Positions 1 to 64,000 of a stretch of DNA of 64,000 nucleotides are shown here, in pieces. The DNA comes from Arcuatula senhousia (Eukaryota > Mollusca > Bivalvia > Mytilida > Mytilidae). The stretch is from contig OZ020307.1 in the NCBI GenBank assembly GCA_963971305.1, positions 4,477,501 to 4,541,500 on the forward strand. Direction: 5' to 3'. Position 1 is the stretch's first letter, and the number at the start of each line of letters is the position of its first letter. Made by a program: the position numbers and the translations under genes. The notes below the pieces were generated by a model, which saw only the letters and a list, made by a program, of their open reading frames with translations, was not told where the DNA came from and ran no database searches.

Positions 1-290
1 GATTTGATTTTTATTGTGTGTTTAGTTTTTGTGCTTTGTCTTGGAATATTGATAGGGGGAAGGTTGGGCCCCAAAAAACTAGTTTAACCCGGCCACATAT
101 TTCATGTGTCTGTCCTAAGCCAGGAATCTTTGACAAAGCTTTCCTTTGTACTTGTCTTTTTGATGTTTTCTGTTCCTTGTTTAAGAAGGGGGTCTATCTG
201 TGACTATTTCAGGGCTGGATTTGAATTATATGCATTTTATTTAGACCATTTGCCAATTGCAGAACTGCGAGCAGTGCCAAATGGCCTAGT
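1..290 (+). repeat. Dispersed repeat family A (partial at window edge)
   Basis: Contains GGTTGGGCCCCAAAAAACTA, GGCCACATATTTCATGTG and CCTGTCCTAAGCCAGG-type segments. It matches, on the other strand, 58895-59170 and 61668-61830, and partly 44497-44700 and 46735-46890. Short ORFs across it are incidental. Confidence 0.75.
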
Positions 291-396
291 TGAAGGCTGC
301 TGGTGGCTGTCCAATGTGGTTTTTCTAAATTGCTGTTTAATTGTGGGTTGTGTCGCATATACTTATTCCACATCTCATTATTTTCTAGAAATCTGA
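250..396 (+). repeat. Dispersed repeat family B (~150 bp)
   Basis: Signature: GAAGGCTGCTGG, GTTGTGTCGCATATACTTAT, TCCACATCTCATTAT. Other copies at 17850-18010, 22030-22180, 44390-44500, 47860-48015, 57785-57860, 61440-61580 and 63215-63305, in both orientations. SINE-sized, but no A/B boxes or tail recognised. Confidence 0.7.
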
Positions 397-790
397 AATG
401 TAAAGAGTGACCATCTTTAAGGAATCTAATTGTTCCTTGACAATATGTTTATAGAATCATGCATGTAGCTCTTGGAAGTAAGATTATGCCATAGGTTACT
501 ATATTTTTCCGACGAGTTTATCTCCATAATAACTTTGCAGAAAGCCCTGTAACATAATCTTAAATCAGGTAATAGCCTCTGCTAGTTTTAAGACTTCCAT
601 GTTACTGACGATACACTCAGGTTACTGTATTTTTACAGTTTCTCTGATCATACAATCTTACACTTATAAGGCTGTTTAATGCATTTTGGCACTGGCTAAA
701 GCTATTTTCAGCAGTTCAGAATCATCCTTAACCACAAAATGATCATATTTAACAAAACACGCTTTAAAGGAAATGAGTCTTATTTTCACT

Positions 791-1130
791 AGCAAGGAAA
801 GAGAATCTTTATCTGAAACCAATCTGTCATGTCATTACTTTTTGAATCTTAAAATATTAATGAGTTGCAAAGCTTAATTATTATTCTCTTAAACATTGTG
901 GAGGGGGCATCACACAGATAACCTTTCTATACTTAATACATCCAAAAACATTAAATTTACAACTACAATGAGAAAATCTTTATCTGAATTTTGAAACCAA
1001 TCTGTGATGTCATTACTTATTGAATCTTCAAATATTAATGATATGCAATGCTTATATTATCTTCTTAAATGTTGTGGAGGGGGCATCATACTGGAAAAAA
1101 TCTTTCTATACTTACATCCAAAAACATTTA
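791..1130 (+). repeat. Tandem duplication of ~170 bp
   Basis: 791-955 and 969-1130 are two diverged copies: ATCTTTATCTGAAACCAATC ... GTGGAGGGGGCATCA ... ATCCAAAAACATT. No other content seen in 397-1400 except a GTCTGTCCGTCC run at 1279. Confidence 0.8.
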
Positions 1131-1407
1131 TCCGTGTAAGATTTCAGAGGATGAACAGTTTATGCGACTTCAGTGTCTGTCTGTCTGTTTATGCATTACA
1201 TTTTAGGTTACAGTCATGTTTTAACTATTTAAACCTGCGTTGCTGAAGGGGAAAGCAGGTCTAGGAGTTGGGTCACTCCGTCTGTCCGTCCGTCGCGTTA
1301 AGGGGTGCCTATCTTGTGTAATCTGAATCTCAAAAACCAAACACTAGATCTTTCTGAAATTTTACACAGTAATTACATATATATGGAAGATGTGCACCTC
1401 CCTTTTT

Positions 1408-4400
1408 ATACGACCGCAAAAAAATTGCGGACGTATTATGGTATGATGCTGTCGTTGTCCTCGTCGTCGGTGTCTGTTAACTTTTTAGTGTTTCCACAAT
1501 AACTTTAGTTCCAGTTATCCGATTGCTATGAAATTTGACAATGATGTTCCTTACCATAAGAGGATGAATGGGATTGATTTTGGGGTTCCCATTTTTCTTT
1601 TAGAAATTAGGGGGCCAAAAAAGGGCGGAAAATACTACTTTTTTGTTTGTTTCCACAATAACTTTAGTTCTAGTTATCCGATTGCTCTGAAATTTGATGT
1701 TCCTTACCATACAAGGATGAATGGGATTGATTTTGGGGGTCCCCCCTTTTTTTGTTTCAAAATTAGGGTCCCAAAAGGGGCAAAAAATTCAAATATTTTA
1801 TTTGTTGCCACCATAACTTTGGTCCTAGTTTGCCTATTGCTGTGAAATTTGTCAAGAATGTTTCTTACAATAAAAGAATGAACCTGATGAATTTTTGGGC
1901 CCCCTTTTTCCCCTTTGTGTAATAAGGGGCCAAAAGGGGACAAAATAAAAACTTTTTTATTTGTGGTCCGATTTTGAAAATTTTTTTTGCATGTTTGTTC
2001 TTGTCAAAAAGCGGATACAAAATTAAGACTTAATTTTTGCGACCCCCCCTTTTTTCCCCTATTATGTAATTAGGAGCCAAATGGAGCCAAAATTGAAACT
2101 TTTTTATTTGTGGTCTGATTTTGAAATTTTTTTTTGCAAGTTAATTCTTGTCAGGTAGCAAATCCAAATTTGAGAATTAATTTTTGCGACTTGTTTTGTA
2201 ATTAGTGGCCCAAAGGGGCCGTAATCAAAACTTTTTTATTTCTGGTTTGTTTTTGAAAAAAATTTTTGCAAGTTTATTTTTGTCAAGTAGTGAATCCAGA
2301 TTTGAGAATTTATTTTTGTGACCCCATCCCTTTTTCACCTGTTACGTAATAAGGGGCCAAAATTGAAACTTTTTTAATTCTTGTCCGATTTTGACAATTT
2401 TTTTGCAAGTTTATTCTTGTCAAGTAGCAGATATATTTTTGTGTCCCCTTTTAATAAGACCGCAAAAGATTTGCGGACGTATTATGGTATGATGCTGTCG
2501 TTGTCGTCGTCGTCGTCGTCGTCGTTGGTGTCTGTTAACTTTTAAGTGTTTCCACAATAACTTTAGTTCCAGTTATGCGATTGCTATGAAACTTGACAAT
2601 GATGTTCCTTACCATAAAAGGATGAATGGGATTGATTTTGGGGGTCCCCCCATTTTTCGTTTAGAAATTAGGGGCCAAAAAAGGGCCAAAAATACTACTT
2701 TTTTGTTTGTTTCCACAATCACTTTAGTTCTAGTTATCTGATTGCTATGAAATTTGACAGTGATGTTCCTTACTATACAAGGATGAATGGGATTGATTTT
2801 GGGGGTCCCCCCTTTTTTTGTTTCGAAATTAGGGGCTCAAAAGGGGCAAAAAATTCAAATATTTTACTTGTTTCCACCATAACTTTGGTCCTAGATGGCC
2901 TATTGCTGTGAAATTTGTCAAGAATGTTTCTTACAATAAAAGAATGAACTTGAGGAATTTTTGCGCCCCCTTTTTCCACGTTGTGTAATTTGGGGCCAAA
3001 AGGGGCCAAATAAAAACTTTTTTATTTGTGGTCCGATTTTGAAATTTTTTTTTGCATGTTTGTTCTTGTCAAATAGCGGATACAAAATAAAGAATTACTT
3101 TTTGCGACCCCCCTTTTTCCCCATATTACGTAATTAGGGGCCAAATGGGGCCAAAACCGAAACTTTTTTATTTGTGGTCCGATTTTGAAATTTTTTTTTG
3201 CAAGTTTATTCTTGTCAGGTAGCAAATCCAAATTTGAGAATTAAGTTTTGCGACCATCCCTTTTTTCACTTGTTTTGTAATTAGGGGCCAAAAGGGGCCA
3301 TAATCAAAACTTTTTTATTTCTGGTTTGTTTTTGAAAAATTTTTTTGAAAGTTTATTTTTGTCAAGTAGGGAATCCAAATTTGAGAATTTATTTTTGCGA
3401 CCCCACCCCTTTTTCACCTGTTACGTAATAAGAGGCCAAAAGGGGCCAAAATCGAAACTTTTTTAATTCTTGTCAGATTTTGACAATTTTTTTGCAAGTT
3501 TATTCTTGTCAAGTAGCAGATATATTTTTGTGTCCCCTTTTTTTCTGTTATGTTATTAGGGACCAAAAGGGGCCAAAATCGTAACTTTTTTATTTCTGGT
3601 CGGATTAAGAAAATTTTTTTTACAAGTAGCAATTCTAAATTTAAGAATAAATTTTTGTGACCCCCACCTTTTTTTTTGCTCATTACCTAAGGGACTGTAA
3701 TCATAATTTTATTTTATTTTTGATTTTTTATTTTTTTCCCCAAACATCATTCTTTTCAAGAGTAGAATACAAAATTGAAAATTTATATTTTTACCCCCTG
3801 GGTCGAAAGTCCATCAGAGAAGCACGTGTCAAAAATATTTGTCAGTCCACCATGGGCTGCATGTGTCCAGAGCAATAGACTATCCATATTGGGCCTAAAA
3901 CGTACAGGGTTCAACATGTTGCGGTCGTATCATGCTGCGCTAGGCGAAGCTTTTTATTTTTACTATTATGTTATTAGGCACCAAAAGGGACCAAAATCGT
4001 AACTTTTTTTATTTCTGGTCCGATTAAAAAAAAATTGTTTACAATTACTTCCTTGCCAAGTAGCAATTCTAAATTAAAGAATAAATTTTTGCGACCCCTT
4101 CCTTTTTTTCGCTCATTACCTAAGGGGCCGTAATCATAATTAAAAAAATTTCTGGTTCAATTTTTAATTGTTTCCCCAAACATTATTCTTTTCAAGAGTA
4201 GAATACAAAATAGAAAATTTATATTTTTACCCCCTGGGTCGAAAGTCCATTAGAGAAGCATGTGTCAAAAACCTTTGTCAGTCCAACATGGGCTGCATGT
4301 GTCCAGAGCAATAGACTATCCATATTGGGCCTAAAATGTACAGGGTTCAACATGTTGCGGTCGTATCATGCTGCGCTCGGGGAAGCTTTTTATTGGGGTC
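1408..4400 (+). repeat. Nested repeat block with GACCGCAA hairpin ends and GGGGCCAAAA units
   Basis: Two copies start with ATA(C/A)GACCGCAA..TTGCGGACGTATTATGG, at 1408 and 2455; the second lies inside the first, which stops at 2452. Internal ~140-bp units repeat GGGGCCAAAAGGGGCCAAAA, CTTTTTTATTTGTGGTCCGA and TTCTTGTCAAGTAGC. The right ends at 3924 and 4358 read GTTGCGGTCGTATCATGCTG, the inverse of the start. About 410 bp (3541-3945) is duplicated at 3955-4385. A TIR element family is inferred; no transposase seen. Confidence 0.7.
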
Positions 4401-5110
4401 ATTTTATCATTCCCTTTAGAAATAAGGGGTCCTAAAGGGACTTTTTTAATTGTTTCCACAATAACTTTTGTTCTGGTTGACCAAATGCTATGAAACTTTA
4501 CAGTAATGTTACTTACAATAAAAGGAAGGATGGGAATGATTTTGGGTGTCCCTTCTTTTTGCATTTTGAAATAAGGGGTCAAAAAGGGGCTAAAACTTTA
4601 AGTTCTGGTTGACTGATCGATTTTTTTATTTTTCAATAATTTCCATTACCATGAAGTAATTGATTGGCATGATTTTTTTTAGTTCTCCTCATTTTTGTTC
4701 AGAAAATAGGGACGAAAAAGGGGCAAAAATCCAACTTTTTTATTTAAGGTCCGATTTTGAAATTTTTTTTTGCAAGTTAATTTTTGTCATATATTGGATA
4801 CAAAATGGAGGATAAATTTCTTCTTGACCCTTCCTTTTCTGTTTAGCAATTAGGGGTCAAAAGGGGGGAAATTGAATCTTCAATTTTTTTGTCTGGTTTT
4901 GTGTGTGTTTTTTTATATTCTTGTTAGATATAAGGATTTTATATATTCATTGTCAGTCTATAAATTGGGTTGCATGTGAAAAATATGCTTTGTCAGTCCA
5001 CCATAGGATGCAAGTGTCAAAAACTATTTACTGTCCATATTGGGCCTAGGATGTACAGGGTTCAATGTTTTGCCATGCGACGCAGGGCCAGACATCGATT
5101 TGTCTTGTTG
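4401..5110 (+). repeat. Older diverged copy of the GGGGCCAAAA repeat
   Basis: Continues the same style (GGTCCGATTTTGAAATTTTT at 4749, AGGGGTCAAAAGGGG near 4851) and ends in a GTCAGTCCACCATAGG..ACAGGGTTCAAT motif shared with 3840-3920 and 4275-4350. Confidence 0.6.
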
Positions 5111-5657
5111 TTATTTGTACAGTAGATCATATAATTACTTAGACCATTCCTAAGTCAGCTGGTTATGTTAATATATCATGTTTGGCTCGGTGTAGCTTTT
5201 TATTTGAGGGGGGATGGTGCATTGAACTGGTATCACTAAGAACCATACAGAAGCAAAGTATAAAACTTGCTAAGAGAATCTGATATCATGTTTTGTTTTG
5301 ATTTACCTGATTGCCCTAAAGAAAATTTCTTTAGTCATTTAATAAAACATTTGACAACTTTTGATTTCAGTTAATGATATAGTTGATCAACCCTCCATGT
5401 CTTATAATTACCTTGTCTAATGGCCTTGGTAATAACTGAGACCTTTTGGAGTTGATAAATCATGATATTACCCTCATCAAAAGTCAGTAATTTGTAATAT
5501 TGACAACTCCATAGCTTATTCTGTGTAGATTGCACCAAAGTTCTGTAAACAAGTTATGATGCCACAGGTCTCGTATGTTGGAGGTTGGGCATAATGTCTC
5601 GTTAGAAATATTCTTGTTTTGGACAAGATCCTAATTATAACTTTCTTTCTTTTCTAG

Positions 5658-5733
5658 GTATGGCAGTAGTATGGACAGTGTATCCAGACTGAATATATGT
5701 GTCAAAGATGTAATAACCCGTCTTTCGCTATAG
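5658..5733 (+). CDS. Possible last coding exon of a plus-strand gene entering from the left
   Basis: A strong polypyrimidine acceptor CTTTCTTTCTTTTCTAG at 5641-5657 is followed by one base, then an open frame of 24 codons to TAG at 5731: YGSSMDSVSRLNICVKDVIT RLSL. AATAAA at 6246-6251 would fit a ~600-base terminal exon. The product is not recognised; the rest of the gene would lie outside or upstream among repeats. Only splice-site shape and the polyA signal support it. Confidence 0.28.
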
Positions 5734-6245
5734 ATTTTAGACAAGAATGAACACACATTTCAAACATGTAATGAGTCTACTGCTATTGAACTTTAGACAA
5801 TAGTTGTATATTATATCATCATGACTAAGATTTTTATGCTAAAAAGGTATCAAAATTTTACATCCATATGATTACTAATGAAATATAATGCTATCTAAAT
5901 AACAAATAAGATTGTCATGTTCATATCTCTATTACTATATGTTCATTATATTGTCTCTTTCAGACATACTTGTTTACAATATTTATATGACATTTACTTG
6001 GTTGATTTCTGATAAAGATTGAATATAGCTCTATACAAAGTTTTGTTTAATTTGTTTGCTTATATTTGTAAACTGATAATAGTTCATCTGACCTATGAAT
6101 TAGACATTGAAAGATGATATTGGATTGTTAATAATGTGAGATAATCATGGAATATTAACACTTATTCATGCTTTTTATATTAGAAATTTGTATTGATGGC
6201 TGTGCAGGCATAGCTTTTTGTTATTGATATACATATTGAATTGTA

Positions 6246-6251
6246 AATAAA
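6246..6251 (+). terminator. AATAAA poly(A) signal candidate
   Basis: Canonical hexamer 513 bases after the candidate stop at 5733, in unique-looking AT-rich DNA. Confidence 0.3.
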
Positions 6252-6849
6252 GAAGTATATATTATTACAGATTAGTTTTGTACTGTTTCCAATATATTAA
6301 ATGATGAATTTGTAAAGTGGCGTATCAATAACAGGTTATTATATGAACAAGCTGTGATATTTTATTACTTAATTGGCTACCCTATCCATAGAATTACAGA
6401 TATGACTTTTTTCTCTATAATTGGTTTTCTTTTTCAATACTGGATTCTTTATGTTATTTTTAAGCACCTAAGTACATATTAATTAACAAAAAAAGGGTAA
6501 TACCAAAACTACTGAACTTGGAGGATCAATCTCAAATGTCAGAGAGAAAAGACAAAACAAGGCAGACACACCAGAGAGATTGACGATTACATTGGTCCTG
6601 ACTTGGTACTGTAGATTTCAAGCAGTAACCTCTCAGCAGCAGCATTTTGATCACATTAATCAGAAGGTGGATTAAACCAAAGGTATGAAAAGTTCTCTGA
6701 TAACATGCGACAAATGGTTTCAGAACTGCTATGATGTTTTTATGGAAAGAAACCAAAAATATAAATCTCAAAATTTATAAACCTTGACAGCAACTAGGAA
6801 AAAAATACGAATGATCATCATCTTTGTAAATCATAAAATGCTACTATTG

Positions 6850-7680
6850 TCATTATGTCTCCCCCCCACTCGTGCGGCGAGACATATTGTTTTTGTCTTG
6901 TCTGTCAGTCTGTCAATCACCAAGTTTGTCAGTCCAACTCCTTTGAAACTACAGAACTGAATTCAATGAAACTTGGTATATAGTAAGGACACCATATGTA
7001 GTTGTGCATATTACCATATTGATACTCAAATTTTTGTGGAAGTTATGGCTTTTTGAACTTAGAAATTAGCTGAAAATCCTCATTTATCATCTTGTCAACT
7101 ACTGAACCAAATTCAACAAAACTAGGTACATGTATATAGGAGGGACACCATATGTAGTTGTGCATATTACCAGGAAATTTTTATGCCCCATCTAAGAAAG
7201 TTGAGGGGCATATAGTGTTCGGGTCTGTTCGTCCGTCTGTTCGTCCCTCTGTTTGTCCATCTGTCTGTTCGTCTGTCCCAAACCCCCATATTTCTAAATT
7301 CCCACTTACTTACAAATGCTACATCAATCATATTGGTATAGTAGGTGCACCTAGTTATGCTAAGCACAATGCATGCTTCGGATGCTGGATGTGACCTATT
7401 TTTCCGCATGAATGACCACTTTCAGAAGAATGGTTAAAGTCTTTTCCCACTTACTGACAAAGGCCTTATTAATCATATTTGTATGATAGGTGCACCTAGT
7501 GATGCTAAGCACAATGCATGCTTCGATGCTGGATGTGACCTTTATTTTCCACATGAATGACCAATTATAGAAGTCCATAAAATTATACTCTTGGAACAAC
7601 GTCATGGTTTACTTATTGCGGTAAAAAAAAATGTTGCCAGATTGGGCATTATGTCTGTTGGACATATTATTCTTGTTATC
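6850..7680 (+). repeat. Dispersed mollusc-type repeats with GTCTGTC runs
   Basis: Two modules: TCTCCCCCCCACTCGTGCGG (6860) with GACACCATATGTAGTTGTGC twice (6987, 7144), and TATGCCCCATCTAAGAAAGT followed by TCGTCCGTCTGTTCG repeats (7181-7285). GCACAATGCATGCTTCG occurs twice (7367, 7508). ORFs here are incidental. Confidence 0.6.
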
Positions 7681-8039
7681 CTCATTTTATTTTGTTGGAG
7701 TAATGGCCTTTGATCTTAAAAATTTGCTGAAAATCCTGATTTATTACAGGGTTCCCAAGCATCCTTGACAACTGGAAAAAAACCTTGAATTTCATTTTTA
7801 AGTTCAAGGACCTGGAAAAGTCCTTGAATTTTAAAAAATCGAAACATATCCTTGAAAAACTCTTAAATTTTATATTATGCCACTTTGTCGTCTGTTTTGG
7901 GGAAAATGGTTTAAAAAAATATCAGGATCTATCATTTTGACGACTATTTTTGACCTTGAAAATGACTTAAATACCCTTAAAAAGTCCCGGAAAAACCCTT
8001 GAAATTTTAGGCATGAAAAAAGTGGGAACCCTGTTATTA

Positions 8040-8500
8040 TCTAGTCAGTGCAACTTCTCTGAAAATACTGAACTGAATTCACCAAACTTGGTATATAGGA
8101 AGGACACCATATGTAATTGTGCATTTTACCTGGAAATTTTTTTCCTAAAATTTTTGTGGGATTTATGGCCCTTTGAATTTTTTAGGGGAAAAGGGGGAGA
8201 CATGCATAATAAATGTTTTAACTTAAATTCTTTACTGAATTTGAAATACAGTAAATGGATTGGTGGCAATGTGGTATGTGTATTAACAAACAGGAACTGA
8301 TTACCCTTCCAGAGTACCTGAGTTCATTCTGGGTTCTATTGAGGTTCACTTTGGTGATTGCAGTTTAGCTGTTTTCTGTGTATTCTTTGTAATTTGGTGC
8401 ATTTCTTTTCATTGATATTGTTATTTATGGCTCCTGATATTATCTTGTCCATTTTGGACTTACAATATTCAAATACAATGTACCCCATTTACGCTTTTAT
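8040..8500 (+). repeat. Repeat remnants (GACACCATATGTAATTG; GAGTTCATTCTGG)
   Basis: 8101-8160 matches the 6987/7144 module. 8290-8480 resembles 60470-60640 and, inverted, part of the MITE at 29742: an AGAGTACCTGAGTTCA-type segment. Confidence 0.45.
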
Positions 8501-9639
8501 ACTTCTTTGATGTATCCATTGAAAAAACAACAACAACATTTGACTGTATCTCTTCAAAATACCCACAATGAAATATAAAGTTTTGTTAAGGTTAAATCTC
8601 CTTGTTTTTAAAGTTTCCAGAATGAAAAGCTCTATTAAAGTATTTATTGAGTCCAAAAAATCAAATGACCCCTCAGTGATAATTGCTCTTAAATATGTTT
8701 TATTATTTCATGGAATGAAACTGTTTTAGATTAAAGCTGTTGCTTGCTTAACTCTTTTTTAAAACTCTGTCAAAAGGGATTTAAATGTAAATTATTTTGA
8801 ATGATTATTACAAGATTCAGGGTCCAGGGAGCTCTAGTTAATTGCCAGATAAAATGTTCAGCCTGTATCTTTAAAATATTTCACTCTATTCTGTACTTTG
8901 TGAATACATTCAACAGGTCTTGACATGACATTAGGGTACATCATTTGTAAAACATAAACAATGATATGATAAAATGGTTCCAGTAAATTTATTAAAAAAA
9001 TATTCATTACAAAATTAAATAAATAAAAAAGATGCATGATTTAACCTCTTGGTACATAGAATTTGGAAAAACACATACACATTTTAACTAAATGAAACAA
9101 AGAGTATTGTCTTAATTAATATTCATCTTGCATTTGACCAAACATTCTATTTACCAATTCACAAACATGAAAGAGGAAACAATATTATTTTATAAATTTA
9201 AAAGGTTACCAAAAGTACAAACAATGAAAATTGAGATTACATACTCGAGCCTGAGTTAATATCATAGTGTTATAATTCAGCTGTAATGGTGCAAAAAATA
9301 AAACAACTTGGAATGTGATTAGCATGTATACTTACAGTCCGAAAACTGGTGGTATTTTAACTATAGAATGAAAGCTCTTCATCAGAAAAGATAGGAAAAT
9401 CCATTCGAATGTTTATCCTGTTTGTCAAGTGAATTAAAAGTTCTTTTTAGCAAAAAGGTCTTTCAATTTTCAGTTATGTTGTTTAAATAAACTATTCTAA
9501 ATCAAAAAGAGTTTATAAAAGTAACAAATTACGTTTATAATGTCTGTTAATATGTGGATATTTATAAAATGCATATGGTGCAACTGAAATGGATTGCGCA
9601 ACCTTAACGTTTATAAAAAAAAATGGGTCAAAGACAGAA

Positions 9640-9960
9640 ATTGCCGGATTTTTAAACAGGAAGTAGGTGTGCAACAGACCTGAAATCAAATCCCATGTTA
9701 TGGGAACCCATGCTGATGCTGCATACCAAATATCAAGAGGCTGTGATTAGTAGTTGCTGAGAAAACTGTTACGAAAATTTTCTATTATTGAACATTAATG
9801 TTAAAAAATTAAGTAAGTGGGTAAACAGGAAGTAGGTGAGTGACAGACTTGAAATCAAATCTCACATTATGCGACCTAACCCTGATGATGTATACCAAAT
9901 ATCAAGTGGCTGTGATAAGAAGTTGCTGAGAAAACTGTTACGAAAATTTTCCCCGCCCGC
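9640..9960 (+). repeat. Tandem ~180-bp repeat (AACAGGAAGTAGGTG)
   Basis: Two copies: AAACAGGAAGTAGGTG, AGACCTGAAATCAAATC, ACCAAATATCAAG.GGCTGT and AGAAAACTGTTACGAAAATT. Related single copies lie at 16650-16830, 31790-31900, 57280-57420, 60850-60920 and 63590-63715. The intervals 8500-9640 and 9960-10900 show nothing beyond AT-rich sequence. Confidence 0.6.
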
Positions 9961-11095
9961 ACGCCGCCTGCTTGCCCGTCCTTCACTCCGTGAAATCCGG
10001 CCAAAAATTGAAAAAAAATACACTATTAATTTAAATGTAAATCTTTCCATCTGCAAATTTTCAGACATGTACTGCAAGAGGTTAAGCCAAAATAAAATTC
10101 AGAAAAAGGCCCCTTTTCTAGTCCCGTCTTGACAACCTTCTTTTTAAAAGTACACAATTTACCTGTTGAATTTGATTACGTCAAAGAACATGTTAACCTT
10201 TTTGACCGGTGTCCGTTAATTGGGATTAACAACATGTGAATTTGCATTGCATTGGATTAAAAATCCAAATCAATATTCAGTCATCCACTTCAAAAACAGG
10301 TATCTGTTCCATAACATGTTGTTTACCAGTGAAAATTAAAACTTGGTAATTGCGTCCTTTGAACAATTTTAATAGAGCAGATTAAAAAATAGTGGATCGT
10401 TAACTCTTGCCAATAAAATACAATTTTCAAACCAATATCTATCTTTAGTAAAGGTAATTACCTAACATTTCAAAGAGTTTCCAGAATGTACTACAGGTAT
10501 TACGCCTTGTGTAATTTTTTAAAGGTAGGGTTGATATTTTTTTCCATTCCACCGTCCGCTAAGTTTTATTGGAACTAATAAAATACACGTTTTTGCTGAT
10601 ATTAAAAACAACAGTTCACATAGCAGAAAAAATTTCTGAATAACATAACATGTGTCACGTATATAATAACAGTCAGATCCTAGTGCAATAAATGCAAATA
10701 GTTGATTGTTTACATTTTGACGCCATCATTATTTACATCGTAAAAAAATTAAAAACACAGAGTACTTTTTCTGCAGGGGAGATGATTGAATATCACCAGA
10801 TATTAGACTGCTTTATGTATGGAAGTGATGATAACCAGTTCTTATTACATAGCTGCATATGAAATACCGATTTTTCCCAGTGAAATAAAATCTGGTAAAT
10901 TCACAGTGTGAAATAACCAAAATATTTTCACTCTTTCCTGCCAAAATCAATTATGACGTAGTGAAATGTATTGTGTTGTTGGCATGACAGATGCAGTCTT
11001 AATTCATATGCCATTCAAACTTATTTGTTAAAAACAATTAAATATCAACATTTTATCTATGTATAAATACGATAATCAATTAGGTCTCATGAAGA

Positions 11096-11207
11096 CCAAA
11101 AAGATGATAACTCATGCGGGAACGCACTCTGATTTAACCTGTGCGCAGAACTTGTTCCCCACACTCATTAAATCAGATGCGTTCACCGACTCGTGATCAT
11201 ATTTTGG
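11096..11207. repeat. Inverted repeat, ~40-bp arms
   Basis: Left arm 11096-11136 (CCAAAAAGATGATAACTCAT .. GAACGCACTCTGATTTAA) pairs with 11168-11207 (TTAAATCAGATGCGTTC .. ATATTTTGG). An outer GTGAAATAACCAAAATAT at 10908 pairs with ATATTTTGGTTATTCAC at 11199-11215. Looks like a decayed foldback element. Confidence 0.6.
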
Positions 11208-11591
11208 TTATTCACTTGACCCAATTAATTATCTCATAAATAAACCTCTAAATAATTTATAGCAAATACCTAGCGTAATCAGCTTAGTATACCCTTCCTG
11301 TGTCCTGTCAGTACATGTAAAGACTGCATAATAAATAGAACTGTATGGTGGTGACATTTAACTATGAAACAGACCATTATGCAAAATGTTAATAACAGAT
11401 AAAACATCAATCAAATAACGGAAAATTTAAGTCCTCTGCAAATTAAAACAGGAAGTCCATTATTTAAAGCATAAGTTAGTTAGCCAAATAATCCAGAAAT
11501 TGTGAGTGCCAAAGTAAGGGAAAGTTGAGAAGGATAGGCACCATAAAATTACATGTATATAATAAACCAACCAGACATTCGATGTAAGCTA

Positions 11592-11614
11592 AAAAAAAAA
11601 AAAAAAAAAAAAAA
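11592..11614 (+). repeat. Poly(A) run
   Basis: An unbroken run of more than 20 A between GATGTAAGCT and TTCTGC. Could be a retroposed tail, but no recognisable body precedes it. Confidence 0.6.
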
Positions 11615-11872
11615 TTCTGCAAATACAAAATAAAAGGCAACACTTTCTTCAAATGTTCCTAATGCATTTAATATGATATCATGACTAGCAAATTACCATT
11701 AAGTTCTGATGTCTTATTGCTATCGCAGGCCTAAGAGTAAAGGCTGATACTATACAGATTTTTCAAATGTTAATGAACAGAACCTTTTCTGAAATACAAT
11801 TTTCCAACTGAAGAAAATCTAATGATGTTCTTATCACCATAGAATAAAAATTTTACATCACAGAAATAAGTC

Positions 11873-12128
11873 TTAATTTGTCAGTCCTTCTATCTTTAAA
11901 ACCCAAGCATCAGTAGAAGGCATCTGGCTAACAGGAATGACTGGTAACTGGATGTCCATTCCACCTTTAGTACCAGGCTTCCAGTTCAAATTCTGACTGT
12001 ATCCCAACATTCTGACAACAGTAGATGACGATGGTACTGGTGCCCCTAACATTGCCACATTTTTGGCAGGCCAGGAAAGGAGGATTGCATAAACATCAAC
12101 ACCATTACTTGATTTTTTAGAAGTATAC
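11873..12128 (-). CDS. FUCA1: Fucosidase exon 8 (C-terminal domain, stop)
   Basis: Acceptor ACTTCAG|GTATACT; TAA stop at 11875-11873. Encodes the C-terminal domain with [20 protein letters not shown] and a final KIEGLTN. No canonical AATAAA was found close downstream on the minus strand; an ATTAAA lies near 11668. Confidence 0.92.
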
Positions 12129-15100
12129 CTGAAGTAAAAGGTTTATATGAATGAATATAAAGCAGCAAAATACAAGACATTATACAAATCTATGTTTAAG
12201 CTCGCTAGCTGTTTACCATTGTAAATTTCAAAATATGTTTTATCAATATTGATATTGACTCAAGTAAATAATTTATAGATTCTGTCTTATTAATCATTAT
12301 CAATTACAGTATCCATGAAGGCTATATCTGTATTCTTTACATTTTTAGATTATTGCAACTTTAATGAATCTTTTACACTTAACTTTCTAAAATACGTGTA
12401 ATCTTTTTGGTAAAGTATGCTTACAGACAAAGGTAGGGTTTTTATTTTACAATTGATTACAGATCTCGGGTCTCTGGTTGAAACTTTTCAAAACTCTTGC
12501 TTTATCCTTTTGATTTATGAATGTTTCAAGAAACAATTAATGCTAGTCCTTGGAAGGGGTGAAAAATAGTTGTCTCCTGTTTTGGAAGACCCATACCTAA
12601 AACAAAAATCAGTTTATTTTTTTCTTCCAAAAAGAACCTTTAGTAGACTGTGATAAGAGTAAGCTCAAGTTGGGTTGACACAAAGGCCACTATCACAAAA
12701 CACAAACTGGAGATGGTTTCATATCAGCCTATACTTGTTCCCTGATCTAGTATAAATAAGTCTATAGGTCATACCAAATATTTTTAGTCAATGTATCATT
12801 TTGGTGACTCCATGGTTTTGATCCGTAGATGGCTTCTCCATTAACACCTAGCCATTGTCCAAGCTGTCGTAATCTTTCTTCAAATATCGGCACAATGATT
12901 CCATCCTTGGTAGGTCCAATATTTATCAAAATATTTCCACCACAACTGAAAAGGGTATGTTAAAAAATTTTGTAATCATTCAATTATATTATTACACTGT
13001 TCTTATTATTAAAAAAAATCTATAAAGAAGTCACTAACTTCAATAGCAGGATCTGGTAAATTATCTATAGTCATTTAAAAAAAAAAGGAGCAACAACAAA
13101 TACTGAAACATGTAACTTTTTATCTGTATTTGGCTATTTTTGGTTAGGCTATATTTCCCCCATCTGAATATACAATGTACTGTGAAAAGGGACTATAAAT
13201 CCATTTTAATCTCAGAAAAAAACAAAAAGCAATTTGTAAATGAATTTCTGTTTTCAGATAGTGTAAAGTAACCAGATTTTAATGCAATATTTCATTTTTC
13301 AGACAGTTGGACACATTTTATCTATTTGTAATTATACTTTCACTAGTATCTATAAATGTATATTGTACAGTCAATCCTAAATTGATTACAAGTTACCTGA
13401 CAGTGGAGGCTATTTCAGATAACAAATCATACAGGGTAAGGAAATCAGAGATCCTAGCATTTCGTCTGTATCCCCAGGAATATCTGTCGATTGTCATAGC
13501 ATTCTCCCACTTTCTCTTCTGTAAAGTTCCTAAAATTATATAACCTTATTGTATTTCTAGTAATGAAAGTATTTGATTTGCCTGTTTTTACATTACCAAA
13601 CCCTAGCTGTGTTCATAATAAATTGTCACATCTTTTCCCTTGTTTACTGTTCAAAATCCTTCATCCTTCAGCTATTTCTTATGATAACCTCATTTTTCAT
13701 TATAAAATGGAATATAAACATGATGTGTGACAGGAATAAAATAGCTTTACACCATGAGTATCATAGTAAAGGACCGCCAGCTTCCCGAATTTTTTGTCGT
13801 AATTTTAAATAAAATATTATAGGAAAAATCACAGAAATACTTAAAAACACAATTTTAAAATTTCAAAAGTTGGCAGCCCTGATATTATGGTTGAAGCTAT
13901 AGGCAATAAGCTATAAGACACTGCAGCATGAAGTTGCTGAAAAAAAGAGACTAAAAATTTTGATGCTGAAGGCTGAAAGATAACAGTTAGCTCTAGTCAT
14001 TAGTTAAATTTCAACTTGATTTTCCCTTGTCAAAATTTGCATGTTGAAAACAAAAATTCTCAGGATTGTGTAAATTTTCAAATATTAACATTTTCTCTTC
14101 AATTTCATAGGAGCCCTGACTTTCTTTCAAATAAGGTTATAACCAAATGAGATTTCCGTCCGTTGATAGTTTTTTTAACATGAGTACCAAGTCTTGCATG
14201 TTAAATAAAAAAGCAAAAAAAAATAAATATCTTTGGACCGGAGAAATCATTTGAAGCAGTCCTGACTGATGTAAAACCTATAACCTGGATTATATTTGTC
14301 ATTACAGTTGAGAAATCCACCATGTTTACATCTGATGTTACTTCCCCATCTGTCGTTCACACAAACTGTGTCTTTTACAGGACTAAAAAGAATGTTAAGG
14401 TGTTCATGAAATCAGGCACTAGTATATCATTTACTTTTTGATTGTTGTTTGAATTGTGAATTGTAATTTATAATGAATAATAAGGCAATCAGCTTGCATG
14501 GTGTGAGCACAAAGTGACAAATAAACATTTTAATAGAATAAAAGACAAGGTACAGGTCATTTAACACTAATTACTGGTCAATACATAATTGTATATGTCC
14601 AAAGGTGTGAAATTGACAGCTTGGATTAGGACAGCCTTTTATTTAGTCTTGGACCTCCTCTTAATTATAAAAACGTAAAATATGATAATAAAATTGATCA
14701 GCTGCACCTAAAAACTGCAAAATTTTATCCCCGTCAATATGTCCCAATTCAAGAAAATGCGAAAATTAATACATTTACAGTAAACACACAGTTTCAGTAC
14801 TTGGATTCTAATATAAATCTTTGGTTGGTTTTAATCATTTGCATTACATGTGCAAGTATATTTATGTTTATTTGGTGCTCATAAAAAAGCACGTGCAGTG
14901 CCACTAGTTGCATTAAAGGTAGCTAGCTATTTTGGTAAGCCCATTGGTGTATGTAAAAACTATGAAGGTTGAGACACATAAACTTTTACTCTAAATCTCA
15001 ATATCAATGTTCTCCAATATCATATGAACTTATATACATGAGTTTTCAGCATGGCAAGAATCATCAGATTAAGATACCTATCATTATAGAGCCAAGCTAA

Positions 15101-18100
15101 AAAGTTAGTAGCATTCCAGTAAGTGTCTGTCGTCTCCCAGTCTCCGTCTGACCAAATGACATCAGGTTTATATGTATTCACCAACTCGTACAGCTCTGGC
15201 ATGGTCTTCCTCTGAAATAATAGGCTTATATTAACCTGTGGTGAAATCTCAAGTAATAAGATAAAATATTTATGTGTTTATATATGTAAATGAAAGACTA
15301 TTTACATCATAACTCTAAGTAACAATATACGGGTAGTCTAATTGAATATCAATTTCATCAATCTCGATAATTCAAAAACCATATCCTGTATCACACTCTT
15401 ATGACTCTTAGAACACATGAGTCTCTTAGTTATGGATTAAATTATAGCTAAGAGGGTGATCATTAATAAAGTAGATTGATCCCCTGAGAAAAGCATTGTA
15501 AGCTGGGGTTCAGCCTGTTCAAAGGGAAGTAATCCCCACTATCACTCTCTTGGGTATATGTTACTTGATAATTATACTGAATGATTTTAGTGTTTAACCC
15601 TCATACTTTCAATTTTATTTTGTGTGTATTTGCAATTTTGTTCCCTCAAAATATGATGCACTATAACGTAACTACATGTAAATAGATAAAATTAGGTTCC
15701 TCTGTCAGAGTTAAATATGCCCTTTTAATATAATTATCAATCATGTCAAATCTAGGCTTTGAATGAGCCTGTTGCATAGGAGGGTAACATTGAAAAGGTC
15801 AACACCCTCTGAAGCATGTGATATTTGAATGTTTCATTGTAAATTTTCATGTCATTGTGATTGATTCAGCTGTCATGATTGCATTACTTAAAATATCTTC
15901 TTATGAAAAAAAGGTACAAAAATGAACTACATGGTAAATGTAAATAAAAGTAACATGAAATGTCTGTCTGAGTGATATTGGTGCTTCAGGTAAAAATGGT
16001 AAATGATACTAATTTTGACATGCAATATTCAGAATATATCTATACATGTATCTGGTAAGTATAAATATTTGACACACTTTGTTGTACATAGTTACTTTTG
16101 ACAAAAATACCTGAACAAAGTCCTGTGATTTGAAGCCAGATGCTTTATCCTGTTCATACAATACCTGAACAAAGTCCTGTGATTTGAAGCCAGATGCTTT
16201 ATCTTGTTCATACAATACCTGAACAAACTCTTGTGACTTGAAGCCAGATGCTTTACCTTGTTCATACAATACCTGAACAAACTCTTGTGACTTGAAGCCA
16301 GATACTTTATCTTGTTCATACAATACCTGAACAAACTCTTGTGACTTGAAGCCAGATTCTTTATCTTGTTCCTACAATACCTGAACAAACTCTTGTGACT
16401 TGAAGCCAGATGCTTTATCTTGTTCGTACAATGGATTAAACCATTCCAGTAATGAATGATACAGTCCCAAGTGTAGCTTGGTTTTAGTCTTGATGGACGT
16501 CGCTAGTTCACCTGAAAAACATGGCATTGCAATTAAGTGAAATGTTACAAAGTTACATGGTTTTTATACTATAACATGAATAGGTATAAGTTAAACCCAC
16601 TAATACAGAAGTAAACAAAATGAAAAATTAATTAATTAGGACACAGATGCCCCTGCACCCAAAACAGGAAGTCTTACAGGTCTGAAAATCACTTAGGAAA
16701 TTTAGTCTGTGGTACCATGGAAGTAAATGACAGAACCACCTTGTTGAAATTTAAATCATTCTTACATACAATTTCTGAGAAAAACTGGTTGCCCCGTCCG
16801 AATCAGGAAGTAATGGTTTGACTGGCTTGAAAATTGCTTTATCCATACAATAGTGCTGAAAATTGCTTAATCCATACAATAGTGCTGAAAATTGCTAAAT
16901 CCATACAATAGTGCTGAAAATTACTTAATCCATACAATAGTGCTTAAAATTGCTTAATCCATACAATAGTGCTTAAAATTGCTAAATCCATACAATAGTG
17001 CTGAAAATTGCTTAATCCATACAATAGTGCTTAAAATTGCTTAATCCATACAATAGTGCTTAAAATTGCTAAATCCATACAATAGTGCTGAAAATTGCTT
17101 AATCCATACAATAGTGCTTAAAATTGCTTAATCCATACAATAGTGCTTAAAATTGCTTAGACCATACATTTTGTGAACCAAGGGACAATCAAAAGGAGAA
17201 AAAAGGAAACAGGGGCCTCATTAGAGGGCAGAGGCAAACTGCTAAGGGCAGGGCACAGTGTCCCTCTTGTTTGGCCTAGCTCAGACCCTATGACTTGTAC
17301 ATGTATATTTGTAAAAAAAATATAATTTCCTGAACATCTCAGAGGTATATAATATACAATTTTATTTGAAAGATTTATTTGTAAAAAATCAAAATCCATT
17401 TAATTTTTTAAATACTTTTCATAACTATCTACAAACCAACAAGATCTTTGTTAGGTCCTACATCCATAGCATTCCAATTCCAGGAATATTTTGATGGCCA
17501 ATTAGTAAATCCTTCATGATGCTTAGTTACCAAGACAATATATCTAATAAAAAAAGGTCATCGGAAAAAGGAATAAATAAATAAATATAGAGATACATCT
17601 GTACATGTATACAAATACAAATATTTCATTTTTATTTTTATTAGCACAATCTCATAGTAAAGCACATGGTTAAGATCCTAAAAAATCAAATAAATATACA
17701 TGTGAAAAACTTAAATTTATATTTCACTCTAAAAATAACTTCAAGATAGTTCCACTACTTCCAGTTTTTGCTTGCTCTTCTTAAAAGATATTTGATCTTT
17801 GTCAGGAAGAGGGTCTGTCTTTGGCATTTTAAGATTGGTTTTGAATGATATACACATTATATTTCTAATCAAGTGCTGATTGGACAACAGCAAGCAAGAA
17901 CCTCTGGTCACATTGAAGGCTGCTGGCTGTTTTCCATTGCAGATTTTTAAATTGCCCAATTATGTTGTAGGTTGTGCTGCTTACACTTATTCCACTCCTG
18001 TTTATCTTCTGATAATAATACAAATGTGAGTGTCTACATGTATGTGATTTATCAAAATGTAACATGACTTCACAAATTATTTCACAGTAATCAAGTGTTC

Positions 18101-18595
18101 CAACTTGTTGTTTTCCTGTATCACGGACTCTCCATGATACTGAAAATTATCAGGCAGATATGATCAAAGGGAAAAGCTGCTAATTACCAATAATTGTTAT
18201 TCTCAAAGTACTTGTAAGGTAAATGATTGTACATTGTACCTTGCACCAGAAGCATTGAAAATATCTGCCCATTGGTCACTGTTGTAAAATTCAGCCGTAA
18301 ATTGAGGTGCAAAGTCAGCATATGTAAACCCAGGTTTGTAGTTCCTGTTCATGAAGTCAACAATAGCAGGATTCTTTGTTGTTTTCCAATTATACCAAAA
18401 CCATTCAGAGCTGTAAGCTGGGACAGAAAACACTCCCCAGTGAATAAAAATTCCAATCTTGGCATCATCATACCACGATGGCAATGGACGAGAGTCTAGG
18501 GAATCCCAAGTAGGTTTATATCTAGCACCGACTGACAAATCGTTAAGATAAAATATCAAAAAGAAGGGTATAAAAAGAGAGATTTTCTTCTTCAT
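11873..18595 (-). CDS. FUCA1: Alpha-L-fucosidase (GH29), 8 exons, complete
   Basis: Hydrolyses terminal alpha-L-fucose from glycoproteins and glycolipids, normally in the lysosome or secreted. Eight exons join in frame to 461 residues, close to the usual length of animal enzymes: 18595-18240, 17543-17437, 16511-16381, 15211-15078, 14382-14285, 13529-13397, 12945-12775, 12128-11873, all with GT-AG introns. A hydrophobic leader (about residues 1-24) fits a signal peptide. GH29 landmarks in order: [10 protein letters not shown] (H52), [11 protein letters not shown] (H127-H128), [14 protein letters not shown], then IWSDGDWE, whose Asp (D220) aligns with the family's nucleophile, then [21 protein letters not shown] and [11 protein letters not shown] beta-sandwich-like C-terminal region follows. 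It is co-orthologous to vertebrate FUCA1/FUCA2, so the symbol marks the family only. Odd feature: exon 3 ends in a tandemly amplified splice donor. Confidence 0.93.
12775..12945 (-). CDS. FUCA1: Fucosidase exon 7
   Basis: Acceptor TTTTCAG|TTGTGG, donor ATATTTG|GTATGA. Encodes [16 protein letters not shown], then [20 protein letters not shown] and the NDTLTKNIW end that leads into the C-terminal domain. Confidence 0.92.
13397..13529 (-). CDS. FUCA1: Fucosidase exon 6
   Basis: Acceptor TTTTAG|GAACTT, donor GTCAG|GTAACT. Encodes [20 protein letters not shown] followed by [19 protein letters not shown], the conserved loop after the active-site barrel strands. Confidence 0.92.
14285..14382 (-). 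CDS. FUCA1: Fucosidase exon 5
   Basis: Acceptor CTTTTTAG|TCCTGT, donor AATCCAG|GTTATAG. Encodes [20 protein letters not shown] then [14 protein letters not shown], a standard GH29 block. Confidence 0.92.
15078..15211 (-). CDS. FUCA1: Fucosidase exon 4 (catalytic nucleophile)
   Basis: Acceptor TTTCAG|AGGAAGACC, donor AATGATAG|GTATCT. Encodes [20 protein letters not shown] followed by DGDWE; the Asp after IWS is the expected nucleophile (D220). N-glycosylation sequon N-A-T follows in the TYWNATNF stretch. Confidence 0.92.
16111..16434 (-). repeat. 54-bp minisatellite built from the fucosidase exon 3/intron 3 boundary, 6 copies
   Basis: Six head-to-tail 54-bp units at 16111, 16165, 16219, 16273, 16327 and 16381. 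The 16381-16434 unit is the coding end of exon 3. Each other unit repeats the last 51 exon bases plus the first three intron bases (GTA), so each recreates the donor CAG|GTA. The unit length is a multiple of three, and units read [14 protein letters not shown](E/D)FVQ. The unit next to the exon (16327-16380) has TAG in place of TAT. Confidence 0.95.
16381..16511 (-). CDS. FUCA1: Fucosidase exon 3 (donor lies in a tandem repeat)
   Basis: Acceptor TTTTCAG|GTGAACTAGC. Encodes [23 protein letters not shown] and ends ..FKSQEFVQ at 16381 with donor CAG|GTATTG. This is the only one of six copies of the donor that gives a full-length frame, because the next repeat unit carries an in-frame TAG. Confidence 0.88.
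16828..17159. repeat. 29-bp minisatellite, ~11 copies, fucosidase intron 2
   Basis: Unit approximately TGAAAATTGCTTAATCCATA followed by CAATAGTGC, with a TGAA/TTAA alternation between copies. It directly follows a 'CAGGAAGT..CTGAAAATTG' dispersed repeat (16650-16827), from whose last bases the array seems to have grown. Confidence 0.93.
17437..17543 (-). CDS. FUCA1: Fucosidase exon 2
   Basis: Acceptor TTATTAG|ATATATTG, donor CTTGTTG|GTTTGT. Encodes [20 protein letters not shown] and onward to NKDLVG, the His-His substrate-binding segment of GH29. Too short to show as a long ORF; found by family similarity. Confidence 0.92.
18240..18595 (-). CDS. FUCA1: Fucosidase exon 1 (residues 1-118, phase 2 end)
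   Basis: ATG at 18595, signal peptide, then the GH29 N-terminal block with [18 protein letters not shown]. Donor reads GCAAG|GTACAA on the minus strand. The ORF runs on past the donor into intron sequence, so the open frame overstates the exon. Confidence 0.92.
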
Positions 18596-18625
18596 GGTTG
18601 TTGATATTTTTTTTTAGTTCGCCGG

Positions 18626-18653
18626 TCACATGATAGGTTTCAGGTCACATGAC
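18626..18653 (-). promoter_or_regulatory. Paired TCACATGA E/M-box motifs upstream of the fucosidase start
   Basis: TCACATGA at 18626-18633 and GTCACATGAC at 18644-18653, 31 and 49 bases upstream of the ATG. MITF/TFE-type bHLH-Zip factors are known to bind TCATGTGA (the reverse complement), and TFEB's CLEAR site GTCACGTGAC differs from the second copy by one base. These factors drive lysosomal genes, which fits an alpha-fucosidase. Function here is inferred. Confidence 0.4.
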
Positions 18654-20090
18654 TCAGGTTGTCTAATGGAAAGAACATACAACCGGGCCCGTCGTATGAA
18701 AACAAATATACTTTGATACTTTTGAATCTAACTAAGAAAAACAAGCAATAAAAAAAAGAAATTTTACTTATAAATTCGAAAAAAATATCAAATAGTGAAA
18801 AAGAAGAATGAAGAAGAGAAAATGGAGAAGAAATTTACACACCATGGTGACAGAAGTGAGTAAACTGAGAAAATTAAAACTAAAGTTTAGTTTAGTTATC
18901 TCAGGAGTAAATTACTAACATTTTCCTATTACTTTCTAACTCGAATAATTCAAGCCCTTTCCGTCTTCACATACTTATATAATGTAGCAACTACAGGGAG
19001 TGAAAGAAATATAACAACTGTATGATTCGGGTTTAAATGGAAGGGGATATCCGCCACAAATATTTTCATTTGTTCTTTGTTAATGTGTAGATTTGCAATC
19101 CCTTACATGTCCAATTATTTCTTTCTTCAGTGTAAATTTGTCAATTATTTATTTGAGAAGTACATTTTCCCACTTGGTAGCCTGTATTTACCATGTGTTT
19201 TATTAATTTCATGTAGTTTCGTTCATGGGTACTTAACTGCTTTTATAATGGTTAATTTGTTCTTTGTGTATTAGTCAATTATTTCTCTCTCAAAGCTAGT
19301 TTACAATTATCTTTTTTTCGCGTATTGTGACTCCTGAACTTAATTATTCGTTATTTGTATTTATATTTTTTTTATATTGTGTGATGACGGTTAGGTGTGA
19401 AATTAAGGTACCATAAAAGTCAAGAATTAGGACATACACAAATCAGTTTCAAATGTCAATATCTACTACTAAGATATCTACCTTAATTTATAGAATTATG
19501 AATTAAAATTTAACGCCTCATGAATTAAAATTTAGCGCCTCGTACATTTCTTATTTTTGTCCAAATGAACATGAAAATAAAGATTTTGGTGAAAGTTTGC
19601 TTCTTGACATTGCACTCTCTAAAATAATTCTACAGCTTTCATAAAACCTTAATATTTTGTGCTAAATTTTATGCTTATAGGTCGATATTGATTATACTGA
19701 GGTGCTCCCAGTCTGAGAATTGTTATGATTGTTTGTTAGTAAAGAGATATTGCAAAATTTGTACATAGGCGAGTAAAAGTCAGGCACACCCCGATTTTTA
19801 TTTCGAAAATTTCTTTGTTTATGAATGGAATAAAAAATCCAAAATTGGAAGCACCTTAATATGATCAATATTGATCCATTAGCATAATTTTTTCAAATAT
19901 GATAAAGCTTTGGAATTCTTTGAGAAACGTATGATTTCCAAAAAATAACTTTCATCAAATCTTCATTTATTTTATTATTTAGACAAAAAAATAGGAATGG
20001 TGTGATAAACTATACATGGAATTTAAGATATTCACTAAGTTTCATTTTAGAATTTGATACATAATTAAGAAAATATTAGCATTTGTTAAT

Positions 20091-20650
20091 TTGGGGGCAT
20101 TTCAATTGAGCGAATTTGAAAATGACCAATGTTTTCATTTGAGTGAATTGTTGTATTTAAAAGCAAATAGTTTTTCCTCGTAAATGAAGGTAAATTAATA
20201 TATATAAAATGTATACTAAAAAGTGTGTGATCACAATCCGAACGTTGGGATAATATAATAAAAACAAAAATAATAATAATTTCAATCTCTGTATTAATTC
20301 ATAGATGATACATTCACCACAAGCGCTTTCAATGCTTCATGCATATCTTCAGGTGGATATTGTTTATAAAATAATGTATATTTTTATAGACAATATCCAT
20401 AACTTTTATTTCAGTTTGAATCTGACAATGTTTTATTCTTCAATATAAACACATTGTTTGTAATTTGTCTTATCTATATGTAATTTACCAAAATGGTCGT
20501 CATAATTACCTGTAAAACAAAATTTACCTATAATTTACCTCTATGAAAATTCGCTCTAATGTTTTTTTCTCTCGCCCAAATGAAACTATTTTTTGCTCTA
20601 TTGTTTTGTTTAATTGAAATGTCAATTAGCTCAAATGAAGTGCGCCGGTT
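20091..20650. mobile_element. Possible ~560-bp MITE with imperfect TIRs
   Basis: Left GGGGGCATTTCAATTGAGCG AATTTGA; right, reverse-complemented, GGCGCACTTCATTTGAGCTA ATTGACA. The ends are similar over ~27 bp with several mismatches. No target duplication could be fixed. 18660-20090 holds no gene or repeat that I can recognise. Confidence 0.4.
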
Positions 20651-20654
20651 TATT

Positions 20655-21480
20655 GATATATGTATACGTCCTAAATTTTGACGTAGCTATAGTCTTTTTA
20701 AGACGTGTCTTTAAGTATATTCTGTTTTTAGACGTGTCTATAAGTACATTCTATTTAAGACGTGTCTTTAAGTGTATTTTGCTCTAAGACATAAAGTAAA
20801 TGTATAATTCGTATGCTTTAAGACGTGTGTCTTTAAATACAATCTGTTGTAAGACATGTCCATAAGTATAATCTGTTTTAAGACGTGTCTTAAAGTAAAT
20901 ATGTTTTAAGAGGTGTCTTTGAGTGTAATCTGCGTTAAAACATGTCTATAAGTATAACATTTTTGAAGATCATTAAGTAAGGTCTGTTTCAGATGTGTCA
21001 TTAAGTAAGGTCTGTTTCAGATGTGTCATTAAGGATGACCTGTTTAAAGACGTGTTTATAAGTTTCATCTATTTAAAGACGTGTCTTTAAGTTTAATCTG
21101 TGTTTTTATGACGTGTGCCTTTATGTATAATCTGTTTGAAGACATGCCTATGAGTATAATCAGTTCCAAGACATGACTATAAGTATAATCTGTTTTAAGA
21201 TGTCTCTTTAGGTATACTTTGTTTTAAGACGTGACTTTAAGTATAATCTGTGTTTCAAGACACGTCTTTAATCATAAATCTGTTTCAGGCGTGTCTTTAA
21301 GTATAATCTGTTCTAAGACGCGTCTATAAGTATAATCTTTTTAAAGACATGTCTTTTAGTATAGTATGTTTTAAGATGTGTCTATATATATATAATCTGT
21401 TTTGAGACGTGTCTGTAAGTTTAATCTGCTATTAAACATTTCAATAAGTATAATATGTTTAAAAATGTGTATAAAGTTTT
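20655..21480 (+). repeat. 29-bp minisatellite, left part
   Basis: Degenerate units of about AAGACGTGTCTTTAAGTATA ATCTGTTTT, some 28 copies with much variation. The same unit resumes at 28444, so one array has been split. Confidence 0.9.
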
Positions 21481-21491
21481 AATAAATGATT

Positions 21492-21762
21492 ATCCTAAGA
21501 GCCATCACACTCCAAGTAACTAGATTGTATTAGTATTGGAGGTGAAAATTTGAGGAGCATCCAGTTCCTGGAGTGTGAAACACTGGTCAAATAAAACAGG
21601 GTGGGGCGGTGGGAAAAATTACAGATTCATAACCACAACCATAGTCATAGCCACAGCTTAATCGAGAGAAAAGAATCACTTTCAATCCATAACCTGACTG
21701 CGTTTCGAAGAATGATTTAAATTGATAGATCTCGTGACTTCTCGTGTGATGTCGCTTAGGAT
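21492..21762. mobile_element. 271-bp MITE, TIR ATCCTAAGMGMCATCACAC, 8-bp target duplication
   Basis: Ends ATCCTAAGAGCCATCACAC and GTGTGATGTCGCTTAGGAT are inverted with two mismatches. AAATGATT flanks it on both sides (21484-21491 and 21763-21770). An 8-bp duplication suits the hAT superfamily; no coding region. Confidence 0.75.
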
Positions 21763-22375
21763 AAATGATTATCCTAAGAGCCATCACACTCCAAGTAACT
21801 AGATTGTATTAGTATTGGAGGTGAAAATTTGATACGCAATAATCATCCTTTGTTATGTGAAATCAGTAACTATTTCACACTCACCACAAAATCCCCAAAA
21901 CTCAAAACTCAAAACTCACCCAAACTTGTATCTTAAATATGTCTAGCCAATATACAAAAGTAAATTTTGAATACAATCCTGAAAATTACCCATAAATTGA
22001 CCTACAATGTGTATTCATTTGATTAACATGCAACTGTATACCAAATATCAACATTGTAGACGATAAAGAGATGTGAGATAGGCATACGCAACGCAACCAC
22101 CCCAAAACAAAATCATAAAAGGAAAACAGCTAACAGTCACCAAGATTACCAGATCACCGGTCACCGATCGCCGTCTTGCGTTGGCCCGACTAAGACTAAA
22201 AATTTTATACACAAGGTTGAACACCACTGCCAAAAATTATCACCGAGACAGACGACATATGAAATGTACCATTATCTATTCGCATAAATAGACTAGAAAA
22301 AAAAAAAACATTAACATATAGCCAAAGGAGCAAGAACCCTTATAGTCAGTAGACCATGTAGGGGTGTATATGTAG

Positions 22376-23036
22376 ATGATATCTTCCTGGAATAGACCAG
22401 TACTGATGCTTATGAAAACAGCCTACCAAATATCAAAGATATGTCATAAACGCCAACGCTATTTGTTAAACGGACAGAAGAGTATGCCAAATCAGTATAC
22501 AAAAATTCCTAAGTCAGCAGTAGACCGTGCAATATATATATCACCTGCCTGTATACCCAATATCTATACTTTTCAAGCCATTCAATGTACACAAAATCAT
22601 TTCAAAATGTTTTCCGCCTGAAAAAAGACCTAAGGTTATCGAGTCACTAGAGCGTGAAAATGGGGTCAAGGTCACACGGCATGGTAGACCATAACCTCAA
22701 CTGTCTGTTTACTCAATATCTGATTCCTAGCTTTTATATCACCAAGTAATTCATTGTCCACAAAAAACCTTATAAAAAAGTTCACGGCCTGAAAAACGAC
22801 CTAAGTTCAGAGTCACTGGAGCGTGAAAATGGGGTCAATATCACACGGCATTGTGACAGTTGCGTAGACCATAACCTTAACTGTCTGTATACCCAATATC
22901 AGATGCCTAGCAATTATACTTTTCAAGCAATTCAAGCAGTTTTCATTGTCCAAAAAAGTCTTACAAAAAGTTTACGACACCACCGCCGGAAAGTAATACC
23001 TAGGTCTTGCTATTCGTCGCAGGTGAGACAAAAACT
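22376..23036 (+). repeat. Diverged relative of the 174-bp-repeat element
   Basis: Two to three ~170-bp units containing GAGTCACTGGAGCGTGAAAA, TGGGGTCAA and TCACACGGCATTG, then CACCGCCGGAAAGTAATACC and GCAGGTGAGACAAAAA. The end has the same architecture (GCC stretch, GTAAAGTAA-like segment, GCAGGYGAGAC terminus) as the four clear copies, so it is probably an older subfamily. Confidence 0.6.
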
Positions 23037-25260
23037 TAATTTGCACTGAAGCTAACGCAATTGCATAAAGTCAATGGTGTACCATGCCTGCTTCAAGTTT
23101 AACAGACTTGAGAACAAACTAAAGCATTAAGCCAAATCAGAAAGAAATCACAAAATCAGTAGACCGTGGTTGCAGGGGCATACCGATGAAATGCTTTAAA
23201 AACTGATCTGTACCAACTCTAAAGCAACCACATACCAAATATCAATGTTGCGCCATAACTTGTTCACAAACAAATATAGGATTAGATTGAGAGTAAACAT
23301 GTGTAAATTGTGCCCGATAGTGGCACCTTTGTTCTCATTTTCAGCCACAGCTTTACTAACGAGTCTTTCAATGAAACGTAGACCATCATTTTGACCTAAT
23401 CAAAAATTTGCTTACACTAATTTAAACCTCATCTCACCCTTTAAATGTCCATAACGCATAAATCCAATTTTAAAATAAAACAAATAATAATGCAACAACT
23501 TTATTCACAAATATACAGTACAAACTGACAAAGGAAACGGCAAAACTATCAGTCAATATTTTTTGTCCCCGGGTTATCATTCGCAATATTGAAAAATAAG
23601 CCCAGTTTTATATCACCAAAACGTTGATAGCAATTAACCGATATCCCAGGCTAAATCCAAAACCCTACTTATAAATATATGGCCACCACAAAATAAAGTT
23701 GAGAAAAGGCTTGTCCCTATCTATGAAAATAAATTTGCAAACTTTCGGCATTCAGAATCGAAATTTCACCGAGAATTTCCTGCACATTATAACATAACAA
23801 AAGATTTAGCCTGTATAATAACATTTTAATCTGTCTAACTAGAAGGCTTCTTCCTTAGCGTTTCCAAATTTCAACATTTCAACAATGACTTAATTGATTA
23901 ATGTGAACGTTTGTCCCCCAATACTGTAACTTTTCACAGGAAATTATTCTTCATAAAAATTATAGCTTTCAAAAACATTCTCTGCTTTGTAAAACCGATT
24001 AGGAGGTTGAAGAACTTCTCCTCTGTAGTTTCAACAAAAAATTCATGGTCAACAAAAAGTAGGATCAAAAGAAAATCTCAACTTCAATTGATTGACTAAT
24101 TTTAGCATGATCAGTTTACAATAAAAATGTTATAAATATATCATTGTATAAAGAGATAGATGTAAAATTTTCAAAAGCAAATTACAGAGAAAAAGCTCTC
24201 CAACCCCCATTCCGCGTGACATAAGCCACTAAGGATTAGATTCCCTGGAATGGAAATTAGAAAACTATCTCCAGTCAATTATTCTTTGAGTAAACGTAGC
24301 ACTTGAAATTTCTGAGTATACAACAAGGTCCTTAAAGTTAAAATAAGTTACAAGTATCATCATGCACTTCAAATTGTTTATATGCCTGCAAAGCTTTACT
24401 ATAGAACTCAATTTCCGGATGGTTCGTTTTATGATCGAGCACTAAGCTATAGAACCTTCAAGGCGGCATCAAGGACACAAACAGACATCAATTTAGGTCT
24501 TCCAGTCATAGCTCTGACGTTTTTACGTCCCTGCCTATCATCCAAATCATTTTCCAATTACTGATGTCTCCCTTCGAGATCCCAATACTATAATTACTTG
24601 CAGACGTTATATAGTTACACCTGTGTTGTTAACCGAAATTGGCTCCGATCTTTCAATGCCTACAAAACGACATAATATGCTACTAAATATATATAACTCA
24701 ATATACCTATAAGAAACGCAGACCCTATGTCACATACAAGTATCTGTTACTAAATCGTTTAAACATACTAGACATTCAACTTTAACTTCCAATTTGTACA
24801 ACACACATGACATACATGACAATTTGGGACGAGATAATGCCCCGACGCAAAAACATGAACTATCTATAGCTAGAACATAAAAGTTCTTAAAGTCCCTCAA
24901 AGAGCCAGTTTTTTTTTTCTTTATCTTTTCCCGCGATGAGAAAACGTACATGAAACTAGATTGTGTTCAACAATATCTTAAACTAAAGTATTAATTACAA
25001 ACTTTAAAAAAGCCTTCTCTCTAAACACAATATGCATTGCTAAATCTTACCCTTTCGACCCTTCAACTAAATTAACCATTAAGGAGCCAACTGCTAAGAA
25101 CTTCCAAGGTGATGTTCAACCATCTACAAGTAAATTAAAATACACTACATAAACATAATTGATCCAAGCATGTCGTGAGTCGATATATTACTGGACGAGA
25201 ACATATACATATAGAATATAACCGATAAAATCAGCATCCATTCTGACCACAAGAATACAA
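23037..25260. other. No gene seen; AT-rich interior of the 6.7-kb element
   Basis: Contains scattered CATACCAAATATCAA-type repeat fragments (near 23230) and short chance ORFs only. Nothing supports a transposase or a host exon here. Confidence 0.5.
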
Positions 25261-27380
25261 CAAAATTGTACCAGGTTAAACCCCAATCATATCAAACAGC
25301 GGTGGCACAATCCACTTTTATTTCGAGGTCCATACTCCGAAACGTAATTCAACAACCGAGGCGACACTATCCGCTAAATGATTTTAAATTCTATAAACAA
25401 ACGGACGACAGCATCTGCACTTCAAAATATAAATTGCCAAGCTACGTATTATACCATCCGTACTAAAAAATCAAAATATGAACCAAACGAGCAACACCAT
25501 CCGTACATCCAACTGGACAACATGCTCGTACTTTAAAGGGAAAAATCAACAAAACGGACGACACCATCCATGCTTCTGAAATTATAAATTACCAAGACGG
25601 ACACCATGTGTTTACTTTAGTCAAAATTAAAAATTCAACAAAAAAAACACACCAAGTCCTTGCTCCAAAATTATTGAATTTACCAAACGGACACCATGCT
25701 CGTACTTCAAAATAAAAAATTAATCCTACAGACACCATGCTCATACTTCAAAATAAAAATTTAATCCTACAGACATCATGCTCGTACTTCAAAATAAAAA
25801 ATTAATTCTACAGACACCATGCTCGTACATCAAAATTAATCATACCGACACCATGCTCGTACATCAAAATTAATCATACAGACACCATTGCTCGTACTTC
25901 AATATCAAAAATTAATCATACATACACCATGCTCATACTTCAAAATCAAAAATTAATCCGACACCATGCTCGTACTTCAAAATCAAAAATTAATCATACA
26001 GACACAATGCTCGTGCTTCAAAATCAAAAATTAATCCTACAGACACCATGCTCGTACTTCAAAATCAAAAATTAATCATACAGACACCATGCTCGTACTT
26101 CAAAATCAAAAATTAATCCTACAGACACCATGCTCGTACATCAAAATTAATCATACAGACATCATTGCTCGTACTTCAAAATAAAAAATTAATCATACAG
26201 ACACCATGCTCATACTTCAAAATCAAAAATTAATCATACAGACACCATTCTCGTACATCCAAATTAATCATACAGACACCATGCTCGTACTTCAAAATCA
26301 AAAAATAATCCGACACCATGCGCGTACTTCAAAATCAAAAATTAATCATACAGACACCAATGCCCGTACCTCAAAATCAAAAATTAATCTTACAGACACC
26401 ATGCTCGTACTTCAAAATCAAAAATTAATCCTACAGACACCATGCTCGTACATCAAAATTAATCATACAGACACCATTGCTCGTACTTCAAAATAAAAAA
26501 TTAATCATACAGACACCATGCTCATACTTCAAAATCAAAAAATATTCCGACACCATGCTCGTACTTCAAAATCAAAAATTAATCATACAGACACCAATGC
26601 TCGTACTTTGAAATCAAAAATTAATCATTCAGACACCATGCTTGTACTTCAAAATAAAAAATTAATCATACAGACACCATGCTCGTACTTCAAAATCAAA
26701 AATTAATCCTACAGACACCATGCTCGTACATCAAAATTAATCATACAGACATCATTGCTCGTACTTCAAAATCAAAAATTAATCATACAGACACCATGCT
26801 CATACTTAAAATCAAACATTTATCATACAGACACCATGCTCGTACATCAAAATTAATCATACAGACACCATGCTCGTACTTCAAAATCAAAAAATAATCC
26901 GACACCATGCGCGTACTTCAAAATCAAAAATTAATCATACAGACACCAATGCCCGTACCTCAAAATCAAAAATTAATCTTACAGACACCATGCTCGTACT
27001 TCAAAATCAAAAATTTATCCTACAGACACCATGCTCGTACATCAAAATTAATCATACAGACACCATTGCTCGTACTTCAAAATAAAAAATTAATCATACA
27101 GACACCATGCTCATACTTTAAAAATTAATCATACAGACACCATGCTCGTACTTCAAAATCAAAAAATATTCCGACACCATGCTCGTACTTCAAAATCAAA
27201 AATTAATCATACAGACACCAATGCTCGTACTTTGAAATCAAAAATTAATCATTCAGACACCATGCTTGTACTTCAAAATCAAAAATTAATCATGCAGACA
27301 CCATGCTCGTACTTCAAAATCAAAAAATTTTACCAACTGAACACTAAGTCCTTGGCCTTGCTTCAAAATTAAAAATCAAC
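25260..27380 (+). repeat. ~41-bp minisatellite with higher-order structure
   Basis: Units of about ACACCATGCTCGTACTTCAA AATCAAAAATTAATCATACAG, mixed with 34-36 bp deletion variants. Rare variants recur at long distance: TGCGCGTACTTC at 26309 and 26899, and AAATATTCCGACACC at 26539 and 27166, showing ~590-625 bp blocks copied as a whole. Short methionine-initiated ORFs are incidental. Confidence 0.93.
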
Positions 27381-28180
27381 AAAACGGACACCAGGTCATT
27401 TATATTGCTATGAAATTAAAAATTAACCAAACGGACACCATGCCCGTGCTTCAAAATGAAAAATTAATCATACAGACACTATGCCCGTGCTTCAATTTAA
27501 ATAATTAACCAAACGGACCATGCCCGTGCTTCACAATTAAAAAATTAACCAAACGGATCCATGTCCGGGCTTCAAAATCAAATATTTACCAAGTGGACCC
27601 ATGTCCGGGCTCCAAAATCAAATAATTACCAAATGGACCCATGTCCGGGCTTCAAAATCAAATATTTACCAAACGGACCCATGTCCGTGCCTTATAATTG
27701 AAAAATCAACCAAACAGACCCATGTCTTTGCTTCAAAATTAAAAATTAACCAAACGGACCAATGTCTTTGCTTCAAAATTAAAAATTAACCAAACGGACC
27801 CATGTCCGTGCTTCAAAATTAAAAATTAACCAAACGGACCAACGTCCGCTTCATCATTAAAAAATTAACCAAACGGACCCATGTCCGCTTCATCATCAAA
27901 AAATTAACCAAACGGACCCATGTCCGCTTCATCATTAAAAAATTAACCAAACGGACCCATGTCCGTTTCATCATTAAAAAGTTAACCAAACGGACCCATG
28001 TCCGCTTCATCATTAAAAAATTAACCAAACGGACCCATGTCCGCTTCATCATTAAAAAATTAACCAAACGGACCCATGTCCTTTTCATCATTAAAAAGTT
28101 AACCAAACGGACCCATGTCCGTGCTTCAAAATTAAAAAATTAACAAAACGGACCCATGTCCGTACTATAAAATCTTTCAA
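27380..28180 (+). repeat. 39-bp minisatellite (CCGCTTCATCATTAAAAAATT)
   Basis: Units of about AACCAAACGGACCCATGTCC GCTTCATCATTAAAAAATT. It grades out of the preceding 41-bp family, and the core (27830-28100) is nearly uniform. Because 39 is a multiple of three, the minus strand shows a repetitive 95-codon frame. Confidence 0.92.
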
Positions 28181-28230
28181 AAGGACCATAATGTCCTCAC
28201 AAGCATGCAAATAAAAAGAAAAAATAAATA

Positions 28231-28289
28231 AATTATCCATTGCTTTTATGTAAGTATATAATATACTTACATAAAAGCAATGGATAATT
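28231..28289. repeat. 59-bp palindrome, 29-bp perfect arms
   Basis: AATTATCCATTGCTTTTATG TAAGTATAT (28231-28259), one A, then its exact reverse complement (28261-28289). It can form a long hairpin. It lies between the minisatellite and the right TIR of the 6.7-kb element. Confidence 0.95.
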
Positions 28290-28443
28290 TCCGAGACCGT
28301 GTAATACAAGGCAACGACTTGCACGTGTTCAAAAGTACCATTAAAAGGAGAGGACAGGAGAGCGTCTGTCCTCGCCGACTGCGTTTCGAAGAATGATTTA
28401 AATAGATAGATCTCGTGACTTCTCGTGTGATGTCGCTTAGGAT

Positions 28444-28905
28444 ATGTTTTAAGATGTGTCTATATGTACAATATGTTTTAAGATGTGTCTATATGCATAA
28501 ACTGTTTTAAGACGTGTCTGTAAATGTTATCTGCTATTAAACATGTTTATAAGTATTAGTTGTTTGAAGATGTGTCTATAAGTACACGTTTAAGACATTT
28601 CTAGCAATTAAGACATGTCTATAAGCAGAATCTGTTTATAGACATGTGTAAAAGAATAATCTATTTAAGACGTGGCTTTTAGTTCGATCTGTTTTAAGAT
28701 ATGTCTCTAAGTGTAATTTATTTTAGAATATATCTCTAAGTGTAATTTGTTTTAAGATATGTCTCTCTGAGTAATTTTTTAAAGATATGTCTCCAAGTGT
28801 AATTTGTTTTAAGATATGTCTCTAAGTGTAATGTGTTTTAAGACATATCTCTATAAGTATATTTTGTTTTAATATATTTCTATAAGTTGAATATGTTTAA
28901 AACCG
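28444..28905 (+). repeat. 29-bp minisatellite, right part
   Basis: Starts ATGTTTTAAGATGTGTCTAT and continues with TCTAAGTGTAATTTGTTTTA-type units, about 16 copies. Same family and orientation as 20655-21480. Confidence 0.88.
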
Positions 28906-29218
28906 TTCCTTGACATTGAAGTACAATTCTTAAAATTCTATTAGAAATTTTATGAGTTTTTCAGTCCTATGAGTATTATAGCAAAGCACTCTTATTTTGC
29001 ACATTTTTTTAAATGATAAGCTCATAATAGACCGTTAATTACCAATATGTTAAAGATAAGAGCTCAAAATATGGGATGAATCCTTGAATTGAAACATAAA
29101 GTAACTGTTTATCAATAAGAATTTTTAATGCTATAAATGTATTTCTGAAAAAAAAGCAAATTCATTCTGTCTTGTGGTAAAACTGAGTTATCTAAATAAA
29201 TACAGATATCATCGGTGA

Positions 29219-29500
29219 TCAGGAAATAAAACTTTTGATAATCATTCGAAACAAAGAACGGGCAATCTTCAAACACATTTCACATGATATAGGCGAAAAA
29301 CATAAAAAAATGGCTTGATGATACAGACATTGAAAACCAGAATAAGAATGGTAGAAGCAGAGGTAACTATTGGGCATCCAAATGTCAAAAGTCCGAAAGG
29401 GCAGAGACAAAACAAGTAAACACAAGGACAGGACGAAAAAACAGACAACATATAAAAATACTGAATATCAATTAACAACGTGAACTCCAGTCGCAATGGT
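29219..29500 (-). repeat. Internal fragment of the 29742 MITE family
   Basis: Shares CAAAAGTCCGAAAGGG, ACAACATATAAAAATACTGA and CAACGTGAACTCCAGTCG with the MITE at 29742-30181 but lacks its terminal repeats. 28906-29218 shows nothing recognisable. Confidence 0.7.
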
Positions 29501-29741
29501 TGTTGGCACTATTCTAAAAAAGAAAATTTGTTACTAATTTTTATTATAAAATGATACATGTATAATAAAAGACAAAAAATACAAAAATAATGACATTGGC
29601 ATAAAATGATACACATGTAAACTATGAACATTATTACTCAATACTGAGACAGATATGTATGTACACTAAAGCAGTTATTTGGATTTCTAAATCACTATGA
29701 TCTATATAAGCAGATAAAAATTATAAATAAGCCCTCTACAA

Positions 29742-30181
29742 CATCTTTGCTAGCCAAGGGTAACGATCCGCTATCTCTCATCTTCATGAAGGAAGCAGAG
29801 GTACCAATGGGGTATCCGAATGTCAAAAGTCCGAAAGGGAACAGACAAAACCAGTAAACACCAACAAGAACGGGACAGAAACAGACAACATGTAAAACAT
29901 AGAAACTTAAAAATAACTGAATATCAATCAACAACGTGAACTCCAGTCGAAACAAGAGTGAACTTAGGTGCCCCGGAAGAGTAAGCAGTTCCTGCTTGCT
30001 ATAGCACACCCGTCGCGTTGCCAATAGTCCATTCAGCGTGTCAAATCCGGTAAAGTAAGACAAAACAAAACCCTATGACAAACCAACATCTGCACTCATC
30101 TGAGAGATCGAAATCCCATATTTGTCTATATGGAGAAATTGATGAGAGATTGCGGATCGTAACCCTTGGCTAGTGAAGATG
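29742..30181. mobile_element. 440-bp hAT-like MITE, 41-bp TIRs, 8-bp target duplication
   Basis: TIRs CATCTTTGCTAGCCAAGGGT.. (29742-29782) and, inverted, CATCTTCACTAGCCAAGGGT.. (30181-30141), about 41 bp with few mismatches. Perfect direct duplication CTCTACAA at 29734-29741 and 30182-30189. The 8-bp duplication and CA-starting TIR fit hAT. No transposase; the 122-codon minus-strand ORF over it is incidental. Confidence 0.85.
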
Positions 30182-30861
30182 CTCTACAATGACTTAGTGT
30201 TGAAAATGTACAACACCCTAAAACTATATTTTATAGTGAAAAGTATTGTTGTTATTAAATAGTGAAACTATAAAAAAAATCAGAAGCAAGATTACTACAA
30301 ACAAATGGTTACTTTGCTTGCAAGAATCCAGACATTGAATTTAACAAGTAAAATACTTGTACATTTAACGATTTTTGTATACTATAACCATAATAAATAG
30401 ATCTAAAATGCAGGGACAGACCCAGAATATTCAGAAAACAGTAGATTCTGCCTGTAGATTACCGAGGAGAAAAGGGGGATTTCCAAACAAATTTTGCTAA
30501 CAAATTAACCTGCAAGGCAATAATAGTTATCTAAGATCATCTAAGAAAGGGGAGTTCAAGCACCGACACTCCCATTTGTATCCATCGTTGCCACTTGCAG
30601 CATTCGTCAATGCATGCATTCATTGTTATTGAAGCTTCAGATTGAAAAAATTGAGATTTATAATATGCGAGATCTTGACTAATCTGGCATTTTATCATTT
30701 TAAGATCTTTTTAACATTACAATTTTGACAAAACTTATCTTTGGTTAATATATTTCGTTGAACTTATCAATAAATATAAAAGACATCACATATTTACACT
30801 GATTGTACAAACATTACAAATCACAGCAGTCCTATAGACCCTATCATTGTATATTAACACA

Positions 30862-31068
30862 TCATAACTTTGTGAACGAGGAATTCTCATTGGTAACACC
30901 AGTGTAAGCTGGAGGTTCAAATCCGACATTGTCCACACCTCCATTCAATGTAAAGTCTGGTTTGCCATTAGATGATGGAAATGAAGCATTGCTTTCCATG
31001 CTGTGGAGGTTACCATTTGACTTCTCCTTCAATGGCGCCTCTGATTGTGTCGTAGGTATATGATGACC
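30862..31068 (-). CDS. SLC5 symporter exon 15 (tail, stop)
   Basis: 207 bases, stop TGA at 30864-30862. Acceptor TATACAG|GGTCAT. Encodes a Ser/Asn-rich tail ending NENSSFTKL; the last three residues T-K-L fit a class I PDZ-binding motif. Confidence 0.9.
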   Translation of the reverse strand, partial: GHHIPTTQSEAPLKEKSNGNLHSMESNASFPSSNGKPDFTLNGGVDNVGFEPPAYTGVTNENSSFTKL

Positions 31069-34000
31069 CTGTATAGACAGAAGTTATAAAGATGAAAGTT
31101 TAAAATTAACATTTTAGTTAGTTCTTACACTCCCAAATTGTAGTTATCAGTTAAATGATGTAAAAATTCAACATCTGCTTTAGAAATGAACACAGTACTA
31201 AATATACAAATTAGGGATATGTGCCCAGCATGGCAATCTGAATTCCTTTCTCCTAAAGTGGATTTTCCTAAATACATTTTATAAAGAGGCTTGTTTTTAA
31301 AAAGAAAATCATATATGTTTGACATGTTTCAACTTTTTGAAATGACATTCTATACCAAAAAACTCACTCCTTTATGATTGACGCCAAATCTCATTGGTTT
31401 CTTGATACATTCTGGTAGATATGGAAACAGTATATCAAATAGAGGGCAAATCAACCTGGGATCCACATCCTGTACTTTTGTTGGACCTAAAAGACAGATC
31501 AGTTTAATAACTATTTCCTGTACGTCATTCAGTGCTTCGGAGTGATACCTAAAATCAGTTCTTAAACATGATGGTTTATAACCTATACCTCGTTCTTAAG
31601 TTGAAACTTATAGCAAAGGGCATATCAGTTAGGGGTCTTAATCCTGCAGTTGAAACGGTTCTTAAACAAAGGACATATCAGAAAGAGGTTTTAATCCTGT
31701 AGTTGAGTTGGTTCTTAATCAAAGGATATATCAGTGAGGGGTCTTAATCCTGTAGTTGTATTTGTTCCTAAACAAAATCTATCAAAGTTGAAAATGACCG
31801 GATTTCGTAAACAGAAATTAAGTGGGTTAAAGACCTGAAATCAGATCATACGTCAAAGGACCTCACCATGTTACTTTGTAAACTAAATAACATAAGAATA
31901 CATGTATGGCGTAACATAGCCATAGTTGTATGTGTTTTACCTAAAATATTTCAATTCTAGTTCTTACAGAACATCTTAAGTAAGTTTTAACTGTATATTA
32001 TCTCACCTGTGAGAAAGCTAACAATAAGACCGACCCCACATACGGTTAACACTGCTGTGGCACTGTACCACATGTAGGATAAACTGTATAATCTTTGTAA
32101 AGGATCTCTGAAATAAAAATGACAACTATGATAACTCACGAAATAGTTTACAAAATAACATAAACAGAGAAAAACATAAGCAAGTGGTGGATATGTTTTA
32201 ATGTTTGCTAGATTCTAACAACAGGTACTATGTGTTATATCAAGTCAGTTACTATAAACGGTCGAACAGTTGGAACTGGTGGACGACCAAGACCATGCTT
32301 AATGCACAATAACATAGCCTTTATTTATAAACTTACTCTTCAGTAACGGCAGGTGTTGTAGTAAGATTATACATGAGTGTAGTTGTTGTAAGATTGTGTC
32401 CTTGGGTGAGGTTCCAGTTACAATCTGTAATACTAACTGGTGCTTTAGGATTGTAAGGTTTGTGTATTTGGGCTCCAACTCCAATCCAAAACATAAAAAC
32501 TAAACCTGTCAGTAGTCCAGTGTAGGCACCCTGTAGTTACATATGATGAAAAATAACATAAGAATTGACTTTTGTATGCAGTAAAGATAAAGAAAATAAA
32601 AAGAACCCAACGCTCCCAAAATATTAAAATCATATGGCCTACATTTTCATGATATAACATAAAATATGCATTTGTTATACATATATGTAAGATTTCCTGA
32701 CATTATGATGTAAATTTATTCAAGGCGGGCGATGGATAGCGGATGCATCCTGTCAACCTCCATTGGTTATATGACAAAGCCCTTGGATATGGATCATGCG
32801 GAAGGCTATATGAACCTTTCAATACAAACCTTTAGATTAAATAGGAGCTAAGTGTGCCTTTACATTTAATATGCAAGAAGTATCCCGAGGTAATTCATCA
32901 AGGCATCTATGATTCAAAAAGAGTGAAAGACGGACAGTTTTATATCTGTTGGTAATATAAGCTTGTGTTTTTTCCCGCCCAAGAGGGTTCTGTTTTGGTC
33001 AAAATCAAACATTCTCTTCTATACATACCCATTTGTTGGACCAAGGGAAAACCATTCCTAATATAAACAGTCCAAGCAGCGGACCACCAATCATTCCAAA
33101 TAATGACAGAGCTGCCTGAAAATACATTTACAGCCATGAAATATCAAAAATAAAATATGATTTTCCAATCTCAAAGTCTAAAAGACTATTAGACAAGCCT
33201 GCATGGAGTACGACAGATAAGTTAGACAACACAGTCAAATTCCATGCATGCAACAAAACAAGTAAACAACAAAACAAAAACACATAGACAACATAGCTTC
33301 AAATACGGGAAATTAAATACAAATTGCAAAATTATCTATAATGAATGAACGAATATCCTGAAAGCTGAGATTTTAGATGTTTTTTTATTTCATTTTGAGA
33401 AAAATAATATTGATTTTACAATAGTTATAAACGTAATGTATTAATATACCAATACCTATTCATCTCAAGTGGTTAACAAATATAACTTTAATATAAAATA
33501 TAACATTATGAAAAAGATTGGTCCTACCTGCAGTACTCCGCCCAAAAGTGAGGCAACATATGTCAAAGCCAGACAAATGATTCCGAAGACAAATACTGAA
33601 AGTAAATAATAACATTTGGTTTAGGGCATTTTTTTAAAAAAATCATTTTGTTCTTTTGTTGCAGTTATACAATGAAATACATGAAGAAATAACACATTTC
33701 AAGAGGTGGGTCCCCGAGGATGGCAGGACATCTTCAAAGGCCAAAACAAAATAGAAACCAAAGGTGTATGTACCACCTACGTTCAAAGAGCAAGTAGGTA
33801 AGTCAGTAAGAAAGAGTGAGTGAGTTGGTGTTTTACGCCCTTGCAACGCTAATAGGTTATTAAAAGGCGATGAACATGAAAAGGATGATAATATGAACAT
33901 GTTATGATGATGATAAATGAAATATGGGGATGGGGTTGAAAAAAGAGACCAGTAAATTTCGAAGAACCACAGGAAAAGGGGAGTAGTGGGTGCACTACTT

Positions 34001-37000
34001 GACGGTCCACAAAGATGTCTTTTACGTGCATGAAGCCTTGCGCTCTCCATAAATGTTGGCCCACTATGGTCAGCTGTCAGGGTTTCCGTATTATAGACCT
34101 GACAACCCCGCGGACGAGGGCCACATCATTCAGCCACCTAAGGTACACACTTGGTCGCTCTGTGGGCTGAGCACTGACCGCCTCTTACGACAAGCTTAGG
34201 CTCTGCTGCGGGCATATTCGCCACCCGGGCCCCGCACGGGACCAGAAAGGAAGACAATTACGAAGTATAATTTAAGGGTATCAATGTATTTACTTGAATC
34301 AACTAAGTTAAAAAGATTTTCAAATATGTTTACAAAATAAAAGTACCTAAAACTTTTGACACTAGTGTAGCCTTTTCTTCTGTGATATCTGGATTTATAT
34401 AGCTTTTTATAACGTCTTGTAAAACTACTGCAGAGAGTGAGTTTAACCCTGAAGACACGGTGCTGTAGAAAGAAAATATATAACTTCTGAAAATATTTGA
34501 GGTTTCTATTATCCAATGGCATATACCCTATGGTCATTTACAAAAAAGAGAATGATTTCTTGCAGAATTATAGGTAATACTAAACAATGAGCTGACAAAT
34601 ATATCATGAAGAAATACAAAATCTTGAGTGGCCCATGTCTGAAAATGACAAATCTAATGTAACAATATACAAGAAAGTTTCGTTACTCTGAGCAGAAAAC
34701 ATAAAAGAGAATGACTGAATAAGAGGTAAATGCATGGAGATCTATTAAAATAAATGAAATAAGAAGTTATATAAAATAACGTTGAATTCTTACCTTAAAG
34801 CACCACTAAACAAGGAAGCCACAAACAGACCTGGAAAGCCTGGCAGAGTACCAAGAACATCCATTACAAACAGAGGTAACAGCTTAAAAAATAATTACAA
34901 ATGTGCTATGTTTAAAAAAAAAATGAAATTTATCCTGTGGGCAAAGGATATTACATTTCTGTGTTTCGTATTGATGCAGGCTTTTATTTATTTAATTAAA
35001 AAAAAACTGTTCAAAGAAATGAAAATGCCCATTTTTCAGTAACTTGATTATGTACAGCTAGACAATAATGATACAAAATGTGTCAATTATCTTATGAACT
35101 GTGACTATTTAATTATTATGTAAGGCATCAAAATGCAAGTTATGCAATACTCTTAAAATATTTTTGAGTAAAATAGGGGGCCAATACCCTGGATGTATCC
35201 TATATCTGGTCAACTTTTATACAATTAATATGTATTTGTAATTACCTGATCAGAGGTCTTGACAAGGCCAAACTTAAAAGGATCGCAATGACTGTATAAT
35301 CCATATACCACCATACCAATGAGACAGCATAGGTATAATATACCACATAGACCAGGGAAATTCAACCACATGGCTCTAGAAAGAAAATAAGACAACACCG
35401 GTACAATATACCACATAGACCAGGGAAATTCAACCACATGGCTCTAGAAAGAAAATAAGACAACACCGGTACAATATACCGATAGACCAGGGAAATTCAA
35501 CCACATGGCTCTAGAAAAAAAACAAGACAACACCGGTACAATATACCACATAGGCCAGGGAAATTCAACCACATGGCTCTAGAAAGAAAATAAGACAACA
35601 CCGGTACAATATACCACATAGACCAGGGAAATTCAACCACATGGCTCTAGAAAGAAAATAAGACAACACCGGTACAATATACCACATAGACCAGGGAAAT
35701 TCAACCACATGGCTCTAGAAAGAAAATAAGACAACACCGGTACAATATACCGATAGACCAGGGAAATTCAACCACATGGCTCTAGAAAAAAAACAAGACA
35801 ACACCGGTACAATATACCACATAGGCCAGGGAAATTCAACCACATGGCTCTAGAAAGAAAATAAGACAACACCGGTACAATATACCACATAGACCAGGGA
35901 AATTCAACCACATGGCTCTAGAAAGAAAATAAGACAACACCGGTACAATATACCACATAGACCAGGGAAATTCAACCACATGGCTCTAGAAAGAAAATAA
36001 GACAACACCGGTACAATATACCACATAGGCCAGGGAAATTCAACCACATGGCTCTAGAAAGAAAATAAGACAACACCGGTACAATATACCACATAGACCA
36101 GGGAAATTCAACCACATGGCTCTAGAAAGAAAATAAGACAACACCGGTACAATATACCCCATAGGCCAGGGAAATTCAACCACATGGCTCTAGAAAGACA
36201 AGATACAACAGAGGTAAAATATACCACTTCAACTACAAGGCTCTAGAACAAAATTGGGACATCAGAGATCTAATGTAACAAAACAAATCATTCAGGAAAA
36301 CTGTAGAAAAATATTCAGTATCGTAAAACATGCTGATTCCGACCAAAGCAATCATGATAAAAATCAAACTGCATGGTAATACTTTGAAGAAACTATACAT
36401 AAGAAGGTTTGCACGGCTGTGGAAAACCCCACGTCTAAGTGATATAAAACTTAAGTTTATTTCAGACGCGAATCATCAAATTGACAATAGCCAAGGAATG
36501 AACGGATCAATTAGTATCCAGTGTATAAACCATATCTCATTTACTATACTAAAAATCTTACATCTGAGCTCTCCTTAACGTCGGGCACGTACAACATCTT
36601 TGTACCTGGGCCTGGTTTACACCATAGATTGCCACCCATGTAAATGTTCCACCAATCACCAAGGCCCAGGCACTATGTCTCGTAATGGGATCTGGACTAA
36701 AACTGCAAAAATAGATAATTAGGCTCAGAAATAGACATGTTTAAACAAATAATAAGACCATCATTATAATATTCTTTAATTAATTTTGAGGTATGGATCA
36801 TAGTGGTATGGATACAGGAGGATATTTAAAAAAAGCATGTACATAAAACAAGGCTTGTTTGTTAGTCTATCTTAAAAACTTTCTTTCATCAGCACTTAAG
36901 GATGTTACAAAATTTTGGGCAACCTCAATTTGAACATGAAAAGCACAAAAATAATCAAATTACCAAATCATTTAATCATCACAGCTAAAAACTACCCTCG

Positions 37001-40000
37001 ATTCTAACAACACAATCACTTACTCTGTAAAGTATACCCTTCCGCTCTCGTAAGCTGCTGACCACGCCTCCCCGAAGCCCCCGACCTCCATGCTTCCTTT
37101 TATCAAAATGGCAAGTAAACCAGAAATCATGATAATGACTTGGAAAGAATCTGTCACTAAAACAGCCTTCATACCGCCCTAAAAATTGGAATATTTTTAT
37201 ACCCATTCATAGTACAGTTTTTAAACGAATCAAAGTTTGGCAATCACATTTAATTCATATTTCTTGTAAATCGTGAACATTTCATGTCTTGAGAGATACA
37301 TACGAGTTTCATAAGCTTGCTCGAAAAGTTTGAGCCAGTATAATTTAGTTCTTTCGGGGACATTGCGATCTTCATGTCCCCGATACGTTTTGCCTTGCTT
37401 CGCTTTTCTTAAACGGTTATCGGACATATGAGGTTGATCATCCTGGTTCAGTAGTTCATAACATTATACGTCCGGGAAAAAATGCGTTCGAATATATATT
37501 TTTAATTCGATAAAATGACATTGTAACTAGGTTAAGTGCATTCAAACCTGAATAAAAATAATAATGAACATGACTGTGCATTTAAATAATGCATGTTTAA
37601 GTTCTTTATCGCACTTCCCTGTATTCTTTGAAGGAATGTTTTAATTCTAATCTAACTCTAATGCAGATATAAGCTTGGGGTATCAAATAAGTTATCTAAC
37701 ATACTTACAATGGAGGTATATAAAGTGCACACTGCACCGACTGAGATCACCGAACCCCATAGTGTAAATCCAGTGACTAAAATATATTGTTAAAATATCA
37801 AACCTATACCAATTTAAAGCACTAATGATTGGAAATCTAATTTCAATTTAAATGATTGTAAAACAAATTTCAATTTTCAAAATTGTACATCATATATAGT
37901 CAATATATCATATCATGGCATTTCTTGTTTTCTAGATCATGTGACAAGAATAAAGAACATGTTATGGACACCAGAAGAATTCAATATTTACACAAACCGA
38001 TTATTCCTTACATGTTGATACGATGAGGTTACTGTCAAAAAAATGTTTCCCGTTGTGGAGATAATTTTTTACTTTAAATGTGTTAAATCATTTTATTCGA
38101 GCGTTGACCTTTTTTTACTTGCTCGAATAAGGCGTTCCTTTTTCTTCTGCAACTTTTTGGTTGCTCTCGAAATGTTAATTATATAACGGTCGCAATACAT
38201 AAACAAGAGTTAACACTAAAGTATGTCTCGCCTGCCGGTGTAACATACCAGTTTCCCCCCCTACTCATCTTCCCCCCCGGAAGAATCAGTATATACTGAG
38301 ATTTCCCCCCGGAAATATCAGTATATACTGATTCTTCCCCCCTAAAAATCGGGTAGGAAAAATGAGTATATACTAGATTTTCCCCTTTTCGCAAAACCAT
38401 ACTGAGGTTTCCCCCTTCATATATGGACTGTGTAGTCTTACTTGTAATATGTTATTTTTTATCACTATGTCAATGTAAAACTTCTAATAACGCTCTTATC
38501 TCAATATATATGGAATGATAATTCAGCTCAACGTTTTGAAGAGGCACTAAACTCACCTGAAATAAAGTATAAAATTGATGAACTTAATGATAAAGACTAT
38601 TCTGATAACACTGAGTTGATGGTCAGTGACCTGAATTCGATTTATAAAGAAGCAGCTGAAAAGTCCTTAAAAAGGAAAATAAGCAATAATAATAAACTTA
38701 ATAGGAATAAAAAAGTAAATAAACAACCTCAATGGTACAATTTGAATTTATCTAATATGAAAAAAAAGTTAAATGAAAAGGCATCATTATTAGAAAAGTT
38801 TCCAAGGGACCCAGTTATAAGAGGCTCCTTTTTTAGTTTTCTCAAAGTATACAGAAAAACAAGAAAAAGAGTCAGAAGAGAACACTACAAAAATATAATA
38901 GAACAACTTGACTCTCTTCATGAAAATAATCCACAAAAATATTGGTCTCTTTTACGTAGTCTTTCTGAGCATAAAAACTCTTTAGATGGATCAGAAATTA
39001 ATGCTGAACTTTGGAAAAAATATTTCCAAGATCTCAACAGAGAGCCTTTAAACCCTCCTTTTGACATTGATAACTTACTTAATAATCTAGAAAAAGATAA
39101 TATATTTACAGAACTAGACGCAACCATTAAAAATTCTTAAATTTCTAAAGCTATAAGCTCATTAAAAAATAAAAAGTCATGTGGTTTTGATCTCATTTCT
39201 AATGAAATGATTAAAAACAGCCAAACCATTCATCTAAATTCATTAAATAAAACATTCAATACCATTCTTAGCACAAGTAAATATCCAAAAGAATGGTCAA
39301 GAGGATATATTGTTCCCATATTTAAAAGTGGAAGCAAAGATGATCCCTCAAATTACAGAGGAATCACTGTAGTTAGTAATCTTGGTAAATTGTTTGCAAA
39401 AATACTAAATAATAGATTAGAAAACTTTATGATATCTAGAAATATGATAAAGAAAGAACAAATAGGATTTTGTAAAGGTAAAAGAACTGTAGATCATATT
39501 TTTGTATTAAAAACCCTTATTGATAAATATACACAAGGAGAGAACAAACAGCTCTTTTCTTGCTTTGTAGATCTCAGAAAAGCCTTTGACACAGTCTGGC
39601 ATAAAGGTTTATTTTATAAATTAAAAAAGATAGGAACAAGTGACCTTTTCTATAATATTATAAAGCAAATGTATGGTAATACTGAGCTATCAGTCAAAAT
39701 AGACAAAAATAATGTTACTGACAGCTTCCAATCTAATATTGGAGTCAGACAAGGCGATAACTTGAGCCCCAACCTCTTTAAAATTTTCATAAATGACTTG
39801 CCAGAAATTTTTGAAACAGAATGTGATCCTGTTAATCTTAACAATATTAATTTAAACTGCTTACTCTATGCAGATGACCTTGTATTGGTATCAAAAACTG
39901 CAGAGGGGCTCCAAAACTCTATTAACAAATTAAATACCTATTGTAAGACATGGGGCCTAGAAGTAAATATCAAAAAGACAAAAACTATAGTTTTTAATAA

Positions 40001-43000
40001 AAGTGGGAAGACAGTTAAAAACACATTCTATTTAAACAATAACCCCATTGAAAAGGGTAGGACATACAAGTATTTAGGACTCAATTTTTCAACCTGTGGA
40101 TCCTTCACAGAAGCCAAGACTGACCTATACAACAGAGGTCTTAAAGCGCTCTATAAAATGACAAAATATTTTGAATCTAAGAGACCAAGCATAAAAACAA
40201 TTATGCACTTATTTGATCACACTGTGAAACCAATTTTGTTATATGGTAGTGAGATATGGGGAAGTTTTATTGGTAATAAACTAAAAGAAGGTGATTATTG
40301 TTTTATTTCTAAAATATTTAATAACTTAAAACAGGAACATGTTCATTTAAAATTTTGCAAATATTTATTAGGGGTTGGAAAAAGGTCCACATCTTCAGCA
40401 GTGATGGGAGAATTGGGAAGGTATCCACTTTACACCAATATATTTACTTATATGTTTAAATACTTGCAACGTCTATGCTCTTCTAATGACATTTTACTAA
40501 AAAATGCATATGAAGAGTCAATAAATTTAGACAATGCAGGTAAAAACAGTTGGTACAGTTGTATGAACTCTATCATGAAATACTTAAATATTAATCTTAA
40601 TATGTGCATCACTTCCAAGAGTAACATAAAATTATTAATTATTAACAAAGTAAAAACTATTTACAACAAAATCTGGAAAGACGATATATTCAATGATAAT
40701 AAGAGTAGGTCTGGAAATAAATTGAGAACCTACAGATTATTTAAAAATATTTTCTCTTATGAACCATATTTAGACTACTTTGCTGAAGACAAAAGAAAAC
40801 TATTTACAAAGTTCAGAATAAGTGCACACAGGTTAGAGATAGAAACAGGAAGATATAAAAATATCCCTGCAGAGAATAGAATTTGTGGGTTGTGTGATGC
40901 TGGAGTGGGAGATGAAATTCATTTTCTTCTCCAGTGTCCAAAACTTAGCAAAGAAAGATCTAAATTTCTACAGGAAATAAATAATATTAATAATAACTTT
41001 TGTAGATTGGATACCACTTCCCAATTCATCTGGCTATTGTCTTCTGAAGACCAAATAATTTTAAATAAACTTATTTATTTCTTACAATTAATTAACACTG
41101 AAAGAAATAAAATTCTTGACGCATGAATATTATTTAAATACACATAGTATGTACCTTTAAAAGTACCAACTTGGGTCACTGTGCTAATTAAAATATTTTT
41201 CCCTTTTACTCTATACATTGATAATTCTCATTTTCATATGTTTTCACTCCCTTTGTTAATCTTAATTTTATCAATATATTGTACAATCATTCTTTATTTA
41301 TTTTAAGTTGTAACAGCTCTACATGGGCGTCATAATTGACATAATAAAATTATTCTATTCTATTCTATTCTATTCTGTAATGCGTATAGTTTTATTTGAT
41401 CTATTTTTTTAAGATTGCCATCAAAATATTTTTGGGGGGTTTTAAGTCCTAATTGACTTGATTACGTTTTGTAATTATCCAGGACAAAGGCTAATCTCAA
41501 TATTTTGTTTTTCGCTTCATATCGTGCTCTTCATTTGATAGCTACTTTTGGCATTACAGCCAACTGGTTTGTTATAAGGTACAGTTTTACATGTAAAGAT
41601 TATGAAATAGATTATATTACAGAAAATAAACAGAACATGCAAATATAAAGAACACCCGCAACAATTGTTTTAGGTTTTTGTTTTTTTGTTTTTTTTTTTG
41701 TTTGCGATATAGATACACTTTCCAACTTTGCAATAAATTGCTATGAGAAACCGTTTAATCAGTCTTGTTGCATTGAACTAAGCCCTTAAAGGTCAACATG
41801 TTAGAAAAGCATAATTATTCATTAGATTTAATATTTGTAAAAATATATTCAAAACATATATTGTAAGCGCAGTTTTCAAGCATGATTAAAAATACAAGAA
41901 CATACTCTTTGGCCTTATCCGAGCGCAAATAATTCTATGTCGGCTCGTTAAACGGGACATACATTGTAGATAAGCAGCAGACCTAAAAGCGCAGTCTACC
42001 ATTAGAGACTCCTACCTAAAGCTGAACACCAAAAATCGAAAGCCTATAAATAGCAGTTACTGATAAACATAAACCGTGACAGATGCACAGACGGGCGGAT
42101 ACATGTACCAGGGCATTTCTATATATCCAGTCTAGATGCTAGAATAATTCGATTTTCACTTAGCGTGCACACAGACAATATGGGTCTTTACAAATATCTA
42201 CATCTCAAATATATGCTATATATATTGATAATAAAAAAAGATACAACAATTAATTAAAAAACATTAGTAATTATCTTTGAAATATTGAAAACCGCGCACT
42301 TAACATTAACAGTCATTAATATCGGAACGGTTTTGAATAGGGAAAAGATCAGTATGGCGGAAAAATGAGTATGTGTTTACACATACCAGATTTTCCCTTG
42401 GGTGAAAACGTAGTATATACTAGTTTTTCCCCGGGGGAAAATCTAGTATATACTAGATCTTCCGGGTGGGAAAGCTCAATATATACTCATTTTTCCGGGG
42501 GGAAATTCCAGTACGGGGGAAAAACTAGTATGTAACACCGGCACCATCAGAAACAATTATTCTTTCTTACTTCCACTATATTTTGAATTTACATGGATTT
42601 TCAGTTTCTGAGATCAAAAGATGTTTATAGAACTTAAATATTGCTAATATATGCAATAAAATAATCAAAGTCACTCAACCAGAAATCAAGGTCAAGGTCA
42701 AAAGATCCGGATACAACTGTACTAAGCTACTACTGGGGCATATGCATACCAAGTTTCATCAACCTACAACTTATAGTTCTTGAGATATATGGAGATGCTC
42801 GCAAAAATTTTCCATTGCTATTATATGTATTGAAAATTGTCAGTCACTCAACCGGAAAATCAAGAACAAGGTCAAAAGATGGGGATGCAACTGTGCTAAG
42901 CTACTACTGGGGCATATGCATACCAAGTTTCATCAACCTATGGCCTATAGTTCTTGAGATATGATGGTGCTCGCAAAACTTTTCCATTGCTATTATACGT

Positions 43001-46000
43001 ATTGGAAATTGTCAAAGTCACTCAACCGGAAAATCAAGGTCAAGGTCAAAAGATGGGGATGCAACTGTCCTAAGCTTCTACTGGGGCATATGCATACCAA
43101 GTTTCATCAACCTAGGACCTATAGTTCTTGAGAGATGGAGATGCTCGCAAAACTTTTCCATTGCTTTTATATGTATTGAAAATTGTCAAAGTCACTCAAC
43201 CGAGAAGTCAAGGTCAAAATCAAAAGATGGGGATGCAACTGTCCTAATCTTCTACTGGGGCATATGCATACCAAGTTTCATCAACCTAGGACCTATAGTT
43301 CCTGAGATATGGAGATGTTCCCAAAATTTTTCCATTGCTATTATATGTATTGAAAATTGTCAAAGTCACTCAACCGGAAAATCAAGGTCAAGGTCAAAAG
43401 ATGGGAATGCAACTGTGCTAAGCTACTACTGGGGCATATGCATACCAAGTTTCATCAACTTAGGAACTATAGTTCTTGAGATATGGAGGTGCTAATAAAA
43501 CTTTTCCAAAAATTTAACACCGCCGCCGTCGTCGCCGCTGCCGCCACCGCCGGTAAAGTAACACCTATGTCCCGCTCTGCTTCGCAGGCGAGATAAAAAT
43601 AAAACAAAACTTCATAGAAAACTCAAAACGTCTATAAATTAACAGATACAAAACAATACAGATGCTTTGAGAATGGGTTTGAAGTCCGGACAATTTTATA
43701 GTAGTTATTTTAAATGTTAATAAAAGTTCGTGTCGTCTCGTCCACATATGACCCCTTATGTTATTTCCCTATATAGACAAGAACCAGAACTTCTCCAAAC
43801 ATTATTTAAAAAAAAGATACAAATAAAAATTAATTCAGACCACTAGAATAATCTACCCTAGATATTGAAGAAGTTTTTAATTTTTCAAATTCATCTTGAA
43901 AGGCAAATGAAAAATAAAATGTGTGTGAACAAGGTAGAGAACTAGGAGAATACACTGGCGTTAGGGTCCATCATAATATGTATTTTTTCTATCTATTATG
44001 TGTCTATAAAAAATTTGACTCTCGCTACATTACTTTTACAGGAAAAAAAAATAGAAGTATAGTGAGGATCAAAATTTTTTATACACTTAATACATAAGAA
44101 AAGATAATCCGTGGAGCCAAATGACTGTGGGTTAAAAGAGTGCTTATTGTGGTATCATGACAAAACGAGATAGTTACCTGCATTCAGAGCTAATGATGGA
44201 GCATATAAAACCAAAGCCATGTACAGCAACTGAAAATCAGAATAATAGTAATGTGAATAAAACGAATTGAAATTCTATATATGTTTGTTCTATACAAAAC
44301 AAATTTGAACTGTTTGACTATATTTCAAAAAAACAAAAATCGACTCAAGGGGGTCTGAATCGGTCATCAGAATTAAATGCTAGAATAGAAGATAATGAGA
44401 CATGGAATAAGTTTACACGATCTACAAATATCAACAGCAAAAATTTCACAATTAAAACAGTCAGTCGCTGCTCGCTGTTTTGCAATTGGCCCTTGCTTAA
44501 AAATTAATACAATGCATAGGATTTAAAACCTTCCTCAAATTGTGAAAGATTAGAATAACTAATGTAAAGAAAACGAGTAGAAAAAAAAACCTTCCTGGAT
44601 TATGACACAAACATATAAAATGTGGCGGGGTTAAACTAGTTTTTGGGTCCAACCTTACCCAACAAAGCACAAAATAACATACAGTAAATATCAAATAGAT
44701 GAAAAATCAACTTAGCAAGAGAGAAATAAAGGTTATAACAAAAGAACCGAACTTGGAGAATTAATCTCAAATGTCCATAAGACAAGACAAAACAAGGAAG
44801 ACATACCGGAAAAAATGAAGATCGCAATGGTCCTGACTTGGTACAGGCATGTAAAAAAAAAAAGGGTGGGTTAAACCAGGTTTTAAGGCGCGAAAATGAG
44901 ACATAAAGACAACATGAAAAAAGACGTAGAAGGACTCCTGTGAGAACACTCGTTGTTACCGATAACTATCATAGAAACATCTCTCGACAGATCTATAAAA
45001 ATCGAAAATTAAGATTCTAAATACAACACGCTGACAGTTCAAAAATATAATGTTTTGGTGCTGTATCATCACACAGAACCGATTCACTTAATCGTTATAA
45101 TGCTAAAAATGACACTTGGATAATATTGTAGTAAATACTATCAAACTATCTATATCCCCCCCCCAAAAAAAAGAGGCAAAAATTCAAAAATTTAACCAAA
45201 TGTTAACTCATATCCTTTATAAGTTTTTTTTGCCAAATGTTCATTCCTTACATGGATTTTTTTTTTAATTTGCTTGCTTTATAATTAACATTAAAATAAA
45301 ACAAGAGTTAACACTAAAGTATGTCTCGCCTGCCGGCACCATCAGAAACATTTATCTTTCTTACTTCCACTATATTTTGAATTTACATGGATTTTCAGTT
45401 TCTGAGATCAAAAGATGTTTTTATAGAACTTAAACATTGCTAATATATGCAAAAAAAATAATCAAAGTCACACAACCAGAAAATCAAGGTCAAGGTCAAA
45501 AGATGGGGATGCAACTGTGCTAAGCTATTACTAGGGCATATGCATACCAAGTTTCATCAACCTAGGACTTATAGTTCTTGAGATATGGAGGTGTTTGCAA
45601 AACCTTAACATTGGTATTACATATATGTATTAAAAATTGTCAAAGTCACTCAACCAGAAAATCAAGGTCAAGGTCAAAAGATGGAGATGTAACTGTGCTA
45701 AGCTATTACTGGGGCATATGCATACCAAGTTTCATCAACCTAGGACTTATAGTTCTTGAGATATGGAGGTGCTCACAAAACTTTTCCATTGCTATCATAT
45801 GTATTGAAAATTGTCAAAGTCACTCAACCGGAAAATCAAGGTCAAGGTCAAAAGATGGGGATGCAACTGTGCTAAGCTACTACTGGGGCATATGCATACC
45901 AAGTTTCATCAACCTAGGACCTATAGTTCTTAAGATATGGAGGTGCTCGCAAAACTTTTCCATTGCTTTTATATGTATTGAAAATTGTCAAAGTCACTCA

Positions 46001-49000
46001 ACCGGAAATGCAAGGTCAAGGTCAAAAGATGGGGATGCAACTGTGGTAAGCTACTACTTGGGCATATGCATACCAAGTTTCATCAACCCAGGACCTATAG
46101 TTCTTGAGATATGGAGGTGCTCGCAAAACGTTTCCATTGCTTTTATATGTATTGAACATTGTCAAAGTCACTCAACCGGAAATGCAAGGTCAAGGTCAAA
46201 AGATAGGGATGCAACTGTGGTACGCTACTACTTGGGCATATGCATACCAAGTTTCATCAACCCAGGACCTATAGTTGTTCAGATATGGAGGTGCTCATAA
46301 AACTTTTCCAAAAAGTTAACGCCGCCGTCGTCGTCGCCGCCGCCGCCGGTAAAGTAACACCTATGTCCTGCTCTGCTTCGCAGGCGAGACAAAAACGACT
46401 TCAACTAACATGACTAACAGCTTTTATTGTAATTTGCGAATTAATTAGGCGTATATAAAAGATGTAAAAGATGTTCTCTATTCGCTTCGCGCATGTCTTT
46501 TTAATTTATAAGACAAAGATAATTGCATCCGTTTTTTTACATTTAAGGTAGATTGGTTGTCTTTTACTGAACATCTTTTTGCACAACTTTCAGTTTTATT
46601 ATGCTAACTATTAAAAATTATTTTTATTGGATTTAGTACACATCATCAAAATTGATAATTTCAACAAAAATTCAAAATAAATACACCTTTTGTCTCAGGT
46701 TCTGTCTTGTTGAATTGAATTTCTATCGATTTGATTTTTACTGTGTGTTAGTTTGTGCTTTGTTATTGATTATCAAAAGGGGGAAGGTTGGGCCCAAAAA
46801 ACGTTTTTAACCCCACCACATTTCAAATGTGCCTGTCCTAAGCCAGGAGTTTTTATCAAAGCTGATGTTTGTATTCGTCGAATTTATGTTAATGGTTTTT
46901 GTCTCGCCTGCGAAGCAGAGCGGGACATAGGTGTTACTTTACCGGCGGCGGCGGCGGCGGCGTTAACTTTTTTGGAAAAGTTTTATGAGCACCTCCATAT
47001 CTCAAGAACTATAGGTCCTGGGTTGATGAAACATGGTATGCATATGCCCAAGTAGTAGCTTAGCACAGTTGCATCCTCATCTTTTGACCTTGACCTTGAT
47101 TTTCCGGTTGAGTGACTTTGACAATTTTCAATACATATAATAGCAATGGAAAAGTTTTGCGAGCACCTCCATATCTGAAGAACTATAGGTCCTAGGTTGA
47201 TGAAACTTGGTATGCATATGCCCCAGTAGTAGCTTAGCACCGTTGCATCCCCATCTTTTGACCTTGACCTTGATTCTTCGGTTGAGTGACTTTGACAATT
47301 TTCAATACATATAATAGCTATGAAAAAGTTTTGCGAGCGCCTCCATATCTCAAGAACTATAGGTCCTAGGTTGATGAAACTTGGTATGCATATGCCCCAG
47401 AAGTAGCTTAGCACCGTTGCATCCCCATCTTTTGACCTTGACCTTGATATTTTGGTTGAGTGACTTTGACAATTTTCAATACATATAATAGCAATGGAAA
47501 AGTTTTGCGAGCACCTCCATATCTCAAGAACTATAGGTCCTAGGTTGATGAAACTTGGTATGCATATGCCCCAGTAGTAGCTTAGCACAGTTACATCCTC
47601 ATCTTTTGACCTTGACCTTGATTTTTTGGTTGAGTGACTTTGATTATTTTTATTGCATATATTTGCAATGTTTAAGTTCTATAAACATCTTTTGATCTCA
47701 GAAACTGAAAATCCATGTTAATTCAAAATATAGCGGAAGTAAGAAAGAATAATTGTTTCTGATTGTGCCGACAGGCGAGACATACTTTAGTGTTAACTCT
47801 TGTTTGTCAAGAAGAGGGTCTTTCATTTGCACTCTAGGATTGCGCTTGAATCATCAGTTATTTTTTTTTCAATCTAGTGCCAATTGAAAAACAGCGATCA
47901 GGGACCACTGGTCACATTGAAGGCTGATGGCTGTTTTCCATTGTGGATTTTTTTTAAATTGTCCTTTACGTTGTAGGTTGTGTCGCGTACACTTATTCCA
48001 TATCTCATTATCTTCTACCTTATTTTCAAATTTCAATATTTTTACGTACTTTTTAAGGGGAAATAATTTGTATAGAAATAATAAGAAAAAAGAACAATTT
48101 TCACTTTTTTTCAAAGATTTTGTTGGTGAACCTAAAACTTTTAAGTCTGTGTGAAACAAAGATTTTCACAAATCTTAATAAATATCTATGGAGTAGATTT
48201 TCCTTAATAGATGGAAATGCAAATGATCCCTATTGATTCTATATGAAAAGTACTTAAACATACATTCTACAAAAATTCTTATGGCGAGCTCGATTTTATT
48301 ATCTAAATTTTAAGTACCCTTCTAGGTCTCAGTGTCACTAAAATTTAAAATTTAAGAAAATTCTATGAACCAATTTTCCAACCCTATCTACCTTAAAGTA
48401 AAACTTCTATTGCATCTGAGAATTTTGATCAAAAATGGAGTCCTATGATGAGCTGAACAACATAAACATTTAAGACAAGAAAGGATTTTTTTCTTTATTA
48501 TGACTTTCAATGCAAACGTGATTTTTGATTTAATGTCCACACCCCATATTTAGGATACATATGATGACAACTTGGGCAAACTCGAGACTTCCTGGAGAAC
48601 TCTGTTGCTAAAAGTCTTTGGCTACTAGTAAAGCAAAAAATATTTTGATATTAACTCTTGATTTTACTGGACACGATCTTAATTTCACTTGATTAACAAG
48701 ATTTCCTCTGCCTCCTATGAATTTAAATATTACAGTGACAATCAATATAAAGCACCACCTTTTCGCGATGAATCTTGACACATCAGTTTTATACCATTCC
48801 TTCAAAATAAACAACTACCCCTAGTTTGGTTTACACTTATGGGATCAAAAGAGTTGCGGTCGAAATAGTTTACCAACGACGGACGCAAATTGATGACAAT
48901 AGCTCGCCTTATTGGAGGAAAAAAGTAAATTTCCATAGGTCTTCTTCTAACCATATGCAACAATGCAGTGCTTTAAAGTCTTAATTTAACTAAATAAAAT

Positions 49001-52000
49001 TCTTGTCGTTACCATTTGTACTGCAAACGTCATGGACCCAGCAGTTCGTACACCTTTACTGAATCTGTGCTCCAAGTACTGAAACGAGAAAAAATACCAA
49101 TGTAATGATATTTAATTCATCGACATGACAGAAAAAAAACGTTCAGCAAAAATAACAACAAAAAACCAAACCAAAAAAAAAAAGATATAAAAAGCAAAAG
49201 GGAAAATGAGAATAGGTAGTAGAGATTGAGAAGCTGGCATCTATTTATTAAATAAACAAGAGAACATATGATACCCAAACTTGCAACACGTTCTTTAATT
49301 AGATGCATTTACCGAACAATGGGAACCGTTTTATGGTTGATATCTTGTATATTGGTATTCGGTTTCACAACGGCATCATACTAAGTAAGTTTATAATATA
49401 TTTACTTAATTATACAGCCTTTTTAGATATTTGATATCAGACGGATGATTCTAGCCAAATCACTGTTAATTCATGGCATGCCCATTGAACATGTTGAAAA
49501 TCAATTACACACCCTAGAAATCCGTAACACATCCCTAAAATCCAGGCGCAGATTCAGGCGGGGGCGCCCCCGGCGCCCCCCTTAAATGTAAAAAATATGA
49601 TTTTTTTCCATGCAATGATAGAAAAGGCCAAAATAATTTCGCACCTCCCTCCGCTCGACGAATGTTCAATACCCGCGCCCCCTCTAATCGAAAATCATGG
49701 ATCTGCGCCTGAAATCCATAACACACACACAAAATCCATAACACACCCTAAAAAGTAAAATCCTCAATTTTAAAGAAAAATCGAAATTATAACTCAATAA
49801 AACTTTTCCGAGTTGCATATGCATGTGGCACGAGCATTAGCGAGGCATTTTAGACTTTAAAGTTATTTGGGTTATTTTATGATATAACAGCTCTGTTTGC
49901 ATCCGTAGAAACAAGTAAAAAAAATAACTTTATTGCCTCAATGCACCAATATGCTCTAAAATAGATGTTAAACTGTACTTCCAACTATATTTTGTAAACT
50001 TGTCATCAGAAGACATTTTCAAACTTAATTTTCATGGACTTTTGTGTGCAACAAGGTAGCAACCATTGGTTTTGATATGGGGGCTATGGATACTTTTTTT
50101 TGCATCCTGCCTTTTACTAGTAACATTCGAAAAAAATGGGAGCCTGTTTTTTTGTTTTTTGTGTGTGTGTTTTTTTTTTTAAATTCATCAAAAAAAAATA
50201 CAGCCAAATTAATATTAGATACCTTTCTATTTTCTTAAAATATATGATAAACAAAATATAATATGGCTACTTTCATATCATATCCCATATCTCCCTCGAC
50301 CAATATCATACCCTTGAGCTGAAGCTCTCAGGATGATATGATATGAAAACAGCCATATGAAATTTTATATACAAACACCACTTTTCCTAAGATCAACCAA
50401 TCATGATGTTGATGAGTCAGGTAAAATGATATGCTGGGTTTTTTTTGCCCCCCCCCTCCCGCCCCCGCCGTTACGCGATGAAGGGCCCTAGTAATGGTCT
50501 TCGTCCGTCCGTCACACTTTTGTGAGCCCGACTCCTCTTGAGACCGCTCAACAGATTTTGATGAAATTCTCTATGATTGTTTGTCATGATATTTAATTGA
50601 TCATATCGCTCTGCCATTTTGATTCGACAAATTTTATAGGAGTTATGGGACTTTATCGACTTTGTTCATTTTAGGTCATATGAACACTTTGTGAGCGCAA
50701 CTCCACTGAAAACACTCTGCGGATTTTGATGAAATTTTGTAGGATTGTTTGTCATGATATGTAGTTGATCATATCACAATGCCATTTTGATTTGACAAAT
50801 TTGGTAGGAGTTATGAGACTTATCGACTTTGTTCATTTTAGGTCATAGGAACACTTTGTGCATGAGCGCAGATTTTGATGAAATATTGTAGGATTGTTTG
50901 TCATGATAATTATGTAGGTATATATAATCATATCTAAATGCAATTTTAATTCTTCAAATTTTTAGTTTTCAACTTCAATGCAGCGGCTGGGGACATTGGC
51001 TACGTGTAGCAATCTTGTTTGTTTGTTTTTTTTGTTCGTTGCTATATATATGCATATTTGTATAAAGTTTCATGATATCACACCTTCTTCCAGGAAAATT
51101 AACTTTTGTGAAAATCATACTAACTTTATATGCACAAGGCTGGGGTAGGTTTGAAGGTAAAATAATATTTATTTATTCGCTCTGAGAAAAAATGGTTTTT
51201 GAATTTATTTACATGGCCATTTACTATTTGCTTCTGATCCAAACTCCTTCGCAGTAGGCTTATCCTTCCCTACAAAATAGGTCAGGATTATTCTGCAGTG
51301 ATTAGTGTACGGACCGTTACGGACGGGAACGGGAGCTGTGAGGAGTTTGCTGATCATGGACCATTTGCGTGACAGGTATAAAATGAGAATATGTACCGAT
51401 ATTGTCATCTTAAAAGAGGTAACAAACAGGAAGATTTAAATCCAGAAAAAGTGACATTTTGTTATTGGAGTGTACTTATCTATGTGATAATACCAACAGA
51501 GCCATGAATCAAAGGCGATATAACTTCCCCTGATCAATACACAAATTTAAAGGGGATTTTAGAAACTTCCCCTAAGATCCATTGTTGACATGGTGCATTC
51601 TTTTGAGTGTGGTGTATATAACCTTAATTTAATAACTTGTACATGAGGTTGATAAGAACATCTTTACTTTCATAAATGATAGCACAGTCCTTACTTTTCT
51701 ACCTTTTTGGACTGGCGTATATTCAAAAATGTTAATTCAAATCGTTGAGCTCGAGAGGCAGCACCCCAGTCTTGCAAATCTGACCAGTACCTCCCCGTGG
51801 TGCAAGACGGGCACTGTTCCAGCGACAACAAAGGATACTCTGGAGCAGCTAACACTGGCGGTGGTGTGTCATGGGCTGGACGACCCATGGCATATAGCAA
51901 GTCTTTACCTTAATTGGTAATAGTCGATGCAGAGGGGCATTCCCCTATAGTCACGACTATAAATACCCATCAGTCAGGCAGCACTACACCCACCCTCCGT

Positions 52001-53259
52001 CCCTTACAAGCTATTTTCTTTCAACATTTCAATAGTTAGCAGTAAGATTCCGCAAGATGTGGAGACAGCGTCTTCCGCGTTTACTATCAGCTCTATCATG
52101 AATTATGATAGCAAATAGCATTTTCTAGAGCGTATAGATGCTGTCGGATTTGTGTTTATCAAGGAGCAAACGGTGACGATTAGAAGGTTGATTACTGAAG
52201 CTGGTCGTAGACTCCCTTGATTGAGGAGCGACCATTTAATTGTTGGTGGGGGTAGGTATGAAAGTATAAGAAATATTATAAATATAATAGACACATGACA
52301 TATAAGACATAGTTTATATCCAATTAAGGTCCCTCAAGTTTACTAGTGAGAGTTATCTGCAAGAAGTATATAGAAGGTCCTTTCAGTTACCATTTCTGTA
52401 ACAACTGAAGTCTCGAAATGCAAGTAGCAGCTTCGACAAAAAACTTTGTTCACTGACTGATGATTTTTTGGTTTAAATGTTAAACGCCTTTATTGAGTCA
52501 TGTGCATAAAAAATGACGTTCTATACTTGACAATCAGGAAATGCACACACTGGATATGCAAATAATGAAACCATGTTATTAATTATTTAACACTTTTAAC
52601 ACTGAAAGGCCTGACAAGGAAGGAAGATCGATTTGTCTACTTGTGCGTCAGTTGTACACAATTGGTGTGACAAGACCACATTTACATGTATTATCCGGTA
52701 ACATTGAAAAAGAACCAGGAAAAGTATCTTAATAGAGAAGTCAGGAGTGGGCCAAGAAACTTGTAGCGTGGAATAAAGGAGTTTCTACCTAATCTGAAAC
52801 GCAATGATTTTTTTACAACAAGGTTAAGCCCCAACTCATAGATCTGCTAAATAATAAAGCTAGAATTAAAAGCTGATAAAGTCTTACCTCGTAAGCACTA
52901 GTAACTCTGAGCTTATAGAACACGGGTAGGAAGACGTGTGCTGCCCCAAAAACTACAAAGAGGTAGGAAAGCCCTATCCACCAGTACATGGTTGTATAGT
53001 TATACATCTCTCCTGGCGTCCCTAGCAATGTGATGGCAGACATGAAACTAGCCAGCAGTGACAGGGCGACGGGTATGGAGCTCATGTTACCCCCGGCAAG
53101 TAGAAATTCTTTGATGTTGTTCTTCCGTCTGTCCGCCCATGCATAGTAAAACCCTATCGCTGCTGAAACTGCAAGAGTTAGTCCAAATAATACATAATCC
53201 ACTGTCTGGAACGTATGCTTACTGCCAATTTGGAAACTGTATGTATTTTGCTTAATCAT
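30862..53259 (-). CDS. SLC5-family Na+-coupled symporter (SLC5A8/A12/A6-like), 15 exons, complete
   Basis: Plasma-membrane sodium:solute symporter. The closest subfamily by sequence is the monocarboxylate/multivitamin group; the substrate cannot be told from sequence. Fifteen exons join in frame to 654 residues: 53259-52888, 49078-49013, 44229-44178, 37776-37709, 37178-37024, 36702-36562, 35375-35246, 34882-34794, 34462-34347, 33595-33528, 33115-33029, 32530-32337, 32107-32007, 31486-31368, 31068-30862. Landmarks: [20 protein letters not shown] (TM1), [20 protein letters not shown] then [76 protein letters not shown] and [20 protein letters not shown], all typical of SLC5. The C-terminus T-K-L fits a class I PDZ ligand. 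Intron 3 holds nested transposons; exon 7 starts in an amplified acceptor array. Confidence 0.9.
31368..31486 (-). CDS. SLC5 symporter exon 14
   Basis: 119 bases encoding the start of the cytoplasmic tail: [20 protein letters not shown] then [20 protein letters not shown]. Acceptor CTTTTAG|GTCCAA, donor AAAGGA|GTGAGT. Confidence 0.88.
31550..31770 (+). repeat. ~60-bp tandem repeat, SLC5 intron 13
   Basis: Three to four units with GGTTCTTAAACAAAGGACAT, ATCAG and AGGGGTCTTAATCCTGTAGT. Between exons 13 and 14 of the symporter. Confidence 0.75.
32007..32107 (-). CDS. SLC5 symporter exon 13
   Basis: 101 bases encoding [20 protein letters not shown] then [14 protein letters not shown], the last transmembrane helix. 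Acceptor ATTTCAG|AGATCC, donor CTCACAG|GTGAGA. Confidence 0.9.
32337..32530 (-). CDS. SLC5 symporter exon 12
   Basis: 194 bases. Acceptor ACTACAG|GGTGCC, donor GAAGA|GTAAGT. Encodes [20 protein letters not shown] followed by an extracellular loop with several N-glycosylation sequons (NLT three times or near) typical of this subfamily's large late loop. Confidence 0.9.
33029..33115 (-). CDS. SLC5 symporter exon 11
   Basis: 87 bases, 29 codons: [20 protein letters not shown] then MVFPWSNKW. Acceptor ATTTTCAG|GCAGCT, donor AAATGG|GTATGT. Confidence 0.9.
33528..33595 (-). CDS. SLC5 symporter exon 10
   Basis: 68 bases encoding [23 protein letters not shown]. Acceptor CTTTCAG|TATTTG, donor CTGCAG|GTAGGA. 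Confidence 0.9.
33805..34250 (+). repeat. Mollusc dispersed repeat (TTTTACGCC ... CGCCTCTTACGACAAGC)
   Basis: Begins GAGTGAGTGAGTTGGTGTTT TACGCCC and ends GACCGCCTCTTACGACAAGC then CCACCCGGGCCCCGCACGGG. Head and tail resemble a repeat widespread in mollusc genomic DNA, from memory of that family. Markedly more GC-rich than its surroundings, in SLC5 intron 9. ORFs on the minus strand are incidental. Confidence 0.6.
34347..34462 (-). CDS. SLC5 symporter exon 9
   Basis: 116 bases encoding [20 protein letters not shown] then [19 protein letters not shown]. Acceptor TTCTACAG|CACCGT, donor GTTTTAG|GTACTT. The STxSSxLNSxxAV motif is diagnostic of SLC5. Confidence 0.92.
34794..34882 (-). CDS. SLC5 symporter exon 8
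   Basis: 89 bases encoding [20 protein letters not shown] then [10 protein letters not shown]. Acceptor TTTTTAAG|CTGTTA, donor CTTTAAG|GTAAGA. Confidence 0.9.
35246..35375 (-). CDS. SLC5 symporter exon 7 (acceptor lies in a tandem repeat)
   Basis: Acceptor TTTCTTTCTAG|AGCCATG, donor GATCAG|GTAATT. Encodes [20 protein letters not shown] then [20 protein letters not shown]. Only this copy of the amplified acceptor continues into the full exon. Confidence 0.88.
35327..36200 (-). repeat. 67/68-bp minisatellite built from the SLC5 intron 6/exon 7 boundary, 13 copies
   Basis: TGGCTCTAG recurs at 35371, 35439, 35506, 35574, 35642, 35710, 35777, 35845, 35913, 35981, 36049, 36117 and 36185, plus a decayed copy near 36233. 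The first is the genuine exon 7 acceptor. Each unit holds the pyrimidine tract TTTTCTTTCTAG, the acceptor and about 45 exon bases. Two variants (GATAGACC, AGGCCAGGG) recur every four units, a higher-order period of about 271 bp. Confidence 0.95.
36562..36702 (-). CDS. SLC5 symporter exon 6
   Basis: Acceptor TTTTGCAG|TTTTAG, donor GCTCAGAT|GTAAGA. Encodes [20 protein letters not shown], then [20 protein letters not shown]. An earlier GT at 36605 would drop the family-conserved VQR segment and break the phase to exon 7, so the 36562 donor was chosen. Confidence 0.85.
37024..37178 (-). CDS. SLC5 symporter exon 5
   Basis: 155 bases. Acceptor AATTTTTAG|GGCGGT, donor TTACAGA|GTAAGT. Encodes [20 protein letters not shown], then a TM continuation and an extracellular loop ending RVYFT(E/D). 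Confidence 0.9.
37709..37776 (-). CDS. SLC5 symporter exon 4
   Basis: 68 bases encoding [20 protein letters not shown] then TSI. Acceptor TATTTTAG|TCACTG, donor TCCATT|GTAAGT. Confidence 0.9.
38448..41126 (+). pseudogene. LINE ORF2: reverse transcriptase, one in-frame stop
   Basis: A single frame stays open from about 38448 to the TGA at 41124-41126, apart from one TAA at 39138-39140. RT landmarks: [33 protein letters not shown] (catalytic Asp codon 39570), [31 protein letters not shown] (YADD at 39867-39878), KTKTIVF and YKYLGL. Near the C-terminus a Cys-His cluster [15 protein letters not shown] (near 40880-40940) matches the ORF2 tail of many LINEs. The catalytic residues are intact, so it is a recent copy disabled by truncation and one nonsense codon. 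Confidence 0.88.
38449..41376 (+). mobile_element. 5'-truncated LINE (non-LTR retrotransposon) nested in the Ginger-like element
   Basis: Holds the reverse transcriptase and C-terminal part of ORF2 and ends in a tail of about five ATTCT units (41350-41375). The endonuclease region and any ORF1 are missing, as in 5'-truncated copies. Possible short target duplication TGTAAT at 38443-38448 and after the tail at 41375. It is antisense to the host SLC5 gene, inside intron 3. Clade not assigned; CR1/Jockey-group is a guess from domain style. Confidence 0.82.
44178..44229 (-). CDS. SLC5 symporter exon 3
   Basis: 52 bases encoding [17 protein letters not shown]. Acceptor GATTTTCAG|TTGCTG, donor AATGCAG|GTAACT. 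Phase 1 end. Confidence 0.9.
44390..45297 (-). repeat. Family B then extended family A copy, SLC5 intron 2
   Basis: 44390-44500 is family B. 44590-44860 holds the family A core (AATGTGGCGGGGTTAAACTA). 44935-45290 matches 61900-62280 (GAGAACACTCG, TATCATCACACAGAACCGAT), showing that family A elements extend some 600 bp. The 174-bp-repeat copy 2 begins at once after it. Confidence 0.65.
45301..46396 (+). mobile_element. 174-bp-repeat element, copy 2 (uninterrupted)
   Basis: Starts ACAAGAGTTAACACTAAAGT, has CGCCTGCCGGCACCATCAG at 45327, about five units of exactly 174 bp (for example starts at 45786, 45960, 46134), a GCC/GTC-rich stretch, and ends GCAGGCGAGACAAAAA. Because 174 is a multiple of three, a 240-codon frame (45578-46300) is open through the units; it looks incidental. 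Confidence 0.88.
46896..47803 (-). mobile_element. 174-bp-repeat element, copy 3 (reverse orientation)
   Basis: Reverse-complement copy: TTTTTGTCTCGCCTGCGAAG at the left, GGCGG repeats, about four 174-bp units, then GGCGAGACATACTTTAGTGT and TAACTCTTGTTT at the right. It interrupts a family A/B dispersed repeat pair (family A at 46735-46895, family B at 47860-48015). Confidence 0.87.
48020..49000. other. SLC5 intron 2, no gene seen
   Basis: AT-rich sequence with a fragment AACGACGGACGCAAATTGAT near 48876 that resembles the end of the AGGAGCCTGAAT repeat family. No exon beyond 49013-49078 could be placed. Confidence 0.5.
49013..49078 (-). CDS. SLC5 symporter exon 2
   Basis: 66 bases, 22 codons: [22 protein letters not shown]. 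Acceptor CGTTTCAG|TACTTG, donor CAAATG|GTAACG. The preceding residues TSAYE join to YLE(H/Y)RF exactly as in the family. Confidence 0.9.
49543..49711. mobile_element. 169-bp GC-rich MITE, TIR CAGGCGCAGATYCA
   Basis: Left CAGGCGCAGATTCAGGCGGG; right, inverted, CAGGCGCAGATCCATGAT. Flanks carry AAATC on both sides (49538-49542, 49712-49716), a possible 5-bp duplication, though the surroundings contain other CTAAAATCC repeats. CAG-starting TIRs are common in hAT; assignment uncertain. In SLC5 intron 1. Confidence 0.65.
50264..50355. repeat. Imperfect foldback, ~20-bp arms
   Basis: GGCTACTTTCATATCATATC at 50264 pairs with GATATGATATGAAAACAGCC at 50336, three mismatches. An inner CTTGAGCT..AGCTCTCAGG also pairs. 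Confidence 0.6.
50480..50950 (+). repeat. ~165-bp tandem repeat, three copies
   Basis: Units contain CACTTTTGTGAGC/CACTTTGTGAGC, GATTTTGATGAAAT, GGATTGTTTGTCATGATAT and TATCGACTTTGTTCATTTTAG. Begins after GTCTTCGTCCGTCCGTC. In SLC5 intron 1. Confidence 0.8.
51690..52140 (+). other. GC-richer island with TATAAATA, possible retroelement promoter remnant
   Basis: Less AT-rich than the flanks, includes TATAAATA at 51958-51965, followed by CAGTCAGGCAGCACTACACC and a 14-codon ATG frame ending near 52100. No LTR pair, primer-binding site or coding region was found. 52140-52880 shows nothing recognisable. Confidence 0.25.
52888..53259 (-). CDS. SLC5 symporter exon 1 (residues 1-124)
   Basis: ATG at 53259, donor TACGAG|GTAAGAC. 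Holds TM1 to about TM3, including the [20 protein letters not shown] signature. The ORF runs on beyond the donor into the intron. Confidence 0.92.
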
Positions 53260-53313
53260 GTTGTTAGAATCCGTGTAAAACCGTTATCGGTGTGAAACTA
53301 GATGCAAACTTTA

Positions 53314-53322
53314 CTTTATATA
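53314..53322 (-). promoter_or_regulatory. Possible TATA box of the SLC5 gene
   Basis: Minus strand reads TATATAAAG 55-63 bases before the ATG at 53259. The position would give a short 5' UTR. No other core element was recognised. Confidence 0.35.
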
Positions 53323-53329
53323 CAGTTTA

Positions 53330-55090
53330 TACAGGTGTAACAGTGACCTCACCTGTCTAACTAAAACATCAAGACAGTTCTCTTGATAAGAATTTTGTGA
53401 AATGCAAATAATATTTCTTTGTCATGAAGTATCTGTAATGTTCCTATATGACGAATTTATCGTAATCCAAATAATATTTTGAATGCAATATACTTAGCAA
53501 CTTTCCTATTGATAATAGATATATATCAAATCACTTCAACACGTTATATACATGAGTACAACAATCGTCAGATTGAACATGACAAGTGTACTTCGTACAA
53601 AGTTACGTCAACTACTACGTAACGACAGAGGATTTTCCAGTTGTTTTTTTGTTTTTTTTTATATTAAGAATAACTAGGAGTAATTAATATTTATTCATTA
53701 AAAAAGAAAATAACTGTCATGTAGAACTAAATATAACAAGAATGTCAACGTAATTTCCACTATTTTCAACATTGAAGGTAATTCCAGTCTCTTGGTCAAT
53801 CATTGAAAAACCATATAACCACTACGGACCAGATGCGAAGCGATAAAGACTGGTGGTTATTAACAGCATTCAATTTGTACAGACATTGAGCACCGGTGGA
53901 CAGCTACCGGGTATGTCCATGTCCTTGCTTACAACTGGTTCGCTGTTTATCGAGTCTTCTGTTTCCAAACGTCAGGATCAGCTGACTTTACATTCAGGGA
54001 AAGATTTGGTGCCATAGTAGTTGGTTAGCTTAATTGTTGTCTAAAATATCAAAATGAAAAGCGATTTTTATTTTTCTTGTCTATTTGTACTTCTTTTCGC
54101 TCGCTTGCTTGCCTTTGATTTTACTTCCCGTCAACTTGCCGGGCAACTTCAACATTTCTGATTAAGGGGTGCCTGCCATATTTCGAGAGATTTACCACCA
54201 ATAAGAAAATTAATGATAAGATCTCTTGGAAACTTTGAATAAAGAATATGTAAAGACGATGGCTTGAGTAACTGTCTGACAATATATGACGAATCTGGCC
54301 TTACGCAGTAAATTTTTGCCTGATGATGTTCATTTGCGTTGCTTGGATATATTTTTTAGTTTTGACCCTTTATGCTGCCTGACTTCACTTTAATTATTAA
54401 TTGCAGTTAATTAAGTCTGTCTCATTTTAATATATAACTTTATTTCTCATAACCATATACATTGGTACAGAGACAAACTATTTCCATCATATACAACAAA
54501 CACAAAATAAAAGCATAAAATAAAACAAAGAAAAAGACAAAAACTGACATGTGTTATATTAATAAGAATGATAGTTTGAAGACTTTGTTTCAAATACATT
54601 TTCCTATCATTTTTTTTCAGAATGCATACGAAATTTCAAGGACGGGTAACGAGTACACAGTTCTTCCGGGTTATCCAGGGTATTTATTATACATGATCAG
54701 CTAAATGCGAATGACATTTTTATCAACTAAAAAATAAACAAGCCATTAATTTAACCGAGCTTTAATGCCAGATTGACTTGTGTCACAATCACAATCACAC
54801 ACTTATAACAAAGGACATGTAGACGGAGATTTCCTCGTTCGGGTTGTCAGGATTCAAAGGCTATATAAATACTACTTTATCACAGATCGGAAATGACAAA
54901 AACGACTGAAGCACAAAGTAACGGAAAATATTTGAATAGACAAATAATTTTAATAGCTTATTAAGGTCAGCAGATTATGCAGATTATGCCTCTTAAATTT
55001 ATGCTTTTTTCCTTACTTTAAGCAAAGCACCTTTCATTCCAAACTTGAGTTGGGATTGAAAGATTGAGCAGATTTTAAGAACATTTGTAT
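53330..55090. other. Upstream of the SLC5 gene; no gene seen
   Basis: AT-rich sequence with short chance ORFs. Any promoter or enhancers of the symporter would lie at its left side; none recognised beyond the TATA candidate. Confidence 0.45.
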
Positions 55091-55093
55091 ATA

Positions 55094-55503
55094 ATGAACA
55101 GGTATGAAACGATCGATATAAAACCCGACCCTTCATTTACTAAATTCAATATTATGAGAGAAACTTATGACATATTAAGAGCAAAATTAAATGACTTTTG
55201 GTAGCAGATATAAATAAAAAAATAATCTCGAATGAGTTCAACATGTACAATCAAATAGAACAAATAGTACTTTTATATATAAGACGCCCCATACTAAAGG
55301 TCTCATTCTTAGGATGGCAACGAGCCCAAATTAGCATGCCGTCATTAAAATTGTACATTTTTGATAAAAATAAAGATGAACTCGTAAGGTTGCAGCTCAC
55401 GAAATATTACAACGCGCCACCCCTTTCCTCGATCGATGAATGGTTGACAATCCTGAAATCAGTAAAACTGCAATATGAATGGTGTAAACCAAATATTGAA
55501 TAA
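55094..55503 (+). pseudogene. Broken orphan ORF, protein-like but unrecognised
   Basis: A 35-codon frame (55094-55201, ends TAG after KLNDFW) overlaps a second frame open from about 55198 to TAA at 55503, which contains FLGWQRAQISMPSLKLYIFD and LVRLQLTKYYNAPPLS. The balanced, charged composition differs from the simple-repeat ORFs around it. The two frames look like one protein of roughly 135 residues broken by a frameshift. The family is not recognised, so no function is given. Confidence 0.35.
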
Positions 55504-55524
55504 CTGTGATGTTAGTCGCTAAAC

Positions 55525-56975
55525 AAGAGGCTCCCAGGAGCCTGAATGGCCCACCTAGTCTTGATGTCAACCCTATGAGGACTTTTGTACAGCTAAATGA
55601 GCAGAATTTTTAAGCAAGAAAAAGCTTTTCTCTATCTGCACTAGTTTTCATTCTATAAGCAAAAATAACCCACTATTTTTCACCTTCAAAGGACCATAAC
55701 CCCTTGAAGGGATCATCTGCCAATTTCAACCTAATAAAGACTTTTGTAGAGCTTAATTAGCTGAAACAGTTTTTCTGTATCTGCAATAGTTATCATTCTA
55801 TAGGCCAAAAACATAGTTTTTACTTTTAGGGACCGTCACCCTTATCATGGGTTTTTGACCTTTAATGTGTAACCCTACAAAGGTCATCTGGCAACTTCGA
55901 CTCTATAGAAACTTTTGAAGAGCTACAAAAGCTGAACATTTAAGCAAGCAACAGCTTTTTTTCTTCCAATTAAATTTTCTCATTCTGTAGGCCAAAACAT
56001 GTAAAATGTTATTTTAGGGGCTGTTATCCCTATAAGGGGTCGCTCATCTGACAATTTTGACTTTTTAGAGCTCAATAAGCTGAACATTTATGCAAGCAAC
56101 CGCTTTTCTCTTTCTGCTATAGTTTTCATTCTCAATGCCAAAACAAAGAAAACACGTAAATTTAGGGGCTGTAATCCCTTTAAGGCGTCATCTGACGACT
56201 TCAACCTTATGAAAGCTTTTGTAGAGTTAAATGAGCTGAACATTCAAGCAAGCAACAGCTTTTCTCTATCTGAAACACTATATTTCACCTTTTAAAAAGG
56301 GGTTGTTACCCCTATAAAGGGTGATCTGACAACTTCGACCTTATGAAGAATTTTGTAGAGTTAAATGAGCTGAATGTTTCAGCAAGCAACAGCTTTTCTC
56401 TATCTGCAATAGTTTACCTTCTATAGGTCAAAAACATGAAAAAACCCTTATCTTAGGGGCTACATCCCCTATAACGGGTATTCTGATAATTCGACCCTAT
56501 GGAGACTTATGTTGAGCTAGATGAGCTGAAAATTTAAGCAAGCAACAGCTTTTCTCTAACTGAAATAGTTTTCATTCTATAAGCCAAAAACATGACAAAA
56601 CGCTATTTTTCACCTTTAAGGGGATCATCTGACAACTTCGACCAAATATAGACTTTTGTAGAACTTTTGATGCTGAAGCATTAAATTGGCATCAGATTTC
56701 ATCTATCTCTTATACTTTTTGATTTACAAGCCAAAAACAGTAGTCCGACCCCCTGATCTCTATTTTTAGCAACGGCGGCCATGTTTTTCGACGGATACAA
56801 CTTTTATGCAGGACACCCTAAGGATCAATCGTACCAAGTTTCATTAAAATCTGTTCAGTAGTTTCACAGGAGAAGATTTTTGAAAAAATGTTAACAGAGG
56901 ACAGACAACAGACGACGACGACAGACGCCAAGTGATGGCAATAGCTGGACCTTCAGTCCAGGTGAGCTAAAAAAG
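55525..56975 (+). mobile_element. AGGAGCCTGAAT repeat element, copy 1
   Basis: Starts ACAAGAGGCTCCCAGGAGCC (self-complementary GGCTCCCAGGAGCC) then TGAATGGCCCACCTAG. Eight or so ~160-175 bp units follow with AGCAAGCAACAGCTTTTCTC, GGGGTCATCTGACAACTTCG and AGAGCTAAATGAGCTGAACA. Ends GACGACAGACGCCAAGTGAT and CCAGGTGAGCTAAAA. The ends share inverted TCACCTGG-like sequence. No coding region. Confidence 0.85.
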
Positions 56976-57430
56976 AGGCTCCAGGAACCTGAATCGCTGA
57001 CCTGAAGATTAAAATGAGTTGCATATTTATATGGGCGTATGAAATTTGAAAGGGGTGTATATACTACTTAAACCTAGGTAGGTTTTATATGGGTTATGTC
57101 CTTTTAAAGGCTATTAACGGTGATGGTAATAGCAGCCATAACCTTTAAAGCTTGGGTGAACACACTGGTTCAATTTGTTATACTGAACTTTGCTGCCAAA
57201 TTTTAAATCTGTCAGTCTCATGTACGGTTTCTAAAAAAACTTGAATGATAGAAACTTTTCATTCAAAGTTTCACATCGGCCTGGTACTTAACAGGAAGTA
57301 GCGGTCTGATAGGTCTTAAAGTTGCTTAGAATATACAATTTGTGCCATAATAATGAGCCTATCTGCAATTAAAAGTTATTCTGAGACAAACTAGACCGAA
57401 ATTTTTGTACATACTTTACCAAGTATTTCG
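56976..57430 (+). repeat. Truncated AGGAGCCTGAAT-type head plus AACAGGAAGT repeat
   Basis: AAAGAGGCTCCAGGAACCTG at 56972 is a diverged element start that soon fades. 57285-57420 is an AACAGGAAGTAGCGGTCTGA-type repeat. Confidence 0.55.
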
Positions 57431-57865
57431 TCGCAAGGGCATAAAAATAGATCCCATATCACCCAATCGGCACGAATTGTTCAGAGTCCATTCATATACA
57501 CACGAAAAAAAAATTTAAACTCCTCTAGACTATAATTGTGCTTTCAATGATTTGAAATAACTTTTAATTCTAAGGTTTTTTTTGAAGTTTTTATTCTCCA
57601 AAATCAGATTAAAAGGGTACGTGCTATCGGTTGAAAGTACCGTTTCGCTTTGAATAACGGCAGATTCTTCGTGAAATTAGACGTCAAACTGGCAGTATGA
57701 GACCAAGGATTCTCACATGTGCAAAAGCCGGATATACTCGATATTGATTCTTTGACGATACAGTATCAAAGTTTTGATAATGATTAAGAAAATAATGAGA
57801 TGTGGAATAAGTGAACGTGACACAGCTCACATAACAAGCGGTAATTTAGAACAACCAAAATGGAA

Positions 57866-58880
57866 CAAAAGGCTCCCAGGAGCCTGAATCGCTCACCTGG
57901 TCTTGAACAACCCTTTGAAGACTTTTGTATAGATAAATGAGCTGACTGTTTAAGCAAGAAAACAGCTTTTCTCTATCTGCAATAGTTTTCATTCTAAATA
58001 AGCAAAAAACACTATTATTCACCTTTTAAGGGGCTGTAACCCCCATAAGGGGTCATCTGACAACTTCAACCCAATAGAGACTTTTGTAGAGCTAAATGAA
58101 CTGAACATTTAAGCAAGCAACAGCTTTTCTCTATCTGCAATAGTTTTCATTCTATAGGCCAACAACACTATTTTTCGCCTTTAAGGGGCTGTAACCCCTA
58201 TAAGGGGTCTTCTGACAACTTCGACCCTATGGAGACTTTGGTAGAGCTAAATGAGCTGAACATTTAAGCAAGCCACAGCTTTTCTCTATCGGCAATAGTT
58301 TTCATTCTATTGGGCAAAAACACTATTTTTTGCCTTTAAGGGACTGTAACCCCTATAAGGGGTCATCTGACAACTTCGATCCTATGGAGACTCTTGTTGG
58401 ACTAAATGAGCTGAACATTTAAGCAAGCAACAGCTTTTCTCTATCTGCAATAGTTTTCATTATATAGACTAAAAACATGAAAAAACCCTATTCTTTACCT
58501 TAAAAGGGCCATAACCCCTATCAAAGGACATCTGACAACTTCGACTCAATGGAGACTTTTGTAGAGCTTTTGATTCTGAAGAGCCTAAGATCCTTCGGAT
58601 TTTTTCTATCTGTTATGGTTGCTGAGTTATAAGCCATTTTTAGTGATTTTACCCTATGTTCTATTTTTAGTAACAGCGGCCATGTTTTTTATTGAATCAT
58701 TTTAAAATGAGGATCATTTGTTGCCAACATGTCATATATCATTCCTGCAAAGTTTCAGTTAAATTGGATTAGTGGTTTCAGAGAAGAAGATTTTTGAAAT
58801 TGTTAACGGACGACAGACGACAGACGACGGACGCATAGTGATGGCATAAGCTCACATGGCCTTTGGCCAGGTGAGCTAAA
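57866..58880 (+). mobile_element. AGGAGCCTGAAT repeat element, copy 2
   Basis: Starts ACAAAAGGCTCCCAGGAGCC then TGAATCGCTCACCTGG; about five units; ends GACGACAGACGACGGACGCA and CCAGGTGAGCTAAAA. The terminal AGCTCACCTGG/CCAGGTGAGCT pair is inverted. Confidence 0.87.
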
Positions 58881-58894
58881 AACGCTATCAGACG

Positions 58895-60000
58895 TCGAGG
58901 CCAGAAGGCGCTGCTCGCTGTTCTGCAATTTGCCCATGGTCTAAATAAAATGCATATAATTCCAATCCAGTCCTGAAATAGTCACAGACAGACCCCCTTC
59001 TTAAACAAGGAACAGAAAACATCAAAAGACAAGTACAAACAAAAGCTTTGTCAAAGATTCCTGGCTTATAGGACAGGCGCATTTAAAATGTGGCGGGGTG
59101 AATCTAGTTATTTGGACCCAACCTTCCCCTATAAATATTCCCAGACAAAGCACATAAATTAACTCACAATACAAGAGTTAACATGCACTAAAGTATGTCT
59201 CGCCTGCCGGCACCATCAGAAACAATATTTTTTTTACTTACACTTTATTTTGAATTTATAAGGTTTATCAGTGTCTGAGATCATAAGGTACGTGTTTATA
59301 GAACATAAACATTGCTAAAATATGCAATAAAAATTATCAAAGTCACTCAACCAGAAATTCAAGGTCAAGGTCAAAAGATGGGGATGCAACTGTGCTAAGC
59401 TACTACTGGGGCATATGCATACCGAGTTTAATCAACCTAGGATCTATAGTTCTTGAGATATGGAGGTGTTCGCAAAACCTAACCATTGCTATTATATGTA
59501 TTGAAAACTGTCAAAGTCACTCAACCGGAAAATCAAGGTCAAGGTCAAAAGATGGCATGCAACTGTGCTAAGGTATTACTAGGTCATATGCATGCCAAGT
59601 TTCATTAACTCAGGACTTATAGTTTTTGAGATATGAAGGTGCTCACAAAACCATACCATTGCTATTATATGTATTGAAAATTGCCAAAGACACTCAACCG
59701 GAAAATCAAGGTCAATGTCAAAAGATGGAGATGCAACTGTGCTAAGCTACTACTGGGGCATATGCATACCAAGTTTAATCAACCTAGGACCTATAGTTCC
59801 TGAGATATGGAGGTGCTCATAAAACCTTACCCAAAAAGTTAACGCCGCCGCCGCCGTCGGTAAAGTAACACCTATGCCCCGCTCTGCTTTCCAGGCGAGA
59901 CAAAAAATCAAATCGATCAAAGTTCACTAAAGAGAATCTAAGACAAAAGACAACAAGAACAAGCGAACGGTAGAGGAACACTCGCAGTGACTGACGGTAG
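58895..60000 (-). repeat. Family A copy split by 174-bp-repeat copy 4
   Basis: 58895-59170 matches positions 1-290 on the opposite strand (GCTGCTCGCTGTTCTGCAAT, AAATGTGGCGGGGTGAATCT). After the insertion, 59908-60000 continues as in 61840-61930 (AGAATCTAAGACAAAAGACA). Confidence 0.75.
59171..59907 (+). mobile_element. 174-bp-repeat element, copy 4, inserted in a family A repeat
   Basis: Starts ACAAGAGTTAACATGCACTA, includes the empty-site sequence CGCCTGCCGGCACCATCAG, about three units, then CGCCGCCGCCGTCGGTAAAG and CCAGGCGAGACAAAAA. The flanks (CTCACAAT to the left, AGAGAATCTAAGACAAAAGA to the right) belong to one family A copy, which shows insertion into it. Confidence 0.87.
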
Positions 60001-61312
60001 GTTAGTCATTTTTTAAGTGTGATTTTACAATTTAATAACAGTTTGTAGCTTCATGTGACTCATACTTTTCGAAGACCATGTGAATGTTCAAAAGCTTTCT
60101 TCTTTTCCATGTCATGTTATGTAAATAAAATATGTTTTTTGTTTGTTACAATCATGTTGAATTGCGCTTGACAATGCATATTTGAGTTTAATACAAAATT
60201 ACAAGGACTAACAGTAAAATAGTGGTTAAAAAGTGTTTTGAAAATGTATAAGGGGTGCTCAACTTTTTTCCAATGGTATATTTACAACTCATAAATCCCC
60301 TCAGAGTTTAGATAAAGGACACTAGAGAGGGTACGTTTTCCTCCGTCTCTATGGTTGTAGACAAATACGGGATTTCTATCTCTATCATAGAGGATAAGTA
60401 CATGTAGTATTGTCGTTCTTATCGAATTTGACCCACACTTAATCGATCACTGACAACATGACGGGAACTGCTTACTTTTCCGGAGCACCAGAGTTCATTA
60501 AATCTGATTGAGGTTTGCTTTGTTATATGTAATTATATTTTATTGTGGAGATTTTTTTTTTTGTCTACTGATTTTGTCTTCGTCTTTTCGGATTCACGAT
60601 ATTTGTTACATTTTTACTTCTTTAATGTCATGTTAACAACATTGGAGGTTGGACGGTTCCATGCTATTTTTTTTACTTGTTGCCATCCTAACATGTATTG
60701 AGGTACGGAAACAAAACCTCTTATGTTATAGGAGTAGTTCATTTTCATGTAATTGTGCCATTTTAATTATTGACTGCAAACTAAGTTAAGTGTTACAAGC
60801 AATTTTCTTCTAATTAAAAGATGGTCAAAGGTAATATTGACAAAAATTAATTTAACAGGAAGTAGACGAGCGACAGACCGGAAATTAAATACCACAATAA
60901 GAGCCATACACTGACGCAGCATCAGTATATGACTCTTGTTGTGGTATTGAACTATATAACTCTATATATAAGCTATGAAGAGGCTGTTATTAGTTCTTCA
61001 ATTAAAATATTTTCCTCAATACCACCTGAGATTCACCATAAGCAGACCTGATTTCAGGAAGAAAACTTGATTCCGAGACTTTCTTTGAAAATGCAAGAAT
61101 AAGTTACTGCCTCTCATGTGAACGGAACCCTTCAATGATCATTCAATCAAACCAAACATTTGTTATAATAATTCCATTTACAATTGAAACAACCTTAGTG
61201 AGCACAAGTCCATCACATATACCACACACCACACACGTTCTGCTGTTAGACCATCTATAGTATATAATTGATGAATTGGTATCCGGATAATATGCCCAAC
61301 TATACACATGTC

Positions 61313-61438
61313 ATACTTCTTTTAATACCAAGTTTTGTCTTAGTCTATTCATTAGTTTCAAATGTCATACTTCTTTAATACCAAGTTTTGTTTAAAGTCT
61401 GTTCAGTAGTTTCATATGTCATACTTCTTTAATACCAA
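61313..61438 (+). repeat. 53-bp minisatellite, left fragment
   Basis: About 2.4 units of CATACTTCTTTAATACCAAG TTTTGTTTAAGTCTGTTCAG TAGTTTCAAATGT. Broken off at ACCAATAGACGATATTGAGA, where family B begins. Confidence 0.85.
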
Positions 61439-62290
61439 TAGACGATATTGAGATGTGGAATAAGTGTAAGCGACACAACAAACATAAACAAACAGCAATT
61501 CAAAAAATCACAACGGAAAACAGCAAGCAGTCTCCAACATGACCATAGGTCACTGCTTACCGTCTTGCATTGGCCCAAGACTTATAATACAATACAAAAG
61601 TTTCAAAACCAATCCCTAAATCATCAACGAAAGACCCAATTCTTGACATAAAACAGTTAACACAGAGTGACAAGGACAAACAAAGGCTTTGGCAAAGTTT
61701 CCTGGCTTAGGACAGGCACATATAAAATGTGGCGGGGTTAAACTAGTTTTTTGGATCCAACCTTCCCCCTATTGATAAGCTTGCACAAAGCATACATATA
61801 AAACACACTGTAAAACTCAATCTTAAAAAGTTCAATTCAACAAGAGAGAACCTAAGACAAAATACTGTACGAAAACAACAAGACGAGGAGGAACTCTCTT
61901 GAGAACACTCGAAGTTACTGACAACTAGCTAAGAAACATTTATCGATTGATGTAAAAGAATCAAATACATCAGTTCTAAATCCGACAGACCGACACCCCA
62001 CGTCAAAACAATGAATGATTTAGAGTTGTATCACCACACAGAACTGACATACTTGATCGCTGTGGTGCTTTTAAATAATACACTGGATACAAAGTGAAAA
62101 TTTAACGTTTTAAAGTTACTATCAAGCTATCAATATTTCTGCCAAAACATACCAAATGCAAAGATTTTACTAAAACATTGAATTCGTATCCTTTTTTCAA
62201 AAGGTTTTAAGCCAGTTTTTAATTTCCATAAGGTTGTTTTTGAATTTTTGTGCTTTATAAACTACATTGCTATAAAAATCAGGATGAGAT
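61439..62290 (-). repeat. Family B plus family A elements interrupting the 53-bp array
   Basis: 61440-61580 family B (GAGATGTGGAATAAGTGTAA); 61668-61830 family A core (AAATGTGGCGGGGTTAAACT); 61900-62280 family A extension. Confidence 0.7.
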
Positions 62291-63020
62291 ATTCCTAGTT
62301 TTGTTTAAGTCTGTTCAGTAGTTTCATATGTCATACTTCTTTAATACCAAGTTTTGTTTAAGTCTGTTCAGTAGTTTCAAATGTCATACTTCTTTAATAC
62401 CAAGCTTTGTTTACGTCTGTTCAGTAGTTTCATATGTCATACTTCTTTAATACCAAGTTTTGTTTAAGTCTGTGCAGTGGTTTCAAATGTCATACTTCTT
62501 TAATACCAAGTTTTGCTAAAGTCTGTTTAGTAGTTTCAAATGTCATACTTCTTTAATACCAAGTTTTGTTTACGTCTGTTCAGTAGTTTCAAATGTCATA
62601 CTTCTTTAATACCAAGTTTTGTTTAAGTCTGTTCAGTAGTTTCAAATGTCATACTTCTTTAATACCAAGTTTTATTTATGTCTGTTCAGTAGTTTCAAAT
62701 GTCATTCTTCCTTAATACCAAGTTTTGTTTAAGTCTGTTCAGTAGTTTCAAATGTCATACTTCTTTAATACCAAGTTTTGTTTACGTCTGTTCAGTAGTT
62801 TCAAATGTCATTCTTCCTTAATACCAAGTTTTGTTTACGTCTGTTCAGTAGTTTCATATGTCATACTTCTTTAATACCAAGTTTTGTTTACGTCTGTTCA
62901 GTAGTTTCATGTGTCATACTTCCTTAAAACCAAGTTTTGTTTAAGTCTGTTCAGTAGTTTCATATGTCATACTTCTTTAATACCAAGTTTTGTCTAAGTC
63001 TGTTCAGTAGTTTCAGTTGT
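62290..63020 (+). repeat. 53-bp minisatellite, main array, ~14 copies
   Basis: Near-uniform 53-bp units (ACCAAG at 62346, 62399 and on). The unit resembles the ACCAAGTTTCATTAAAATCT GTTCAGTAGTTTC segment near the end of the AGGAGCCTGAAT elements, so it may have arisen from one. Confidence 0.93.
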
Positions 63021-63214
63021 GTCCACAAGATGATACATAAGGATTTATGGCACATTTCTCAGATTAAAGGGTCATGACTTCCACAAAATCATGTGGATCA
63101 AATATTCCTTGTAACATGCACAACAAAATAAAGTGCATTTCTTCCATACCAAGTCAATTAATGTGTTGTTGTTGTTTGGGGAACTGCATGCACAAGATGA
63201 TACATAGGGATTTT

Positions 63215-63310
63215 CTAATAGAAAATAAAGAGATGTGGAATAAGTGTACCCGACACAGCCCACAATTAAACAGCAATTTAGAAAAACCACAATGGACAAC
63301 CGCCAGTTTC
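63215..63310 (-). repeat. Family B copy
   Basis: AAAGAGATGTGGAATAAGTG, CCGACACAGCCCACAATTAA, ACAATGGACAACCGCCAG: close reverse-strand match to 250-396. Confidence 0.8.
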
Positions 63311-63589
63311 AAGTTCAAAAGCCATTACTCCCACAAAATTTTGCAGATTAAAAATTCCTAGCATTAATTAATATGCACACCTTCATGTGGTGTACTTCAT
63401 GCATACAAAGTTTTGTTTAATCCATTTCATTAGTTTCAGAGCAATCATCTTAAATTAGTCTTAAGTTAAGATGGGTTGCATCTGCAATCTGTGATCACCC
63501 ATCCACTGATGGGCCAACAAACAGACCAGTAAAAACATTAATGGCCTCAGGTATAAAAATTGAGGAATGTTTCCATGGGGCAAATATGC

Positions 63590-64000
63590 CTCTCAACCCA
63601 AACAGGAAGTCAAAGTCCCACAGGTCTGAAAATTGATTGGGACATAAGATTTGTCATACATAACCTCCCTGCCAAATTCTAAATCATTCTAAACAGGTTA
63701 TGAGAACAGTTAGACAATAAAACCAAACAAGAGGTTCCCAGGAGCCTGAATTATATGCCTGAAGTTCAGGCTATTATGCAAAAACTATTTGACATTAGAT
63801 GGAGCATAAGCTTAATAAAGGGTGATCTGATAACATGGTTTAAACTAATGCAGTAAAATGTATGTAATATTTTAGCAATACAAATTACAACCAAGTTCCA
63901 GACAATAAATTTTGCTATGCCTGATGCGCGTTTCATCTATTACAGACTCATCAGAGGTGCTCTACCCAAATATTGAAAATGCCAAACACTGTATGAATAT
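63590..64000 (+). repeat. Mixed repeats to the window end
   Basis: 63595-63715 AACAGGAAGT-type repeat; 63727-63790 ACAAGAGGTTCCCAGGAGCC element head, cut short; 63915-63965 GCCTGATGCGCGTTTCATCT..AGACTCATCAG, a motif frequent in bivalve DNA. Confidence 0.55.

Follow-up and report, generated by a model that had tools for sequence, protein, structure and literature searches.

A boundary minisatellite carrying 14 acceptor copies in intron 6 of an SLC5A8-like gene of the bivalve Arcuatula senhousia, with the exon-proximal copy predicted to be spliced

The stretch of Arcuatula senhousia DNA analysed here (64,000 nucleotides, referred to below as the window) carries an SLC5A8-like gene and an alpha-L-fucosidase gene on its minus strand. 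In the first of these, most of intron 6 is occupied by tandem copies of its own boundary with exon 7. The features concerned are as follows, in window coordinates, with a bar marking splice junctions.
30865–53268, minus strand: SLC5A8-like gene, coding span as mapped over 15 coding exons (start codon not fixed)
36562–36702, minus strand: exon 6 of this gene, with 3′ end CAGAT|GTAAGA
36243–36561, minus strand: unique part of intron 6, 319 nt, lying 5′ of the array and holding an acceptor-like site at 36300
35246–35375, minus strand: true coding exon 7 of this gene, 130 nt, with donor CAG|GTAATT and an open reading frame

Joined exons 5–15 match Pfam SSF (E 3e-20) and, in the PDB, sodium-coupled monocarboxylate transporter 1 (7sl9_A, E 8e-97) as well as a multivitamin transporter, bearing out the SLC5 assignment made in the preliminary description of this DNA. 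Among the best 120 of 2258 protein matches passing the cut-off, the closest is a 673-residue protein (80%) and the next is from Mytilus galloprovincialis (75%). Intron 6 is in phase 2 owing to the ending of exon 6 at 36562 given above, and spans 1186 nt by the mapped coordinates, of which the array makes up 867 nt. The exon adjoining the array is coding exon 7 in the exon map, as had been proposed. None of the same best 120 of 2258 homologues has a residue inserted at the exon 6/7 junction (120/120), and the stretch corresponding to exon 7 has the query’s 44 residues in 110 of them, 45 in six, 46 in two, 43 in one and 35 in one. Most of these homologues seem to be predicted genes or transcripts from other species, and they therefore support the start of exon 7 and not the splicing of the allele studied here.

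TRF reports a single array at 35318–36227 with a 68 bp unit, 13.4 copies, 95% matches and a score of 1645, together with a higher-order period of 271 bp (3.4 copies); going by this score, the repeat is plainly not a product of chance. Cutting the minus strand at each CTAG|AGCC defined 14 intron 6/exon 7 boundaries between 36242 and 35375, of which 13 are upstream copies and the last, at 35375, is the true site.
36242, 36189, 36121, 36053, 35985, 35917 and 35849, minus strand: boundaries CTAG|AGCC of copies 1–7
35781, 35714, 35646, 35578, 35510, 35443 and 35375, minus strand: boundaries CTAG|AGCC of copies 8–14, the last being the true start of exon 7
35376–36242, minus strand: array of 13 upstream boundary copies, 867 bases
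36190–36242, minus strand: degenerate edge unit of 53 bases
35647–35917, minus strand: units 6–9, the 271-base twin of units 10–13
35376–35646, minus strand: units 10–13, 271 bases, letter-identical to units 6–9

The array is composed of twelve units (ten of 68 bases and two of 67) and the degenerate 53-base unit, which we infer to be the oldest-looking copy. All 14 boundaries read TAG|AGCC, in agreement with the earlier account of 67/68-bp units with an acceptor in each. The number of copies in that account, thirteen, holds for the full-type boundaries, the real one included, but leaves one further, degenerate boundary uncounted.

A full unit of 68 bases consists of about 58 exonic and about 10 intronic bases, the intronic part being TTCTTTCTAG. 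Bases 1–39 of the unit agree with the true exon 7 at 39 of 39 positions, bases 40–58 at 14 of 19 and bases 59–68 at 3 of 10, and the exonic share is thus larger than the roughly 45 bases first suggested. Of 127962 positions, 14, with the array copies counted in, give a 19-base match as good as that of bases 40–58. Across bases 38–55 the unit and the true exon differ in four codons, three of the differences being synonymous. The core is homogenised, half of the 12 core units (3, 5, 6, 9, 10 and 13) being identical to the consensus, whereas unit 1 and the true exon past base 39 diverge from it. Variants at unit bases 25, 31, 56 and 61, together with the 67-base units, tell some of the copies apart. 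The identical 271-base block hints at a recent change in the array, for which the copy number is that of a single assembly.

The same 23-base site is present at 10 of the 14 acceptors, including the true one. The decoy at 35646 is identical to the true site across 376 nt on the upstream side and 39 nt on the downstream side; only downstream features (exon body, donor) or position can therefore separate the two. On a matrix built from the 13 other acceptors of the gene, which is a rough guide only, the ten identical sites score 4.8, in the middle of the leave-one-out range of those 13 acceptors (−2.2 to 9.3), and the other four boundaries score 2.2–3.0. Of the gene’s 1125 other AGs, 74 score 4.8 or more, at least nine of these being the array’s own second AGs. 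Units 2–13 contain no AG other than that of the boundary TAG and one immediately after it, and in core copies this second AG (TAGAG|) scores 6.0 on the 13-site matrix, against 4.8 for the TAG. Neighbouring competing acceptors are familiar from NAGNAG tandem acceptors, which are spaced by 3 nt; the copies described here resemble them in this respect and differ in their spacing of 68 nt.

Branch-point-like motifs vary along the array. In the ten identical sites CTTAT lies only 12 nt before the end of the AG, the second acceptor has TTTAC at a distance of 25 nt, two decoys lack a motif of this sort, and the first acceptor (36242) has CTGAT 19 nt upstream, which is better placed than the motif of the ten identical sites. 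Outside the array, the acceptor-like site at 36300 on the minus strand of intron 6, TTTTTCTACAG|TTT, scores 10.7 on this small matrix and surpasses the other acceptors of the gene; splicing to it would run into a stop after four codons.

A stop codon follows each of the 13 upstream TAG acceptors after 3–27 codons, as anticipated in the preliminary description. These stops are positioned 116–987 nt 5′ of the exon 7/8 junction in all 13 cases, and such mRNAs are therefore predicted targets of nonsense-mediated decay. With TAGAG| as the acceptor, a single copy out of 14 (35443) reads open, adding 66 bases and 22 residues. The best donor-like site within the units, CAT|GTGGTT, has 6 of 9 consensus letters, compared with 6–8 in the 13 listed real donors, four of which have 6; since these four real donors match no better, the array could harbour poison exons or small introns, although this is not favoured. 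A recursive splice site, which needs an AG directly followed by GT, does not fit the TAG|AGCC found at all 14 boundaries.

A second array of this kind, of the donor type, is located in the alpha-L-fucosidase gene.
16381–16512, minus strand: exon 3 of the alpha-L-fucosidase gene, whose 3′ end and donor make up copy 1 of the donor array
16106–16432, minus strand: donor-type array in which the end of exon 3 and its CAG|GTATT donor recur as six 54-base copies
16381, 16327, 16273, 16219, 16165 and 16111, minus strand: last exonic bases of the copies

The unit of 54 bases is a multiple of three, yet the TAG opening copy 2 closes the frame. Over exon 3 and the array, the frame stays open only with the exon-proximal donor at 16381, and the other five donors lead to a stop. 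Using a query protein that lacks exon 2, the closest match to this gene among the best 120 of 6372 passing is from M. galloprovincialis (72%); an 18-residue insertion at the array junction is found in none of these 120 homologues, which have the query length there in 119 cases and one residue more in one. The donor array is the mirror image of the acceptor array of the SLC5 gene, and in both genes the sole main splice site that preserves the frame is the one adjoining the exon body. The M. galloprovincialis homologues of both genes carry the same longest contig figure, 94721750 bases, on the strength of which the gene neighbourhood may be conserved.

Arrays of this type are known from amphioxus as ‘mirages’, described in the accessible portions of two reports as minisatellites of intron–exon boundaries, of acceptor and donor types, that show concerted evolution and length instability and occur in Adh3, the globins BflGb6 and BflGb9, troponin C and PGBD5 (PMC3087553, PMC3902484). 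Decoy-acceptor arrays are accordingly not an undescribed class, contrary to the preliminary description (PMC3087553, PMC3902484). The intron 6 array shares with mirages, as these portions present them, the tandem boundary copies, splice signals in many of the copies, a homogenised core and divergent edges, with acceptor and donor types both occurring in amphioxus as in the window, and its 68-base unit falls within the 10–72 bp of the amphioxus Adh3 mirage (PMC3087553, PMC3902484). Its unit spans the boundary, its copies carry the AG acceptor signal, and its evolution looks concerted inside and excludes the edges; from these sequence features we class it as a mirage-type boundary minisatellite. 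Compared with the amphioxus arrays as reported there, it differs in belonging to a bivalve and to an SLC5 gene, in its 14 acceptors and in having only about 10 intronic bases per unit; BflGb6 has 6 or 3 units of 150–160 bp in two haplotypes. It is probably the first mirage-type array noted in a bivalve, on limited searches: a limited search of the literature found no boundary array in bivalves or other molluscs, and the available text on an abalone intronic minisatellite does not mention a boundary copy.

Two further systems are related in part, as far as the consulted sections of the papers describe them. In the human ABCA7 intron 18 VNTR, the 25-bp unit starts with a splice donor and retention of one unit leads to an early stop, which is similar to the situation here; it differs in lying on the donor side and in having a unit not described as an exon copy (PMC5954066). 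Intron gain in the potato RdRp gene also involved a tandem duplication across an intron–exon boundary that inherits acceptor signals, but a new intron arose there (PMC4974935), whereas none is known here, the protein junction being unchanged. An intron gained in this way could nevertheless be present, since the donor-like sites of the units, which agree with the consensus at no more than 6 of 9 letters, equal four of the 13 listed real donors in this respect.

The array is quite probably a boundary minisatellite with 13 extra copies, likely formed by tandem duplication and unequal exchange, of which the 3′-most copy is predicted to be spliced because it is nearest to the exon 7 donor site. In a founding duplication, exon base ~58 would have become linked, through a short ATT/TTT match, to the ~10 bases at the end of the intron, and subsequent rounds would have homogenised the core, extending into bases 1–39 of the true coding exon. 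The pattern is that of tandem-repeat turnover sparing the edges, and this turnover seems to extend into coding sequence. Most simply, the array would be a neutral minisatellite, its extra copies being skipped through cross-exon pairing of acceptor and donor. The exon-proximal acceptor would then probably be used through exon definition, and some use of upstream acceptors is likely to occur and to feed mRNA decay. The array could be tolerated without any new splicing rule if exon definition favours the acceptor closest to the exon 7 donor, and upstream TAG acceptors, when used, would yield mRNAs with the early stops described above, which are predicted to decay. Working against the choice of the exon-proximal acceptor are the better-placed CTGAT at the first acceptor, the stronger acceptor-like site at 36300, the middling matrix scores of the ten identical sites and the higher scores of the second AGs in core copies. 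The available part of a study of human alternative 3′ sites reports that exon-definition settings tilt the choice towards the nearest site across the exon (PMC9225289).

The same study, in the part available, also finds upstream 3′ sites to be generally preferred, exon definition reducing this preference without necessarily reversing it (PMC9225289), and the amphioxus copies are considered in the accessible text to be capable of serving as cryptic splice sites (PMC3087553); owing to these two points, an appreciable part of splicing could go to the 13 decoys. The array may thus be a working one, in which upstream acceptors are frequently used, the transcripts are degraded and copy number lowers transporter output in the manner of a rheostat, a reading that we regard as unlikely. 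The general upstream preference in human data speaks for it, as do the stops 116–987 nt before the exon 7/8 junction with all 13 upstream TAG acceptors, the local identity of most decoys to the true site, and the association of a longer human ABCA7 VNTR with lower expression, as given in the consulted section (PMC5954066). The ABCA7 isoform retaining one unit is, according to the same section, unchanged with VNTR length (PMC5954066), and the arrays of amphioxus Adh3, globin and troponin C are reported in the accessible portions to leave regular splicing undisturbed (PMC3087553, PMC3902484), both of which argue against working decoys. In an extended form, each 68-base unit would add a frame-breaking acceptor, making copy number a rheostat that could vary even from cell to cell, and the array would with that of the fucosidase gene be one of many genome-wide; this is more doubtful still.

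An artefact of assembly, with copies added or collapsed, notably in the identical 271-base block, is improbable. Units 6–9 are letter-for-letter the same as units 10–13, as such an artefact would leave them, but genuine recent duplications look identical too, the units carry private variants alongside a degenerate edge, and another gene in the window also has a boundary array. The true copy number could be different, but the nature of the array would stay the same.

Folding of the RNA that conceals the decoys and exposes the true acceptor is very improbable. Six of 10 settings make the true AG more open than any of the 13 others (for example 0.82 at 37 °C and span 150), and the remaining four do not. 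When a shorter stretch was folded with shuffled exon tails, the openness of the true AG was equalled or exceeded in 11 of 60 cases at span 100 and 22 of 60 at span 150, and a control with two more units placed after it gives 0.15 versus 0.74 at span 100 and 0.59 versus 0.44 at span 150. Folding was dropped as a discriminator, the outcomes of the shuffled-tail and extra-unit controls being mixed and non-specific.

Least probable of all is an in-frame variation of the protein through the second AG (TAGAG|) of the last upstream copy, for although its 66 extra bases read open, inserting 22 residues, and AGAG ranks above TAG in core copies on a matrix whose 13 sites make it a poor judge, the second AG leaves just 1 of 14 copies open, no homologue among the best 120 of 2258 has an insertion at the junction, and a GAG acceptor beside a TAG is seldom chosen.

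The array provides a natural gene in which ten acceptors of the same 23-base site, with a decoy identical to the true site across 415 bases, compete for one upstream donor. First-acceptor choice by intron proximity and exon definition make predictions at opposite ends of the array, allowing a clean test between them, and the neighbouring fucosidase donor array offers the mirror test of splice-site choice. The first 39 bases of a coding exon appear to co-evolve with non-coding copies, and the array suggests that boundary minisatellites are not peculiar to lancelets.

At E 1e-3, and with the ends of some exon queries displaced by between one and a few bases, no further boundary duplication turned up among the remaining 14 coding exons of the SLC5 gene, and in the fucosidase gene exon 3 was the only one of 8 exons to show one. 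With a TRF array list merged by hand and splice sites taken from the two genes, random placement of 28 arrays against 42 splice sites gives a mean of 1.47 overlaps and a probability of 0.44 for two or more; for the 16 arrays with units below 100 bases the mean is 0.38 splice-site overlaps and P is 0.055, which is not significant. The overlap of minisatellites and splice sites in the window, seen for two of the 28 arrays, is not clearly beyond chance.

Other repeats are present in the window. Long minisatellites with units of 41/39 bases and 29 bases are found at 25690–28163 and 20688–21470, respectively, and the mapped exons of the SLC5 and fucosidase genes have no match within either. Related tandem arrays of 174-base units in both orientations, located at 42640–43508, 45455–46310, 46973–47670 and 59302–59831, probably represent a dispersed satellite family. 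Antisense to the SLC5-like gene within its intron 3, at 38448–41126 on the plus strand, is a reverse-transcriptase-like open frame with one in-frame stop, which we take to resemble a LINE.
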